A DNA stretch of 52,005 nucleotides from the NCBI GenBank assembly GCA_029265085.1, contig JAJUJY010000011.1, positions 1 through 52,005 on the forward strand. The letters are read 5' to 3'. The notes below the pieces were generated by a model. That model was not told the origin of the DNA. It did no database searches and saw nothing but the letters and a program-made list of their open reading frames with translations. Source of the stretch: Chloroflexota bacterium. GTDB taxonomy: Bacteria > Chloroflexota > Anaerolineae > Anaerolineales > Anaerolineaceae. How positions within the stretch are numbered: the stretch's first letter is position 1; each line of letters starts with the position of its first letter. Positions 1-52,005 of the stretch are shown here, piece after piece. The position numbers and the translations under genes were made by a program.

Positions 1-886
1 CCTTTGCTATTGATGTCTCAGGCATCGAACCAACTAGATTCCCTGTTGTATCATAATAATCTATTTGGACTAAAGCGGCATCAGAGCCTGTATTTTGAAC
101 GGCAAAATATGAAGTCTGCCCACCACGGTTGCACATAGCAGTTGGAATATACACATTAGTTGAACCACTTTTAGCACCTTCATAAGCATAAACACTTCGC
201 CCATTATCTAGAGTTTCTTGTGAAGTTGCTACAACACGACCATCAACTGTGTTATCACCCTTTTTCTTTGCTGTGATGACTAATGAACCATCAAAGTTTC
301 CGCCTGGATAGTTTTGTACATTCTTGATATTTGAAACATAACTTGCATTAGAAGGAATATCAACCGTAGCAGTAAAAGTGGGAGTTAATGCTCCTACAGC
401 ATAAAAATTTAAAGTAGCGGTAATCTCAAATGTCTCAACATTTTGAATCCCAATACCTGAGGTTGATATCCCATTCGCACGCACAGTAGCCAAATAAAAG
501 GTTGATCCGGCTTTAGTCGCATCAAAAGCCGTATACAGAGCACGCGAATAATCTGTTGGAACGTCCTTAGCAAACTGAACATAAGTGGCATAAATAGGCA
601 CATTGGCGCTAATCATTGCTGAACCAACAAAGTCCGAAGGCACACTCGTAGATCCGATATTTATCGAGCCTGCACCATGAGCTTCAAGGGGAAATGGTCC
701 AGCAGTATAATATGAAGTTCCATTGTAATAATATACTGTTAACTGAGCATTTGGATCAGTACTAGTCGTATAATAAGTGATGGATGATGTCCACCCGGTG
801 TTTGTTGCTGACTGAGCATGAACAGGGGTCTGTATTAGAGAGATTGTCACTAAAACAATCAGCAACAGAAACGATAATTTCTTCAT
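1..886 (-). CDS. Secreted surface protein with repeated beta-type modules, partial
   Basis: The frame is open from an ATG at 886 to the window edge, so the C-terminus is missing; 295 codons are visible. A strong AAGGAG lies 8 nt before the ATG. The first ~25 residues are a signal peptide (MKKLSFLLLIVLVTISLIQ, then a likely cut after VHA). The rest is rich in Tyr, Ser, Thr, Asn and Gly, with recurring strand-like patterns such as VQNTGSDAALVQIDYYDTTG near residue 270. This pattern resembles tandem extracellular beta-sandwich modules in Chloroflexota surface proteins. It is noticeably more AT-rich than its neighbours, which could mean transfer or a fast-evolving surface protein. I do not recognise a named family. 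Exported location is well supported; function is unknown. Confidence 0.75.
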   Translation of the reverse strand, partial: MKKLSFLLLIVLVTISLIQTPVHAQSATNTGWTSSITYYTTSTDPNAQLTVYYYNGTSYYTAGPFPLEAHGAGSINIGSTSVPSDFVGSAMISANVPIYATYVQFAKDVPTDYSRALYTAFDATKAGSTFYLATVRANGISTSGIGIQNVETFEITATLNFYAVGALTPTFTATVDIPSNASYVSNIKNVQNYPGGNFDGSLVITAKKKGDNTVDGRVVATSQETLDNGRSVYAYEGAKSGSTNVYIPTAMCNRGGQTSYFAVQNTGSDAALVQIDYYDTTGNLVGSMPETSIAK

Positions 887-911
887 TGTCACATCTCCTT
901 GTTTAATATTT

Positions 912-948
912 TTCAATAGTATTACTTTTTTGCTATTGAAATTCAATA
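912..948. promoter_or_regulatory. Inverted repeat upstream of the secreted protein
   Basis: TTCAATAG (912-919) and CTATTGAA (933-940) form a perfect 8-bp inverted repeat with 13 nt between, followed by a third TTCAATA at 942-948. It lies 26-60 bp before the start codon at 886, in an AT-rich spacer. It may be an operator or a hairpin in the leader; no regulator is implied by the sequence. Confidence 0.35.
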
Positions 949-1006
949 ATCCCTATGGGTTAAAAACATTTATATTTGAGATTCTTAATAAATAACATTA
1001 CAGACA

Positions 1007-2092
1007 ATGAAAAATCGATCAATTCTCCTCCTTCTCCTCCTCCTGACCGCCTGCACCGTGGCGCCGGTTCCAACTGCCACGCCCATCCCGCCCACACACA
1101 CGGCTGCACCGCCAACCGCGACCGCGACTCTCGAACCCACTCCGCTTCCCACGAGCACGCCCGCCGGTCCCGCGATCATTGAACCGGAAAATGCGCCAGG
1201 GTTGCAGCAAGCTGCCGAGCTGCGCACGCCGCTCTACCCCTCGCGGGTGATCTGGTCGCAAGACGGAAAGAGCCTGGTTGTGCTGCACGAAGGCGGGGTC
1301 AAAGTCTTTGATGCGGCCGCGCTGCAAGAAACCTCCAGTTACAACACCCCGGACGGCATGATGCTGCTGGATATCGCCCCCGATGCAAAAACCGTCGCCA
1401 CCTCGCAGGATTTCCTGACCCTGGAACTGCGCGAGATCAGTACGGGAGCGGTGCTCAAAACCATCGACCCAGGCGAGCAGTTTGTGGGAGCTTCTTTTTC
1501 ACCGGAGGGCAGCCTGCTGGCACTGGCGCGCTCCGATGAATTTGGTGCAACCATCTGGGATGTGGCCAGCGGTGAATTTCGTTTCAAGGTCGGCGGATTT
1601 GAAACCGCCGCTCCGGTCTATGCCGTGACCTTTGCCCCCAGTGTAACCGAGATTGTATATGCAGCGCGCGGCACGATCCAGATTCAAAATATGGTTAATG
1701 GCCAGCTCAGCCCTACCTTTAGCCATGAAGATTTTGTCAGCGCGTTTGTGCTAGCCAAAGATCATCCCTGGCTGGTCACATCAGCGGGCGGCACACTGGA
1801 CGGCAATTTCCTGCCCCTGATTTACCTTTGGGATACCGCCAGCGGCCAGACACTGCAAAAAATCACGCTGGATACACCCGCGTACCGTCTGGCCTTCTCT
1901 CCTGATGAAAAGATGTTAGCCGCTGCGGCAGGTCCAGAAATCATTTTGCTTGATACGTCCACCTGGCAGCCGGTAACCAGGCTCAACGGAGATGCCAACA
2001 GTTTCAATGATGTCAGTTTCTCTCCGGATGGTCAAACATTGGCTGCCGTCACTTCTTCCGGCATGCTGCGGTTGTGGCAAACTGCCCCATAA
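1007..2092 (+). CDS. WD40-repeat lipoprotein
   Basis: 361 aa. The N-terminus (MKNRSILLLLLLLTAC) is a lipoprotein signal with lipobox LTAC, Cys at 16. A Pro/Thr-rich linker follows (about 17-55), then beta-propeller repeats to the end. Visible WD40-type units include SRVIWSQDGKSLVV, GASFSPEGSLLALARS, RLAFSPDEKMLAAAAG and DVSFSPDGQTLAAVTSSG, each followed by a W-D/T-type strand (ATIWDVASGE, IYLWDTASGQ, LRLWQTAP). It should be anchored on the outer face of the membrane as a binding scaffold; the ligand cannot be inferred. No good Shine-Dalgarno precedes the ATG at 1007, but the lipobox fixes the start region. The next gene begins 13 bp downstream. Confidence 0.8.
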   Translation: MKNRSILLLLLLLTACTVAPVPTATPIPPTHTAAPPTATATLEPTPLPTSTPAGPAIIEPENAPGLQQAAELRTPLYPSRVIWSQDGKSLVVLHEGGVKVFDAAALQETSSYNTPDGMMLLDIAPDAKTVATSQDFLTLELREISTGAVLKTIDPGEQFVGASFSPEGSLLALARSDEFGATIWDVASGEFRFKVGGFETAAPVYAVTFAPSVTEIVYAARGTIQIQNMVNGQLSPTFSHEDFVSAFVLAKDHPWLVTSAGGTLDGNFLPLIYLWDTASGQTLQKITLDTPAYRLAFSPDEKMLAAAAGPEIILLDTSTWQPVTRLNGDANSFNDVSFSPDGQTLAAVTSSGMLRLWQTAP

Positions 2093-2105
2093 AGGATCAC
2101 AACAA

Positions 2106-2825
2106 ATGTCACCTTCCCCACAAATTATTCGTTATACACCCGAGGATTTGGGATTAGATGTCGATTGGGTCTTAATGGGTCAGGGCGCCGATCCTCAAAA
2201 ACTGCGTGCCCGCCGGCCTCAGTTGGTCGATATCGCTGCCCGTGCCTTGCAAGATGGCCTGCCCCTGCTCAAACCACAGGCTGCCATTCAATTTTTAGAA
2301 GTTCGTTCATTTACTCACAACCGGTTGGAATTAGAAAATGGGTTTGCCTTACACGGCCAGGCCATTGCCCAGCACCTTTCCGCCGCTCAAAAAGTGGCTT
2401 TGATGGTTTACACAGTTGGTGAAGAATTAGAAGCCCGCATTGCCGAAGAGATGGCACGCGAGCCCTCTTACGGTCTGGCGTTAGACGGTCTGGGTACCGG
2501 TGCAATCGATGCGATGGGCGGGCGGTTATTTCATCATTATGAAGACCTGGCTGCCCGGCAAAATATGCAATTGTCCATATTTGTCAGCCCAGGCATGAAG
2601 GATTGGACGGTGGAGGAAGGCCAGCCGCAAATATTCGCCGCACTCGATACGCGTGAAATTGGAGTCCGGGTTACCCCCGGCTGGCAGATGCTGCCGCGTA
2701 AAACAGCATCGGCTGTGATCGGTTTTGGAAAGAACCTGGTGCCCGCCGAAGGGCTGCCTTGCGAATACTGCTCTCTGAACGAAACCTGCCGCTACAAAGG
2801 GCGGCATGCGCACGCCGCAGGTTAG
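2106..2825 (+). CDS. Stand-alone MetH reactivation-domain-like protein
   Basis: 239 aa from ATG 2106 (preceded by AAGGATCACAACAA); the frame is open further upstream but would overlap the lipoprotein gene. The C-terminal two thirds match the AdoMet-binding reactivation domain of B12-dependent methionine synthase as found in stand-alone homologues: SPGMKDWTVEEGQPQIFAAL (about 160-180), IGVRVTPGWQMLPRKTASAV (about 188-207), and a final Cys cluster CEYCSLNETC. Family knowledge: such proteins use AdoMet to reductively remethylate cob(II)alamin on corrinoid enzymes, and the Cys motif may bind metal. The N-terminal ~50 residues are not recognisable. No metH or corrinoid protein is adjacent. The family is likely; the partner enzyme is unknown. 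Confidence 0.7.
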   Translation: MSPSPQIIRYTPEDLGLDVDWVLMGQGADPQKLRARRPQLVDIAARALQDGLPLLKPQAAIQFLEVRSFTHNRLELENGFALHGQAIAQHLSAAQKVALMVYTVGEELEARIAEEMAREPSYGLALDGLGTGAIDAMGGRLFHHYEDLAARQNMQLSIFVSPGMKDWTVEEGQPQIFAALDTREIGVRVTPGWQMLPRKTASAVIGFGKNLVPAEGLPCEYCSLNETCRYKGRHAHAAG

Positions 2826-2832
2826 CTGCTCA

Positions 2833-2866
2833 AATCCCGGTAAGGTTCCACTGCCGGGATTTTTTA
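2833..2866 (+). terminator. Intrinsic terminator
   Basis: The stem AATCCCGG (2833-2840) pairs with CCGGGATT (2854-2861), with a 13-nt loop, and runs into a T-tract to 2866. It closes the 1007-2825 transcription unit. Confidence 0.8.
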
Positions 2867-2912
2867 TTGATATGGAAATTTTGATGATAAGCAGGGTAGG
2901 GCGGCTTTGTTA

Positions 2913-2962
2913 TTTGCTCTAGCGCAAAGAATTACACGGATAATATTGGTAATATTTATCCA
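2913..2962 (+). promoter_or_regulatory. Crp/Fnr-type operator and probable promoter of the DUF438 gene
   Basis: TTTGCTCTAGCGCAAA (2913-2928) is a 7-2-7 inverted repeat with one mismatch. It equals, but for three bases, the perfect palindrome at 33708-33723 beside the Crp/Fnr gene. A -10-like TAATAT lies at 2950-2955. That places the operator centre near -41 from the inferred start at ~2962, the position used by class II Crp activators. A second, AT-rich near-palindrome covers 2938-2961 and overlaps the -10. The base matches are observed; the promoter geometry and regulator are inferred. Confidence 0.55.
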
Positions 2963-2995
2963 TAAACATCAAACGTCTTTCTTGCGAGGTTATTC

Positions 2996-4201
2996 ATGAG
3001 CGAACACATCAACAACGTCACCCAGCGCAAAGCCCTGGTCAAACAGATTTTAAGCCAGATCAATACCGGCACGCCGGTTGAAGAAGTAAAAGCAAAATAC
3101 GGTTCACTGGTCAGCCAGATCAGCTCCACCGAATTATCCGAAGTAGAACAAGAATTGATCCGTGAAGGTACTCCGATCAGTGAAATTCAAAACCTGTGCG
3201 ATGTGCATGTCGCTGTATTCCGTGACCTGCTTGACGGAAATGCCGATCCACAGTCGCAGCCCGGCCACCCAATCCACACTTTTTTGACCGAAAACCGCCG
3301 CCTGGAACAGCACCTGGATGAAATTCAAGCCAGCCTCAACCTTCCTGAAGACTGGAAAACCATTTCAGCACGCATCTTTGAACAATTGCAAACCCTGATG
3401 ACTTATGACCGCCATTACCTGCGAAAAGAGAATTTACTGTTTCCCTACCTGGAGCAGCGCGGCTTTACCGGTCCATCCAAGGTGATGTGGGGCAAGCACG
3501 ATGAAATTCGTGCCCAACTCAAAGCCCTGGCGCGTTTGCTTGCATTTGGAAACGCAAGTCAAACTAAAGTCACTACCCGCCTCTCAGAGGTCAGCCAGGC
3601 CATGCGGGAAATGATCTACAAAGAAGAAAAAATCCTCTTCCCAGCTTCGCTCGAATACTTAAACCACAGTCAGTGGGCGGCCATCCGCGCACACGAAGAT
3701 GAGATCGGTTATTTTATCTTAGAAGCACCGACGCTATTATCCGTGCCAGAGGTTGCAGCATTTGCACCCCAGCAGGTGGAAATGGCATCACCCACTTCAA
3801 CGGTTCAGCTTGATACGGGTTTCTTGACCGCAGAGCAAATCAACCTGATGCTGGTTAATTTACCGGTAGATGTAACGTATGTAGATGAGAATGATGAGGT
3901 GCGCTATTACTCACAAACCCGCGAGCGCATCTTTACCCGCACTGCGGCAATTATTGGCCGCAAGGTGCAAAATTGTCACCCGCCGCAATCCGTTCACCGG
4001 GTGCAAAAAATCCTGGATGATTTTCGCGCCGGAACCCGCAGCAATGCTGAGTTCTGGATCCAGATGGGTGGCCGTTTTATCCATATCCGCTATTTTGCCT
4101 TGCGTGATACAGCCGGCACCTATAAAGGAACGCTGGAAGTCAGCCAGGATGCCACCGAAATCCGCCAGCTCGAAGGGGAACGCCGTCTCCTGGACGATTA
4201 A
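2996..4201 (+). CDS. DUF438 / hemerythrin-like / PAS sensor protein
   Basis: 401 aa; start supported by GAGG 6 nt before the ATG. Domains in order: DUF438 (about 5-85; VEEVKAKYGSLVSQISSTEL and LCDVHVAVFRDLL are typical), a hemerythrin HHE-like four-helix domain (about 92-240) with candidate Fe ligands in HPIHTFLTEN, YDRHYLRKENLLFPYLE and KEEKILFPA, and a C-terminal PAS domain (about 275-395; TYVDENDEVRYYSQTRERIF). Soluble, no signal peptide. Such proteins are common in anaerobes and are thought to sense or handle O2, NO or redox state; the exact role is not established. A shared operator links it to the Crp/Fnr, DUF1858 and cupin genes near 33-34 kb. It is monocistronic: terminators flank both sides. 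Confidence 0.85.
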   Translation: MSEHINNVTQRKALVKQILSQINTGTPVEEVKAKYGSLVSQISSTELSEVEQELIREGTPISEIQNLCDVHVAVFRDLLDGNADPQSQPGHPIHTFLTENRRLEQHLDEIQASLNLPEDWKTISARIFEQLQTLMTYDRHYLRKENLLFPYLEQRGFTGPSKVMWGKHDEIRAQLKALARLLAFGNASQTKVTTRLSEVSQAMREMIYKEEKILFPASLEYLNHSQWAAIRAHEDEIGYFILEAPTLLSVPEVAAFAPQQVEMASPTSTVQLDTGFLTAEQINLMLVNLPVDVTYVDENDEVRYYSQTRERIFTRTAAIIGRKVQNCHPPQSVHRVQKILDDFRAGTRSNAEFWIQMGGRFIHIRYFALRDTAGTYKGTLEVSQDATEIRQLEGERRLLDD

Positions 4202-4215
4202 AAATCCTTAATAAT

Positions 4216-4264
4216 ATAGAACCACCGCTCGTAAAAAAACATCATCGAGCGGTGGTTCTATTTA
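4216..4264. terminator. Bidirectional terminator between convergent genes
   Basis: A perfect 16-bp stem (4216-4231 with 4246-4261) has a 14-nt A-rich loop. The gene on the left reads toward it on + and the TPR gene on the right reads toward it on -. The arms begin TAGAACC, as do those of the hairpin at 31559-31592. Confidence 0.75.
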
Positions 4265-4278
4265 TTCAACCTATACCG

Positions 4279-5841
4279 TCACAACAGCAAAGGAATTAAC
4301 GGGGGCTGGTCCGGCGAGGTCGCCTCCAGCCAAAGCGCTGCCCCAATCTCTTCCATCATCTGCACGCCTTGCTGCCAGTACGCCATTCGCTTTTCATCCT
4401 CGCCCACTGCGCCAAAAGCCAGATAAACCGCCGCTTGCTCCAGTTTGCGCTCTGAGGCATTGGCAATTTCCAGGCTGCGCAACAGGTACGGCGCTTGTTC
4501 CTCTCGCGGCAGTAAATAGGCCAGGCCGCGCAAGGTGATTTGCTCCAAAACAACTGCGCCTTGCTGCTGGCTCCAGGCCAAAACCTCGCGAACAATGCGC
4601 ACAGCTTTCTCGCGCTCTCCCAGTCCGGCATAACACAATGCCAGCCAGACAAGGTCCAGCATATAGGCATTTCGCGAGCCGCGCTTTTCATAGTAGGCAT
4701 GGCAGGCATCCAGTTCAACAATCGCCTGCTCATATTCTCCAAAATAATACAGAATAGTGCCCAAATTTCTGCGCCCACGGTTATATTCAGCAACAAAACT
4801 TAATTTTTGAGCCAGCTCAATATGCTCTCGGGTGAGCCGTAGAGCATCCTCTACATCCCCGCGAGCAAAAGAGACCAGGCCCTGGTTGCCAATATCATAA
4901 GCCAGCAAATGATCCGAACCCGTCTGGCGGTAATATTGGATAGACCGGCGCAAAGATTGTTCAGCCAGATCCAGCTCGCCCATTGTCCAATATACCAGCC
5001 CCAAATTGCTGTAGAGGGACTCTCCATTAAATTGATGATCTTCTTGCTGGTAAAACCGGATGGCTTGATGTAAATCCTGCACCGCTGCCTGATATTGTCC
5101 CTGCACCCACAGCAAGGTAGAGCGGTGGGTCAGCAATTCTGCGGTCAGGATCCGGTCTAGGCAGCCTGCCTGCTGATCCAGCCCAATCATCTGCCCAACC
5201 AGTTCAAGCGCCTGGGTGATTTTCCCTTGCTCGCGCAGTAGTTCCAACTGGCATTGATTAAACTGCAGCCACGCTGGGGCCGCCTGGGATGGAATGGTCT
5301 CAATGGCCGCATTGGCGAAAAAGCGCTCTTGCATCTGTTCAATTAAACGGCTGGCCTCTTGCGAGCGTCCCATCGAACGCAAACTCAGAAAAACCAACCG
5401 GCAAGCGCGGGCTGCAATCAATCCAGGCACATTTGTAGCAGCCAGAACTGCGGTACCAAATTCAATCGCCTGCGCAAACTGCCCCCGATACATATACAAA
5501 TCACCCAGTGCGCATTGATAAATGCTCCGCTGTGCATCCAGGTCAGCCGGAGTATGTTCTAAAGCAAAGAGCAGTTCAGGTTCCCAGGTAGCGCCTAATC
5601 CCCAACGCAAAGGGAAAGGATGCAGTGCAGAGATCAACTCCAACGATTGATTCAACAAAATAGCGTAGCGGTGCGATTCACTTAACAGGGTTAAGAAACT
5701 GCGCACATGCAGACGGACATTGGCCGGATCAGAATCTTTTAACAGCCGAATCGAACGATTCAACTTCTGGTCCAGAATCAAAACATACTCCTGCGCCCAA
5801 TTTTGCCCTGTGGAATAATTTGGAACCGATTGCAGCATCAT
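4279..5841 (-). CDS. TPR-repeat protein, partner of the NB-ARC ATPase
   Basis: 520 aa made largely of tetratricopeptide-like helical pairs. Clear units include LYSNLGLVYWTMGELDLAEQ, NQGLVSFARGDVEDALRLTR, RNLGTILYYFGEYEQAIVEL and LVWLALCYAGLGEREKAVRI. No signal peptide or membrane segment. It starts 13 bp after the stop of the NB-ARC gene, so the two are co-transcribed. In many STAND proteins a NB-ARC ATPase and a TPR sensor sit on one chain; here they are separate genes, and I infer that the products act together, with the TPR part as sensor or scaffold. No good Shine-Dalgarno precedes the ATG, suggesting translational coupling. The final ~15 residues are hydrophobic (PPLIPLLL). Confidence 0.8.
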   Translation of the reverse strand: MMLQSVPNYSTGQNWAQEYVLILDQKLNRSIRLLKDSDPANVRLHVRSFLTLLSESHRYAILLNQSLELISALHPFPLRWGLGATWEPELLFALEHTPADLDAQRSIYQCALGDLYMYRGQFAQAIEFGTAVLAATNVPGLIAARACRLVFLSLRSMGRSQEASRLIEQMQERFFANAAIETIPSQAAPAWLQFNQCQLELLREQGKITQALELVGQMIGLDQQAGCLDRILTAELLTHRSTLLWVQGQYQAAVQDLHQAIRFYQQEDHQFNGESLYSNLGLVYWTMGELDLAEQSLRRSIQYYRQTGSDHLLAYDIGNQGLVSFARGDVEDALRLTREHIELAQKLSFVAEYNRGRRNLGTILYYFGEYEQAIVELDACHAYYEKRGSRNAYMLDLVWLALCYAGLGEREKAVRIVREVLAWSQQQGAVVLEQITLRGLAYLLPREEQAPYLLRSLEIANASERKLEQAAVYLAFGAVGEDEKRMAYWQQGVQMMEEIGAALWLEATSPDQPPLIPLLL

Positions 5842-5854
5842 TAATCAGAACTCG

Positions 5855-7339
5855 TTACCACAGTTTCAAAATATCGGTTTGTAAAAATGTAACCGTCAAA
5901 CGGTGCAGGCGGTACAAGGTCCGCTCCACACTGCCGCCAATTTCTAATAGCGAGAACTGGTCTAGTTCGCGCAAGGCAGCGAGAAATTCCTCATTCGCCT
6001 GCCCGCTCATGAGCCGCAAAAAGTCGATGTCTTCTCCCTCAGGGTCAGCCGACAGGAACGAAAGCAGCAGCCGCCTGGCCGGATCATTTAAAACCTGCCA
6101 GGTTTGCCAATACAAATAGCGATACAGACCATCAACCCCAGCACTGGCACGGCGAAAGCCATCCAAAATTTCCTGGAATGGGCGTAATTTCAACTGGGCA
6201 GCAACCAATTTAAGAGCCAACGGCAGCCCCCCAATTACACTAATCAGCTCGCCAAAATGAGCCTGCGACAAAGTTACCCGATGCCCCCGGCGAGCAATCT
6301 CAACCCGGATTAAATCATACGCACGCTGAAAATCCAGCTCGCTTAAGGAGATACACTGTACATAAGGAAATTCCTGCAATGATTGGCGCGAAGTAATTAA
6401 AAAACGGCTCTGCCCGGCAATTTTCGCAAACGCAGGGATTAATTGGCGATATTCTTGCGCGGTTTCCAGGTTATCCACCACAACCAGCATTTTTTCCCGG
6501 AGAAAAGCAGTTTGCAGACTTTCCAAACACTCAGCCAGCGGCTTACCTGCCAGGTGAGCAAGCCCCGCCTGTTCCAGCAAGCGGGAACTGATATCTTCCA
6601 ACGTGTTGGCCGAGCCCGATTCAGACGCTAACCGTCCATCATCTGCAAGAATATTCTGCCGCGCACTCACCCAGAGGATCTTCTGCCAGGCTGCCGCGAC
6701 CTCCGTTGAAGCCACAAAAGCGCGCGCCAGGGCAGTTTTTCCAATCCCGCCGATGCCCTCCAAACTGACCAGAGACGCACCGTCCGGGCTGCTAAAACTC
6801 TGGACTAAACGGTCAAGGTAAGTCTGTACCCCAATCAATTGGGTGAATTCCGGCAGCGGCAAATGTTGGTGCCCAGCGCCAGTTTTCTTTTGAACTTCAA
6901 TCGCCTTGCGCTGTAGCTTTTGCGCCAACCAGGCCAGCGCTTGTTTGATATGCCGGCGAAATTGCTGCGGAACCACATTGGCCGCGGTAGAAAGTTCCTC
7001 CACAGAAAAATCCATAGCGCAGTGGTAACGAAAATACAGCGCACTCCAACTCTCCAGGCTGCTGTTACCCGTGCGGAAATCTGCTTCAATTTGCCGGAGC
7101 GCTTCCGCACGCGTATCAGGCTGCGCATCCGGTAATCCCAGTCGATAGCGAGCTTCCTTATAGGAATTTTCTATCAGCTCGTGCAAAGTATCTTCCAAGG
7201 CAAGCTGATTTTCTCCAGGAGAACGCCCCACTGCCCAATTCATCCTTGCGATTGGGTCTTGGAACACTTCACCACTCCGGAGTGCTTTTAAGCAGTTTTC
7301 TACGGATTCGGACGTAATATTGGATATATCGATGTTCAT
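5855..7339 (-). CDS. NB-ARC (STAND-type) ATPase
   Basis: 494 aa. The P-loop GIGGIGKT is at 195-202, Walker B-like LVVVDN at 285-290, the sensor strand SRFLITSR at 311-318 and the GGLPLAL motif at 370-376. These are hallmarks of NB-ARC/AP-ATPase switches that bind ADP/ATP and oligomerise on activation. The N-terminal ~150 residues are helical; the stretch around 112-145 (FSVEELSTAANVVPQQFRRH) could be a helix-turn-helix, but that is weak. The C-terminal ~90 residues (after 400) look like the usual winged helix of STAND proteins. There are no repeats after it; these are provided by the next gene (TPR). The start ATG at 7339 follows a 239-bp divergent spacer with a nested hairpin. Confidence 0.85.
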   Translation of the reverse strand: MNIDISNITSESVENCLKALRSGEVFQDPIARMNWAVGRSPGENQLALEDTLHELIENSYKEARYRLGLPDAQPDTRAEALRQIEADFRTGNSSLESWSALYFRYHCAMDFSVEELSTAANVVPQQFRRHIKQALAWLAQKLQRKAIEVQKKTGAGHQHLPLPEFTQLIGVQTYLDRLVQSFSSPDGASLVSLEGIGGIGKTALARAFVASTEVAAAWQKILWVSARQNILADDGRLASESGSANTLEDISSRLLEQAGLAHLAGKPLAECLESLQTAFLREKMLVVVDNLETAQEYRQLIPAFAKIAGQSRFLITSRQSLQEFPYVQCISLSELDFQRAYDLIRVEIARRGHRVTLSQAHFGELISVIGGLPLALKLVAAQLKLRPFQEILDGFRRASAGVDGLYRYLYWQTWQVLNDPARRLLLSFLSADPEGEDIDFLRLMSGQANEEFLAALRELDQFSLLEIGGSVERTLYRLHRLTVTFLQTDILKLW

Positions 7340-7448
7340 TTGCTGTTCAAAGTGTGTTCGATTTGGCTGGAATTTACCCCGCTAACCCAGTAAGATCGAT
7401 GTTATGCAACAATGCTAACGGCAATATTTTCCTTAGGGGGAAACAAAA

Positions 7449-7485
7449 GGTGCGAGGGGCATTTATGCCCAGGGGAAATCGCACC
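7449..7485. other. Nested hairpin in divergent intergenic region
   Basis: The outer stem GGTGCGA (7449-7455) pairs with TCGCACC (7479-7485). Inside it GGGCAT (7457-7462) faces ATGCCC (7465-7470). It lies between the NB-ARC gene (-) and the TIGR04076 gene (+). On the minus strand it is followed by TTTTG. It could be a leader attenuator, a terminator or an operator. Confidence 0.5.
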
Positions 7486-7542
7486 AATTTTGATTTTAAC
7501 ATAAATTTTGTTCCCCCATAAAAAAATTCCTCTGGCCTTTGA

Positions 7543-7548
7543 TATAAT
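7543..7548 (+). promoter_or_regulatory. -10 element TATAAT
   Basis: A perfect TATAAT lies 30 bp before the TIGR04076 start codon. No convincing -35 is seen at 16-18 bp upstream, so the promoter is tentative. Confidence 0.4.
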
Positions 7549-7578
7549 TTATTTAACTCATATCAGGATGAAACCATC

Positions 7579-7899
7579 ATGCAAAACATTTACCGCATAG
7601 ACCTGGAAGTCATTGAAGGCGAACACTGCAAAGCCCACAAGGTTGGCGATACCTTTCGCTACCCGCAAGACCAGTCGCGCATTTGCCCCTGGCTGCAAGA
7701 CAGTCTGAACAGCATGGTCCGAATTTTGATCTTTGGCGGTAATTTGCCCTGGAGCTACCGCGGCACACCGTACGAAAAACAAATCGATCCAAACGGTATC
7801 ACCACCGAGTATGTGCGCTGCCCCGACCCTACTTCCGCAGGAGTGGTGGTAAAAATCACCCGCACCAAAATTGGAGAAGTAGATACCTCTAAAGAATAA
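7579..7899 (+). CDS. TIGR04076 family protein
   Basis: 106 aa, matching in length and motifs the small TIGR04076 family: an N-terminal strand ending in a Cys (VIEGEHCKAHKVGDTF), then ICPWLQDSLNSMV, a Pro/Trp segment (NLPWSYRG), and a C-terminal strand pair ending in VVVKITRTK. The family is widespread in anaerobes and its function is unknown. Cytosolic, no signal. AGGA lies 10 nt before the ATG at 7579; an ATG at 7568 is out of frame. It is a single-gene unit with its own terminator just after the stop. Confidence 0.8.
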   Translation: MQNIYRIDLEVIEGEHCKAHKVGDTFRYPQDQSRICPWLQDSLNSMVRILIFGGNLPWSYRGTPYEKQIDPNGITTEYVRCPDPTSAGVVVKITRTKIGEVDTSKE

Positions 7900-7903
7900 A
7901 CCA

Positions 7904-7932
7904 ACAGGCCGCTTACGCGGCCTGTCTTTTTC
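7904..7932 (+). terminator. Intrinsic terminator
   Basis: ACAGGCCGC (7904-7912) and GCGGCCTGT (7917-7925) form a 9-bp stem with a 4-nt loop followed by CTTTTTC. It ends the TIGR04076 unit and lies between convergent genes. Confidence 0.9.
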
Positions 7933-7946
7933 TATTCATGATCATG

Positions 7947-9053
7947 TTATCCCATCAACGGCTGAATTTTTGCGGTGGATTTCTTCATTGCAGAGCGGAT
8001 CATCAAAAACTCACCGATATTTTCCATGGTAATCAAACCAACCAACGCCCCATTCCGCAGCACCGGAAGCGTATGGCAATCCTGATCCTGCAACTGCCGA
8101 GATACTGCCTCCAGCATGTCCGCTGCATCCACGCTGCGGAATTCACACACCATACCATTGGATACAGAAGCCTGTTCTCCATACTGCTGCAGCGCAGAGA
8201 CCAATCCCTGGCGCGTCAGCACCCCAACCACGCGGCCATCTGCCACAACCGGGAAATCCTGCTGCGAACCGCTCATCAGTAAAGAGACCGCCCGCGAAAG
8301 CGAGTCGTCCGCAGAGATTGTTTTGAAATCGGTCAACATAGCATCTGCCACCGGGATACCATCCATCGCACTTTTTGCCTGCACCAGGCTGGCTTCTTGA
8401 CCCGCGCCAATATAGACAAACAGGGCAATGAAAACCAGGAATGGATTGGTAAACAACCCGACAAAGCCAAATATAAAGGCAATTGCCTGCCCCAAAGTAG
8501 CTGCAATGCGGGTTGCCCGCGAATATTCTAAACGAGTGGCCAGTAAAGCCCGCACCACCCGGCCGCCATCCATTGGGAAGGCCGGAATTAGATTGAACAG
8601 CGCCAGGAACAAATTGACACTCAACAAGCGACCCACAAATGACGAATTCAGCATGTTAAGGATATTTTCGGGCTGGAATAAATTGGTAATCCCTAACCAG
8701 GCCAGCAGCGCAATACTGATACCCACATTAACCAGTGGGCCAGCCAGAGCCACCCATAATTCCTGGGCTGGTTTTTCCGGCATCCTCTCTAATCGCGCCA
8801 CACCGCCAATCGGCAGCAAGGTAATATCGCGGGTAGGTATGCCAAATTTTCGTGCAGCCAGTGCATGTCCTAGCTCATGCAGTACCACACAGGCAAACAA
8901 GGCCAACAAGAACAAAATCCCATTGAGTGCTGCCTGTAAGGTGCCCTCGTTTAAGTAATACGTAAACCCGATCCAGCCGACAATCAACAAGAATGTGGCG
9001 TGGATGCGGAGATCAATACCAGCAATCGTTGCAACTTTCCACGACCATTTCAT
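7947..9053 (-). CDS. Site-2 protease family metalloprotease with CBS pair
   Basis: 368 aa integral membrane protein of the M50B type (SpoIVFB-like). The zinc site is HELGH at 59-63, and the second motif is NLIPAFPMDGGR with the Asp at 162. About six membrane segments cover residues 1-225. Two CBS domains follow (about 235-290 and 300-355; DFPVVADGRVVGVLTRQGLV and TLPVLRNGALVGLITMENIG). The CBS pair probably binds an adenine nucleotide and gates the intramembrane protease, as in M50B-CBS homologues. The substrate is unknown and no anti-sigma factor is adjacent. The start is supported by GAGGG 7 nt before the ATG. Confidence 0.9.
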   Translation of the reverse strand: MKWSWKVATIAGIDLRIHATFLLIVGWIGFTYYLNEGTLQAALNGILFLLALFACVVLHELGHALAARKFGIPTRDITLLPIGGVARLERMPEKPAQELWVALAGPLVNVGISIALLAWLGITNLFQPENILNMLNSSFVGRLLSVNLFLALFNLIPAFPMDGGRVVRALLATRLEYSRATRIAATLGQAIAFIFGFVGLFTNPFLVFIALFVYIGAGQEASLVQAKSAMDGIPVADAMLTDFKTISADDSLSRAVSLLMSGSQQDFPVVADGRVVGVLTRQGLVSALQQYGEQASVSNGMVCEFRSVDAADMLEAVSRQLQDQDCHTLPVLRNGALVGLITMENIGEFLMIRSAMKKSTAKIQPLMG

Positions 9054-9081
9054 GATTTTACCCTCGCATTCTCAACACCGG

Positions 9082-9120
9082 TTATCGTTTCTTCTTACCA
9101 GTCTTTTTTATCTTTTTCAT
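9082..9120 (-). other. 12-codon lysine-rich mini-ORF in the protease leader
   Basis: ATG at 9120 opens a reading frame MKKIKKTGKKKR ending in TAA at 9082, 28 bp before the protease start. Eight of twelve residues are Lys or Arg. No Shine-Dalgarno is visible. A -10-like TATAAT (minus) at 9150-9155 would put it in the leader. It could be chance in an AT-rich stretch. Confidence 0.2.
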
Positions 9121-9247
9121 GCTAACAAATCAGACTGGTTATGTCAAATATTATAGCGAGGGATTGTATGAATTTTGTATAAACTTTAATAAATTTTTAC
9201 CGGATTTCTTGAATCAACCGCATAATTGACTGCTGCACACCGGCTCA

Positions 9248-9685
9248 TCAAGACAAGTTCAAACGTTCCATCATATTTTCCGGTTTAGACAGTTCCGTAA
9301 ATTGGCCGTAGGCACGGTATAACTCATGCGCATCGCGCGTTGCCAATATCATCCGGCGGATATTTTTCAAATCAGGATGCTGGACCAAACTTTCCACCAG
9401 CCATTTTCCCAAACCCTGCCCGCGATAAGCATCCAGCACAAACACATCGCACAACCAGGCAAAGGTCGCATAATCGGTCACCACGCGCGCAAAACCGATC
9501 TGCTGTTCTCCATCATACAAACCAAAACAGAGCGAATTTTGGATCGATTTTTGGATCGTTTCCAACGGCCGGTTCTGCGCCCAGTAAGAATCATGATTCA
9601 AAAAATCAGCAACTACCTGAACCTGCAGCCTAGCAGGATCGGTATCGAGTGAAAACCGGCCGCGTGTTAAGGAATAAGGAGGCAT
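9248..9685 (-). CDS. GNAT family N-acetyltransferase
   Basis: 145 aa from ATG 9685, chosen because AAAGGA lies 6 nt before it; an upstream ATG at 9796 would add 37 unsupported residues. The GNAT core is clear: a beta-strand with CFGLYDGEQQIGFARVVTD, then LCDVFVLDAYRGQGLGKWLV, where R-G-Q-G-L-G is the acetyl-CoA pyrophosphate loop (motif A). The C-terminal RRMILATRDAHELYRAYGQF is motif B. It acetylates an amine on an unknown substrate from acetyl-CoA in the cytosol. Similar to short uncharacterised GNAT proteins of bacteria. Confidence 0.85.
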   Translation of the reverse strand: MPPYSLTRGRFSLDTDPARLQVQVVADFLNHDSYWAQNRPLETIQKSIQNSLCFGLYDGEQQIGFARVVTDYATFAWLCDVFVLDAYRGQGLGKWLVESLVQHPDLKNIRRMILATRDAHELYRAYGQFTELSKPENMMERLNLS

Positions 9686-9820
9686 GTTCGATTCCTTTTG
9701 TGAAAGACAAGTTAATCCAATTATAATTTGCTTTTCGGCTTTTCTATCGATAACGCCAAATGCTTCATCATCCTGTCTGGTAATGTTTCCCATCAATTAA
9801 TTTAAAGCCAGGGAAACCAT

Positions 9821-9902
9821 TATTTTCATATATTAAAATTTTTCATCCTTATTGACAATATACTAAAATCGCTGTACTATGAAATTGAAATATTTTCATA
9901 TA
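9821..9902 (+). promoter_or_regulatory. Consensus promoter flanked by two operator-like repeats
   Basis: TTGACA (9852-9857), a 17-bp spacer and TACTAT (9875-9880) form a near-consensus housekeeping promoter 45 bp before the XRE-cupin gene. The 12-mer TATTTTCATATA occurs at 9821-9832 and again at 9891-9902, on either side of the promoter. Each copy extends to an imperfect palindrome of the form TTTTC-N7-GAAAA. I infer binding sites for the downstream XRE protein (autoregulation). Confidence 0.6.
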
Positions 9903-9925
9903 CAGAAAATAAACCGAGGTGCGCT

Positions 9926-10534
9926 ATGGCTCAATTGGGTGAACGACTGCGCGAACTAAGAGCATCCAAAGAGTTAACCCTGAAACAGGTCTCCGATTCA
10001 ACCGGGTTATCGGTTTCGTTTTTAAGCCTGGTGGAACGGGATAAAGTTTCCATCAGTGTGGACCATCTGGAAAAATTAGCCCGCTGTTACGGTGTGCGCC
10101 TGGTGAATTTATTTCAAGACCTGCAAGATAACAGTATCCTGGTCACCCGCCAGGACGAAATCAAAAACCGCATGGCAGCCATTGCGCACAACCATTCGGT
10201 ATTTTTATTATTAGCCAGCCGCAGCGGCGCAAAAATGGAACCCCTGTTAATCCGCATCGGACCCGGCCACGGCGACAGTGAATTTCGCACGGTGGACGGC
10301 GATATGCTCTTGTATGTATTGGAAGGCCAGGTCCGCCTGCTTTCGGAAAAAGGCGAGAATATCTTGCTCAATACCGGTGACTCTGCCTATTATTACGGCT
10401 TTCCAGCCCACCGCATCATCAATGCCAGCCAGGAACTGCCTGCGTTGATTTTATTGGTAACCACCCCGCCAACCACCATTCGAGACGATGTCCTCGACAG
10501 CCGCAAAGGGGTGATTTTACAGTCCGAGTCGTAG
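9926..10534 (+). CDS. XRE-family transcriptional regulator with cupin domain
   Basis: 202 aa. The helix-turn-helix (about 5-65) contains LTLKQVSDSTGLSVSFLSLV, and a cupin_2 domain spans about 105-175 (GDMLLYVLEGQVRLLSEKGE, GDSAYYYGFPAHRIIN). XRE-cupin proteins generally repress or activate adjacent catabolic operons in response to a small molecule bound in the cupin. GAGGTG lies 7 nt before the ATG. It heads the + strand run to 16856 and is probably its regulator; the repeats at 9821 and 9891 are likely its sites. The gap to the next gene is 107 bp without a clear terminator. Confidence 0.9.
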   Translation: MAQLGERLRELRASKELTLKQVSDSTGLSVSFLSLVERDKVSISVDHLEKLARCYGVRLVNLFQDLQDNSILVTRQDEIKNRMAAIAHNHSVFLLLASRSGAKMEPLLIRIGPGHGDSEFRTVDGDMLLYVLEGQVRLLSEKGENILLNTGDSAYYYGFPAHRIINASQELPALILLVTTPPTTIRDDVLDSRKGVILQSES

Positions 10535-10641
10535 CCAGCCAAATAGTCAACTCAATAAAACTTTTCAGCGGGAAGTTTTTTCACTCCCGAAGAGTTTGTG
10601 TTCCTATTGCCTAATTCAACCCTGAAAGCAGGAGGAGAAAG

Positions 10642-11679
10642 ATGTATTATCGTGAATTTCATAACCATAAATGGGCACTCAATCTCAGCCATGCCCGCCG
10701 TCTATGGCAAGCAGGCCAGTTTGAAACCCTGTACCGCGGGGAAGATTTACCCAACGGTGACGTTTATCCGGGTTTGCGCGTCATTACGGCCTATTGGGTT
10801 AGCGTAGAGCATGAAATGCCGCTGCGTCTGCAAACCTTATTACGCGGCAGCAACCACCCAGAGTGGATGGATGATCCGATCATTACCCAAAAAACCAGCC
10901 AGTACCTGGAGCGCTATCTGGACGATATGCGCGAATTGATCCGCCGAGAAGAGATCATTGCGCCGGAAAAATTCGAGGTGCTGGTGCAAAAAGGACTGGA
11001 GACGCCTGCAAATTGGGCTGACAGCATGCGCACCCTTCAGCAAACCAGCGAAGATGCTCTGGCGAAACAGCAATTTTCCGAAGAACTGCTGGAAACCTGG
11101 ATCATTTCTTGCCTGCGCAGCGTTGCCAATTACAACCGTTATCTGATCCAGGGCGGCGTTTGTGCTGCTTCCCTGGTGCAGCTCGAGGGAGAAGCCGCCT
11201 TCAAAGCTGCTGTAGATGCCACCGCCGAAGATTTTAAATGGGAAGTCAGCCGCGCCTTTTTTGCCGATGTCATGCCAGCCTCTGGTTTTGAGGATATTGG
11301 CGATTTGATGGAACTAGGATTGCGCGGCATGTATGCTGACCAGTATTACCAGTCCGGCACGGAACGTGAAGCCGGTGAAGCCACCATCCGGGAAAGCATC
11401 CTGAAAAACTGCGAGCTGGCTGGAATTTACCAGAGCGTCGCAGCCTGGGAAGGCATGTCCCCCACCGCGCTGGGCTACGGCATCTGCCGTTATTGTGAAG
11501 CGCACGGTGAAGCCACCATGATGATTTCCATGCCGCCGATGGTTTCCCCAGCATACCGCCGGATCCAATCTCTGGGCATCGATGACAAGGAATGTATTTT
11601 TGAATTAACCACCACGCCCGCCAATGATATGGAACGCCTGATCATGGTGCAGGAAAAAGTTTTTGGCGCAGTGGATTAA
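10642..11679 (+). CDS. Conserved hypothetical protein, ATC-hydrolase-like C-terminus possible
   Basis: 345 aa, soluble, preceded by AGGAGGAGAAAG. I do not recognise the N-terminal 150 residues, which are helix-rich (WALNLSHARRLWQAGQFETL). The C-terminal part (about 265-335) carries CELAGIYQSVAAWEGMSP, GICRYCEAHGEATMM and LGIDDKECIFELT. A late pattern of Cys-x2-Cys-x2-His followed by a Cys-x-Phe strand recalls the L-2-amino-thiazoline-4-carboxylate hydrolase (ATC_hydrolase) family, but this is a weak resemblance by eye. It is the first structural gene after the regulator and is followed 45 bp later by the SCP2 gene, so it probably takes part in the same pathway. Confidence 0.6.
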   Translation: MYYREFHNHKWALNLSHARRLWQAGQFETLYRGEDLPNGDVYPGLRVITAYWVSVEHEMPLRLQTLLRGSNHPEWMDDPIITQKTSQYLERYLDDMRELIRREEIIAPEKFEVLVQKGLETPANWADSMRTLQQTSEDALAKQQFSEELLETWIISCLRSVANYNRYLIQGGVCAASLVQLEGEAAFKAAVDATAEDFKWEVSRAFFADVMPASGFEDIGDLMELGLRGMYADQYYQSGTEREAGEATIRESILKNCELAGIYQSVAAWEGMSPTALGYGICRYCEAHGEATMMISMPPMVSPAYRRIQSLGIDDKECIFELTTTPANDMERLIMVQEKVFGAVD

Positions 11680-11724
11680 TCTTTCCAAACCCCAAACCAT
11701 TTTTTCAATAAGGAGAAAAACCAA

Positions 11725-12057
11725 ATGACTACGATTAAAGATGTTATGAACTCATTGCCCACCCTGTTCGTTCCTGAAAAAGCCAAAGGCTGGAACCGGG
11801 TGATCTTATTTGATCTGGGCGGTGAAGAACCCTGTAAATACACTCTATCCATTCAAGACGGCGCTGCAACGGTTGAAGAAGGCGAAACCAAAACCCCCAA
11901 ACTGATCATCAACGGCAACAGCGAACATATTGTACAGATGTTTACCGGCGAAGTGCCCCCCATGAAACTGGTCAACGCCAAAATGGTCAAAATGAAGGGT
12001 CCGATGATGGACAGCATCGCCTTCTCCGGTATCTGGAATCTACCAAAGAAAGGTTAA
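11725..12057 (+). CDS. SCP2 sterol-binding domain protein
   Basis: 110 aa, a single SCP2 domain: ILFDLGGEEPCKYTLSIQDG, then LIINGNSEHIVQMFTGEV and a C-terminal segment with M-K-G-P-M. SCP2 domains hold hydrophobic acyl or sterol ligands in a tunnel and often present them to thiolases. Start supported by AAGGAG 10 nt upstream. Its stop TAA overlaps by one base the ATG of the next gene (TAATG), so translation is likely coupled to the HMGCS-fold protein. The pairing with a thiolase resembles SCP-x, where both are on one chain. Confidence 0.8.
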   Translation: MTTIKDVMNSLPTLFVPEKAKGWNRVILFDLGGEEPCKYTLSIQDGAATVEEGETKTPKLIINGNSEHIVQMFTGEVPPMKLVNAKMVKMKGPMMDSIAFSGIWNLPKKG

Positions 12058-13151
12058 TGGTGACCCCCTTGGAAACTGGAATTGTGGCGTACGGCGCCGC
12101 ACTTCCCAAACACCGCATCTCAGCCCAAACCATTTGGGATGTCTGGAAAAATTTTCAGACAGACCTGTTTGACAAACTGAGCATCAGTGAGCGGGGAGTG
12201 TTAGGCCCCGAAGAAGATACCCTTACCCTGGCCACAGCTGCCGCCCGGCAAGCACTGGAGCGCAGCGGCGTGGACCCAAAAGCCATTGGCGCAGTCTTAT
12301 TAGGCACTGGCACTAGCCCATATGCCACCAAGGCTGCCGCCACCATCCTGGTGGATGCCTTAGGACTTTCCTCGCACAGCCTGGTCACCGATATCCAGTC
12401 TGCCGACAAATCTGGCAGCACTGCTCTGCGCATGGCAGCTGCACTGGTGGAATCCGGGCAGATGGAGTACGCCCTGGTCATCGGCGCAGACACCCTCAAC
12501 CGGCATACTTCGCCGGGCATGGTACTGGAATATGTAGCTTCCGCCGGAGCCGTTGCATTCATTGTCGGCAAAAAAGACCTCGTCGCCCGTTTTGAGGCTT
12601 TCACCAGCCACGCATGGGATCAAAATGACTATTTCCGGCTGGAAGGCGAACGCTTTATCCAATCCGGTGCGGGGTTCTTTGGCTGGGTCGCTAACTGGGG
12701 CGTGCTGGATCACGTCATTCCAGCCGGAAAAGACCTGTTTGAGAAAACCGGCCTGCAGCCAATCGATTTTACCAAGTTCGCTGTTCCGCAGAAAAACGGT
12801 ATTCGACCGTTGATGGTGATGGGTAAACTCAACCTGGACTTGATGCAGGTACTGCCCTTCGTCCTGACACCCCAAATTGGCGACTGCGGAGCCGCTGGTG
12901 TGCCGCTCTCGTTAGCGCACATCCTGGACTGGGCTGACCCGGACGAACGGATTGGCGTGATTGACTACGGCAGCGGTGCGGGCTGCGACGCCTGGTCATT
13001 GATCACAACCGACCGCATCGCGGAATGCCGCCCAACCTCTGGCATGGTGATGGAGCTGCTCGATAACAAAATTATGGTGGACTATGCCACCATGTTGAAA
13101 TTTGAGCACAAAATGCTCCGCTCTCCCAACCAGCTCAGCAATTATTACTAA
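12057..13151 (+). CDS. HMG-CoA-synthase-fold protein, catalytic residues missing
   Basis: 364 aa with the thiolase-fold signature of hydroxymethylglutaryl-CoA synthases: GIVAYGAALPKHRI at the N-terminus, LGTGTSPYATKAAATIL (about 82-98), LVTDIQSADKSGSTALRMAA (about 109-128), SAGAVAFIVGKK and GDCGAAGVPLSLAHILD. Compared with archaeal HMGCS motifs, the Glu of GSES is Gly/Thr (GTGT), the nucleophilic Cys of FACKAGT is Asp (SADKSGS), and the His of VFHQPN is lost (FAVPQKNG). I infer a non-catalytic subunit. Its place directly before a thiolase and a DUF35 gene is the order of phlA-phlC-phlB, where the PhlA subunit also accompanies the active thiolase-like PhlC. It overlaps the SCP2 stop by one base. 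Confidence 0.8.
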   Translation: MVTPLETGIVAYGAALPKHRISAQTIWDVWKNFQTDLFDKLSISERGVLGPEEDTLTLATAAARQALERSGVDPKAIGAVLLGTGTSPYATKAAATILVDALGLSSHSLVTDIQSADKSGSTALRMAAALVESGQMEYALVIGADTLNRHTSPGMVLEYVASAGAVAFIVGKKDLVARFEAFTSHAWDQNDYFRLEGERFIQSGAGFFGWVANWGVLDHVIPAGKDLFEKTGLQPIDFTKFAVPQKNGIRPLMVMGKLNLDLMQVLPFVLTPQIGDCGAAGVPLSLAHILDWADPDERIGVIDYGSGAGCDAWSLITTDRIAECRPTSGMVMELLDNKIMVDYATMLKFEHKMLRSPNQLSNYY

Positions 13152-13164
13152 AAGGAGGGATGGG

Positions 13165-14358
13165 ATGGGAAAAATCAATCGACGTGTCATGATGGTTGGT
13201 GGAGCGATCACAGCTCCGTTTGTGCCAATGGATTGGACCTGGCGGCAGATGATTACCGAAGCCTTCTGGCAAACGCTCAAATCTGCCAACGCTGCCGTTC
13301 CGCAGGTGGACCTGGTCACAGCCGCTTATAACGACCGCAATATAGCCGATTCGTCCATCGGCCCAATGCTTGCGGAAGCCCTGGGAATTCTACCCAAACC
13401 GGCGCTGGTGGTTTCCAGTGCCTGTGCAGGCCAGGGGGTCGCGGGCTATGCCGCCTGGAATGCGATTGCTTCTGGCCGTTGTGATGTGGCCGCAGTGCTT
13501 GGCTTTGCCCGCTCAGATACTTTCGACGGCATGGAAGCCATGAACTCGCTGGGTAATTATGTAGATTTTGACTACATGCTCGGAATGACACACATTTCGT
13601 ACAGCCTGGTGCGGGATGCCTATTACAAACAAAAATACAGCGCAACCATCGAAGATGCTGCCCGCTGGGTCTATCAATGTCACTGGTATGCCCGGCGCAA
13701 CCCGCTTGCTGCTACCTACGGCAAAGAAATGCCCCTGCTGGAAGAATTGATGGCCGATACCGCCGAAGCAGAACGCGACCGGCAGGCCACCAATCGCGGC
13801 GGAGTGGCAAGCTGTATCTTGCTAGCCGGTGAAGATGTGGCCGCGCAGTTCACGGATAAACCAGCCTACTTTGATGTGGCTTATTGCTACCGCCCCCCCT
13901 ACATCGGGAATTTCTACAACTATCCGGTAGATGGAATGCGCGAATACGATCTGGCTGAATTGCCCGGCCTGATGCTGGCAGCCAAAGAAGCCTACCAGAT
14001 TGCCGAGATCAGTCCCAAAGACATTGATGTTGTCCAGGTTCACGACCTGACCGCCTATGAAGGCATGATGGCGGTGGAAGCGTTGGGAATTTGCGAAGTC
14101 GGCAAAGGCAAAGACTATATTCAGGCAGGCGGCATGGAATTGACCAGCCGTACCCCCATCAATACCTACGGCGGCGGTCCAGCCTTTGGGCATGGTTCAG
14201 CCGGTTCCGACTTCCTGGCAGGCACATTAGAGAATTTCTGGCAGCTGCGCGGTGAATGCGGTGAGCGCCAGGTGAAGGATCCGCAAGTAGCGGTCAACTC
14301 AGCCTACGGCACGCACCATTCGTTGGACGTCTGCGGTGTCCTGCGGAAAGGATGGTAA
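13165..14358 (+). CDS. Thiolase-family acyltransferase (lipid-transfer thiolase / PhlC-like)
   Basis: 397 aa from ATG 13165, with AAGGAGG 6 nt upstream. The active-site Cys is C87 in LVVSSACAGQGVAGY. The His of the HD-F/T motif is H293 (VVQVHDLTAYEGMMAVEALG), and the C-terminal GHGSAG motif has H343 and S345. The C-terminal loop THHSLDVCGVLRKG contains Cys390. It therefore looks catalytically competent, unlike the preceding HMGCS-fold subunit. Family knowledge: such thiolases work with a DUF35 protein and transfer, cleave or condense acyl-CoA (SCP-x thiolases, BbsB, PhlC, Ltp2 aldolases). The substrate cannot be read from sequence. The next gene starts 2 bp after its stop. Confidence 0.85.
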   Translation: MGKINRRVMMVGGAITAPFVPMDWTWRQMITEAFWQTLKSANAAVPQVDLVTAAYNDRNIADSSIGPMLAEALGILPKPALVVSSACAGQGVAGYAAWNAIASGRCDVAAVLGFARSDTFDGMEAMNSLGNYVDFDYMLGMTHISYSLVRDAYYKQKYSATIEDAARWVYQCHWYARRNPLAATYGKEMPLLEELMADTAEAERDRQATNRGGVASCILLAGEDVAAQFTDKPAYFDVAYCYRPPYIGNFYNYPVDGMREYDLAELPGLMLAAKEAYQIAEISPKDIDVVQVHDLTAYEGMMAVEALGICEVGKGKDYIQAGGMELTSRTPINTYGGGPAFGHGSAGSDFLAGTLENFWQLRGECGERQVKDPQVAVNSAYGTHHSLDVCGVLRKGW

Positions 14359-14360
14359 GC

Positions 14361-14813
14361 ATGAGTAGTGAATTTCCTGAATTATTTGTCCGTTGGGACA
14401 CCTTTTCCAGCGCCTTGTGGTACCGCAACAAAGCCGGGCGCTACCGGTTAGAAGGTACCCGCTGCACCCATTGCGGAGCAGTCTTCTTTCCGCCGCGCAC
14501 CGGTCTGATCTGCCCCAATTGTTATGAAAGGGCGATGGAGCCGTATGCCTGCGCTCAAACCGGTGAAATCACCTGTGTGGCAGTGGATGACCTGGGGTTT
14601 CCAGCCCTGGGGTACGAGACCTATATGCCGCGCAAAATGGTCATCATCCGCCTGGATGACGGGGTGCATATCATGAGTGAAATCATGGACTGCGAAGACC
14701 CGGCACTCATCCAATCCGGAGCGAGAGTACGCATGGTGCTGCGCAAACACAAGCGCGAAGATACGGGTGCCTGGGTATACGGTTTTCGCTTTATACTCGA
14801 CCCAACTGCATAA
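14361..14813 (+). CDS. Zn-ribbon / OB-fold DUF35 protein
   Basis: 150 aa from ATG 14361, which has AAAGGA at a good distance; an ATG at 14352 lies too close to it. The Zn-ribbon is CTHCGAVFFPPRTGLICPNC (about 34-53), two CxxC pairs. An OB-fold follows (about 60-145; ACAQTGEITCVAVDDLGFPA). In archaeal acetoacetyl-CoA thiolase/HMGCS, PhlABC and BbsAB complexes the DUF35 subunit bridges the partners and completes the CoA-binding tunnel. Its position here supports a three-protein complex with the HMGCS-fold protein and the thiolase. Confidence 0.88.
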   Translation: MSSEFPELFVRWDTFSSALWYRNKAGRYRLEGTRCTHCGAVFFPPRTGLICPNCYERAMEPYACAQTGEITCVAVDDLGFPALGYETYMPRKMVIIRLDDGVHIMSEIMDCEDPALIQSGARVRMVLRKHKREDTGAWVYGFRFILDPTA

Positions 14814-14871
14814 ACCTGCAAAGTCAGGAAGTCGGATCATCCACTCGATACGCTCCAGGAGAGAAACTCTC

Positions 14872-15474
14872 ATGACAGAAACTTACTCTCTCGGTTTAAG
14901 TCTGCTGGATTTTGTGCCGAATATTGCTTTTTTAATCGGCGCATATTTCCTGGTCGCGCTAACCTTGCGCGAGCGCAATCGCCCTTGCGCCCGAATGTTG
15001 ATGGGCGGAGCGTTACTGGTATTTAGCGGTGGAGTTCTCAAAGCAACCTGGAAATTACTTTTCGCAACTGGTGTAGGTGATTTCCAATTATTTAGCCAAA
15101 TCCAATTTGTTTTATTAGCCCCCGGCTTCCTGGCGATGTTAATCACCGTCATTTTATTGGCTCGTGAAAAACGTGCTCAGGGCGTCTTACCGGCAGCCAT
15201 TGCCATTGCGCCCTGGAAAATTCCCCTACTGGCCGTTATGACAATTTCCAATTTAGGTGCATTGGGCATCTTGATTTATATCGCTTTTCGCAAGAAGATC
15301 ACCGGATCAGCGGTGTTTTATATCATTGCCTTCCTGTGCATTATGGGCATGGCAGGCATGGCCAGTGGCGAACAGACCGTAGCCCGCCAATGGATTGAGG
15401 AAATCACCAATTCCATTGGTCAAATCAGCTTTGCATTGGGTAGTTTTGTGCTGCATCAAAAATTTAAATGCTAA
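14872..15474 (+). CDS. Six-helix integral membrane protein, unknown
   Basis: 200 aa from ATG 14872 with GGAGAG just upstream; the frame is open further 5' but would overlap the DUF35 gene. About six hydrophobic segments are visible (for example NIAFLIGAYFLVALTL, MLMGGALLVFSGGVL, FVLLAPGFLAMLITVILLA, VFYIIAFLCIMGMAGMA). Charged residues are few and lie in short loops. I do not recognise a family. It lies inside the thiolase operon and overlaps or abuts the next membrane protein, so the two may form a complex or transport the pathway's substrate. Confidence 0.75.
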   Translation: MTETYSLGLSLLDFVPNIAFLIGAYFLVALTLRERNRPCARMLMGGALLVFSGGVLKATWKLLFATGVGDFQLFSQIQFVLLAPGFLAMLITVILLAREKRAQGVLPAAIAIAPWKIPLLAVMTISNLGALGILIYIAFRKKITGSAVFYIIAFLCIMGMAGMASGEQTVARQWIEEITNSIGQISFALGSFVLHQKFKC

Positions 15475-15503
15475 CAAAACACACCCGCAAAGGAACCAAA
15501 GCG

Positions 15504-16052
15504 ATGGATGAACGAGAGAAAAAACAAATTCGTATTTGGGAAATTGCCGGTATTCTCCTGATTGCCGCCTTTGGCCAACGCTGGCATTACCTGTTTGATA
15601 CCTGGCCAGATGCCTGGACAGGGGCAATTTCGCCAATCAACGAAAGTATCTGGGAGCATCTCAAACTCTACCTGGTTCCTACACTGACCTTTGCTGCGGT
15701 TGAGTACTTATTTATCCGCAAAAGCGCGCGCAATTTCCTGCTTGCCAAAGCGGCATCGCTGTACTGCATGGTTTTGGTAATGGTTGTCGTCTTCACCACC
15801 ACTTACCTGATCATCGGTCATGATATCCTGGCGATTTCGATTGCCATCTATCTGGTTTCCATCGCACTGGGCCAATGGGTCGGCTACCGGATTCTGACGG
15901 GCCGCCCGTTGGGAAAGATCGCTGCTGCAATCGGTGCCTTTGCAATTATGCTGCTGGCAGGCCTGATGGTTGGATTTACCTTCGCCCCGCCGCATATCCC
16001 GCTCTTTTTTGCGGATCCGGCCTCCGGATTATACGGAATTCAGTTGAAATAA
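15504..16052 (+). CDS. DUF6512-like membrane protein
   Basis: 182 aa from ATG 15504, preceded by AAAGGA; an in-frame ATG at 15468 overlaps the previous stop and has no ribosome site. About five membrane segments. The segment ISPINESIWEHLKLYLVPTL (about 41-60) matches the conserved N-E-S-x-W-E-H-L-K motif that I associate with DUF6512 membrane proteins. Function unknown. It is the second membrane protein in the thiolase operon. Confidence 0.7.
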   Translation: MDEREKKQIRIWEIAGILLIAAFGQRWHYLFDTWPDAWTGAISPINESIWEHLKLYLVPTLTFAAVEYLFIRKSARNFLLAKAASLYCMVLVMVVVFTTTYLIIGHDILAISIAIYLVSIALGQWVGYRILTGRPLGKIAAAIGAFAIMLLAGLMVGFTFAPPHIPLFFADPASGLYGIQLK

Positions 16053-16070
16053 ACATTGGAGAAAATCACC

Positions 16071-16856
16071 ATGTGTTCTTGTACTGATCCAGACTGCCGC
16101 TGCCACCGTTTTGAAGGCAAAGTCGCCATTGTCACTGGCGCAGCCTCCGGAATAGGCCAGGCAACGGCTGTTCGTTTTGCCAAAGAAAAAGCCAAAGTCA
16201 CCATTTGCGACTTCAATGCCGCCGGTTTGGAAGAAACCCGTGCCGCCATTGAGTCCATTGGCGGTGAATGCCTTTCTATGATCGTGGATGTACGCAGCCA
16301 GGAACAGGTAGAAACCTGCGTGCAAAAAACCATTGAGACCTTCGGTAAAGTTGACATCCTGGTCAACAATGCCGGTACCGGCCAGTTTATGCCCTTTGCG
16401 ATGATGCCAAATGAAGAATACGACCGTGTGATGGACATCAATGTGCGCGGAATGTTTTTCTTCATGCGGGCTGTGCTGCCCTCCATGATGGATAATGACT
16501 ACGGAAAAATCGTCAATATCACCTCGATTATGTCCGTCATTGCCGGCCAGGGACAAAGCATTTACAACACCAGCAAAGGCGCGGCAAAAATGATGACCCA
16601 GGGTGCGGCTGTCGATGTTTCAGGGTATCACATCAACATCAATGCGGTTGGTCCTGGCATGGTTTTGACTGGATTAACCCACAACCTGCTCTCCGATCCG
16701 GATTCCGCGGAAGGATTTATTGAAAAAATCCCCATGCGCCGGATTGGCGAACCAGACGATATCGCTTCGGCTATCCTTTTCTTATCCAGCGATGAAGCTT
16801 CCTACATTCACGGCACAACCTTATTCGTGGATGGTGGTATGATTTGTACAAGATAA
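16071..16856 (+). CDS. Short-chain dehydrogenase/reductase with Cys-rich N-terminus
   Basis: 261 aa from ATG 16071 (GGAGA 8 nt upstream). A classical SDR: cofactor motif TGAASGIG (about 23-30), NNAG (about 104), and an active site with Ser in TSIMSVIAGQG, then YNTSK. The D/N after strand 2 (CDFNAAGLEE) suggests NAD(H). Unlike typical SDRs it begins MCSCTDPDCRCHRF, with four Cys and a His in 13 residues before the Rossmann fold, a possible metal-binding tag. It is the last gene of the thiolase operon and probably oxidises or reduces the 3-hydroxy/3-oxo intermediate of the acyl-CoA handled by the thiolase, as BbsCD does next to BbsAB. Confidence 0.9.
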   Translation: MCSCTDPDCRCHRFEGKVAIVTGAASGIGQATAVRFAKEKAKVTICDFNAAGLEETRAAIESIGGECLSMIVDVRSQEQVETCVQKTIETFGKVDILVNNAGTGQFMPFAMMPNEEYDRVMDINVRGMFFFMRAVLPSMMDNDYGKIVNITSIMSVIAGQGQSIYNTSKGAAKMMTQGAAVDVSGYHININAVGPGMVLTGLTHNLLSDPDSAEGFIEKIPMRRIGEPDDIASAILFLSSDEASYIHGTTLFVDGGMICTR

Positions 16857-16914
16857 AGTTATCTTTATCCCAGCAGGCAGGCCAAAGCATTTCTTACTCC
16901 TGAGAATTTGCCTG

Positions 16915-16951
16915 CAAAAAACAACACCCCCCAACTGGTCATTGGGGGGTG
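16915..16951 (-). terminator. Intrinsic terminator, strongest on the minus strand
   Basis: CACCCCCCAA (16925-16934) and TTGGGGGGTG (16942-16951) form a 10-bp stem with a 7-nt loop. On the minus strand it is followed by TTGTTTTTTG, so it serves the PT-rich surface gene; it may also stop the SDR operon on +. Confidence 0.85.
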
Positions 16952-16978
16952 CTGCTTTATGTTAAGGAGAAGGAATGC

Positions 16979-18118
16979 TTACTTAGTCCGGCGGGATAAA
17001 CCCTGGATAACCAATCCAAGCCCCAGTAAGGTCAAACCAAGATTGACAAACAGATTCTGAATTCCCTGGAAAGGATTGGCAAAATCAGCACCGGTAACCG
17101 GGATCAGGACAGTGCTGGGACCACCTGAAGGCGGTTGCAAGGTGGGCGGCGGAGTCTGCGGATCCGGATCTCCCTGGCTGGGTGGCGTGCTTTGCGTGGG
17201 TTGGCCGGTAGGCTGTTCCGTTGGTTGTTCGGTTGGTTGTTCAGTCGCCGGGTCGGTAGGCTGCGGTGTCGCGGACTGGGTAGGTTCAGCGGTTGGCTGA
17301 GTTGGTACAATCGTTTCTGTTTCAGTCGGAACCGGGGTTACCGTCTCGGTCGGTACAATTGGCTGCGTTGGTGCTTCGGTCGGTTCCTCAGTAGGAACCT
17401 GGGTTGGCTCCGTCGGAACGATGGTTTCGGTTTCGGTCGGAGTTTGGGTTACAGTTTCAGTCGGAACCGGAGTCTGACTGGGTTCTTCAGTCGGTTCTTC
17501 CGTTGGAGGCTCGGTCACGACCGGAGTTTCCGTTTTGGTTGGGTCCTGAGTCGGCTCCTCGGTTGGGGTCTCCGTCACAACCGGGGTTACAGTGGTGGTT
17601 GGCGTTTCAGTGGGAGTAACCTCTTGGGTAGGAGTAGTAGTTGGCACAACACAAGCACTTACTGAGCATGTGTCACTCCACAGGTCCGGAGTTTGCCCAG
17701 GAGTACCCGGGTGACCGGGGCGTTGGATCGCGCGGAACTTGTATTCACCGGCTACGCCGTTCGGATTAAAGGACAGGGTAGTGCAAGTACCAGAGGCCAG
17801 CGCCGAAATTGTGCCGCCGCCAACCACAACCCCATCTTTCGGATTACCGGATTCAATCCAATACACTTCATAGGAAGTGCTTCCCAGCATATTGCCCCCG
17901 CCGACATTACAAACTTCGGCTTGAATCACCTGGCAGCCGCCCGTGCAAGAACCTTTAAAGCTTAATGAGCTTTTATCCCAATCGGCACCTTTGGCCGCCA
18001 CTGGCGTTACAATCAAATTGAGGATTAATCCAGCCAACAGAAATACCACACCGGCCGTATAGAACAGATTGGCCAATTTCTTTGTTGGGGCTTTGGAGAA
18101 GACAGCTTTTGCGTTCAT
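16979..18118 (-). CDS. PT-rich surface protein with IPVTG C-terminal motif (paralogue 1)
   Basis: 379 aa from ATG 18118 (GGAGG 5 nt upstream). Residues ~1-45 hold a long signal segment (LFYTAGVVFLLAGLILNLIV, then VAAKGA). A small Cys-containing globular domain follows (about 45-155; CQVIQAEVCNVGGGN, LWSDTCSVSACVV). Then ~165 residues of Thr/Pro/Glu repeats form a stalk (TPTEEPTQ-type units). The C-terminus is VLIPVTGADF, a spacer, a hydrophobic helix (NLGLTLLGLGLVIQGL) and SRRTK. This has the layout of a sortase signal, with IPVTG in place of LPXTG. The domain is paralogous to that of 18578-19726. The gene is preceded by two tandem structured RNA elements. Confidence 0.85.
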   Translation of the reverse strand: MNAKAVFSKAPTKKLANLFYTAGVVFLLAGLILNLIVTPVAAKGADWDKSSLSFKGSCTGGCQVIQAEVCNVGGGNMLGSTSYEVYWIESGNPKDGVVVGGGTISALASGTCTTLSFNPNGVAGEYKFRAIQRPGHPGTPGQTPDLWSDTCSVSACVVPTTTPTQEVTPTETPTTTVTPVVTETPTEEPTQDPTKTETPVVTEPPTEEPTEEPSQTPVPTETVTQTPTETETIVPTEPTQVPTEEPTEAPTQPIVPTETVTPVPTETETIVPTQPTAEPTQSATPQPTDPATEQPTEQPTEQPTGQPTQSTPPSQGDPDPQTPPPTLQPPSGGPSTVLIPVTGADFANPFQGIQNLFVNLGLTLLGLGLVIQGLSRRTK

Positions 18119-18158
18119 GCGAACCTCCAATCGTGTAATGCGATATTGGGTGGTGATT

Positions 18159-18205
18159 GGCCTTTGTATTAATTACAAAGGCCAACCGAAAATTTACGGT
18201 TGGCC
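18159..18205 (-). terminator. Terminator-like hairpin after RNA element A, with an alternative hairpin
   Basis: On the minus strand GGCCAACCG/CGGTTGGCC (18197-18205 with 18180-18188) forms a 9-bp stem followed by TTTGTAATT. Its 3' GGCC can instead open a second hairpin, GGCC-TTTGT/ACAAAGGCC (18175-18183 with 18159-18167). The two stems share bases and exclude each other. The T-tract is weak. Confidence 0.5.
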
Positions 18206-18285
18206 GGTTTCGCTACTGGCTCCCCACACACCCCTCCCAAATATCTGGGAAAGCGACCAGGTCAGGTGAGTGGATCAATGCCGCC
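18202..18285 (-). ncRNA. Structured leader RNA, copy A (riboswitch-like, class unknown)
   Basis: Minus-strand core running from GGCGGC (18285-18280) to GGCC (18205-18202). It shares with copies B and C the blocks GGCGGC, TTGATCC, GGTCGCTTT and GGAGCCAGTAGCGAAACCGG, 18-20 nt at most each. Between them a variable helix (CACTCACC with GGTGTGTG, one mismatch) and an inner hairpin (CCCA/TGGG) pair differently in each copy. AGCGAAACC can pair with GGTCGCT across the variable helix, giving a pseudoknot. It lies 84 nt before the surface-protein start codon. Confidence 0.7.
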
Positions 18286-18307
18286 GAGACAATATTGGGT
18301 TGTTAAT

Positions 18308-18331
18308 TAAAAAAGCCGGCCCACCGGCCGG
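18308..18331 (-). terminator. Intrinsic terminator directly after RNA element B
   Basis: On the minus strand CCGGCC, loop GGTG, GGCCGG, then CTTTTTTAATT. The 5' arm begins inside the conserved AAACC-GGCC end of element B, so forming the terminator would disturb the element. Confidence 0.8.
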
Positions 18332-18411
18332 TTTCGCTACTGGCTCCTCGTATCCTCTTTCAGGAACTCCTGAAAAAGCGACCACATTTAAAGATACGGA
18401 TCATCGCCGCC
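18326..18411 (-). ncRNA. Structured leader RNA, copy B (riboswitch-like, class unknown)
   Basis: Minus-strand core from GGCGGC (18411-18406) to GGCC (18329-18326). The variable helix is CGTATC/GATACG (6 bp, perfect) and the inner hairpin TTCAGGA/TCCTGAA (7 bp), both different in sequence from copies A and C but paired at the same positions, which is covariation. The invariant blocks TTGATCC-like (here ATGATCC), GGTCGCTTT and GGAGCCAGTAGCGAAACC are present. It lies upstream of and in tandem with copy A in the same leader. Confidence 0.75.
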
Positions 18412-18451
18412 AAAAAAACAATGGATTGACTTTTTAAAGTTAGTTATTAGT

Positions 18452-18479
18452 ATTTTACACTTAAATGGTAATTTGTCAA
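18452..18479 (-). promoter_or_regulatory. Promoter of the tandem-element leader
   Basis: On the minus strand TTGACA (18479-18474), a 16-bp spacer and TAAAAT (18457-18452). The inferred start near 18445 gives a leader of about 330 nt before the ATG at 18118 that contains elements B and A. Confidence 0.7.
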
Positions 18480-18515
18480 TATGTTAATTGTATTATTTTG
18501 GTATTATTTCTACGC

Positions 18516-18552
18516 AAAATAAAACACCCCCGCAATTGCTTACGGGGGTGTT
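18516..18552 (-). terminator. Intrinsic terminator
   Basis: AACACCCCCG (18523-18532) and CGGGGGTGTT (18543-18552) form a 10-bp stem with a 10-nt loop; on the minus strand it is followed by TTATTTTG. It ends the second PT-rich surface gene. Confidence 0.85.
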
Positions 18553-18577
18553 AATCAATTTACAGGTACTTTATTTC

Positions 18578-19726
18578 TTACTTGTCCGCTTTTTGCGTCA
18601 GACGCTTGGACATACCCTGGCTGATCAGGCCTAAACCAAGTAACGCTAAACCAATATTGATCAAGCCACCCTGTACTGCACCTGCAGGACCCTTTGGACC
18701 GTAGTCCGCACCAGTTACGGGGATCAACACATTCGGGACATCCGTTGGAGGCCGCAAAGTTGGCGGAGGAGTTTGTGTTTCGCCCGGATCGGTTGGTGTA
18801 GTTGTCTCCGTTGGCGGCTCAGTCGGGGTCACCGTCTCAGTTGGAGGCTGCGTTGGAGTAACGGTCTCGGTCGGTGGTTCAGTCGGAGTGACTGTTTCCG
18901 TTGGAGTAACCGTCTCAGTCGGAGTCTCAGTTGGGGTTACAGTTTCCGTAGGAGTTTCAGTTGGGGTAACCGTCTCAGTTGGGGTTTCGGTCGGAGTGAC
19001 CGTCTCGGTCGGAGTTACGGTTTCCGTTGGAGTCTCGGTTGGAGTAACTGTCTCGGTCGGAGTTTTCGTCTTGGTCGGTGTCTCGGTCGGAGTTACGGTT
19101 TCCGTTGGAGTTTCGGTTGGGGTAACCGTCTCGGTCGGGGTTTCGGTTGGAGTCACGGTTTCAGTCGGTGTCTCAGTTGGAGTGACCGTTTCCGTTGGTG
19201 TCTCTGTCGGGGTCACAGTTTCCGTTGGAGTTTCGGTAGGAGTAACTGTCTCGGTTGGGGTTTTGGTCACAACACAAGAACTGACGGTGCAGGCATCACT
19301 CCAGGCATAACCAATTCCAGGGTGTCCAGCGGGTTGGTACACTTTGAAAATATATGTACCGGCCTGCTGGGGATCGAAGGTGATGATCTTGCACTGCTGC
19401 CCAGCTAACGGAGCCTGAAGGAAGCCGCTTCCCACCTTTGAGCCGCTTTTCGGATCACCGGAAACAGAGTAATACACATCAAAAGGAAGGTCCTCGGTTA
19501 TAGAAACATCCTCTGATCCTGTATTACAAACCTGTGCCCAGATCTGATCACAATCCCCATGGCAGCCGTCATAAACCACAATCGAATTTCCCGATGGGTT
19601 ACCAGCAGCCGCGGCTGGTTTAACAACCAGGCCAAGGATCATTCCAGCCAGCAAAGTGATTACCCCCAGGGTATAAAATGTGTTGGCTGCATTTCTAAGA
19701 ACTTTTGTGATGAATGTTGTTTTCAT
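18578..19726 (-). CDS. PT-rich surface protein with IPVTG C-terminal motif (paralogue 2)
   Basis: 382 aa, ATG 19726 with GGGAGGG 6 nt upstream. Layout as in paralogue 1: N-terminal hydrophobic signal (TFYTLGVITLLAGMILGLVV, then AAAAG), a globular domain of ~110 residues with conserved Cys (CHGDCDQIWAQVCNTG, YAWSDACTVSSCVV), and a ~160-residue stalk built from near-perfect TPTETPTETV units. The C-terminus is VLIPVTGADY, a hydrophobic helix (GGLINIGLALLGLGLIS) and a basic tail (KRLTQKADK). Probably exported and anchored with the domain displayed away from the cell. Its own leader holds RNA element C. Repeat copy number may vary between strains. Confidence 0.85.
   Translation of the reverse strand: MKTTFITKVLRNAANTFYTLGVITLLAGMILGLVVKPAAAAGNPSGNSIVVYDGCHGDCDQIWAQVCNTGSEDVSITEDLPFDVYYSVSGDPKSGSKVGSGFLQAPLAGQQCKIITFDPQQAGTYIFKVYQPAGHPGIGYAWSDACTVSSCVVTKTPTETVTPTETPTETVTPTETPTETVTPTETPTETVTPTETPTETVTPTETPTETVTPTETPTKTKTPTETVTPTETPTETVTPTETVTPTETPTETVTPTETPTETVTPTETPTETVTPTETVTPTEPPTETVTPTQPPTETVTPTEPPTETTTPTDPGETQTPPPTLRPPTDVPNVLIPVTGADYGPKGPAGAVQGGLINIGLALLGLGLISQGMSKRLTQKADK
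18825..19265. repeat. Tandem repeat encoding the Thr/Pro/Glu stalk
   Basis: Short units coding for ETVTPTETPT recur through the middle of paralogue 2 with synonymous drift, mainly 30-bp periods with some 18-bp partial units. The same array leaves long, spurious open frames on the opposite strand. Confidence 0.85.
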
Positions 19727-19815
19727 CTTTACCCTCCCATTGAATTCAGGGAAACAAAACGAATAACGGCGGATGACGAACAGGTCGGAGCTTTCGCTCT
19801 ACCAGATACAAATCC

Positions 19816-19860
19816 CGATTAAAAACAAACGAAACCGGGCAATTGGCTTGGCCGGTTTCG
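19816..19860 (-). terminator. Terminator that competes with RNA element C
   Basis: On the minus strand CGAAACCGG (19860-19852) pairs with CCGGTTTCG (19838-19830), 9 bp with a 13-nt loop, followed by TTTGTTTTTAATC. The 5' arm is the conserved CGAAACC of element C itself, so the terminator and the pseudoknot helix cannot form together. Confidence 0.75.
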
Positions 19861-19937
19861 CTACTGGCTCCCCGATACCTCTCTCAACTTTTCGTTTGAG
19901 AAAGCGACCAATTTAAAGGTATCGGATCAACGCCGCC
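19850..19937 (-). ncRNA. Structured leader RNA, copy C (riboswitch-like, class unknown)
   Basis: Minus-strand core from GGCGGC (19937-19932) to GGCC (19853-19850). The variable helix CCGATACC/GGTATCGG is a perfect 8 bp, and the inner hairpin is CTCAA/TTGAG. GGTCGCTTT and GGAGCCAGTAGCGAAACC are identical to copies A and B. It lies 124 nt before the start of paralogue 2. The remaining leader (19727-19815) holds a small GAGC-GAAA-GCTC tetraloop hairpin (about 19788-19799). Confidence 0.75.
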
Positions 19938-19995
19938 AATCATTTTGTTGTTTTATCAAGGTACAACCAAATCAATTACCACCTAATTTATCCTA

Positions 19996-20023
19996 ATTCT
20001 ACGGCGGAAAATATGTTTGTCAA
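19996..20023 (-). promoter_or_regulatory. Promoter of the element C leader
   Basis: On the minus strand TTGACA (20023-20018), a 16-bp spacer and TAGAAT (20001-19996). Same spacing as the promoter at 18452-18479. The leader to ATG 19726 is about 260 nt. Confidence 0.65.
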
Positions 20024-20114
20024 TACTATTTTAGTTAGAAATTAGTAAATTTTGCATGATTCATATAAAGGTCTAAAGAATCCTCAGAAATTTACTCCGA
20101 TTCTAATAATTATT

Positions 20115-20148
20115 TTAATGAATCCGGTTGATGAGTTCAACCGGATTC
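20115..20148 (-). terminator. Hairpin terminator after the glycosyltransferase gene
   Basis: GAATCCGGTTGA (20120-20131) pairs with TCAACCGGATTC (20137-20148), a 12-bp stem with a 5-nt loop. On the minus strand it is followed by the AT-rich ATTAAAATAATT, a modest T-tract. Confidence 0.6.
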
Positions 20149-20177
20149 GCTGCGATGTATAATTTTTCACAAATATC

Positions 20178-22133
20178 TCAACGAGTCACCTTATATAATT
20201 CCCAGCCATCGATCCAGGTCACCAATTCGAGGTTCTCAGCCTTTTCAACGATCTCGTCCGGATTATTGCGAAACAAAAGATATTGAATTTTCTGCTCATC
20301 AATCCACTGAGGATTATCAATGTTTTCATAAGGATAGACCGGGATTATCGTTCGTGTAAATTCTTCACCAAAATAGGGATAATCCCAATAGCCCTTAAAC
20401 GAATATAAACCGAGCACCGCATCTTCTGGAACGTAGCTTTCCACCATCATGACTGGCCCTTTCATATATCCGCCCTGGATCACCATTAACGATGTCCGGT
20501 CCCCCTTCCAAACCATATCTTTTAACACAGGCTTTCCATAGTTATAGACCGTTACATTTAACATCACCGCAATGGCCAGGCCAATAGCCAACCCCCTAAG
20601 AATCCGAGGAATCAAGTTTCTAGAAACGATTCCCCCCGCATAGGCCGTAATTAAGCCAACCGCAGCAATAAAATAGCGGCTTTGAAACAAATCCCAGCCT
20701 GGGCGTAAAGCAGCATCACAAAACAAAAACAAGGCCGCAAACAGTGCCAATCCAATGGAATATACTTCTTTGCGCTTTATTCCTTTTACAAATCCAATCA
20801 CTGTCATTGGAAACAGTAACAAAAAGCCCAAGGGACCAAACCAGGCTTCATCTTCATGGATTAATGGGCGATAATCCAGTTTAAACCGATGGTTCGAAAA
20901 GACAAAAACCGGTTCTTCCACCGGAATATTCAGCGTATCAAAAATTACCCGCCCTGCCGCTGCTCTGGCTGGGACAAACAGCTCATTCACACGGTCAGGC
21001 AAGCCGGTTGGATCTACCGATTGATAAAGCAATCGGGACGAATTGATCACTGCGCTCTGCAAAATCATATCGGGCTGCAAATTTCCGGTATTCTTGCTGA
21101 CAATATCCTTTGGGCCAAGCGGATTACCGTACAAACGAAAATTAATACCATACATGTAGCTGCCTACCAGCCCAATAGCGACAATGACAGCGAATCCCCA
21201 TTTCAACAAGTATGGAAAGATTTGTTTTCCTCGGAAAATCCAAACAAACAGCAACGACACAGCCAACCCGGGCAGCATGAACAAGACGGTCTGCTTTGTT
21301 CCCAGCGCCAAACCAATACCCAGAGCGGACACGATCAAAAGGGCAGTTCTGCGTTGATCCAGGCCAGCAAACAGCAGTACAACCGCCGCTAAAAATATTC
21401 CTGCCACAACCAGGTCATTTTGCGTGGTTGTAGATTGCAGCAGCACTTGCGGAAAGGTGGCAAACATCATGGAAGCAAAAAACGCCTGCGGACGCTGAAA
21501 ACCCAGCCGCCGCGCCAGTGCAAAAACCGCGACGATGCAGCTTAACCCGCCCGCATATTGGACAAATTCCGCAAATGTATCTCTACCCCAGAATAAAATC
21601 GTCCACAGCATATTGGTCTGAGCATTGATCGGATAGATCAATTGCCAGATATAGGGAGAAGGCCAGGGCATGAACGAGCCGTGCTGCAGCCAGAAACCAA
21701 TCCGCGACATATGTGTGGACATACTGTCGTTGGTGTTGGGCGGGAACCAGATAATCAAAAAAGCATTAAACAAATACACCAGGGTAACGCTGACACCGAG
21801 AAATGATAGCCCCGGCCAACGCTTAAACAAAGCCGCCCATTCACCCCAGGTTGGAACGCGCTTCGGCAGCCGCAAACTTCCTAACAAGGCCGGTCTGCCC
21901 GCCCGGAACCAGAAGAAACCGGCCGCAATGACCAGCAGTGCGTGGCCAATCAGAAAGAAAAGTTGCGAATTGAGCTGGTAAACCAAACCAGCCGCTTCCC
22001 CAACCAACACAATATTTGCGAAAGATAACAAGTAAATACTAAGAATTGCTGTGGAGCGCTCTTTGGGCGCAATAATAGATGTAACCAACAAACTAAACAG
22101 CAGTACCAGCGCAGCGGCGATCAATAGAAGCAT
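20178..22133 (-). CDS. GT-C membrane glycosyltransferase, PMT/ArnT-like (GT39 clan)
   Basis: 651 aa, about 12 hydrophobic segments from residue 1 to ~560. A first extracytoplasmic loop holds PPNTNDSMSTHMSRIGFW with an acidic motif and the later HxxR-type pattern seen in GT-C transferases that use polyprenyl-phosphate sugars. A soluble C-terminal tail (about 570-651; YSFKGYWDYPYFGEEFTRT, ELVTWIDGWELYKV) follows. It probably glycosylates proteins or lipids on the outer membrane face; the adjacent Thr-rich surface proteins are plausible O-glycosylation targets, though that is inference. It is divergent from the next gene, with 149 bp between. Confidence 0.75.
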   Translation of the reverse strand: MLLLIAAALVLLFSLLVTSIIAPKERSTAILSIYLLSFANIVLVGEAAGLVYQLNSQLFFLIGHALLVIAAGFFWFRAGRPALLGSLRLPKRVPTWGEWAALFKRWPGLSFLGVSVTLVYLFNAFLIIWFPPNTNDSMSTHMSRIGFWLQHGSFMPWPSPYIWQLIYPINAQTNMLWTILFWGRDTFAEFVQYAGGLSCIVAVFALARRLGFQRPQAFFASMMFATFPQVLLQSTTTQNDLVVAGIFLAAVVLLFAGLDQRRTALLIVSALGIGLALGTKQTVLFMLPGLAVSLLFVWIFRGKQIFPYLLKWGFAVIVAIGLVGSYMYGINFRLYGNPLGPKDIVSKNTGNLQPDMILQSAVINSSRLLYQSVDPTGLPDRVNELFVPARAAAGRVIFDTLNIPVEEPVFVFSNHRFKLDYRPLIHEDEAWFGPLGFLLLFPMTVIGFVKGIKRKEVYSIGLALFAALFLFCDAALRPGWDLFQSRYFIAAVGLITAYAGGIVSRNLIPRILRGLAIGLAIAVMLNVTVYNYGKPVLKDMVWKGDRTSLMVIQGGYMKGPVMMVESYVPEDAVLGLYSFKGYWDYPYFGEEFTRTIIPVYPYENIDNPQWIDEQKIQYLLFRNNPDEIVEKAENLELVTWIDGWELYKVTR

Positions 22134-22282
22134 GGAAATCCCTTATTGGTGTAAATTAATTCCAACACACTCCCGATTATAACAAAACTTGCCTGCCTCA
22201 TCCGCAGCGGCCAGACAATGCAGCCCAGGCTGGATGGCATGTTATAATTTTTCGAGCAAAATACGATTTCAAATAATTCACT

Positions 22283-23815
22283 ATGAAAACATTTACCCCC
22301 TCAAAAAGAACCCACCGGCTGATTTTCTCTTCCTTAATTGGACTGCTCATTGGATTACTGTACGCAGCCATGATGCCCGGATCATTCTGGATCAGTTGGA
22401 TCTCTGCATCCTTTTTACTTGCAGCCAGCACTTTTGCGCTCTGGGAGGTCACCCGATGGGCAGGCAGTGAACAGACACTGGTCTGGATGGTTCTCATCGG
22501 CTTTGGCCTGCGGCTGATCCTTGGGCTGGGCCTACATCTGGCCTTGCCGGTTGTCGGCTATGAAGGCAGCCAATATCAGGCTGGCTATTTATTTTTGGAC
22601 GCCTTTAAACGCGACAGCGAGGCCTGGGGGCTGGCACAATCCGGTGCTCCGCTCTTACGCGCCTTTGGCAGCGATTTCATCTCCGACCAGTACGGTGGTC
22701 TGCTGGCCTTTTCATCGCTGGTTTACCGGCTTTTTAGCCCGGATGCGCACCGTCCTGAGCTAATGTTGATCCTCTCTGCTGTATTGGGCACAATCGGCAT
22801 TCCCTTTTTATTCAAAGGGTTAAATCAATCCCTGGGCAAGAAAATTGCCCTGTCTGCAGGCTGGATCTTCACCCTATACCCGGAAAGCCTGCTGATGGGC
22901 GCTACCCACATGCGCGAACCCTACCTGATGGGGCTGGGTGCAATGGCTTTCTACGCCCTGGTCACCATCAAAGACTTGCGATCCTTCCGCTGGCCGTTAT
23001 TCATCGCCAGTATCGTTTTCATGACTCTGATATCTACGCGGGTGGCATTTTTCTTCGCTGCTGCCAGTGCGGTCTATATGCTCATCATGGTCACCCAGCA
23101 GCGTCCTGCCTGGCAGAAAGCCCTGTTATACCTTGCCATTGCTGCATCGATTGTTCTCTTTATTAAACTTTCCTGGCAGTGGTTATTTATCACTGGCCTG
23201 TTTGATATGAAAATGACGGAACAGGGTTCCGGCTGGATTGCTGCGCTCATCCAGACCTACGGAGAAGACCTGCGCCTACCCTTCCTGACTGCTTACGGGC
23301 TGCTGCAGCCGGTTTTACCGGCAGCCATCCTTGAACCTTCCTCCGCGTTCGCCAAAGCGATTACGATCTTCCGCTCATTGGGGTGGTATGCCTTGCTGCC
23401 GCTGCTTCTGTACAGCATGTTTGCCCTCTGGAAAGCCTTGCCCCGCGAGCACCGCCCCATCCTGGCTTTTGCCCTCTTGGCCAGCATTGGCTGGATCCTG
23501 CCCTCCTCATTCCGGGCTGGGGGCGACCTCTGGGACAATCCGCGCTACCGCACCCATTTCCTGGTCTGGATAGCCACACTATGCGGCTGGGGCTGGACCT
23601 GGGCGCGCGAGCATCGCGATCCCTGGTTATGGCGCTGGGCAGCCTGCCTGGGCATTTTTGTTGCCTTCTTCCTCTACTGGTACACTGTGCGCTATTACAT
23701 CGGCGGCACCAATATTCCATTTATTCCTATGCTGTTGATGATTGTTGGATTCAGCGCGTTGGTATTGGCCAGCGGCTGGATATGGGACCGGTTGAAACAA
23801 CACGGCAAACGATAA
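22283..23815 (+). CDS. Multi-pass membrane protein, glycosyltransferase-like
   Basis: 510 aa with about 11-12 membrane helices. A first large loop (about 100-140; VGYEGSQYQAGYLFLDAFKR) carries D-A-F-K-R-D, and another segment, GATHMREPYLMG, has the H-x-R-E pattern that recurs in GT39/PMT-like integral enzymes. The overall plan resembles dolichyl-phosphate-mannose mannosyltransferase-like proteins, but the match is by topology more than by motif. Divergent from another GT-C-like gene, suggesting a shared surface-glycan role. The ATG at 22283 lacks a strong ribosome site. Confidence 0.65.
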   Translation: MKTFTPSKRTHRLIFSSLIGLLIGLLYAAMMPGSFWISWISASFLLAASTFALWEVTRWAGSEQTLVWMVLIGFGLRLILGLGLHLALPVVGYEGSQYQAGYLFLDAFKRDSEAWGLAQSGAPLLRAFGSDFISDQYGGLLAFSSLVYRLFSPDAHRPELMLILSAVLGTIGIPFLFKGLNQSLGKKIALSAGWIFTLYPESLLMGATHMREPYLMGLGAMAFYALVTIKDLRSFRWPLFIASIVFMTLISTRVAFFFAAASAVYMLIMVTQQRPAWQKALLYLAIAASIVLFIKLSWQWLFITGLFDMKMTEQGSGWIAALIQTYGEDLRLPFLTAYGLLQPVLPAAILEPSSAFAKAITIFRSLGWYALLPLLLYSMFALWKALPREHRPILAFALLASIGWILPSSFRAGGDLWDNPRYRTHFLVWIATLCGWGWTWAREHRDPWLWRWAACLGIFVAFFLYWYTVRYYIGGTNIPFIPMLLMIVGFSALVLASGWIWDRLKQHGKR

Positions 23816-23854
23816 AAAAATTGGGCAGCAAGCCCCCCTTAGAACTTGCTGCCC
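23814..23854 (-). terminator. Intrinsic terminator between convergent genes
   Basis: GGGCAGCAAG (23823-23832) and CTTGCTGCCC (23845-23854) form a 10-bp stem. On the minus strand it is followed by AATTTTTTTATC, a strong T-tract for the coiled-coil gene. Confidence 0.85.
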
Positions 23855-23884
23855 CCACACGCCTCAGGCGGTAACGACCGGAGA

Positions 23885-24550
23885 TTACCGCCCCTGGCGC
23901 CATTGGATATATTGATCGGCTTCCTCCCGGCTCATCTTGACGGTCACGCGGTCCTTCGGCTGCGGTCTGCCGCGATTTGGGACCGGCTGCACCACATTCC
24001 GCGGTTTTTCAGGTCTGCGTCCTGCCAGGTAACCACCGCTCGTTCCCACCAGGCCAACCAGCAGCGCCAGGCTTACCGTCACGTCCATTGGCCAGGCTGC
24101 ATGGGTCTGGTCCTCCCCTGTTACCGGGATAATCACTTTGGAAGATTCAGGTTCAGTCGTTTCCTGTGCCGTCAAATTCGCCTGAGTTTCCGCCAGCTTC
24201 TTTTCCAGATCCACACGAGTTTGGTCCAGCTCAGTGATTTTTTGCTCGTACTGCGCGATCTGCGCTTGAAGCTGTTGGATGGTAGCTTGATTGCTGCTTT
24301 GTGCAGCCAGTGCTTCCGTCAGTTTAGTTTCCGTTTCAGCCAGCCGGGTTTTATATTCTTCCACCTGCTGCCCGGCTCGATCCAGGTCATTTTTCAGCTG
24401 CTCAATTTGTCGTGAGAGTTCCTCATTTTGAGCTGCGAGTTGGCTGTATTGCTCTTTGAGGTCAACATATTTTTCCACCAGTACCCCACCGCCGCCAAGG
24501 ATTGCGGCAAGTAGAGCGAAGATCAAGAAGAAACCTATCCCGTTATTCAT
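23885..24550 (-). CDS. Membrane-anchored coiled-coil protein with internal IPVTG motif
   Basis: 221 aa from ATG 24550, preceded by GGGAGGGCTAAAG, nearly the same leader as paralogue 2 (GGGAGGGTAAAG). An N-terminal hydrophobic helix (FFLIFALLAAILGGGGVLV) is followed by a long heptad coiled coil (about 28-125; EQYSQLAAQNEELSRQIEQL). Then come VIIPVTGEDQ (about 137-146), a second hydrophobic helix (VTVSLALLVGLVGTSGGYLA) and a basic tail of ~45 residues. The motif is the same as at the C-termini of the two PT-rich proteins, but here it is internal, with a longer cytoplasmic tail. Function unknown; a cell-surface scaffold is likely. Confidence 0.8.
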   Translation of the reverse strand: MNNGIGFFLIFALLAAILGGGGVLVEKYVDLKEQYSQLAAQNEELSRQIEQLKNDLDRAGQQVEEYKTRLAETETKLTEALAAQSSNQATIQQLQAQIAQYEQKITELDQTRVDLEKKLAETQANLTAQETTEPESSKVIIPVTGEDQTHAAWPMDVTVSLALLVGLVGTSGGYLAGRRPEKPRNVVQPVPNRGRPQPKDRVTVKMSREEADQYIQWRQGR

Positions 24551-24808
24551 CTTTAGCCCTCCCGTTTGAACGTGCAAATGATCGGTCAAGATGACTGGGC
24601 GTATTTCTGGGTGAGGACAGATCCTCAGTTACTATATTTGCTCCCCCCAGAGCGCCAAAACTTTTTGGAGCATCATTTCCATCACCCTCCTCGAGAGCAA
24701 TTATTGAAAATTTCTATTTTTGTGATTGATTGCTCTCAATTACTTGAATGATTATATCAATACTATACACGATATATATCATATTTTCAAGAGGTTTTTG
24801 AAATTTGA

Positions 24809-24837
24809 TTGACAGAAAATCTTAATAAATGTATGAT
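24809..24837 (+). promoter_or_regulatory. Consensus promoter of the RSH-ATPase gene
   Basis: TTGACA (24809-24814), a 17-bp spacer and TATGAT (24832-24837). The inferred start near 24844 makes the upstream ATG at 24829 untranslatable (it lies in the -10) and sets the coding start at ATG 24862. The rest of the 24551-24808 spacer is AT-rich with nothing recognisable. Confidence 0.75.
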
Positions 24838-24861
24838 AATTCTCAAGGGGAAACGATTCTT

Positions 24862-27800
24862 ATGAACATATCTTCCACACAAACGCAAAGCAGTGCATCT
24901 ATCCTGGCATGGTTAGCCAGCCGCCCGGAACTTGCGGATCAATTACCGCCGCTTGCACTGGATGTCATTCAAAAAACAGTTCAAAAAGCAATCGAGTGGA
25001 AACTACCAGAATCGGCGCTGGTGGCAATTCAAATCACGCCCCTGCTTCACAACAACCTGATCACGCCAGCAGCGTTGGCCAACCTGGTTACCCCGGAAGC
25101 ACTGGACATGGCCTTGCAGGTCTTAAAATGGCGGCCGGAGAACATGCAGCCTTCGCGACCAGAGCGCCCACCGCGCAGCCCGGAATATTATTCACAGCGC
25201 TTACGCCAGCTGGTGCGCATGATTTACACCGATCAAACCAATGCACAGCTCCCCTTGATCATTATGGCCCAGCACAATGCCCACCTGGAGATCATGAAAA
25301 ACCCTAATGTGATCCAGGAGACGGAACAAATTTTTATTCTCCTGGCAGAAATATTGGGCCTGTGGCGGCTGAGACGCAATTGGGTAGAGACTGTCAGCCT
25401 GTATAATTATCAAAGCAGCCCCAAAAGTATGCTGGAATATCAAAAAGTGATCCAGCTAATTGGCAGTGAACAATGGTATTCATTAGATGGGATCCGCAGT
25501 AAGCTGCGCAAGGCTTATCAATACCGTCGTGAAACACCTGCCGCCAGCTCGGAGCACCAACACTGGCTTGATACCAACAAGACACACCTGAAACGCACTG
25601 AAGCGTTCATCCGTTTGCGGCAGAAGATTTGGGCTGCCTGCAAAAACACAGGTATGCAGCACCGGCCGCTGGTGACCATCCGCCAGGCACCTCCGGGGGG
25701 AATTATCAAACGCGCCAGGCAAGGCGAAAACATCGAAGACCAGATCTACCGCCTGCGCATCCGTATTTTTTGCCAGACAGAGAATGAATGCTACCAGATT
25801 TTAGGCATCATTCACCAATTAGGAAAACCGGTTGCTCCGCGGTATTCCGAGCGATTTGAAGATTTTATCGCTGCACCGCAATCCAACGGCTACCGCTCGA
25901 TCCACACCGCGATGAGTTTTAAATGGGTAGATCGCGACCATAAAACCAATGAAATTTTGGTGGACTGCCGGATCGTAACCAAAGCCATGCACGCCATTAA
26001 TGAAAACGGAATTCAGGCCGCAAAATTTGGATTTCCAGGCGCAGATAAAGGCATCAACACCTGGTGGAACCGGCTCCCCGAACTCTCTGAGCGATTAAAC
26101 ACCTTACGAAAAGCGAAAGAACACACCACCATCCAGGATTACATTGCAAAGCATGAATTAAATACCCAATCGGACCCTTTGTATGTCATCACCCCCAAAG
26201 GCGATATTATCCTTATGGAAAAGGGTTCGACCCCGCTTGATTTTGCCTACATGATCCACACCGAAATCGGGCACCATGCCCTCAAAGCCGAAGTAAACAG
26301 CCGGACTGTGCCGTTTAACTACCCGCTCCGCAACGGCGATATGGTCAAAATCACCTTTAGCCTGAACAATTCCGGATTGGATTTTTCCTGGCTAAACAGC
26401 GTGCAATCCGGGCGGGCACGGGCAAAAATTCGCCGCCAACTGAGCAGCCGCGCCGAGGCAATTCACCCCGGACGGCAATTGATCGAAGAAGCTGTATCCA
26501 AGCTGGAAAAATATTATCGCGAAAGACGCAAATACACACTCAACATCACCACGTCCCGGCTCGAATCTTTCCTGTACCGTTTCGCCAGTGAAGAGCAAAA
26601 ATGCCCCGTACCCGCCTTATATGAGCAGATCTTTACCGAAAAAGAGACCAATATAAACCAGCCCATCTTAGACCGCCTGATTAATCACCTCGTCTCGGAT
26701 GAATTTACCCCCATTGTCGTGGATATGAATGGAGATCACCTGCCTTACCCGCCCCGGCAGATTTCCATTTGCCCGACCTGCCGGCCAATCCCCGGCGAAC
26801 CAATCCTGGCAGTCATACGGCAGGCCAACCGCCACAAAGAGCAGATCTTGGTCCACAGCCGATTATCAAAGGTTTGCGCGCTAAAAAACACATCCAATAC
26901 GCTGCCAATTCGCTGGGTAGAAGCCAGCACCCCGGCTGTCGAGACAATGGTCTTTGAAATTGACGGAATGGACCGCCCCAGATTGTTATATGATCTACTG
27001 GAATGCATTTATCCATTTCGGGAATGCCAGGTAGTTGCCGTAGAAGCTCAAAAAGCAGTCAGCGGCAATGCGCACGTACAGCTCATCATTTCAACCACCA
27101 ACAAGGATAATTTTTCCAAAATCCATGAGGAACTGGATCAAGTGCGCGGACTGCGCCGTATCCTGACCAAAAATGCGTCCATTGCGCAGATTCTGGCACA
27201 CAGCACACCGAAAAACAACCTCTACGACCCCTTCTGGGAGCAAGAAGTGCGCAACCGGCTGGGATTTTATGACCGGGAAGAATTACTCTCAAAAATTATG
27301 CAATGGCTTAAAGATGTTCAGGGATCTGTTTTACAATCCGAGGAAAGATTTGGCCGGCCGCTCTCAAATTGGGCAATCTTGCACGGCCAACGCCGTGTAG
27401 GGAAATCCTCAGCAGCCCAATTTTTGATCCACGAAGAATTGATCTCCGATCCATCCATTCAGCCCTGTGCGCTCACTATGCAAAGCTTAAGTTACTTTTC
27501 TCCCCAGGCAATTGCCGATCACCTGGGAGCGCAAATTTGCGAGCAGCTTCATATGGATATCCCTGCACAAGAAGTATGGGAACAACCTTTTTCCTGGCTA
27601 AAACGAGTACTCAACAAAATCGTTGAAGAACAGCCCAGCAAATTAATCCTGGTAGTGATCGATGAATTTACCGTCTTGTTGGATCGCCAGAATGCCCAAG
27701 AGATGGACCGCATGGTCCTTTCAAACCTTGCCTGGCTGTTCAAGACCGTCAAACAGGTTGCCTGGCTGGTGATTGTGCATGATTCTGAATACTTAAATCC

Positions 27801-28404
27801 TGCCCGCTGGGGTGCTGCCAGAGCGATCATTGAAAAAGCACCTGACTTTCAAATCCTTCCGTTCGACGAAACCTACACCCGCCGTTTGTTCTGCGAACCG
27901 CTGCAAGCGATGGGGTACGACCTGGAAACCGAAGAAATCAGCAAACAAGTGTACGATCTGACCGGAGGCAATCCCTACCTGATTAAGACACTGGGGCGTG
28001 AAGTGGACGAATTATTAAAACGCCACAACCATATCCGCTTGACCAGCGAAGAACTTCAACACGCCAGCCGGTTGATTTATTCGGATGCCGACCGGTATTT
28101 TGACCATATGCTGGTGCACACCCACGGTTTTAATGGCATCGTCCTTGCCGCTATTGCCCAATGCGCCGGGCAGCGCGAATGGGTGCCCTATCCGGATTTA
28201 CTGGCCTGCCTCTGCGATGAATGTGTCGATCAAGAAGAACTGGTACAAAATGCGCTGGATGCATTAGAAACACAGGGCGTCATTGAACGCCAGTTGGATG
28301 CTGCCAATTCCCAAATTCGCATCCGCGTAGGATTATTCCGGCAGTGGGCCAGCCGGCACCTCAGCCTGACAGACGCCATTGAAAACTGGCAGGCAGGAGA
28401 ATAA
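24862..28404 (+). CDS. RelA/SpoT-like protein with degenerate catalytic domains fused to a P-loop ATPase
   Basis: 1180 aa. N-terminus (about 30-200): helices resembling the Rel hydrolase domain, with LLHNNLITP (61-69) where LLHDxxED is expected, and ETEQIFILLAEILGLWRLRR. Synthetase-like region (about 240-400): DQIYRLRIRIFCQTENECYQ, DFIAAPQSNGYRSIHTAM; the catalytic Asp of the YD-L-x-A-R motif is Arg and the Glu of EIQIRT is Asp (VDCRIVT). TGS domain 437-500; Zn-finger/CC region 635-672 (CPTC, then H665 and C672); ACT domain about 694-768. An ATPase follows: GQRRVGKSS (842-850), LILVVIDEF (928-936), and a C-terminal winged helix. Both alarmone-enzyme sites look inactive, so it may sense (p)ppGpp or stalled ribosomes and signal via the ATPase. 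The start was set by the promoter. Confidence 0.85.
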   Translation: MNISSTQTQSSASILAWLASRPELADQLPPLALDVIQKTVQKAIEWKLPESALVAIQITPLLHNNLITPAALANLVTPEALDMALQVLKWRPENMQPSRPERPPRSPEYYSQRLRQLVRMIYTDQTNAQLPLIIMAQHNAHLEIMKNPNVIQETEQIFILLAEILGLWRLRRNWVETVSLYNYQSSPKSMLEYQKVIQLIGSEQWYSLDGIRSKLRKAYQYRRETPAASSEHQHWLDTNKTHLKRTEAFIRLRQKIWAACKNTGMQHRPLVTIRQAPPGGIIKRARQGENIEDQIYRLRIRIFCQTENECYQILGIIHQLGKPVAPRYSERFEDFIAAPQSNGYRSIHTAMSFKWVDRDHKTNEILVDCRIVTKAMHAINENGIQAAKFGFPGADKGINTWWNRLPELSERLNTLRKAKEHTTIQDYIAKHELNTQSDPLYVITPKGDIILMEKGSTPLDFAYMIHTEIGHHALKAEVNSRTVPFNYPLRNGDMVKITFSLNNSGLDFSWLNSVQSGRARAKIRRQLSSRAEAIHPGRQLIEEAVSKLEKYYRERRKYTLNITTSRLESFLYRFASEEQKCPVPALYEQIFTEKETNINQPILDRLINHLVSDEFTPIVVDMNGDHLPYPPRQISICPTCRPIPGEPILAVIRQANRHKEQILVHSRLSKVCALKNTSNTLPIRWVEASTPAVETMVFEIDGMDRPRLLYDLLECIYPFRECQVVAVEAQKAVSGNAHVQLIISTTNKDNFSKIHEELDQVRGLRRILTKNASIAQILAHSTPKNNLYDPFWEQEVRNRLGFYDREELLSKIMQWLKDVQGSVLQSEERFGRPLSNWAILHGQRRVGKSSAAQFLIHEELISDPSIQPCALTMQSLSYFSPQAIADHLGAQICEQLHMDIPAQEVWEQPFSWLKRVLNKIVEEQPSKLILVVIDEFTVLLDRQNAQEMDRMVLSNLAWLFKTVKQVAWLVIVHDSEYLNPARWGAARAIIEKAPDFQILPFDETYTRRLFCEPLQAMGYDLETEEISKQVYDLTGGNPYLIKTLGREVDELLKRHNHIRLTSEELQHASRLIYSDADRYFDHMLVHTHGFNGIVLAAIAQCAGQREWVPYPDLLACLCDECVDQEELVQNALDALETQGVIERQLDAANSQIRIRVGLFRQWASRHLSLTDAIENWQAGE

Positions 28405-28419
28405 GAAGGAGAAGAAACC

Positions 28420-29802
28420 ATGACTGACTCCCATTTGGATAATCCATTTTTTGGCTTATTACTCTATTCCGACAGCGGATCATTTTACGGTTCCATGCAG
28501 GTTTTACGCCGCGCTTTAGAAGCCATCAGCGCTACCCCGCCTGCCCACCTGGAATTGCGCGGCTTGCCCGGCATGGGCAAAACAACCCTGCTGCGTTACC
28601 TGGCCAACCCGGATGGCGCTCTCAAAAAAAACCGCGCCTGGCTGCAAGGCCGCTTTAGCGAAGAAAGCGACCACATCTTCCCTATCCTGGTAAATTTCAA
28701 GGTCATTCCCAGTGAACTGCACCCTTTGCAATACGTATACCTGCGCATGCAAGAAGAATACCGCATCTTCCGCAGCCGGTTAGCAGGAGAACACCTCATC
28801 CAATTACCCGACCTTGAACCCGCAGACGAGCATGACGCCGTTGAAATGATCACCCGCGCCCTGGAACGTAGTTTCCAATCATTGAACCTGCACGGTATTC
28901 GCCCAGTACTGCTCCTGGACGATTTTGACCTGGCCTACCAAAAAATGGGACCGGCACAAATCACAATTATGCGCCCGTGGCGGACCTGGGTCTGCTTTAT
29001 CCTGTGTATGGATCGCGCCCTTGGACTGGAGGCGGCCTCTTCGCCATTCTTCACAGGCATCAACATGATTCGATTTGGCGGCCTGACCAAAGATGAGGCC
29101 GAGCGAATTTTAGACGAACCAGCCCAATTAAACGGACATCGTTTTCCGGTGGAAGACAAACAATTTTTATTAAAAGAAGCCGGTCAACACCCCTTGTTAT
29201 TGATTGTTTCAGCAAAAATGCTTTGGGATACCCGGGCTGCCATTGGCATCCTGGACCAACCGGAATTGCCTTTGAACGATTTGGAAAAGGGCGTTCTGCG
29301 CGAAAAGCTGCTCAATGAACTGCGCCAGTTCTTCACCCTTTATACCGACAAGGACTGGATGACACCCAACGAGCGAATGGTTTTAAAAATGATTGCAGAT
29401 GAAAAAGAAAAACAGCTCAGCAAAGAATATTACGACGAGCTGGCCTTGCTCGACCGCAAAGGTCTGATTGTGATCGGCCCAGACCGCCAGTACAAACTCT
29501 TTTCCGAGTTGTTTGCCAGCTACTTAATGAGCGAATCGGCTCCGAAATCGGAAGAGAAACGCCCAGATTTAAGCGAAACCGAAAGCAAATTGTATGATCT
29601 GCTGCGCCAGCATCTGGACCAGGGATGTAAATTCGAAGAAATTGGTAATTATTTATGGGAACACAACCAGGTCTCGCCCAAAGAAAATAAACGCAGAGTA
29701 CAGGTTGTTGTTTCGCGGTTAAGAAAAAAGTTGAAAGAGTCCACCAATCAGGATATCATTAGCGTACGAGAGGAAGGATACCGCCTGATTGAAACCAGTT
29801 AA
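28420..29802 (+). CDS. P-loop ATPase with OmpR-type winged-helix DNA-binding domain
   Basis: 460 aa, starting 15 bp after the RSH-ATPase stop with AAGGAG before the ATG. Walker A GLPGMGKT at 48-55, Walker B VLLLDDFD at 163-170, then an ATPase helical region to about 380. The C-terminal ~80 residues are an OmpR/PhoB-type winged helix: LSETESKLYDLLRQHL, then RRVQVVVSRLRKKLKE (recognition helix) and ISVREEGYRLIE (wing). It is probably a STAND-like transcription switch. The tight spacing means co-expression, and I infer that the two ATPases form one complex in which the RSH part senses and this protein binds DNA. Confidence 0.85.
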   Translation: MTDSHLDNPFFGLLLYSDSGSFYGSMQVLRRALEAISATPPAHLELRGLPGMGKTTLLRYLANPDGALKKNRAWLQGRFSEESDHIFPILVNFKVIPSELHPLQYVYLRMQEEYRIFRSRLAGEHLIQLPDLEPADEHDAVEMITRALERSFQSLNLHGIRPVLLLDDFDLAYQKMGPAQITIMRPWRTWVCFILCMDRALGLEAASSPFFTGINMIRFGGLTKDEAERILDEPAQLNGHRFPVEDKQFLLKEAGQHPLLLIVSAKMLWDTRAAIGILDQPELPLNDLEKGVLREKLLNELRQFFTLYTDKDWMTPNERMVLKMIADEKEKQLSKEYYDELALLDRKGLIVIGPDRQYKLFSELFASYLMSESAPKSEEKRPDLSETESKLYDLLRQHLDQGCKFEEIGNYLWEHNQVSPKENKRRVQVVVSRLRKKLKESTNQDIISVREEGYRLIETS

Positions 29803-29880
29803 TCTTAACGCCGAATTTAACCCATTGATTCATCAGGCAAATCATAATCAACCGTCCCTTCTCGGAGGAGATCTATTATC

Positions 29881-30555
29881 ATGACTGGAAATTCCACTGA
29901 GGAATTTTTCCAACTTATTAAATCTGGTAATCTGGATAAAGTTCGCGAACAGCTAATTGAAGACCCCAGCCTGGTCAACGCTCGAGATCAAGATGACAAT
30001 TCTGCCGTATTGATTGCTGCATATTACCGTGAGCCTTTGATTGCTCAATTGCTGATCAATTCCGGAGCAGCATTAAATGTATTTGAAGCTTCGGCTACCG
30101 GCGAGTTAGCGCGGGTAATGGAAATTATCCAGCAAGACCCCGGCCAGGTCCGTGAATTCTCAGAAGACGGTTTTCAACCGCTTGGACTGGCCGCATTTTT
30201 TGGCCATACAGAAATTGTTGCCTACTTACTTTCGCAAGGCGCAGACCCCCAAATTGCGTCTAACAATCCAATGAAAGTCATGCCTTTGCACAGTGCAGTT
30301 GCCGGACAAAATCTCGAAATTGCCCGGCTGCTGCTAGAGCACGGCGCCCCTGTAAACGTTTCACAGTCAGAAGGCTTTTCTCCTCTCCACGGGGCTGCTC
30401 AAAATGGACAGGTTGAGATGGTGGAACTATTAATTCAATTCGGCGCGGTAGTGGATGCCCGCGATGTTGAAGGAAAGACCCCCCTCAAACTGGCCGAAAT
30501 CGAGGAACACACCGCCATTGTCGAACTTTTACGCAGCCGCGGGGCAGCAAATTAA
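29881..30555 (+). CDS. Ankyrin-repeat protein
   Basis: 224 aa, cytosolic. Six to seven ankyrin units are visible, for example DDNSAVLIAAYYREPLIAQL, LGLAAFFGHTEIVAYLLSQG, PLHSAVAGQNLEIARLLLEH and PLHGAAQNGQVEMVELLIQF. A protein-binding scaffold; no enzymatic domain. GGAGGAG lies 10 nt upstream of the ATG, and the gap to the ATPase gene is 78 bp without a clear terminator, so it may belong to the RSH-ATPase unit as an adaptor. Confidence 0.85.
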   Translation: MTGNSTEEFFQLIKSGNLDKVREQLIEDPSLVNARDQDDNSAVLIAAYYREPLIAQLLINSGAALNVFEASATGELARVMEIIQQDPGQVREFSEDGFQPLGLAAFFGHTEIVAYLLSQGADPQIASNNPMKVMPLHSAVAGQNLEIARLLLEHGAPVNVSQSEGFSPLHGAAQNGQVEMVELLIQFGAVVDARDVEGKTPLKLAEIEEHTAIVELLRSRGAAN

Positions 30556-30586
30556 TCTCACGCTGTTTTTATCAGGGAAGTCATTT

Positions 30587-31537
30587 ATGAAAAAAATCAT
30601 TTCAAGCACCATTCTATGCCTGGTCCTGGTTTTGGCGCTGGCCGCTTGCAATCTACCCCGGCCGCAAACCACCCCCACGACCGATTCCAACAACCAGGTC
30701 AGCACAGCCGCTGCCATGACCGTAGCGGCATTATCCACTCAAATTGCCCTGCAAGCCTCCCCCACTGTTGCCGTTGTGCAAAACACCCCCGTGCCGCCGC
30801 CAACAACAGCACCGCTGCCGCCCACCGCTGTGCCGTCTCCCAGCCCGACCAGTCTGCCCTGCGATGTGGCGGAATTTATCACGGATGTCACCATTGAAGA
30901 TAACACCTTGATTGCACCGGGTGCATCCTTCACCAAAACCTGGCGGCTGGCCAATAAAGGCTCCTGCACCTGGACGACCGGATATAAAATCATTTTTGAT
31001 CACGGCAACACGCTCAACGCGCCTGCCTCGGTGAACCTGCCGCAGAATGTGGCTCCCGGCCAAACCATCGATATTTCAGTCAACATGAAAGCACCGGATA
31101 CCGCCAAGGATTATGAGAGCTACTGGAAAATGCAAAACGCCTCCGGCACGCCTTTTGGCCTGGGAACCAAGGGGGACAAATTCTTCTGGGTCAAAATTAA
31201 AGTTGGCAGCCCCACACCCACTGCTGCCCCATTTGCAATTACCAAAGTCAACATGAGCGCGGATAATGCCAATTACTCCGGCGCCTGTCCGCACACCTTT
31301 AATTTGAGTGCAGAAATCACCTCTACCGCCGCTGGAAACGTGACCTACTTCTGGGAATTCTCGGACGGCAGCAAGACCAGCAAGCAATCCGTTGATTTTG
31401 GCGGCCCAGGCAACAAAACGGTGACCACCACCTGGCAGGTCGCCAGCAATTTTGATGGTTGGGTCAAAGTGTATATCGACAACCCCAACCACCAGTATTT
31501 TTCGCAGTTTAACCTTAAGGCAGCCTGCACCCCATAA
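30587..31537 (+). CDS. NBR1-type Ig-like domain lipoprotein
   Basis: 316 aa from ATG 30587, which starts a lipoprotein signal (MKKIISSTILCLVLVLALAA, Cys21); the frame extends upstream over the ankyrin gene. After a Pro/Thr linker (about 30-90) an NBR1-Ig-like domain spans about 95-205 (FTKTWRLANKGSCTWTTGYK, YESYWKMQNASGTPFG). A second beta domain is at the C-terminus (about 215-315; FWEFSDGSKTSKQSVDFGGP). Such lipoproteins are abundant in Anaerolineae; the ligands are unknown. Outer face of the membrane. It follows the ankyrin stop by 31 bp. Confidence 0.85.
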   Translation: MKKIISSTILCLVLVLALAACNLPRPQTTPTTDSNNQVSTAAAMTVAALSTQIALQASPTVAVVQNTPVPPPTTAPLPPTAVPSPSPTSLPCDVAEFITDVTIEDNTLIAPGASFTKTWRLANKGSCTWTTGYKIIFDHGNTLNAPASVNLPQNVAPGQTIDISVNMKAPDTAKDYESYWKMQNASGTPFGLGTKGDKFFWVKIKVGSPTPTAAPFAITKVNMSADNANYSGACPHTFNLSAEITSTAAGNVTYFWEFSDGSKTSKQSVDFGGPGNKTVTTTWQVASNFDGWVKVYIDNPNHQYFSQFNLKAACTP

Positions 31538-31558
31538 ATTGATCTAATAAGCCCTATC

Positions 31559-31592
31559 GTAGAACCTGCTTGCTGGGTCAAGCAGGTTCTAC
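31559..31592. other. Strong palindromic hairpin without T-tract
   Basis: GTAGAACCTGCTTG (31559-31572) pairs perfectly with CAAGCAGGTTCTAC (31579-31592), with a 6-nt loop. No T-run follows on either strand, so it is not a classic terminator. It shares the outer arm TAGAACC/GGTTCTA with the hairpin at 4216-4261. Confidence 0.6.
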
Positions 31593-31700
31593 AGTATATA
31601 TAACCTTTGCCAAACCAAAATGTTAAGCGCAAAACCGGTCCATTTGTGATAAACTCCTGCCTCGGTTGATCCTGATATTTTCTTATAGACGGAGGCAGAC

Positions 31701-32318
31701 GTGCCTGCAGATTTACTGGTAAACACCCTCACTTATTTGGGATTAATTGCCGCGGCCATTTCCGGTGTGATGGAAGCCCGCCGCAAGGACATGGACGTGG
31801 TTGGTGCCTGTGTGGTCGCCTTCATCACTGCGTTAGGCGGCGGCACCCTGCGCGACATGCTGCTGGGCAAATATCCCATCTTCTGGATCGACAACCAGAC
31901 GTTTGCTGTGGTTACCTTTATTGTCTCGCTGGCTACGTTTTATTCATCACGGCTGCTGCGTCTTTCCACCCGCGCCATCTTGATCCCTGATGCAATTGGC
32001 CTGGGCATGTTCAGTATCATCGGCGCAGATGTGGCTCTGGGATCGCACACGCCGTTGTTCGCTGCCGCGCTGATGGGTGTGGTGACCGGTGTATTCGGCG
32101 GCATTCTGCGCGATATCATCTGCAAAGAAATTCCGACCGTCTTTGCCCGCAGCGCACACCTGTATGCCACCTGCTCATTGGCAGGAGCGGTTGTGTATAT
32201 TGGCCTGTTCCGCAGCGGCAGCCCGCAGTCTTTTGCCGCCACCATGGGTTTTTTGACCGTTTTTGGCCTGCGCCTGCTGGCGGTGCGCTACAATTTGCGC
32301 CTGCCGGACCCGTTTTAA
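31701..32318 (+). CDS. Trimeric intracellular cation (TRIC) channel family protein, UPF0126/YadS-like
   Basis: 205 aa, starting at GTG 31701 with GGAGG upstream. It has the two repeated three-helix halves of the UPF0126/TRIC family: LGLIAAAISGVMEARRKDMD...FITALGGGTLRDMLLGK and IGLGMFSIIGADVA...GVFGGILRDIICKEIP. The repeated GGGTLRD/GGILRD motif is diagnostic. Seven membrane helices. Bacterial homologues conduct monovalent cations; amino-acid transport has also been proposed in the family. It stands alone, with a hairpin upstream and the tRNA downstream. Confidence 0.9.
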   Translation: MPADLLVNTLTYLGLIAAAISGVMEARRKDMDVVGACVVAFITALGGGTLRDMLLGKYPIFWIDNQTFAVVTFIVSLATFYSSRLLRLSTRAILIPDAIGLGMFSIIGADVALGSHTPLFAAALMGVVTGVFGGILRDIICKEIPTVFARSAHLYATCSLAGAVVYIGLFRSGSPQSFAATMGFLTVFGLRLLAVRYNLRLPDPF

Positions 32319-32330
32319 TTTGCACGCAAC

Positions 32331-32358
32331 TTGACACGCTCTGACTCTGCGGTATAAT
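32331..32358 (+). promoter_or_regulatory. tRNA promoter
   Basis: TTGACA (32331-32336), a 16-bp spacer and TATAAT (32353-32358). The inferred start is about 7 nt before the mature tRNA end. Confidence 0.85.
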
Positions 32359-32371
32359 ATTTAGGCTTTAC

Positions 32372-32444
32372 GGCTCACTAGCTCAACTGGCAGAGCAATT
32401 GACTCTTAATCAATGGGTTCAGGGTTCGAGTCCCTGGTGAGTCA
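32372..32444 (+). tRNA. tRNA-Lys (anticodon CUU)
   Basis: 73 nt. Acceptor stem GGCTCAC with GTGAGTC (one G-U pair), D arm GCTC/GAGC, anticodon stem ATTGA/TCAAT with loop CTCTTAA (anticodon CTT), variable loop of 5 nt, and T arm CAGGG-TTCGAGT-CCCTG. Discriminator A; CCA is not encoded. Confidence 0.97.
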
Positions 32445-32480
32445 CTACTTCCCCGAGGGGAAAACGCCGAACTCCCTTCA

Positions 32481-32510
32481 AAGCCCGCCTTATCCGCGGG
32501 CTTTTTATTT
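32481..32510 (+). terminator. Intrinsic terminator of the tRNA unit
   Basis: AAGCCCGC (32481-32488) and GCGGGCTT (32496-32503) form an 8-bp stem with a 7-nt loop followed by TTTATTTTATTT. Confidence 0.9.
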
Positions 32511-32513
32511 TAT

Positions 32514-32885
32514 TTATCTCAACACAAACTGCGCCAGCGTCTTCTGAACTCCTTGAATATCCGCGCCGCGCTTAAATTCGCGCTGGATCGGGTTCATGTT
32601 GCCGGAGATGTAAATTTTCAACTCGGCATCCAGATCAAACGTCCCGGCCGTTTCCACCGAGAAATGGCTGATCGATTTATACGGAATCGAGTGATATTCG
32701 GCTTTTTTGCCGGTCACACCCTGTTTATCCACCAGCACCAGACGCTTATCGGTAAAAATAAAATAATCGCGGATAATCCGGAAAGCCTTAACCACCTGCT
32801 CACCGTCCAACAGGATAGTTTCCAAATCCTTTTGCAGTCCCTTGGCATCCACCTCAGATGCATTTCCAAATAAACCTTGCAGCAT
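32514..32885 (-). CDS. PH domain-containing protein (bPH, DUF1696-like)
   Basis: 123 aa from ATG 32885, chosen because GGAGG lies 5 nt before it. One bacterial pleckstrin-homology-like domain: ETILLDGEQVVKAFRIIRDY, FIFTDKRLVLVDKQGVTGKK and the typical EYHSIPYKSISHFSVETAGT. Members are small cytosolic beta-barrel proteins, often ring-forming, of unknown function. The gene is convergent with the tRNA and divergent from the Crp/Fnr gene (71 bp apart). Confidence 0.85.
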   Translation of the reverse strand: MLQGLFGNASEVDAKGLQKDLETILLDGEQVVKAFRIIRDYFIFTDKRLVLVDKQGVTGKKAEYHSIPYKSISHFSVETAGTFDLDAELKIYISGNMNPIQREFKRGADIQGVQKTLAQFVLR

Positions 32886-32956
32886 GACAGCCTCCATGAT
32901 GATGTATTTTGCGAGCTTATTGTATCAGGGATCGTTGGATCGATTACAATTAGTCC

Positions 32957-33679
32957 ATGCCGAGTGAACAGCCCACCCCCGAAACACTGGCCGGATTACG
33001 GTCCACCACCCTTTTTCAAGGTCTTTCAGACCCTGATCTGGCTGCCGTATACCAACAGGCGCAAATCCGCAAAATCGAAAAAGAGGGGTTTTTCTTTTAC
33101 CAGGGAGATCCGGCCGAGCGGATTTTTGTTCTCGTTGAAGGGCGGGTTAAGCTGGCACAGATCACCCCGGATGGGCAGCAAATCCTGCACCGGGTGGCCA
33201 CCGAATGGATACTGTTTGGTGCTGTCGCCCTGGGTCAAGGCGAAACCTACCCCGTCACTGCCCAGGCTGTTGAAGACAGCCGTGCGCTCTGCTGGGCCAA
33301 GCAAACATTGATGGATATGGTGCTGCACATTCCCCAGATGGCGTTAAACGCCATGCAGATGATGGCTTTTCATGTGCAGCAATTTCAAGACCGCTACCGC
33401 GAACTGGCCACCGAACGGGTAGAGCGCCGCCTGGCGCGCACCATTCTGCGCCTTGCTTCGCAAACCGGCAAACGTATTCCCCAGGGGGTTTTGCTGGACT
33501 TCCCACTCACCCGCCAGGATTTGGCCGAAATGTGCGGCACCACCCTCTACACCGTCAGCCGTATCCTCAGCCAGTGGGAAACGCAGGGACTGGTCAGCAC
33601 CGGGCGCGAGAAAGTCATCATCCGCCAGCCGCACGCGCTGGTCAGCCTGGCTGAAGATTTACCCGCTCAAACCAGTTAA
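32957..33679 (+). CDS. Crp/Fnr family transcriptional regulator
   Basis: 240 aa. The cyclic-nucleotide-binding-type beta-roll spans about 18-130 (FFFYQGDPAERIFVLVEGRV), then a dimer helix and a winged helix (about 165-235; LTRQDLAEMCGTTLYTVSRI). No N-terminal Cys cluster, so not a classic Fe-S Fnr. In the recognition helix the residue corresponding to the Fnr/Crp Glu is Tyr (TLYTVSR), while Ser-Arg are kept, in line with an operator that is neither TTGAT nor TGTGA. A TACAAT -10 (32945-32950) ends 6 nt before the ATG and there is no ribosome site, so the mRNA may be leaderless. The probable site TTTGCGC-N2-GCGCAAA lies right after the gene and before the DUF438 gene at 2996. Confidence 0.9.
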   Translation: MPSEQPTPETLAGLRSTTLFQGLSDPDLAAVYQQAQIRKIEKEGFFFYQGDPAERIFVLVEGRVKLAQITPDGQQILHRVATEWILFGAVALGQGETYPVTAQAVEDSRALCWAKQTLMDMVLHIPQMALNAMQMMAFHVQQFQDRYRELATERVERRLARTILRLASQTGKRIPQGVLLDFPLTRQDLAEMCGTTLYTVSRILSQWETQGLVSTGREKVIIRQPHALVSLAEDLPAQTS

Positions 33680-33707
33680 TCCGGCATTCAAGTAACTGTT
33701 CCTCTTC

Positions 33708-33749
33708 TTTGCGCCAGCGCAAAGAAGTTTTTTGCGTTTCCAATACAAT
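33708..33749 (+). promoter_or_regulatory. Perfect Crp/Fnr-type palindrome and promoter of the DUF1858-cupin genes
   Basis: TTTGCGCCAGCGCAAA (33708-33723) is a perfect 7-2-7 palindrome. A TACAAT -10 lies at 33744-33749, so the palindrome centre is near -41 from the inferred start (~33756). The copy at 2913-2928 has the same relation to its -10. Confidence 0.65.
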
Positions 33750-33769
33750 AAAGCTATGGAAATCTTCGG

Positions 33770-34003
33770 ATGAAAACAAAAAGCACACCTTTCCGCACCG
33801 ATCTCAGTATTGCCGAACTGGTCCAGCGCTGGCCGCAAGTAATTCCGGTCTTTTTGCGCCACAAGATGGCCTGCGTGGGTTGTTCGATGGCTGCGTTTGA
33901 AACCGTGGAATCCGCGGCAGAAGTGTACCGGCTAGACCCAGCGGCATTTTCACAAGAAATCCGCCAGGCTGTTGGTTTTGAAACGAACCTAACGGGCAGT
34001 TAA
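33770..34003 (+). CDS. DUF1858 domain protein
   Basis: 77 aa. A single DUF1858 domain: LSIAELVQRWPQVIPVFLRH, then KMACVGCSMAAFETVESAAE, with the CxxC-like C-V-G-C pair of the family. These small proteins are common in anaerobes, alone or fused to DUF438/hemerythrin proteins, and may bind a metal or a cluster; the function is not established. No clear ribosome site before the ATG. It lies 36 bp before the cupin gene and behind the palindrome, so it is probably activated by the neighbouring Crp/Fnr protein. Confidence 0.85.
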   Translation: MKTKSTPFRTDLSIAELVQRWPQVIPVFLRHKMACVGCSMAAFETVESAAEVYRLDPAAFSQEIRQAVGFETNLTGS

Positions 34004-34039
34004 ACCCGCTGTTGAAATCAAGATTAAGGAGAAAACTTT

Positions 34040-34357
34040 ATGGCAGACTACACATTATTTGAAGACCTGCACCAGGCCATTGACACCATCCCAACCGAGA
34101 GCATTGTCAGCCGCACCATCTACCGCGATGAGCAGCTTAAAGCGATTGTGTTTGCTTTTGCCCCCGGGCAAGAACTATCCGAACATACTGCCTCCGTCCC
34201 GGCAATCATCCAGATTTTGGAAGGCGAGTGCGACCTGACGGTGGGGGAGGGCAAACACCAGGGCCGTCCGGGCACCTGGGTGCGCATGCCAGCCAACATG
34301 CCGCACAGCCTGCTGGCACACACCCCCGTGCGCATGTTATTAATTATGCTTTCCTGA
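34040..34357 (+). CDS. Small cupin-domain protein
   Basis: 105 aa, single cupin_2 domain: FAFAPGQELSEHTASVPAII (motif 1, with one clear His), LEGECDLTVGEGKHQGRPGT, and MPANMPHSLLAHTP (motif 2 with His). Similar small cupins accompany DUF1858 and hemerythrin genes in anaerobes and may bind a metal. AAGGAG lies 11 nt before the ATG. Probably co-transcribed with the DUF1858 gene. Confidence 0.85.
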   Translation: MADYTLFEDLHQAIDTIPTESIVSRTIYRDEQLKAIVFAFAPGQELSEHTASVPAIIQILEGECDLTVGEGKHQGRPGTWVRMPANMPHSLLAHTPVRMLLIMLS

Positions 34358-34383
34358 GACAATTTCCGGCGCCCTCTATACAA

Positions 34384-34411
34384 GCCGCGTCTGGGGAATC
34401 CCAGGCGCGGC
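34384..34411. other. Long GC-rich hairpin; rest of the 34358-34660 spacer unassigned
   Basis: GCCGCGTCTGGG (34384-34395) pairs with CCCAGGCGCGGC (34400-34411), 12 bp with one G-T, and a GAAT loop. No T-tract. It may end the cupin transcript or belong to a leader of the chelatase genes. The rest of the 303-bp spacer shows only scattered matches to cobalamin-riboswitch motifs (see rejected items) and a 35-codon chance ORF. Confidence 0.5.
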
Positions 34412-34660
34412 AGTGGTTAACCGGTGATTTACCGCACAACTGTAAATTCCCTTTTTGTCCCTTCATTTTCAAAAGCCAATCAGGATGAATCATCATTCCA
34501 TAATAAAAATGGGGGGGACCCGCAGGGAGAGGGCTGACAAGGCGAATTTTGAGAAATTTATCAATGCCTGTCTCCTGTTTTCTCTCTATGTTGATTCTCT
34601 CTCTCACAAGTGGTAAACTTACCTCGCAAGGTACTTTGCGAACAAGGAAATGATGATCTT

Positions 34661-35761
34661 ATGCCCGTGATTTACCCATTTACCGCAATTGTCGGCCAGG
34701 AACGCATGAAACGTGCGCTCATCCTGAATGCCGTTGAACCAAGAATTGGTGGTGTATTGATCCGTGGAGAACGCGGCACAGCCAAATCGACCGCTGCCCG
34801 CGCTTTAGCTGCCTTGCTGCCGCATGTCAAAGTTGTGCAAGACTGCCGCTTTGGCTGCGATCCAGACAGCCCGCTGACCTGGTGTACCGAATGCCGCGAG
34901 CGAGTGGGTAAGGGTGAAGCATTACCGGTCGGCACACGGGCTACCCCGTTTGTCAATTTACCCATTTCCGCCACCGAAGACCGTGTGGTGGGAACGCTGG
35001 ATATTGAAAAAGCCATTCAAAAAGGTGAGCGCCATTTTGAACCCGGCGTACTGGCGGCTGCAAACCGCGGTTTGCTCTACATTGATGAAGTCAATCTGCT
35101 CGACGATCACGTGGTAGATGTGCTGCTCGATTCAGCCGCAATGGGCATGAATATTATCGAGCGTGAAGGCATTTCCTTTTCCCACCCGGCGCGCTTCATT
35201 CTGGTGGGTACCATGAACCCGGAAGAAGGCGATTTGCGCCCGCAGCTGCTGGACCGTTTTGCACTCTCCGTAGAAATTTACGGCATCCGCGACACACGCG
35301 AACGCGTTACCATTATGGAACGCAATCTCGGCTTTGAAGCCAATGCCGAGCGCTTCCGCGAAGAATGGCTGTCCAAAGAACACGACCTTTCCCAGCAAAT
35401 TGAAAAAGCCCGCCATCTGGTGGGGCAAGTCACCCACACCAGCCGCGATTTACTTTCCATTGCCTCTCTGACTGCCTCGATGAACGTGGACGGCCACCGT
35501 GCCGACCTGGTCATCCTTAAGACCGCCCGCGCCCAGGCTGCTTTTGAAGGCCGCACAGCCATTTCCGGTCGGGATATTGCCCTGGCCGCAGAACTGGCCT
35601 TGCCGCACCGTCTCAAGCGCACTCCCTTCCAGCAGGATGAATTCAGCATGGAAGAATTACAGGACCGCATTGAGCAGCTGCAGGGCGGCAGCACCACCGG
35701 CCGCCGTTCAGAAGAATCAGAACCGGCCTCCGAGGAAGAATCCCGTCAAAAAAAAATTTAA
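34661..35761 (+). CDS. ChlI/BchI-like AAA+ subunit of a metal chelatase
   Basis: 366 aa from ATG 34661 (AAGGAA 11 nt upstream). Mg/Co-chelatase-type AAA+ ATPase: YPFTAIVGQERMKRALILNA, P-loop GERGTAKST (36-44), Cys pairs in CRFGCDP and CTEC (a ChlI-family insert), LLYIDEVNLLDDHVVDVLLD (Walker B), LVGTMNPEEGDLRPQLLDRF (sensor 1). In cobalamin-making bacteria this subunit works with a VWA subunit and CobN to insert cobalt; no CobN is in the window, so the metal is not certain. The reading frame ends in an A9 run immediately before the stop, and the -1 frame continues without a stop into the VWA gene, so a longer ChlD-like fusion is probably also made. Confidence 0.88.
   Translation: MPVIYPFTAIVGQERMKRALILNAVEPRIGGVLIRGERGTAKSTAARALAALLPHVKVVQDCRFGCDPDSPLTWCTECRERVGKGEALPVGTRATPFVNLPISATEDRVVGTLDIEKAIQKGERHFEPGVLAAANRGLLYIDEVNLLDDHVVDVLLDSAAMGMNIIEREGISFSHPARFILVGTMNPEEGDLRPQLLDRFALSVEIYGIRDTRERVTIMERNLGFEANAERFREEWLSKEHDLSQQIEKARHLVGQVTHTSRDLLSIASLTASMNVDGHRADLVILKTARAQAAFEGRTAISGRDIALAAELALPHRLKRTPFQQDEFSMEELQDRIEQLQGGSTTGRRSEESEPASEEESRQKKI
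35732..35761 (+). other. Probable programmed -1 frameshift site
   Basis: A run of nine A (35748-35756) is read CAA AAA AAA ATT TAA in the ChlI frame and contains the -1 heptamer A AAA AAA. The -1 frame has no stop from here to the VWA stop at 36741. A Shine-Dalgarno-like GAGGA (35732-35736) lies 11 nt upstream of the run, as in bacterial -1 sites such as dnaX. The VWA ATG at 35845 has no ribosome site. Transcriptional slippage on A9 would give the same product. Confidence 0.7.
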
Positions 35762-35844
35762 TTGACGGGACGACCAGCGAAGAAACCATCGAACAAGGTC
35801 AGCCGGAGCCTCAACAGCAGGGAAACGTCTTCGACCAACAAAAT

Positions 35845-36741
35845 ATGATCTGGTGGGACGGCGGACAGAAGGTACAGATCGGACAGGCCTTTGACCCGCG
35901 CCGCCTGGATACGCCGCTGGATAAAATGGTGCGCCGTTTTGCCGGACGCCGTTCACGCACGCATACCGAGCGAAAACGCGGGCGTTATATCCAATCGCGC
36001 CCGGCAATGGGCAAACCGGATGACCTGGCCTTTGACGCCACCATCCGTGCCGCAGCTCCCTTTCAAAAACAACGCGGCGCCGAACGCCAGCGGGTAGCTT
36101 TTGCGGTTCACCGCAGCGACTATATGCGCAAAATCCGCGTCCGCCGCGCAGCCAACCTGATTCTCTTCCTGGTGGATGCTTCCTGGTCAATGGCGGTTGC
36201 GGAACGCATGGCCGCCACCAAAGGCGCAATCCTCTCGCTGCTTACCGATGCTTACCAGCGCCGCGACCGGGTTGGTTTAATTGTCTTCCAAAAAAACCGC
36301 GCCACGCTGATCCTGCCGCCGACCAATTCGGTTACGTTAGCTAACCAGGCTTTAATGGACATCCCCGTAGGCGGAAAAACCCCGCTTTCTGCCGGTTTGC
36401 AAATGGCCTATGACGTACTGCACCGTGAAAAATACCTGCATCCAGATGTCATGCCCCTGTTAATCATCCTGACAGACGGCGCAGGGAATGTTGCAATGGG
36501 CCACCTGCCCCCGCAGGAAGAGGCCTACCGCATTGCAGAACGTATTGCCGGAGAGGATATCCACTCCGTGGTAATTAATATGGAACACGTTGCCTTTGAC
36601 CAGGGGCTGGCGCAAGCTCTGGCGGATCACCTGGAAGGACCGTGTTACTCGCTGACCGAACTGAAAGCGGAAAACCTGTACCGGGCAGTGCGGAATGAAA
36701 TGGTTTCTGCACAAAGCGCCAAACCCGCAGCAGGCAGCTAA
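35845..36741 (+). CDS. ChlD-like VWA subunit of a metal chelatase
   Basis: 298 aa if started at ATG 35845; by -1 frameshift at 35748-35756 it would be the C-terminal half of a ~690-aa ChlD-like protein. VWA domain from about 95: MIDAS motif DASWSM, then GGKTPLSAGLQMAYDVL and IILTDGAGNVAMG. The N-terminal ~90 residues are basic (FAGRRSRTHTERKRGRYIQS) and match the linker region of chelatase D subunits. The VWA subunit couples ATP hydrolysis by the ChlI ring to the large chelatase subunit. I infer that the full-length form is the real D subunit and the short ORF is its C-terminus. Confidence 0.85.
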   Translation: MIWWDGGQKVQIGQAFDPRRLDTPLDKMVRRFAGRRSRTHTERKRGRYIQSRPAMGKPDDLAFDATIRAAAPFQKQRGAERQRVAFAVHRSDYMRKIRVRRAANLILFLVDASWSMAVAERMAATKGAILSLLTDAYQRRDRVGLIVFQKNRATLILPPTNSVTLANQALMDIPVGGKTPLSAGLQMAYDVLHREKYLHPDVMPLLIILTDGAGNVAMGHLPPQEEAYRIAERIAGEDIHSVVINMEHVAFDQGLAQALADHLEGPCYSLTELKAENLYRAVRNEMVSAQSAKPAAGS

Positions 36742-36822
36742 TCACGCGCAAGAAAGCCGCAGCGGATTAGACTTGCCAGGGCAAGACGCCCGTGATATCA
36801 TGGTCAGCGTGGAGGAATGCCG

Positions 36823-37224
36823 ATGGCATCCAAGGCCGATCGACGCACGCGAATTCGTTCAATCCTGGTCATCATTATCCTGGCTACCATCCCATGCTAC
36901 TGCCTGGGGTTAATTGTGATGCAAATTGGCCGGGAAGCGACAAAGCCAACGGCCACCCCTACCATTACCCAAACCCTGGCTCCCTCTCAACCTACCCCAA
37001 CCTTAACGGTGACCCCAACGCCGTTTCTATTGCCGTCCACTACCATAACCCCGACGCCAACAACCACGTGGACGCCAACGATCACCTTTACCTTATTTGT
37101 GCCGCCCACGCGCACAAATACCCCCACCTTTACCCCCACAGTGACGGTCCTGCCGCCAAGCGAGACACCGACCATAGTCCCGCCGGCAGATACTCCAACC
37201 CCAACGGATACAGTCTCACCTTAA
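36823..37224 (+). CDS. Membrane-anchored Thr/Pro-rich stalk protein
   Basis: 133 aa from ATG 36823 with GGAGGA 6 nt upstream; an ATG at 36817 is too close to it. After a basic start (ASKADRRTRIR) one membrane helix (ILVIIILATIPCYCLGLIV) is followed by ~90 residues of Thr/Pro-rich sequence (TPTPTTTWTPTITFTL). No folded domain is visible. It probably projects outward from the membrane. Function unknown. It precedes the peptidase operon by 22 bp and may be part of it. Confidence 0.7.
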   Translation: MASKADRRTRIRSILVIIILATIPCYCLGLIVMQIGREATKPTATPTITQTLAPSQPTPTLTVTPTPFLLPSTTITPTPTTTWTPTITFTLFVPPTRTNTPTFTPTVTVLPPSETPTIVPPADTPTPTDTVSP

Positions 37225-37246
37225 TCCTTTTTGGAAAAAACCCAAC

Positions 37247-38314
37247 ATGACCGAATTGAATCCATTTTTGAAAAAACTGATTTCCTTGCCGGGGCTGTCA
37301 GGCTATGAAGCTCCGGTGCGCGAGGCGATTGAAGAAACCTGGCGCCCACTGGTGGATGAACTCAGCGTCAGCAAGCTGGGCAGCCTGCACGGGTTGCGCC
37401 GGGGAACCGGCAGCGATCCGCGTCCGCGCATCTTGCTGTCCGCCCATATGGACGCGATCGGATTGATGGTCACCGGCATCGTAGATGGGCTGCTGCGCTT
37501 CACCGAAATTGGCGGTGTAGATCCGCGCATCCTGCCCGGCCAGCCTGTCACCATCCACGGCCGGCGCGATCTGCCCGGTGTGGTCGTCCAACCACCCGAC
37601 CATCTGCTGCCGCCCGATCTATCCAGCCGCAGCGCGGTTGGGATGGAATATTTATTCATCGACACCGGTTTGCTGCCTGCTGAAGTGGCTGATTTGGTGC
37701 GCATTGGCGACCTAGCCTCCTTTGCCCAGGAACCCATTGAGCTTTCCGGTGATATCCTGGCTGGTCACAGTCTGGATAACCGCGCCTCCATCGCAGCCGT
37801 AACCGCCTGTCTGCAAGAATTGCAGCACATCCGGCATAGTTGGGATGTTTGGGCGGTTGCATCGGTGCAGGAGGAAGAAACCCTGGCAGGTGCATTAACC
37901 TCTCCCTTCTCCATCCGCCCTGACCTGGCCGTTGCCATTGACGTGACCTTTGCCAAAGGCCCGGGTGCCAACGCTGATTACCGCGTGTTTGGATTGGGCA
38001 AAGGGCCAACCCTGGGCTGGGGTCCGAATGTTCACCCGGCTATCTACAAGGCCTTTAAAGCGCTGGCTGAAAAATTAGACATGCCGCACGGCATTGATGT
38101 CATGCCGCGCCATTCCGGCACAGACGCCTATGGAATGCAGATTGTTGCGGAAGGTATCCCGACGATGGTCATCAGCATTCCACTGCGCTATATGCATACC
38201 CCGGTCGAGCTGATCTCGTTCAAAGATATCGCTCGCGCCGGACACCTGTTAGCAGAATTTATTGCTAACCTGGCTCCCGATTTTGTCAATCAGATTCGCT
38301 GGGATGAAGAATAA
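37247..38314 (+). CDS. M42 family metallopeptidase, paralogue 1
   Basis: 355 aa, M42/TET aminopeptidase family. Metal and catalytic motifs: LLSAHMDAIGLM (His and Asp), GHSLDNRASIAAV (bridging Asp), SVQEEETLAGAL (catalytic and metal Glu), VAIDVTF (Asp) and RYMHTPVELI (His). It carries substitutions in several positions relative to the next two copies (for example QEEETLAG rather than QEEVGLRG). TET peptidases form ~12-subunit tetrahedral shells that trim short peptides. Its stop TAA overlaps the next ATG by one base. Confidence 0.88.
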   Translation: MTELNPFLKKLISLPGLSGYEAPVREAIEETWRPLVDELSVSKLGSLHGLRRGTGSDPRPRILLSAHMDAIGLMVTGIVDGLLRFTEIGGVDPRILPGQPVTIHGRRDLPGVVVQPPDHLLPPDLSSRSAVGMEYLFIDTGLLPAEVADLVRIGDLASFAQEPIELSGDILAGHSLDNRASIAAVTACLQELQHIRHSWDVWAVASVQEEETLAGALTSPFSIRPDLAVAIDVTFAKGPGANADYRVFGLGKGPTLGWGPNVHPAIYKAFKALAEKLDMPHGIDVMPRHSGTDAYGMQIVAEGIPTMVISIPLRYMHTPVELISFKDIARAGHLLAEFIANLAPDFVNQIRWDEE

Positions 38315-39399
38315 TGACTGAAAATCCATTCACCCAACCAGTCCCGGCCATCGGCGCCGAGCAAATTGAACTGCTTGAAAAATTATCGAACGCTGTTTCC
38401 GTTTCCGGTGATGAGCGCGAAGTGCGCGCCATCGTATTGGAAGCAGTAAAACCCTACGCAGACGAAGTGAAAGTGGATGCGTTAGGCAATGTGCTGGTTA
38501 CAAAACATGCCAAAAAAGAAGGCGCACTGCGTGTCATGCTGGCCGCCCACATGGACGAAATTGGGTTCATGCTGGTGCAGGATGACGAAGGCGGCCTGTT
38601 CCGCTTTGAAACCGTTGGCGGCATTGATGTACGCAAACTGGTCGGCAAACCCGTTCTGGTCGGTAAAGACCATGTTCCTGGTGTAATTGGTGCTCGCCCG
38701 ATCCACTTCACCACTGCCGAAGAACGCAAATCCGCCATCCCGTTAGAAAGCCTACGCATCGATTTAGGACCGGATGGTTCAGGCAAAGCCAAACCCGGTG
38801 ACCGGGCATCTTTTGCCACCCGCTTCCGCCAGGTTGGTCCCAGCCTGATCGGCAAAGCCCTGGACAACCGCCTGGGCGTGGCCACCTGCATTGAACTGCT
38901 CAAGCATGCCCCGGAAAACGTGGAGCTGCTGGTTGCCTTTACCGTCCAGGAAGAAGTTGGCCTGCGCGGTGCAAAAGTTGCCGCCTATGCCATGAATCCG
39001 GATATCGCCATCGCGATTGATTCCACTCCGGCAAACGACCTGCCCAGTTGGGACGGCGAGGAAAACTCTGCCTATAATACCCACCTCGGTGCCGGTCCAG
39101 CCATCTACATTGCGGACGGCGGCACGTTGTCGGATCCACGCCTGGTGCGCTTCTTGATTGAAACCGCCGAAGCGCAGGGACTGCCGTATCAAATCCGCCA
39201 GCCTGGCGGCGGCACCACCGATGGCAGCGCCATTCACCGCGCTCGCGCCGGTGTCCCCACCGTGTCTGTATCGATCTCCAGCCGGTATGCACACACCTCC
39301 ACACTGATCGCCCGGACAGAAGACTGGCAAAATTCTCTGTCCCTGCTGTATCATGCCCTGCTGCGGCTGTCCCCATCCCTGTTAGAAACTGAACGCTAA
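38314..39399 (+). CDS. M42 family metallopeptidase, paralogue 2
   Basis: 361 aa. Motifs: MLAAHMDEIGFML, GKALDNRLGVATC, TVQEEVGLRGAKVA, IAIDSTP, SSRYAHTSTLI; all five metal or catalytic positions are present. The middle of the chain (HLGAGPAIYIADGGTLSDPR) is the M42 substrate-binding domain. Overlap TAATG with the previous gene implies coupled translation and matched amounts. Likely a cytosolic aminopeptidase; specificity not deducible by eye. Confidence 0.9.
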   Translation: MTENPFTQPVPAIGAEQIELLEKLSNAVSVSGDEREVRAIVLEAVKPYADEVKVDALGNVLVTKHAKKEGALRVMLAAHMDEIGFMLVQDDEGGLFRFETVGGIDVRKLVGKPVLVGKDHVPGVIGARPIHFTTAEERKSAIPLESLRIDLGPDGSGKAKPGDRASFATRFRQVGPSLIGKALDNRLGVATCIELLKHAPENVELLVAFTVQEEVGLRGAKVAAYAMNPDIAIAIDSTPANDLPSWDGEENSAYNTHLGAGPAIYIADGGTLSDPRLVRFLIETAEAQGLPYQIRQPGGGTTDGSAIHRARAGVPTVSVSISSRYAHTSTLIARTEDWQNSLSLLYHALLRLSPSLLETER

Positions 39400-39426
39400 T
39401 CCCTGAAACTACCCGAGGAGTTTCCG

Positions 39427-40425
39427 ATGAAATCATTGATCAAAAATCTGGTCGAAGCAATTGGACCTTCTGGTTATGAACATGCCGTCCGCGAATTAAT
39501 CCGCGCGGAAGTAACCCCATTGGCTGATGAAGTCAGCGTGGACGCATTGGGCAACTTGATTGCCCGCAAAGGCAAAAAAGGTCCGGATGGCCTGCGTATT
39601 ATGATCTCTGCGCACATGGACGAGATCGGTGTCATCGCCACCCACATTGATGAAAAAGGTTTTGTTCGTTTCACCACCATTGGTGGCGTGCGCCCGCACA
39701 CGCTTTTCGGCGGACGGGTACAGTTTGTCAATGGGGTCCGCGGTGTTATCGGCGGAGAGCGCCTGGACAGCCCGGACAAGGTGCACAGCTTTGAAAAACT
39801 ATTCATTGACGTTGGCGCCACCAGCAGAGAAGACTGCCCGATCAAAGTCGGCGATATTGCCGGTTTTGAACGCCCCTTCCTGGATCTGGGTAAACGGATT
39901 GTTGCAAAATCCATGGACGACCGGATTGCCTGTGTTGCTCAAATTGAGGCCATGCGCCGCATCACCCAGACCCCGCACGAGTTGGTCTTCGTTTTCTCCA
40001 CGCAGGAAGAAGTGGGTCTGCGCGGTGCAACCACTGCCGCCTACGGCATTGATCCAGACCTGGGCATTTCGGTGGATGTAACCGGTACCGGCGACACCCC
40101 CAAAGGCATGAAGATGGCCGTTGAACTGGGTAAGGGTCCAGCCGTAAAAGTGCGCGATGGTGGGATGCTGGCTGACCCGCAGGTGGTGCGCTGGATGGCC
40201 GACACGGCTGAGAAAAACAATATCCCCTACCAGCTTGAAATCCTGGAAGGCGGTACAACCGATGCACGCGTCATGCAAATCACCCGCGCCGGTATGCCGG
40301 CGGGCTGCGTTTCCATCCCGACCCGCTACATTCACTCCCCCTCCGAGATGGTGGACTTTGACGATCTCCAGCAGGTGGTAGCTTTGTTAGTTGAACTGCT
40401 CAGCCATCCTGTTGTATTGAAATGA
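39427..40425 (+). CDS. M42 family metallopeptidase, paralogue 3
   Basis: 332 aa, with GAGGAG 8 nt before the ATG. Motifs: MISAHMDEIGVIA, AKSMDDRIACVAQ, STQEEVGLRGATTA, ISVDVTG, PTRYIHSPSEMV. It is the closest of the three to canonical M42 glutamyl/leucyl aminopeptidases. Three different M42 genes in a row suggest a hetero-oligomeric TET particle with combined specificities, as reported for archaeal TET1-3 mixtures; inference here. The stop overlaps the next gene (ATGA). Confidence 0.9.
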   Translation: MKSLIKNLVEAIGPSGYEHAVRELIRAEVTPLADEVSVDALGNLIARKGKKGPDGLRIMISAHMDEIGVIATHIDEKGFVRFTTIGGVRPHTLFGGRVQFVNGVRGVIGGERLDSPDKVHSFEKLFIDVGATSREDCPIKVGDIAGFERPFLDLGKRIVAKSMDDRIACVAQIEAMRRITQTPHELVFVFSTQEEVGLRGATTAAYGIDPDLGISVDVTGTGDTPKGMKMAVELGKGPAVKVRDGGMLADPQVVRWMADTAEKNNIPYQLEILEGGTTDARVMQITRAGMPAGCVSIPTRYIHSPSEMVDFDDLQQVVALLVELLSHPVVLK

Positions 40426-41807
40426 TGTCTTCTGCACGTCCCTCTGGCGCGGAATGTTCAAGACCTGGCTGCTCCGCGCCAGTATCTTTTTCTCCACACT
40501 TCTCACGTTCAGCACTCCTGGCGTGTCTGATCGGGCTGGCTTTCCTGCTGGCTGGCTGCGGGCCGCTGCTTGCCAACCTGTCGCCAACCCAGGCCGCAAA
40601 CAGCACCCAAACCCCTCAACCATTGCCCGGAACCCCAGAGCCGGTACAAACAGCCACCTTTGAGCCGGTTTCAACCCTGAACACTCCCACCATTTTGACC
40701 ATCTGGGTCCCGCCGCAATTTGATCCCAACGGTGATCATCCCGCAGGAGCTTTACTCCAGGCTCGCCTGGATGAATTTACGCGGATCAACCCCAATGTTG
40801 TGGTTGAAGTCCGCGTGAAAGCTGCCAGCGGCCCAGGCAGCCTGCTGGAAGCCTTAACCGCCGCCTCAGCAGCTGCGCCCAAAGCTGTCCCGGCATTAAT
40901 CATCCTCAACCGGGCTGATTTGGAATCAGCGGCATTAAAAGGGTTGATTTTCCCATATGACGGTCTTTCTACGGCCATCGAAGACCCGGATTGGTATGGA
41001 TATGCCCGCCAGTTAGCCATGATCGAGACCAGCACCTACGGGCTTCCCTTTGCCGGAGACGCTTTGTTATTGCTCTACCGCGCCGGTATGTTCCCAGAAG
41101 CTCCCGCTACCTGGGATGATATTATCGCACGCGGGGAACCGGTCATTTTTCAGGCGGATGACCCCGCTGGCTTGACCACCCTGGCACTTTATAAATCAGC
41201 GGGCGGTGTAATCCAGGATAATCAAGGACGCCCCTACCTGGAAATCGAGCCCCTGTCCGCCGCACTAAAATTGTATGACACGGGTGCCCGCAAAGGCACA
41301 TTTCCGGGCTGGCTGGCTCAGATTCAATCCACCGGACAGGCCTGGCAGGCCTACCAGGATCAGCGCGCCAACATGGTCGTCACCTGGAGTTCGAATTATC
41401 TTAGCGAACTGCCCGTAGATACTACAGCCGCAAATCTTCCCAGTCTGAGCAATGACCCGTATACTTATGCTACCGGCTGGATGTGGGCACTTTCTGACCC
41501 GAACCCAGAACGCCGCAACTCCAGCATCAAGTTAGCCGAATTTTTGGTGGAAAGCGGTTTTATGTCAGAATGGACTGAGGCAGCAGGTTACCTGCCCACA
41601 CGCCCCACAGCCCTGGCTGGTTGGAAAAACCAGAGCTTGCAAGCACTCTTGAGCCAATCGGTATTAACCGCTCAGATTCGCCCTGCCAACCAGATCCTGG
41701 CCAGTATTGGCCCAATCTTGAGAGAAGCCACCCTGGATATGATATTGCAAAAAAGTGCGCCTGCGCAGGCAGCGCAGGTTGCCGTGGAACGTTTAGGAAA
41801 TCCATAA
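40422..41807 (+). CDS. Extracellular solute-binding lipoprotein (ABC family 1 type)
   Basis: 461 aa, starting at ATG 40422 inside the previous stop (ATGATG). An unusually long, Cys-containing leader precedes the lipobox LLAGC (Cys at about 46); a later, undetected start is possible. After a Thr/Pro linker the bacterial solute-binding fold appears: TILTIWVPPQFDPNG, TRINPNVVVEVRV, PALIILNRADLESAALKGLI, YGLPFAGDALLLLYRAGMFP, MVVTWSSNYL, YATGWMWALSDPNPERRNSS, AEFLVESGFMSEWTEAAGYL. It is likely the sugar-type binding protein of an ABC importer whose permeases are not in the window. Translationally coupled to the M42 genes, perhaps for peptide uptake. Confidence 0.8.
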   Translation: MMSSARPSGAECSRPGCSAPVSFSPHFSRSALLACLIGLAFLLAGCGPLLANLSPTQAANSTQTPQPLPGTPEPVQTATFEPVSTLNTPTILTIWVPPQFDPNGDHPAGALLQARLDEFTRINPNVVVEVRVKAASGPGSLLEALTAASAAAPKAVPALIILNRADLESAALKGLIFPYDGLSTAIEDPDWYGYARQLAMIETSTYGLPFAGDALLLLYRAGMFPEAPATWDDIIARGEPVIFQADDPAGLTTLALYKSAGGVIQDNQGRPYLEIEPLSAALKLYDTGARKGTFPGWLAQIQSTGQAWQAYQDQRANMVVTWSSNYLSELPVDTTAANLPSLSNDPYTYATGWMWALSDPNPERRNSSIKLAEFLVESGFMSEWTEAAGYLPTRPTALAGWKNQSLQALLSQSVLTAQIRPANQILASIGPILREATLDMILQKSAPAQAAQVAVERLGNP

Positions 41808-42172
41808 TGATGAAACGGTTCTTGGCAGCTCTACAGCATCAAACTCAACAAAAACATTGGGCGCATTGGGTTAATCTGCGGACAATTCTCCTGGCAGCCG
41901 TATTGCTGGTCTTTTTAACCGGCATGTCCATCTGCGAACCCATTCCTGAAACAGTGTACGCCAAAAACCTGCTGCAAATTAAAATTCAACAAAACACCCC
42001 CGTACCAGCACAAACTTCGATCCCCGAAGATACCATTCCTCCTGAACTGGTAACCAATTATGAGCAAACCAACGGAATCTTAATTGGCGGGGTGGTTCTG
42101 GTCTTAATTATCATCAGCAGCACAGTTTCGTTTATTACCCGCGAGCCCATCCCAAAATCACCTCCAAAATAG
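41807..42172 (+). CDS. Small membrane protein with two helices
   Basis: 121 aa from ATG 41807, overlapping the previous stop by one base (TAATG). Two hydrophobic segments (TILLAAVLLVFLTGMSI at about 28-44, and ILIGGVVLVLIIISSTVSFI at about 90-110) flank an outer loop of ~45 residues (NTPVPAQTSIPEDTIPPELV). Not recognised. It ends the run of overlapping genes that begins with the M42 peptidases. Confidence 0.65.
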   Translation: MMKRFLAALQHQTQQKHWAHWVNLRTILLAAVLLVFLTGMSICEPIPETVYAKNLLQIKIQQNTPVPAQTSIPEDTIPPELVTNYEQTNGILIGGVVLVLIIISSTVSFITREPIPKSPPK

Positions 42173-42202
42173 GCAGCCCCCCTTTATACCTGTCATAAAA
42201 AA

Positions 42203-42233
42203 ACCGCACAGAAAAAACATCTGTGCGTTTTTA
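42203..42233 (+). terminator. Intrinsic terminator
   Basis: CGCACAGA (42205-42212) and TCTGTGCG (42220-42227) form an 8-bp stem with a 7-nt loop followed by TTTTTATT. It ends the peptidase operon. Confidence 0.9.
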
Positions 42234-42348
42234 TTGTCTAGATGAGTATAATAAAATCAAAAATTAATTTTATTTTAATCTTCGCAACGAAAAACGAAAA
42301 CCTACGTATATGGATTGTCATGTGCAATCATTTTTGAAGGAGTTCGAT

Positions 42349-43770
42349 ATGCAAAAACAAATTTCGCTTTTCCCCCGCATCATATTGATTTTGAGTATTG
42401 TGCTTGCCCTTGGACTGGCCGCCACCGGCTCTGTCCAGGCAGCAGTGATTGATCAAAGCTGTACTGTACCCGCAGGAGAGGTGCTCAACGATGATTTTAT
42501 CTCATCGTGTGAAACCATTACCATCGATGGAACCATTAACGGCCTCGCAGTCTTATCCGGCAGTCAGGTAACTGTAAACGGTACTATTAACGGCGATCTG
42601 ATCATGTCCGGTCAAACGGTGACCTTATCCGATACCGGTAAAGTTACCGGAAACGTCTTCGGATTTGCCCAGACGGTTGAGATCTTTGGCGATATCGACG
42701 GCAGCGTCATATCCGGCAGCGCAGCAGCCGTTTTAGGCAGTCAGGCCAGCGTTGGCCGCAATCTGTACTACGGCGGCTACTCCTTTGAAGCACAAAACGG
42801 CTCCCAGGTAGCAATCGATCTTTATACTGCCGTCTATCAAGCCATTCTGAACGGTACCATTGAACGCAATTTAGGCGCAGCGGCCGGAGCAATCGAATTA
42901 AACGGCACAGTCGGCGGCAATGCAACCCTGGAGGTTGGGTCCAGCGATGATGAAATCCCCACCTTTGTAATGCCCTACATGCAGGACCTGCCCGCCGCGA
43001 TAAAACCCGGTTTGCGCATTGGTTCCCAGGCAAAAATTGGCGGCGACCTGAAATACACCAGCACGAAAGATTATGCCGGCGCAATCCAAATTCAACCTGG
43101 CGGCCAGGTAATTTACCAGACCCCTGTTCCTGAGGTCACTGACGGCGAACGCTTTGAACAACCCGACCAGGCTGCTCGCAATGTAACCTTTCGAGCACCG
43201 ATCTTTAATACCCTCTGGAAGATGCTGCGCAACTTTATCACCCTCTTAGCTTTGGGTGGCCTTGCGCTCTGGCTGATGCCCAAATGGTTTGCCGTAATTA
43301 TTGAACAGGCTCGCACGAAAGCCTTGCCCTCGGCCGGTATCGGCACGCTGGTTCTGGTGGGCGGCTATTTTGGCGCTGGGCTGCTCTTCCTGGTGATCTT
43401 GAGCCTGGGATTGTTATTCAGCGTCCTGACTCTGGGTGGATTAAGCAATTTGATCTTCGGTGTAGGTCTCTCCGGTTGGGCACTGGCGCTCAGTATCTTC
43501 ACCATGTTGGTCAGTTACGGCAGCAAACTGGTTGCTGCTTTCCTGGTCGGTGATCTGCTGATGCGTCAAATCTCACCGCAGTCCACCAACAAAACGATCT
43601 TCGCCCTGCTCTTGGGTGTGCTGCTTTACGTTGTTGTCCGCGCCATCCCATTCTTTGGCTGGATCATTGGCCTTGCAGCCACACTGGTCGGTCTGGGCGC
43701 TATTTGGTACGGTTTCCAGGCACTGCGCAAACCCGCTGTGCCGGTTGAAACCCCGGTTGAAGCCGCATAA
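42349..43770 (+). CDS. Polymer-forming (bactofilin-like) domain plus multi-pass membrane protein
   Basis: 473 aa from ATG 42349 (AAGGAG 6 nt upstream). Signal peptide (about 1-32, ending VQA), then repeated right-handed beta units of the polymer-forming type (ITIDGTINGLAVLSGSQVTV, INGDLIMSGQTVTLSDTGKV, LNGTVGGNATLEVGSS) to about 265. The second half has five or six membrane helices (FITLLALGGLALWLMPKWF, TLVLVGGYFGAGLLFLVIL, IFALLLGVLLYVVVRAIPFF). The adhesin-like beta domain is thus outside the membrane, not cytosolic as in bactofilins. Function unknown; a surface polymer is plausible. Confidence 0.8.
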   Translation: MQKQISLFPRIILILSIVLALGLAATGSVQAAVIDQSCTVPAGEVLNDDFISSCETITIDGTINGLAVLSGSQVTVNGTINGDLIMSGQTVTLSDTGKVTGNVFGFAQTVEIFGDIDGSVISGSAAAVLGSQASVGRNLYYGGYSFEAQNGSQVAIDLYTAVYQAILNGTIERNLGAAAGAIELNGTVGGNATLEVGSSDDEIPTFVMPYMQDLPAAIKPGLRIGSQAKIGGDLKYTSTKDYAGAIQIQPGGQVIYQTPVPEVTDGERFEQPDQAARNVTFRAPIFNTLWKMLRNFITLLALGGLALWLMPKWFAVIIEQARTKALPSAGIGTLVLVGGYFGAGLLFLVILSLGLLFSVLTLGGLSNLIFGVGLSGWALALSIFTMLVSYGSKLVAAFLVGDLLMRQISPQSTNKTIFALLLGVLLYVVVRAIPFFGWIIGLAATLVGLGAIWYGFQALRKPAVPVETPVEAA

Positions 43771-43787
43771 AATTATCTCAAATTCAC

Positions 43788-43825
43788 AAAAGAACTCCGG
43801 CGAAAATATTTGCCGGAGTTCTTTT
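43788..43825. terminator. Bidirectional terminator between convergent genes
   Basis: AAAAGAACTCCGGC (43788-43801) and GCCGGAGTTCTTTT (43812-43825) form a perfect 14-bp stem with a 10-nt loop; its A- and T-rich ends act on both strands. Confidence 0.85.
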
Positions 43826-43832
43826 AATTTCA

Positions 43833-45104
43833 CTACCACGCTAAAGCCAGGAAAGGAACCAGCATTTCTTGTGCGCTTAAGCCGCCATGCCTTCCTAGCA
43901 TCATATTTTCTTTAGCCGGCCACCACAGGTAAGCATTTTCGTGAGCGATACTGATCCAATCACCAATCCGGTCCTTGGTTCGGGGATTAACAATGCCAGT
44001 TCCAAACAAACCACTCTGCAAGACCTGCTCAGCAGGGAACAACCCAAAAGAATCTGAAAAGGTCGCCCGGAACTCCCGCATGAACCCTTCTTCATGCCCT
44101 GGGCGCAGGTAAAAATATGCCAGGCGATTTTCTCCAGAAGGCTGCATAACCAGGTGTTCTGCCAACTGCGGATAGCGGCGAATTTCATATTCCGCAATCC
44201 GCGGTGTAAAAATTTGTCCGTGATCCGCAGTCAAAATAAAGAGCGTTTCCTGGTCGCCAGCAGCACGCACCTGCCGCAGAAAACAATCCAATTGCTGGAA
44301 AAAATTGATGAACTCCATTTTCACGCGTTCATCATTTGGGCCAAAACGATGCTCCAAAGTATCCAGGTCACCCCAATATAAAGACAGGTAGGTTGGTTGA
44401 CCGCCAAGATGGTTCAAGGTTGACTTCAAAGAAACAAACAGATCGCTCAAGGTGTAATACGGCAGCACCTGGGCGCCGGCTGTGAGCATGCGAGTCAATC
44501 CGGAATTCATGATACTGACCGGGTAAAACGCCAGGGCTTTCGCGCCATTGCGCTCCAGATGCTGCCCCATCACCGGCACAGGGAGAAAGGTTTCAGGCAC
44601 AAATCCCGAGCGAGACAGGCCGCCTGGGTCGCCTTGAAAAACCGCCGGGGTTTGTAAAATCATATTTGCAATCAGCCCATATTCCTTAAGCCACATCTCA
44701 TATCCCAACAAGCTATGCTCAGCCGGGCATACCCCCGTCCACAAACTGGCCAACGCACTGACCGTTGTACTGGGCGCAATACTGGTTAAGGGCAGCAATA
44801 AACCCTGGTCAACCCAATCCGCAACAGGTGATTCGTGCCGGAATTGCTGCAGCAAATTCCAACCGAATCCATCCACTACCATCACAATCACCCGCTGATA
44901 ATGTTTGCGGGTTGTTTGAAAATAGTCAACAACCAATGGCTGGCTGCCCAACCCTGGCAAATTCAACCACCGGCATATGGAGGCAGGCAGATTCGCCAGC
45001 GAATACCCTGCGTAGCCAGGTGCAATGCAGCCAGCGGGCAAATCCAATCCATTCAGGCGGTTTTCAGTCAGTCTGGGTAGTATTGTTTGGGAATAATCCG
45101 CCAT
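43833..45104 (-). CDS. Alkaline phosphatase superfamily / nucleotide pyrophosphatase-phosphodiesterase-like protein
   Basis: 423 aa, AAGAGG 7 nt before the ATG. Two-metal motifs: VIVMVVDGFGWNL (Asp), SIAPSTTVSALASLWTG (nucleophile Thr), SLYWGDLDTLEHRFGPNDER (Asp and His), LFILTADHGQIFTP (Asp-His), GRHGGLSAQEMLVPFL (His). These fit the NPP/alkaline phosphatase clan (PF01663). No signal peptide, so a cytosolic phosphodiesterase or phosphomonoesterase. The substrate cannot be deduced. Monocistronic between two terminators. Confidence 0.85.
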   Translation of the reverse strand: MADYSQTILPRLTENRLNGLDLPAGCIAPGYAGYSLANLPASICRWLNLPGLGSQPLVVDYFQTTRKHYQRVIVMVVDGFGWNLLQQFRHESPVADWVDQGLLLPLTSIAPSTTVSALASLWTGVCPAEHSLLGYEMWLKEYGLIANMILQTPAVFQGDPGGLSRSGFVPETFLPVPVMGQHLERNGAKALAFYPVSIMNSGLTRMLTAGAQVLPYYTLSDLFVSLKSTLNHLGGQPTYLSLYWGDLDTLEHRFGPNDERVKMEFINFFQQLDCFLRQVRAAGDQETLFILTADHGQIFTPRIAEYEIRRYPQLAEHLVMQPSGENRLAYFYLRPGHEEGFMREFRATFSDSFGLFPAEQVLQSGLFGTGIVNPRTKDRIGDWISIAHENAYLWWPAKENMMLGRHGGLSAQEMLVPFLALAW

Positions 45105-45109
45105 GAGAA

Positions 45110-45163
45110 CCTCTTAAAAAGAAATCTTCAAGGAAAATATTATCATGTTATTTTCCTTGAAGA
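45110..45163 (-). terminator. Intrinsic terminator of the small secreted protein gene
   Basis: A perfect 15-bp stem (45125-45139 with 45149-45163) with a 9-nt loop; on the minus strand TTTCTTTTTAAG follows. It sits just before the ribosome site of the phosphodiesterase gene. Confidence 0.75.
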
Positions 45164-45196
45164 GGCTGTAACTACCATTCTTTTTTATCCGAGAAA

Positions 45197-45664
45197 TTAC
45201 CAGACAGGCTTTCCGCGAAAGACCGCAAAAATTCGGCCTAAGATTTCAGATATTTTTGCCAAAACGGAATGGCGGGTTCGCGTGCGTTCAATCCGGATAA
45301 AAGATTGCTCCGTACCATTGTCTGTTTGTGCAGAATAATCCTCCAGGCCGCCTACATCTTCAAAATCCCCGAAAACCGGTGTCAGGCTGGGTGTTGGCAT
45401 GACCGGTGTGGGCGGCAGCACGGTCGGTGAAATCAGTTTGGTCGGTACCCAGGCTGACGGCATGGGCGGCAAAGTTTGAGTTGCCGCAGGCGTTGGGATA
45501 ATCTGTGACGGAACCGGATAACCGAATTCAGGCGTTGTTACAGGTGCGGGATAGCCTGCTCCTACCCTGCCAGATTCAGCTTTGGCTTGGGATTGAGCAG
45601 CCAACCATTGAAAGCAAACCGCAATCAAACAAGCCAAAAAGATAATGAGAAATTTCTTTTTCAT
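45197..45664 (-). CDS. Small secreted Pro-rich protein
   Basis: 155 aa with a signal peptide (MKKKFLIIFLACLIAVCF, likely cut near AQSQA). The middle is Pro/Thr-rich (about 40-100; PVTTPEFGYPVPSQIIPTPA). The C-terminus is basic (FIRIERTRTRHSVLAKISEI). AGGGGTG lies upstream of the ATG. No known family recognised. Possibly a cell-wall or surface protein. The 284-bp spacer to the next gene contains a GCGGA-N6-TCCGC hairpin (about 45700-45715), otherwise nothing clear. Confidence 0.65.
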   Translation of the reverse strand: MKKKFLIIFLACLIAVCFQWLAAQSQAKAESGRVGAGYPAPVTTPEFGYPVPSQIIPTPAATQTLPPMPSAWVPTKLISPTVLPPTPVMPTPSLTPVFGDFEDVGGLEDYSAQTDNGTEQSFIRIERTRTRHSVLAKISEILGRIFAVFRGKPVW

Positions 45665-45948
45665 GGTTCACCCCTGGTCTATTCATACACACAACCATGC
45701 GGATACGTCTCCGCAGCTTCAATGACGACTTTTATGTAGTTAATGACTGAAAATGTTGTCCTTAATGACCCCCTGACCAAGGAATTTTCCTGCCTTGATT
45801 ATAATTGAAAACACTTTTTAAGTTAGTTTTTAGTTTGTTTTTTGTTACATATCTATTTTATTTCAGCTCAAAATGATCTAAAAATAATTACTTGTACGTA
45901 TCATCAATCTACGAAAGACCAGGATATAATAAATTACGAAAATCCACG

Positions 45949-47799
45949 ATGATTACGATGGATTCACGGCGGGGAAATATTTACCAGGATAGATTTGTGG
46001 ATGATTCTGACTTAAACAATCCTTCGGCTGTTTTCCGACTGTTATTTGACCAACACCCGCAAGGGATTTTATTCTTAGATGGCGTTGGTTCTGTTCAATA
46101 CGCCAATCCATCCGCGCTTAACATCCTCAACCTGACCCAGGACGAATTGCTTTTCAGTCTTCCGGAAAAATTCATCCACCTGCCGGATTCTGGGCCAGAT
46201 ATCACCTTTCAATTAACTGGAAACACCGCCGTTCCCGCCCGACTCAAACTCCCCAATCAAAATGAAATCCCCGTCATTGCCCGGATGATTCCCACAGATC
46301 AATTTGAGGATGGCTATTTAATCTTTTTCTCACCGGCAAACAGCAATGCAGCCGATATTGACGATTCGATTGCTACACAATACGGCGCCCGATTAACCCG
46401 TGAAATTCAGAAACGCCGCCAGGCCGAACAGGCACTGCGCGAGAGCGAGGAATTAGCACGCAAGGGGTTTGATATCCTGCCAGATCCCATCATCCTTTGG
46501 AAAAAATACGCCGATGGGACCATCCGCATGCACCACACAAACCAGGCAGTAGAAGGGTTTTCAAAAGGCACCATTCCCCAATACCTGGGCATGACTCTGG
46601 AAGAGTTCTTTTCGCACAACCTGGAAATTGCAAATATCATTCATGAGGTTTTCCAAACTGGCTGCCCGCGCCGGATTGAAATGCCTTACAAAATGCGTTC
46701 AACCGACGAACAAAAATGGCTGCTGGTGGATTATATTTTGGTCAACGAAACCCTCTTATTTAATATTATTCATGATATTACCGACAAGAAAAACCAAGAA
46801 ATCAAGGACAAAATCTACCAACAGCGCCTGGAATTGCTGCGCCAGGCGATGACGGAATTCACTTCCACGCATAATCTGGAACTAATTCTCGAAAAAATAT
46901 TTACCTACCTGAAACAATTGCTTGACTTTGATACAGCCTTGATCTTCATAGAAGAAAACGAGTGGATGGTTTTATCCGCAGCCAATGGAGGGGAACAATA
47001 CCATGCGTTGGTCGGTACGGCCATCCCCCTCGACAATCCGCAATCACAACTCCTGTCTGCCCGCCAATCACCGGTTTATCTATCCGATGCGCAAAATTTC
47101 AAGCCGTTTCTCCAACTGGAACAGCTCAATCCGGGGCGAGCCTGGTTAGGCGCACCGCTCAGCGCTCACGGGCAGATGATTGGTTACCTCAGTATCTATT
47201 CCAACCAACCGAATCAATTCAACCAGGATGAAGCGGAGTTTGTGCAGGTCTTAACCAACGAAGCAGCCATTGCCATTGAAAATGCTCGGTTATTCACCAA
47301 GATCCAACAAATGGCAATTTATGACGATTTAACCAAAATTCATAACCGGCGCTATTTTTTGGAAATTGCTGAAATCGAATTTCAACATGCACGGCGCTAC
47401 AACAAACCTTTGACGATGTTAATGGTTGACATCGATCATTTCAAAGAAGTCAACGACCGGTACGGGCACCAGGCAGGCGACCATGTATTGGCGAACCTTG
47501 CGCACAAGTTTCGCAGTTCTCTGCGCACCTCAGACCTGTTGGGGCGGTATGGCGGCGAGGAATTTATTATCTTGCTGCCAGAAACAAAGCCGCCCGAAGC
47601 CATTGAAGCAGCAGAACGGTTAAGGACGATTGCCGAGGAAATAATTACCCATTTTGCCGGCCAGGAAATTTGCATAACGGTCAGTATCGGGGCGGCAGAA
47701 TTGATACCGGTAATCCAAAATATGGATGATCTTCTGCGCAAAGCCGACCTGGCATTATATATGGCAAAGCAAACTGGACGAAATAAGGTGCAATATTAA
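45949..47799 (+). CDS. PAS-PAS-GAF diguanylate cyclase
   Basis: 616 aa from ATG 45949; a TTG at 45892 also opens the frame, but a TATAAT (45923-45928) within that stretch favours 45949 (or 45958). Domains: PAS about 20-120 (PQGILFLDGVGSVQYANPSA), PAS about 150-270, GAF about 280-430 (LDFDTALIFIEENEWMVLSA, EAAIAIENARLFTKI), GGDEF about 440-616 with intact GGEEF (RYGGEEFIILLPE). The inhibitory I-site RTSD lies five residues before GGEEF. It makes c-di-GMP from two GTP under control of PAS/GAF signals, with product inhibition. Soluble. No c-di-GMP effector is recognised nearby. Confidence 0.9.
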   Translation: MITMDSRRGNIYQDRFVDDSDLNNPSAVFRLLFDQHPQGILFLDGVGSVQYANPSALNILNLTQDELLFSLPEKFIHLPDSGPDITFQLTGNTAVPARLKLPNQNEIPVIARMIPTDQFEDGYLIFFSPANSNAADIDDSIATQYGARLTREIQKRRQAEQALRESEELARKGFDILPDPIILWKKYADGTIRMHHTNQAVEGFSKGTIPQYLGMTLEEFFSHNLEIANIIHEVFQTGCPRRIEMPYKMRSTDEQKWLLVDYILVNETLLFNIIHDITDKKNQEIKDKIYQQRLELLRQAMTEFTSTHNLELILEKIFTYLKQLLDFDTALIFIEENEWMVLSAANGGEQYHALVGTAIPLDNPQSQLLSARQSPVYLSDAQNFKPFLQLEQLNPGRAWLGAPLSAHGQMIGYLSIYSNQPNQFNQDEAEFVQVLTNEAAIAIENARLFTKIQQMAIYDDLTKIHNRRYFLEIAEIEFQHARRYNKPLTMLMVDIDHFKEVNDRYGHQAGDHVLANLAHKFRSSLRTSDLLGRYGGEEFIILLPETKPPEAIEAAERLRTIAEEIITHFAGQEICITVSIGAAELIPVIQNMDDLLRKADLALYMAKQTGRNKVQY

Positions 47800-47879
47800 A
47801 CAAATTGCATAATCCGTTCAACAAACCTGCTATAATTTAATATTGATATTCTATCTTATCGATTAAAGGATCCGTGCCC

Positions 47880-48389
47880 ATGCGGCGTGAAGTATTAACC
47901 TGGAACGATGTTGACAAACTGATTGACCATTTAATTCCTCAATTTGAGACCGAATTTGAAGCCATGGTCATGATTACCCACGGTGGAATTATTCCTGGGG
48001 GCATGTTGGCCGAAGCCTTAAAAATGGACACGATCTTAACTGCTTCGGTAGATTTCCCCGCTGAAATTGAAATGGAAAAAGAGCGTGAAAAGACACGCTT
48101 ACTGGCATGGCCAAAATTTATCCAGTTTCCGGATGAAACGATTTTGCGCGGAAGGCGAATCCTGATCGTCGATGATGTATGGGGGTCAGGGCGTACCATC
48201 ACAGCTGTAAAAAACCGTATTACCGGGGCTGCCGGGGTACCATACACGTGCGTACTGCATTTCAATCCATACCGCAGCCTGTTTGGCACCGTTCGCCCGG
48301 ATTATTACGCAGCCATTACGGACGCGCATATCGTTTATCCTTGGGAAATCAGCCGCGGTCCGCAAACCATTCTATTACGCGATTTTTAA
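47880..48389 (+). CDS. Phosphoribosyltransferase
   Basis: 169 aa from ATG 47880 (AAAGGA 9 nt upstream; a GTG at 47874 is too close). Type I PRTase: the PRPP motif is RRILIVDDVWGSGRTITAVK (about 93-112). An N-terminal strand, VMITHGGIIPGGMLAEAL, is the PPi loop region, as in xanthine or hypoxanthine PRTases. A purine-salvage-like or regulatory PRTase; the base is not deducible. TATAAT at 47831-47836 is a likely -10. Confidence 0.85.
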   Translation: MRREVLTWNDVDKLIDHLIPQFETEFEAMVMITHGGIIPGGMLAEALKMDTILTASVDFPAEIEMEKEREKTRLLAWPKFIQFPDETILRGRRILIVDDVWGSGRTITAVKNRITGAAGVPYTCVLHFNPYRSLFGTVRPDYYAAITDAHIVYPWEISRGPQTILLRDF

Positions 48390-48403
48390 TCCAACGCCCA
48401 TCC

Positions 48404-48442
48404 AAACGCCCCTGTGCTTGATCAGCAACAGGGGCGTTTTTT
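48404..48442 (+). terminator. Intrinsic terminator
   Basis: AAACGCCCCTGT (48404-48415) and ACAGGGGCGTTT (48428-48439) form a 12-bp stem with a 12-nt loop followed by TTTATTTC. Between convergent genes. Confidence 0.9.
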
Positions 48443-48479
48443 ATTTCTAATCCATTACTTTTTAGAAAAAATCAGGAAA

Positions 48480-49538
48480 TTATTCAACAGGTCCCAGCAG
48501 TGCGGCCAGGTATTTCTCTGTCATATCATCCAGCCCAAAATGCTCCACTGCGCGAGCACGCGCATTTTGCTGGTAATATTCCAGGTTTGCCAGCATGCTA
48601 TCGGCCGCTTCCACCAACGGCGCCAGTACCGGCGCTTCCAGGTTCCACGGATCAGCCCCATACGGCACCACCTTGCCAGCCTCGCCAGCCACTAACTCCG
48701 GCAGCGAACCCGTTGCAAATGCAATCACGGGGGTACCACAGGCCAGCGCCTCAATCACTGAATTCGGGCAGGGCGCATTCACTTCTGCGGAGAAGAACAG
48801 GTGCGCTGAGCGGTCCAGGTAGGGAATTTGCTCCCGTTTGACCACGCCTGCCCAATGGAACCACACTTTTGGTTCCTGTCGCTCCAATCGTTCACGAACC
48901 TCCGGCGGCACATCTCCGGCAACCACCAACTCCACCCGCTGCCCACTGCGTTCCTGCAGCATGCGCGCAAGTTGTGCGGCATTGGCTAGCCCCAAGTCCA
49001 AACCACCGCCGAAATGCCCCTCCACAACCATAATACGAATATGCTCATAAGGGCGCTCGTGGGGTCCCTCAGGCGTACAGGCATTTAAGTCCACCGCATT
49101 ATACACCACCCGCACATTGGCGCGGATCGGGCCGTAAACCCGCTCCCACCATTCTTGTGAAAAGCGGCTTTGATAAACAATCCGGTCCGCAAAATGCCGC
49201 CGGATGGTGGAAAGCGACCAGTTGCCGTACTCTGAGCGCAGGTAGTGGCGCAAACCGGTATCGCGCTTACGGTGCACCCAATTCATTCCATCCAATCGCT
49301 GCACAATGCGAATGCCGCGCTGTTTAGCAGACCACAGCAAATCTAACCGCTTGGTCCCGGCAATTACCAAAATGACCTTGCAGTCCGGGTCAGCCGGGTT
49401 GGAATGCGGATCAAACCCGCGAGCGCGCAGCCCGGCAGAAAAACGAGCAAAGAATGAAGCCGGTCCGCCCAACCCTGACAGGTTAGGCAGCAAACAAATT
49501 GCCCGCGCCGGTACACCATAATCTTTTGCGGTTTTCAT
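48480..49538 (-). CDS. Glycosyltransferase family 4-like (GT-B)
   Basis: 352 aa from ATG 49538, one base after the wecB stop; the longer frame would overlap wecB by 141 bp. GT-B enzyme of the GT1/GT4 type: N-terminal LLPNLSGLGGPASFFARFSA, mid VVYNAVDLNACTPEG, HLFFSAEVNAPCPNSVIEALACGTPVIA (E-x7-E-type motif) and FATGSLPELVAGEAGKVVPY. It transfers a nucleotide-activated sugar, probably in assembly of a surface polysaccharide that contains the ManNAc(A) made by the two upstream genes. Confidence 0.87.
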   Translation of the reverse strand: MKTAKDYGVPARAICLLPNLSGLGGPASFFARFSAGLRARGFDPHSNPADPDCKVILVIAGTKRLDLLWSAKQRGIRIVQRLDGMNWVHRKRDTGLRHYLRSEYGNWSLSTIRRHFADRIVYQSRFSQEWWERVYGPIRANVRVVYNAVDLNACTPEGPHERPYEHIRIMVVEGHFGGGLDLGLANAAQLARMLQERSGQRVELVVAGDVPPEVRERLERQEPKVWFHWAGVVKREQIPYLDRSAHLFFSAEVNAPCPNSVIEALACGTPVIAFATGSLPELVAGEAGKVVPYGADPWNLEAPVLAPLVEAADSMLANLEYYQQNARARAVEHFGLDDMTEKYLAALLGPVE

Positions 49539-49539
49539 C

Positions 49540-50676
49540 TCAATGCTCTTTAAAATCCAGCAGCGCTTGAGCAATCCGCTCGGCGGCGTGGCCGTCTCCA
49601 AAGGGGTTGGCCGCATGCGCCATGGCCTCGTAAGCAGCCCGATCTTCCAATATGCGGCTGGCTTCGTTAAAGATGCCATCCGGATCGGTGCCTACCAGTT
49701 TCAAAACCCCGGCATGCACACCCTCGGGACGTTCGGTTACCTCGCGCAGCACCAGAGTCGGCTTACCCAATCCGGTGGCCTCTTCCTGGATGCCGCCCGA
49801 ATCGGTCAGCACCAAAACCGCGCTGCGCTGCAAATGGACCAACTGCAAATATTCTTGGGGAGGCATCAGGGTAATATTATTAACCCCACCCAGCAGGCGG
49901 TACACCGGCTCTTGAATATTCGGGTTCAGGTGAACCGGGTACACCAGGTGGATCCGGTCCGCATAAGCCTCCGCCAACCGGCGCAAAGCCTGGCAAATAT
50001 TTTCAATCGGCTGGCCAAAATTCTCTCGCCGGTGAGCTGTCACCAACACCAATTCTTTCCCACCGGGATGAATGTTCTGCTTTTCCAGCAGTTCGGTCAC
50101 CTCACGCGGAGCCGGTAAATTTGAGATCGTGCGCAGGGCATCAATCACCGTATTACCGGTCAGGATGATGCGCCAATCCGGAATCCCTTCTTTGAGCAAG
50201 TTTTGGCGGCTGTACTCAGTGGGGGCAAAATGCAAATCAGCCGTCACTCCCGCAATCCGGCGGTTGATTTCCTCCGGGAAAGGCTGCCACTTATCGCCCG
50301 TACGCAGACCGGCTTCCACATGCCCCACCTTGATACGGTTGTAATAACACAGCAGGGCGGTTGTCATCACCGTGGTGGTATCCCCCTGCACCAACACCCA
50401 ATCCGGCGCTTCAGCACGCAAAACCGGGTCCAGGTGCGTCAGGATATCCGCGGTGATTTGTGCCAGGGTCTGGTTAGGACGCATTAAATTCAAATCAATA
50501 TCCGGGGTGATATCAAACAGGTTGAGCACCTGGTCCAGCATTTGCCGATGTTGTGCTGTAACTACCACGCGCGATTCAATTCCCGGTGTTTTCCTTAACG
50601 CCCAAACCACCGGCGCCATTTTAACCGCCTCTGGCCGGGTGCCAAAAACGGATAACACCTTGATGGATTTCGTCAT
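49540..50676 (-). CDS. wecB: UDP-N-acetylglucosamine 2-epimerase (non-hydrolysing)
   Basis: 378 aa, the usual length. Signatures: VFGTRPEAVKMAPVVWAL, VQGDTTTVMTTALLCYYNRI, HVEAGLRT, PFPEEINRRIAGVTADLHF and VLTDSGGIQEEATGLGKPTL. It converts UDP-GlcNAc to UDP-ManNAc in the cytosol, feeding WecC. The start overlaps the wecC stop by four bases (ATGA). Confidence 0.95.
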   Translation of the reverse strand: MTKSIKVLSVFGTRPEAVKMAPVVWALRKTPGIESRVVVTAQHRQMLDQVLNLFDITPDIDLNLMRPNQTLAQITADILTHLDPVLRAEAPDWVLVQGDTTTVMTTALLCYYNRIKVGHVEAGLRTGDKWQPFPEEINRRIAGVTADLHFAPTEYSRQNLLKEGIPDWRIILTGNTVIDALRTISNLPAPREVTELLEKQNIHPGGKELVLVTAHRRENFGQPIENICQALRRLAEAYADRIHLVYPVHLNPNIQEPVYRLLGGVNNITLMPPQEYLQLVHLQRSAVLVLTDSGGIQEEATGLGKPTLVLREVTERPEGVHAGVLKLVGTDPDGIFNEASRILEDRAAYEAMAHAANPFGDGHAAERIAQALLDFKEH

Positions 50677-51953
50677 GAGCGTGAACCAACCCCCAATCGT
50701 TTCATGCTAAAGCCTGCTTTTACCCAGGCATCACCATTCCACCCATTCACTGTGTCCACCGCAATACGTGCCGGTGTTTGCCGGGTCAATTCCTGCGGGT
50801 CCAGTTCACGTAATTGGGTATGCCCCACCAACAGCAGCAGCAATTCTGCACCGTCCAGGGCAGCTTCCAGGGATTGAACGACATTCAAACCAGGATAGGT
50901 AAAATCTGGCTTAAAAGGATCGAAGGCACGCACGTCTGCACCAGCCTGCTGCAAAAGGTAAGCCACCTCAATTGCCGGGCTTTCACGGAGATCATCTACG
51001 TCAGGTTTATAGGCCAGCCCCAGGGCAGCTACTTTACGGCCTTTCAAATCGCCCAACGCCTGCCGGACCATCTCAACCACGAAATGCGGTTGAGAATCAT
51101 TCACCTGCCGGGCTGTACGAATCAGGGTAGCCAGGTCAGGAGCCGCTTCCACCAGGAACCACGGATCGACACTGATGCAGTGCCCGCCAACTCCCGGACC
51201 CGGGCGCAAAATATTCACCCGCGGGTGGCGGTTTGCCAGGCTGATGGCTTCCCACACATCCACCCCAAAGCGTTCTGCCAAACGGGAAAATTCATTGGCA
51301 ATGGCAATATTCACATCGCGGTAGGTGTTTTCCATCAATTTGACCATCTCAGCCGTGGTGGCATTGGTCATAATGATCTCACCGCGCACAAAAGTAGCAT
51401 ATAAATCCCGGCCAGCCTCCGCCGAAGCGGCATCCACACCGCCAATCACGCGGGCATTCTCGATCAACTCACGCAAAATCTGGCCAGGCAGCACCCGTTC
51501 CGGGGAATACGCCAGATAAAAATCTTCACCAGCCTTCAAACCGGACCGTTCCAGAATGGGGGCAACCACATCCAGGGTCGTCAACGGCGGGGAAGTGGAT
51601 TCCAACACCACCAGATTTCCCTTGCGCAAATGCGGCACAATGGATTCGGTTGCCGAGACCACAAAGCGCAAATCTGCTCGTTTATCCTCATAAAACGGGG
51701 TCGGCACGGCAATAACAAAAGCGTCGGCTGGTTCGGGTTCCTGGCAAATAGACAGGTTTCCAGACCGCAGCGCAGCCTGAACCAGCGTCCGCAGACCCGG
51801 TTCATAGATATGCAGTTGTCCATTTTGCAGTGAGCTGACAACCTGCGGGTTAACGTCCACACCGATCACCCGCATACCAGAGGTCGCAAAAGTACTGGCA
51901 GTGGGCAGGCCAATATACCCCAGGCCAAGAACGCAAATTTTCTGGAATTTCAC
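50673..51953 (-). CDS. wecC: UDP-N-acetyl-D-mannosamine dehydrogenase
   Basis: 426 aa, starting at GTG 51953 with AAGGAG 6 nt upstream. UDP-sugar dehydrogenase: VLGLGYIGLPTASTFA (NAD+-binding), VVLESTSPPLTT, YSPERVLPGQILRELIENAR, and the catalytic Cys in GPGVGGHCISVDPWFLVEAA, the form typical of WecC. It oxidises UDP-ManNAc to UDP-ManNAcA for surface polysaccharide. First of a wecC-wecB-glycosyltransferase operon on the minus strand; the 52 bases upstream show only the ribosome site. Confidence 0.93.
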   Translation of the reverse strand: MKFQKICVLGLGYIGLPTASTFATSGMRVIGVDVNPQVVSSLQNGQLHIYEPGLRTLVQAALRSGNLSICQEPEPADAFVIAVPTPFYEDKRADLRFVVSATESIVPHLRKGNLVVLESTSPPLTTLDVVAPILERSGLKAGEDFYLAYSPERVLPGQILRELIENARVIGGVDAASAEAGRDLYATFVRGEIIMTNATTAEMVKLMENTYRDVNIAIANEFSRLAERFGVDVWEAISLANRHPRVNILRPGPGVGGHCISVDPWFLVEAAPDLATLIRTARQVNDSQPHFVVEMVRQALGDLKGRKVAALGLAYKPDVDDLRESPAIEVAYLLQQAGADVRAFDPFKPDFTYPGLNVVQSLEAALDGAELLLLLVGHTQLRELDPQELTRQTPARIAVDTVNGWNGDAWVKAGFSMKRLGVGSRS

Positions 51954-52005
51954 GGGAACTCCTTCAATCGAAAGGTAAATATCACCCGGGCAGGCATCTG
52001 CGCCC

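Follow-up and report, generated by a model that had tools for sequence, protein, structure and literature searches.

The locus

The window (the whole stretch of 52,005 nucleotides that was analysed) carries two genes with their leader RNAs on its minus strand, between positions 20023 and 16979. Their order is a promoter, aptamer A, a terminator and gene 1, and then a terminator, a second promoter, aptamer B with its terminator, aptamer C with its terminator, and gene 2 (Table 1). An earlier note, made from the letters of this DNA, had drawn attention to three elements on this strand that share a set of short blocks, and every block that it quoted was found in its place. Its description of them as riboswitch-like leader RNAs with adjoining terminators before surface-protein genes is likewise supported by the analysis reported here.

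Table 1. Features of the minus-strand locus
Feature	Positions	Strand	Evidence
Putative promoter of gene 1, TTGACA-16-TAGAAT	19996..20023	-	11/12 consensus positions; consensus match only
c-di-GMP-II aptamer A (19850-19937 in the earlier note)	19841..19946	-	RF01786 59.2 bits, gathering score 53.5; U37, AAG triad
Terminator of switch A (region)	19817..19862	-	Minimum-energy fold; hairpin search with T tract
Gene 1, 382 aa	18578..19726	-	TIGR04087 46.3 bits, E 3.5e-12, cut-off of 80 not reached
Intrinsic terminator 3' of gene 1	18523..18552	-	13-bp stem, T-rich tail
Putative promoter of gene 2, TTGACA-16-TAAAAT	18452..18479	-	11/12 consensus positions; consensus match only
c-di-GMP-II aptamer B, first of tandem pair	18317..18420	-	RF03169 44.5 bits (gathering score 40), RF01786 48.5 (gathering score 53.5); U37, AAG triad
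Terminator of switch B (overlaps the 3' strand of P1)	18316..18331	-	Terminator scan; longer form including the core in hairpin search
c-di-GMP-II aptamer C, second of tandem pair	18195..18294	-	RF03169 40.4 bits (gathering score 40), RF01786 42.3; U37, AAG triad
Terminator of switch C	18180..18205	-	Terminator scan and hairpin search; begins at G73, includes the P1 3' strand, excludes A69-C72
Gene 2, 379 aa, ATG start after GGAGG	16979..18118	-	TIGR04087 66.3 bits, E 2.7e-18, cut-off of 80 not reached

The promoter scan found 4 candidates against 2.0 in shuffled sequences and the terminator scan 6 against 2.9; as each yields no more than about twice the shuffled number, the argument is carried by the position and overlap of these signals and not by their counts. 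The terminator of switch A is absent from this stricter terminator scan, and was recovered from the fold and the looser hairpin search. Folding energies of leader plus terminator, compared with those of shuffled sequences, gave z = -4.10 for A, -1.62 for B and -2.05 for C.

Two further genes of the window may be recorded here. A sorting signal of the IPVTG type is also carried by a third protein, encoded at 23885-24589 (minus strand), in which a coiled coil is followed by KVIIPVTGEDQ and a hydrophobic segment; the Rfam search of the whole window at the gathering score gave no c-di-GMP-II match near it. On the plus strand, the product of 24829-28404 (1191 aa) has RelA_SpoT and TGS domains and, after them, a stretch resembling ATPase_2 that scores below the cut-off of that model.

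Conservation and covariation of the fold

The exact core pattern of the elements occurs in 77 stretches of a genome collection that, by its own description, covers 84,980 species. An alignment of 70 elements was constructed, to which 64 of the 77 loci contributed 66, the window 3 and locus L140 one. Most of the 13 loci that were dropped look like chance matches in coding DNA, and among the 13 are also a duplicate (L066, of L040), a truncated element (L036) and two near-misses (L024 and L058). Going by record titles, the 66 elements come largely from Anaerolineae, other Chloroflexi, Dactylosporangium and other Actinobacteria; the Dactylosporangium genomes with the same core are those of L013, L014, L016, L019, L028, L032, L033 and L065.

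Given that the core was itself the search key, the structure is tested just by the pairs outside the core and by the one core position that had been left open. Any given one of the nine P2 pairs can be drawn in 59-70 of the 70 elements, with 4-6 pair types at each, which lies above the best of 1000 shuffles; where several 5' motifs were possible the one with the best P2 pairing was chosen, and the shuffles were made without that choice, which favours pairing somewhat. The pseudoknot pair 44-64 is T-A in 43, C-G in 24 and T-G in 3 of the 70 elements, and is thus of the Watson-Crick type in 67, against a mean of 37.4 and a maximum of 49 in the shuffles. At another pseudoknot pair, 40-68, locus L086 has A-U. 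Both P2, in all nine of its pairs, and the pseudoknot, at pair 44-64, have therefore been kept through compensatory changes, in agreement with the covarying stems that had been proposed from the three window copies. The helices drawn in the earlier note pair as described, save that in its third element CACTCACC/GGTGTGTG forms 7 of 8 pairs, the remaining one being a T-T mismatch. The pseudoknot that it had suggested is present in a refined form, in which AGCGA pairs with TCGCT and CC with GG, leaving the intervening AA unpaired.

Overlapping terminators and the predicted switch

The 5' arm of the switch A terminator, AGCGAAACCGG, is made up of the pseudoknot strand together with A69, A70, C71, C72 and G73. 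This overlap is shared by most related elements: a terminator-like hairpin includes the core or the P1 3' strand in 38 of the 43 elements assigned by record title to Anaerolineae or Chloroflexi (the 3 of the window included), and A70-C71-C72-G73 lies inside the hairpin in 37 of those 38, that of aptamer C taking in just G73 and P1. When the downstream 75 bases were shuffled, such a core/P1 terminator appeared on average in 2.5 of the 43, and never in more than 6. Since the 5' arm of the terminator is part of the aptamer's own 3' strand, aptamer and terminator compete, and the expected sign of the switch is ON.

We consider it very probable that the locus holds three c-di-GMP-II riboswitches, each with its own terminator, that act as transcriptional ON switches of TapA-domain surface proteins. 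Under this model, in the ligand-free RNA the pseudoknot and P1 3' strand (GCGAAACCGGCC, or part of it) would pair with sequence further downstream and the terminator would form. With c-di-GMP bound, the aptamer would hold that same strand, the terminator would be blocked and transcription would enter gene 1 or gene 2. High c-di-GMP would in this way lead to matrix or adhesin proteins being placed on the cell surface, and a role in biofilm formation may be envisaged. In C. difficile all four switches of class II are described as ON switches, two of them preceding sortase-dependent surface proteins (PMC6366702). The latter two, Cdi-2-1 and Cdi-2-3, resemble the predicted switches of the window as class II ON switches of surface proteins with a wall-sorting signal (PMC6366702). 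The window differs from them in the TapA-like domain of its proteins, in the two serial switches before gene 2, in the response regulator that lies near the switch in relatives, and in the apparently different phylum.

The output could instead be that of an OFF switch, or of a leader acting on translation and not on termination, and other output modes are indeed probable elsewhere in the family, given that outside the Anaerolineae/Chloroflexi group a core/P1 terminator is present in just 3 of 27 elements, a set that takes in L140, a Dehalococcoidia record and three whose title says no more than 'bacterium'. Inside the group, too, 5 of the 43 are without such a terminator, 1 with a hairpin further downstream and 4 with none. 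However, in the window and in 38 of the 43 the terminator draws its 5' arm from the 3' strand of the aptamer, which implies competition between the two, and we regard such an output as very improbable for the window. In the Dactylosporangium group it may be translational, 24 of the 27 outside elements, a count not split per record, being devoid of a core-overlapping terminator.

The transcriptional ON model makes a further prediction for the tandem pair. Gene 1 would be governed by one switch and gene 2 by two in series, both of which would need ligand, and a steeper response is expected of the latter. A sharper response was shown for a triple tandem of c-di-GMP-I switches in Bacillus (PMC4759541), and by analogy the B-C pair should respond more sharply. 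Tandem c-di-GMP-II elements are recorded in Paraclostridium and its relatives, most of them before a putative surface-anchor gene, and the same source counts 59 doublets and 9 triplets in the class (PMC9481103).

Family assignment and the ligand-binding pocket

In the Rfam search of the whole window, aptamer A was reported under RF01786 (c-di-GMP-II) and aptamers B and C under its sister model of the same clan, RF03169 (c-di-GMP-II-GAG), all above gathering. In a permissive search, RF01786 was the top model for all three, matched over its full length, with E-values of 5.1e-12, 5.5e-9 and 3.2e-7 in a 2.5-kb search, which set the elements far apart from chance; A reaches the gathering score of this model, and B and C fall short of it. 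Judged by these matches, the three elements belong, as new members, to the known c-di-GMP-II riboswitch family. They share with RF01786 the fold, the core, the pocket residues and the terminator-based architecture of a predicted ON switch, and differ from it in pseudoknot pairs 40-68 and 42-66 and in a host that is apparently one of the Anaerolineae. These two pairs are U-A and G-C in the window, as in the RF03169 consensus, and G-C and A-U in the RF01786 consensus. The 3' core reads GCGA-AA-CC-G in the window, versus GUGC-AA-CC-G in RF01786 and GCGA-GA-CC-G in RF03169.

Positions were numbered by aligning the 3' core. The ligand contacts listed for the C. acetobutylicum aptamer (3Q3Z) are A13, A14, U37, G39, U60, A61, C68, A69, A70, C71, C72, G73 and A74 (PMC7288161), of which A13 and A14 lie outside the positions assigned here. 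The window elements keep U37, G39, A61, A69, A70, C71, C72 and G73, and differ at three contacts, namely 60 (C), 68 (A) and 74 (G); the RF01786 consensus itself has c at 60 and g at 74, and position 68 changed together with its partner 40. The unpaired AA within the pseudoknot would be the ligand-contacting A69 and A70. The pocket residues as a whole point to c-di-GMP as the probable ligand in this organism, although the earlier note had held that a ligand could not be deduced.

To place the pocket in context, two sets of loci were compared, in both of which the counts come from related and not independent sequences and are inflated by shared descent. An RF01786 search of 8 genomes gave 37 matches, of which 1 was over the cut-off; 30 were made into loci and 28 parsed (L101 and L104 being excluded). 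All 28 have A-A-G at 69-70-73 and 26 have U37, the two with C37 (L083 and L090) being identical copies. With RF03169, 400 genomes from the phylum to which G001 (Bellilinea, L007) belongs were searched; 100 gave matches, 91 of them over the cut-off, and 30 loci of this search (L108-L137) were used for counting. Their triads are G-A-G in 20, G-C-G in 4, A-A-G in 3, G-C-C in 2 and G-A-C in 1, and it is from positions 69-70-73, we infer, that GAG and GCG take their names. Across both sets positions 37 and 69 go together: U/A in 29, C/A in 2, U/G in 3, C/G in 21, and A or G with G in 3. Two loci (L124 in G314 and L134 in G091) have a GAG-like backbone with U37 and the A-A-G triad, and are possible intermediates between the two pocket types. 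The exact core patterns of the two types occur in 7 and 22 of the 400 genomes with none shared, a result made uninformative by an expected chance overlap of about 0.4.

These pockets bear on whether the tandem elements B and C might be genuine c-di-GMP-II-GAG RNAs with a ligand other than that of aptamer A. The gathering-score call of Rfam places 18317-18420 and 18195-18294 in RF03169, and the window shares with that model the GCGA pseudoknot strand and much of the core. However, RF01786 outscores RF03169 for both (48.5 versus 44.5 and 42.3 versus 40.4 bits), the common GCGA strand could explain the GAG score, and U37 and A69 are found in each element of the window, in contrast to the G69, the presumed mark of the variant, of 27 of the 30 RF03169 loci and the C37 that accompanies it in 21 of those 27. 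The GAG variant is rejected for the window elements on these pocket residues, and is in our view very improbable. Because B and C score higher with RF01786 and all three carry U37 and A69-A70-G73, their GAG label looks like a threshold artefact, the two falling between the models likely on account of pairs 40-68 and 42-66. That the elements form a new riboswitch class, as the earlier note proposed and as the position of two of the three below the RF01786 gathering score might suggest, is rejected with near certainty, since the Rfam search that it had called for returned matches to a known clan above a gathering score for all three, and full-length RF01786 matches with conserved core and pocket.

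In place of a supposed new class, assignment to the c-di-GMP-II family gives a firm prediction of the ligand and a circuit that can be put to the test. More generally, the RF01786 threshold misses a c-di-GMP-II lineage and Rfam labels some of its members GAG, so that such labels should be relied on only after the pocket residues have been inspected. The coupled change from U37/A69 to C37/G69 within one phylum may help in working out which ligand the GAG variant binds; the GAG and GCG variants are reportedly the subject of a 2017 paper by Weinberg and others.

The proteins encoded by gene 1 and gene 2

The two products share one architecture: an N-terminal hydrophobic segment, a TapA-like domain (residues 60-153 in gene 1 and 45-157 in gene 2), a stalk (of TPTET in gene 1, PT-rich in gene 2) and an IPVTG sorting signal. 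At both C-termini IPVTG is followed by hydrophobic residues and then by a basic tail (VLIPVTG...SKRLTQKADK and VLIPVTG...SRRTK), which is the [LI]PxTG arrangement of sortase substrates. With export signals at one end and sortase-type signals at the other, they are predicted to be surface proteins, anchored to the wall by a predicted sortase.

The whole-protein TIGR04087 scores of both stay below the 80 bits set for TapA (Table 1). A protein-database search with residues 36-160 of gene 2 gave 5 relatives, among them a protein named TapA and another named YqxM, and gene 2 is 39% identical to the Bacillaceae protein named TapA over 117 columns; the match of gene 1 to the TapA-named protein is weaker (23% over 135 columns). 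In view of the TIGR04087 matches and the named relative, we take both proteins to have a domain homologous to TapA (YqxM) and do not file them as TapA, from which they are set apart by their equivalog scores, PT-rich stalk and IPVTG signal. Pfam named neither protein, and when the TapA-like domain was run as a single sequence against solved structures, nothing was found up to E 1. In B. subtilis, TapA, a protein of the biofilm matrix, helps TasA filaments to form, and its conservation does not extend even across Bacillus (PMC10151520). Short of a search with the family models of TasA and SipW, neither gene was recognised beside gene 2.

The switch-associated genes of Anaerolineae relatives

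The RNA class is an ordinary one and the mechanism is well supported; the interesting and useful part is the regulon. Taking as the downstream gene the longest ORF starting at most 450 bases 3' of an element, a sorting signal was found in 13 of 36 complete downstream ORFs of at least 200 aa (2 of them from the window) and in 5 of 284 other ORFs of the same loci (Fisher p 3e-10), a background that contains spurious six-frame ORFs, making the true contrast smaller. Twelve of the 13 IPVTG proteins (all except that of L020) were scanned with TIGR04087, which matched 5, namely gene 1, gene 2 and the proteins of L021, L079 and L073, and was not found in the other 7 (L151, two of L006, L005, L011, L051 and L107); the incomplete ORF of L043 gave no match either. 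One of the L006 IPVTG proteins aligns by BLASTP to the gene 2 domain at 34-35%, and the proteins of L079 and L021, which also lie downstream of such elements, share 52-54% identity with gene 2 across 142 columns.

Behind other elements response regulators are encoded; PF00072 and PF00486 were found in the three that were scanned (L006, L150 and L151), and further ones were assigned by similar sequence. All 7 relatives have GGDEF matches (14-24 each) and sortase matches (2-7 each). In 6 of these 7 Anaerolineae genomes (G001, G002 and G004-G007, not G003) a manual comparison of coordinates places a sortase match no more than 4 kb from a riboswitch, for which the chance is roughly a few per cent per genome, given 2-7 sortase matches and 2-9 riboswitches in each. 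In the same six stretches (L147-L152, from G001, G005, G004, G002, G006 and G007, respectively) the riboswitch directly precedes a response-regulator-like gene near the sortase. Within the window, tblastn with one query each (E 0.01) detected neither a sortase nor a response regulator.

On balance we lean towards the view that the A-A-G c-di-GMP-II RNAs of Anaerolineae form one regulon, often tandem, that would switch on a surface-matrix programme of TapA-domain/IPVTG proteins, a response regulator and probably a nearby sortase. Such a regulon would link c-di-GMP, in bacteria related to filamentous Anaerolinea, to surface proteins of the TapA-like and sortase types and, if true, would constitute an RNA-only link from c-di-GMP to a TapA-like matrix, undescribed as far as we found. 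Literature searches for Chloroflexi with c-di-GMP riboswitch, sortase or TapA/TasA, covering titles and the starts of abstracts in the open literature, gave no description of it among the matches listed. Related published observations are an enrichment of riboswitches in Chloroflexota in general (PMC12452182) and filamentous Anaerolinea in anammox granules (PMC11224092).

Behind the Bellilinea c-di-GMP-II element, L007:5439-6098 (plus strand) encodes a 219-aa protein. By eye it resembles TasA/camelysin; it has no Pfam or NCBIfam match, that identity is not claimed, and when the window was searched with it by tblastn at E 1 there was no match. Among the six response-regulator stretches the elements range from single to triple, those of L148, L151 and L152 being tandem or triple, and a tandem or triple element also precedes an IPVTG protein in L157.
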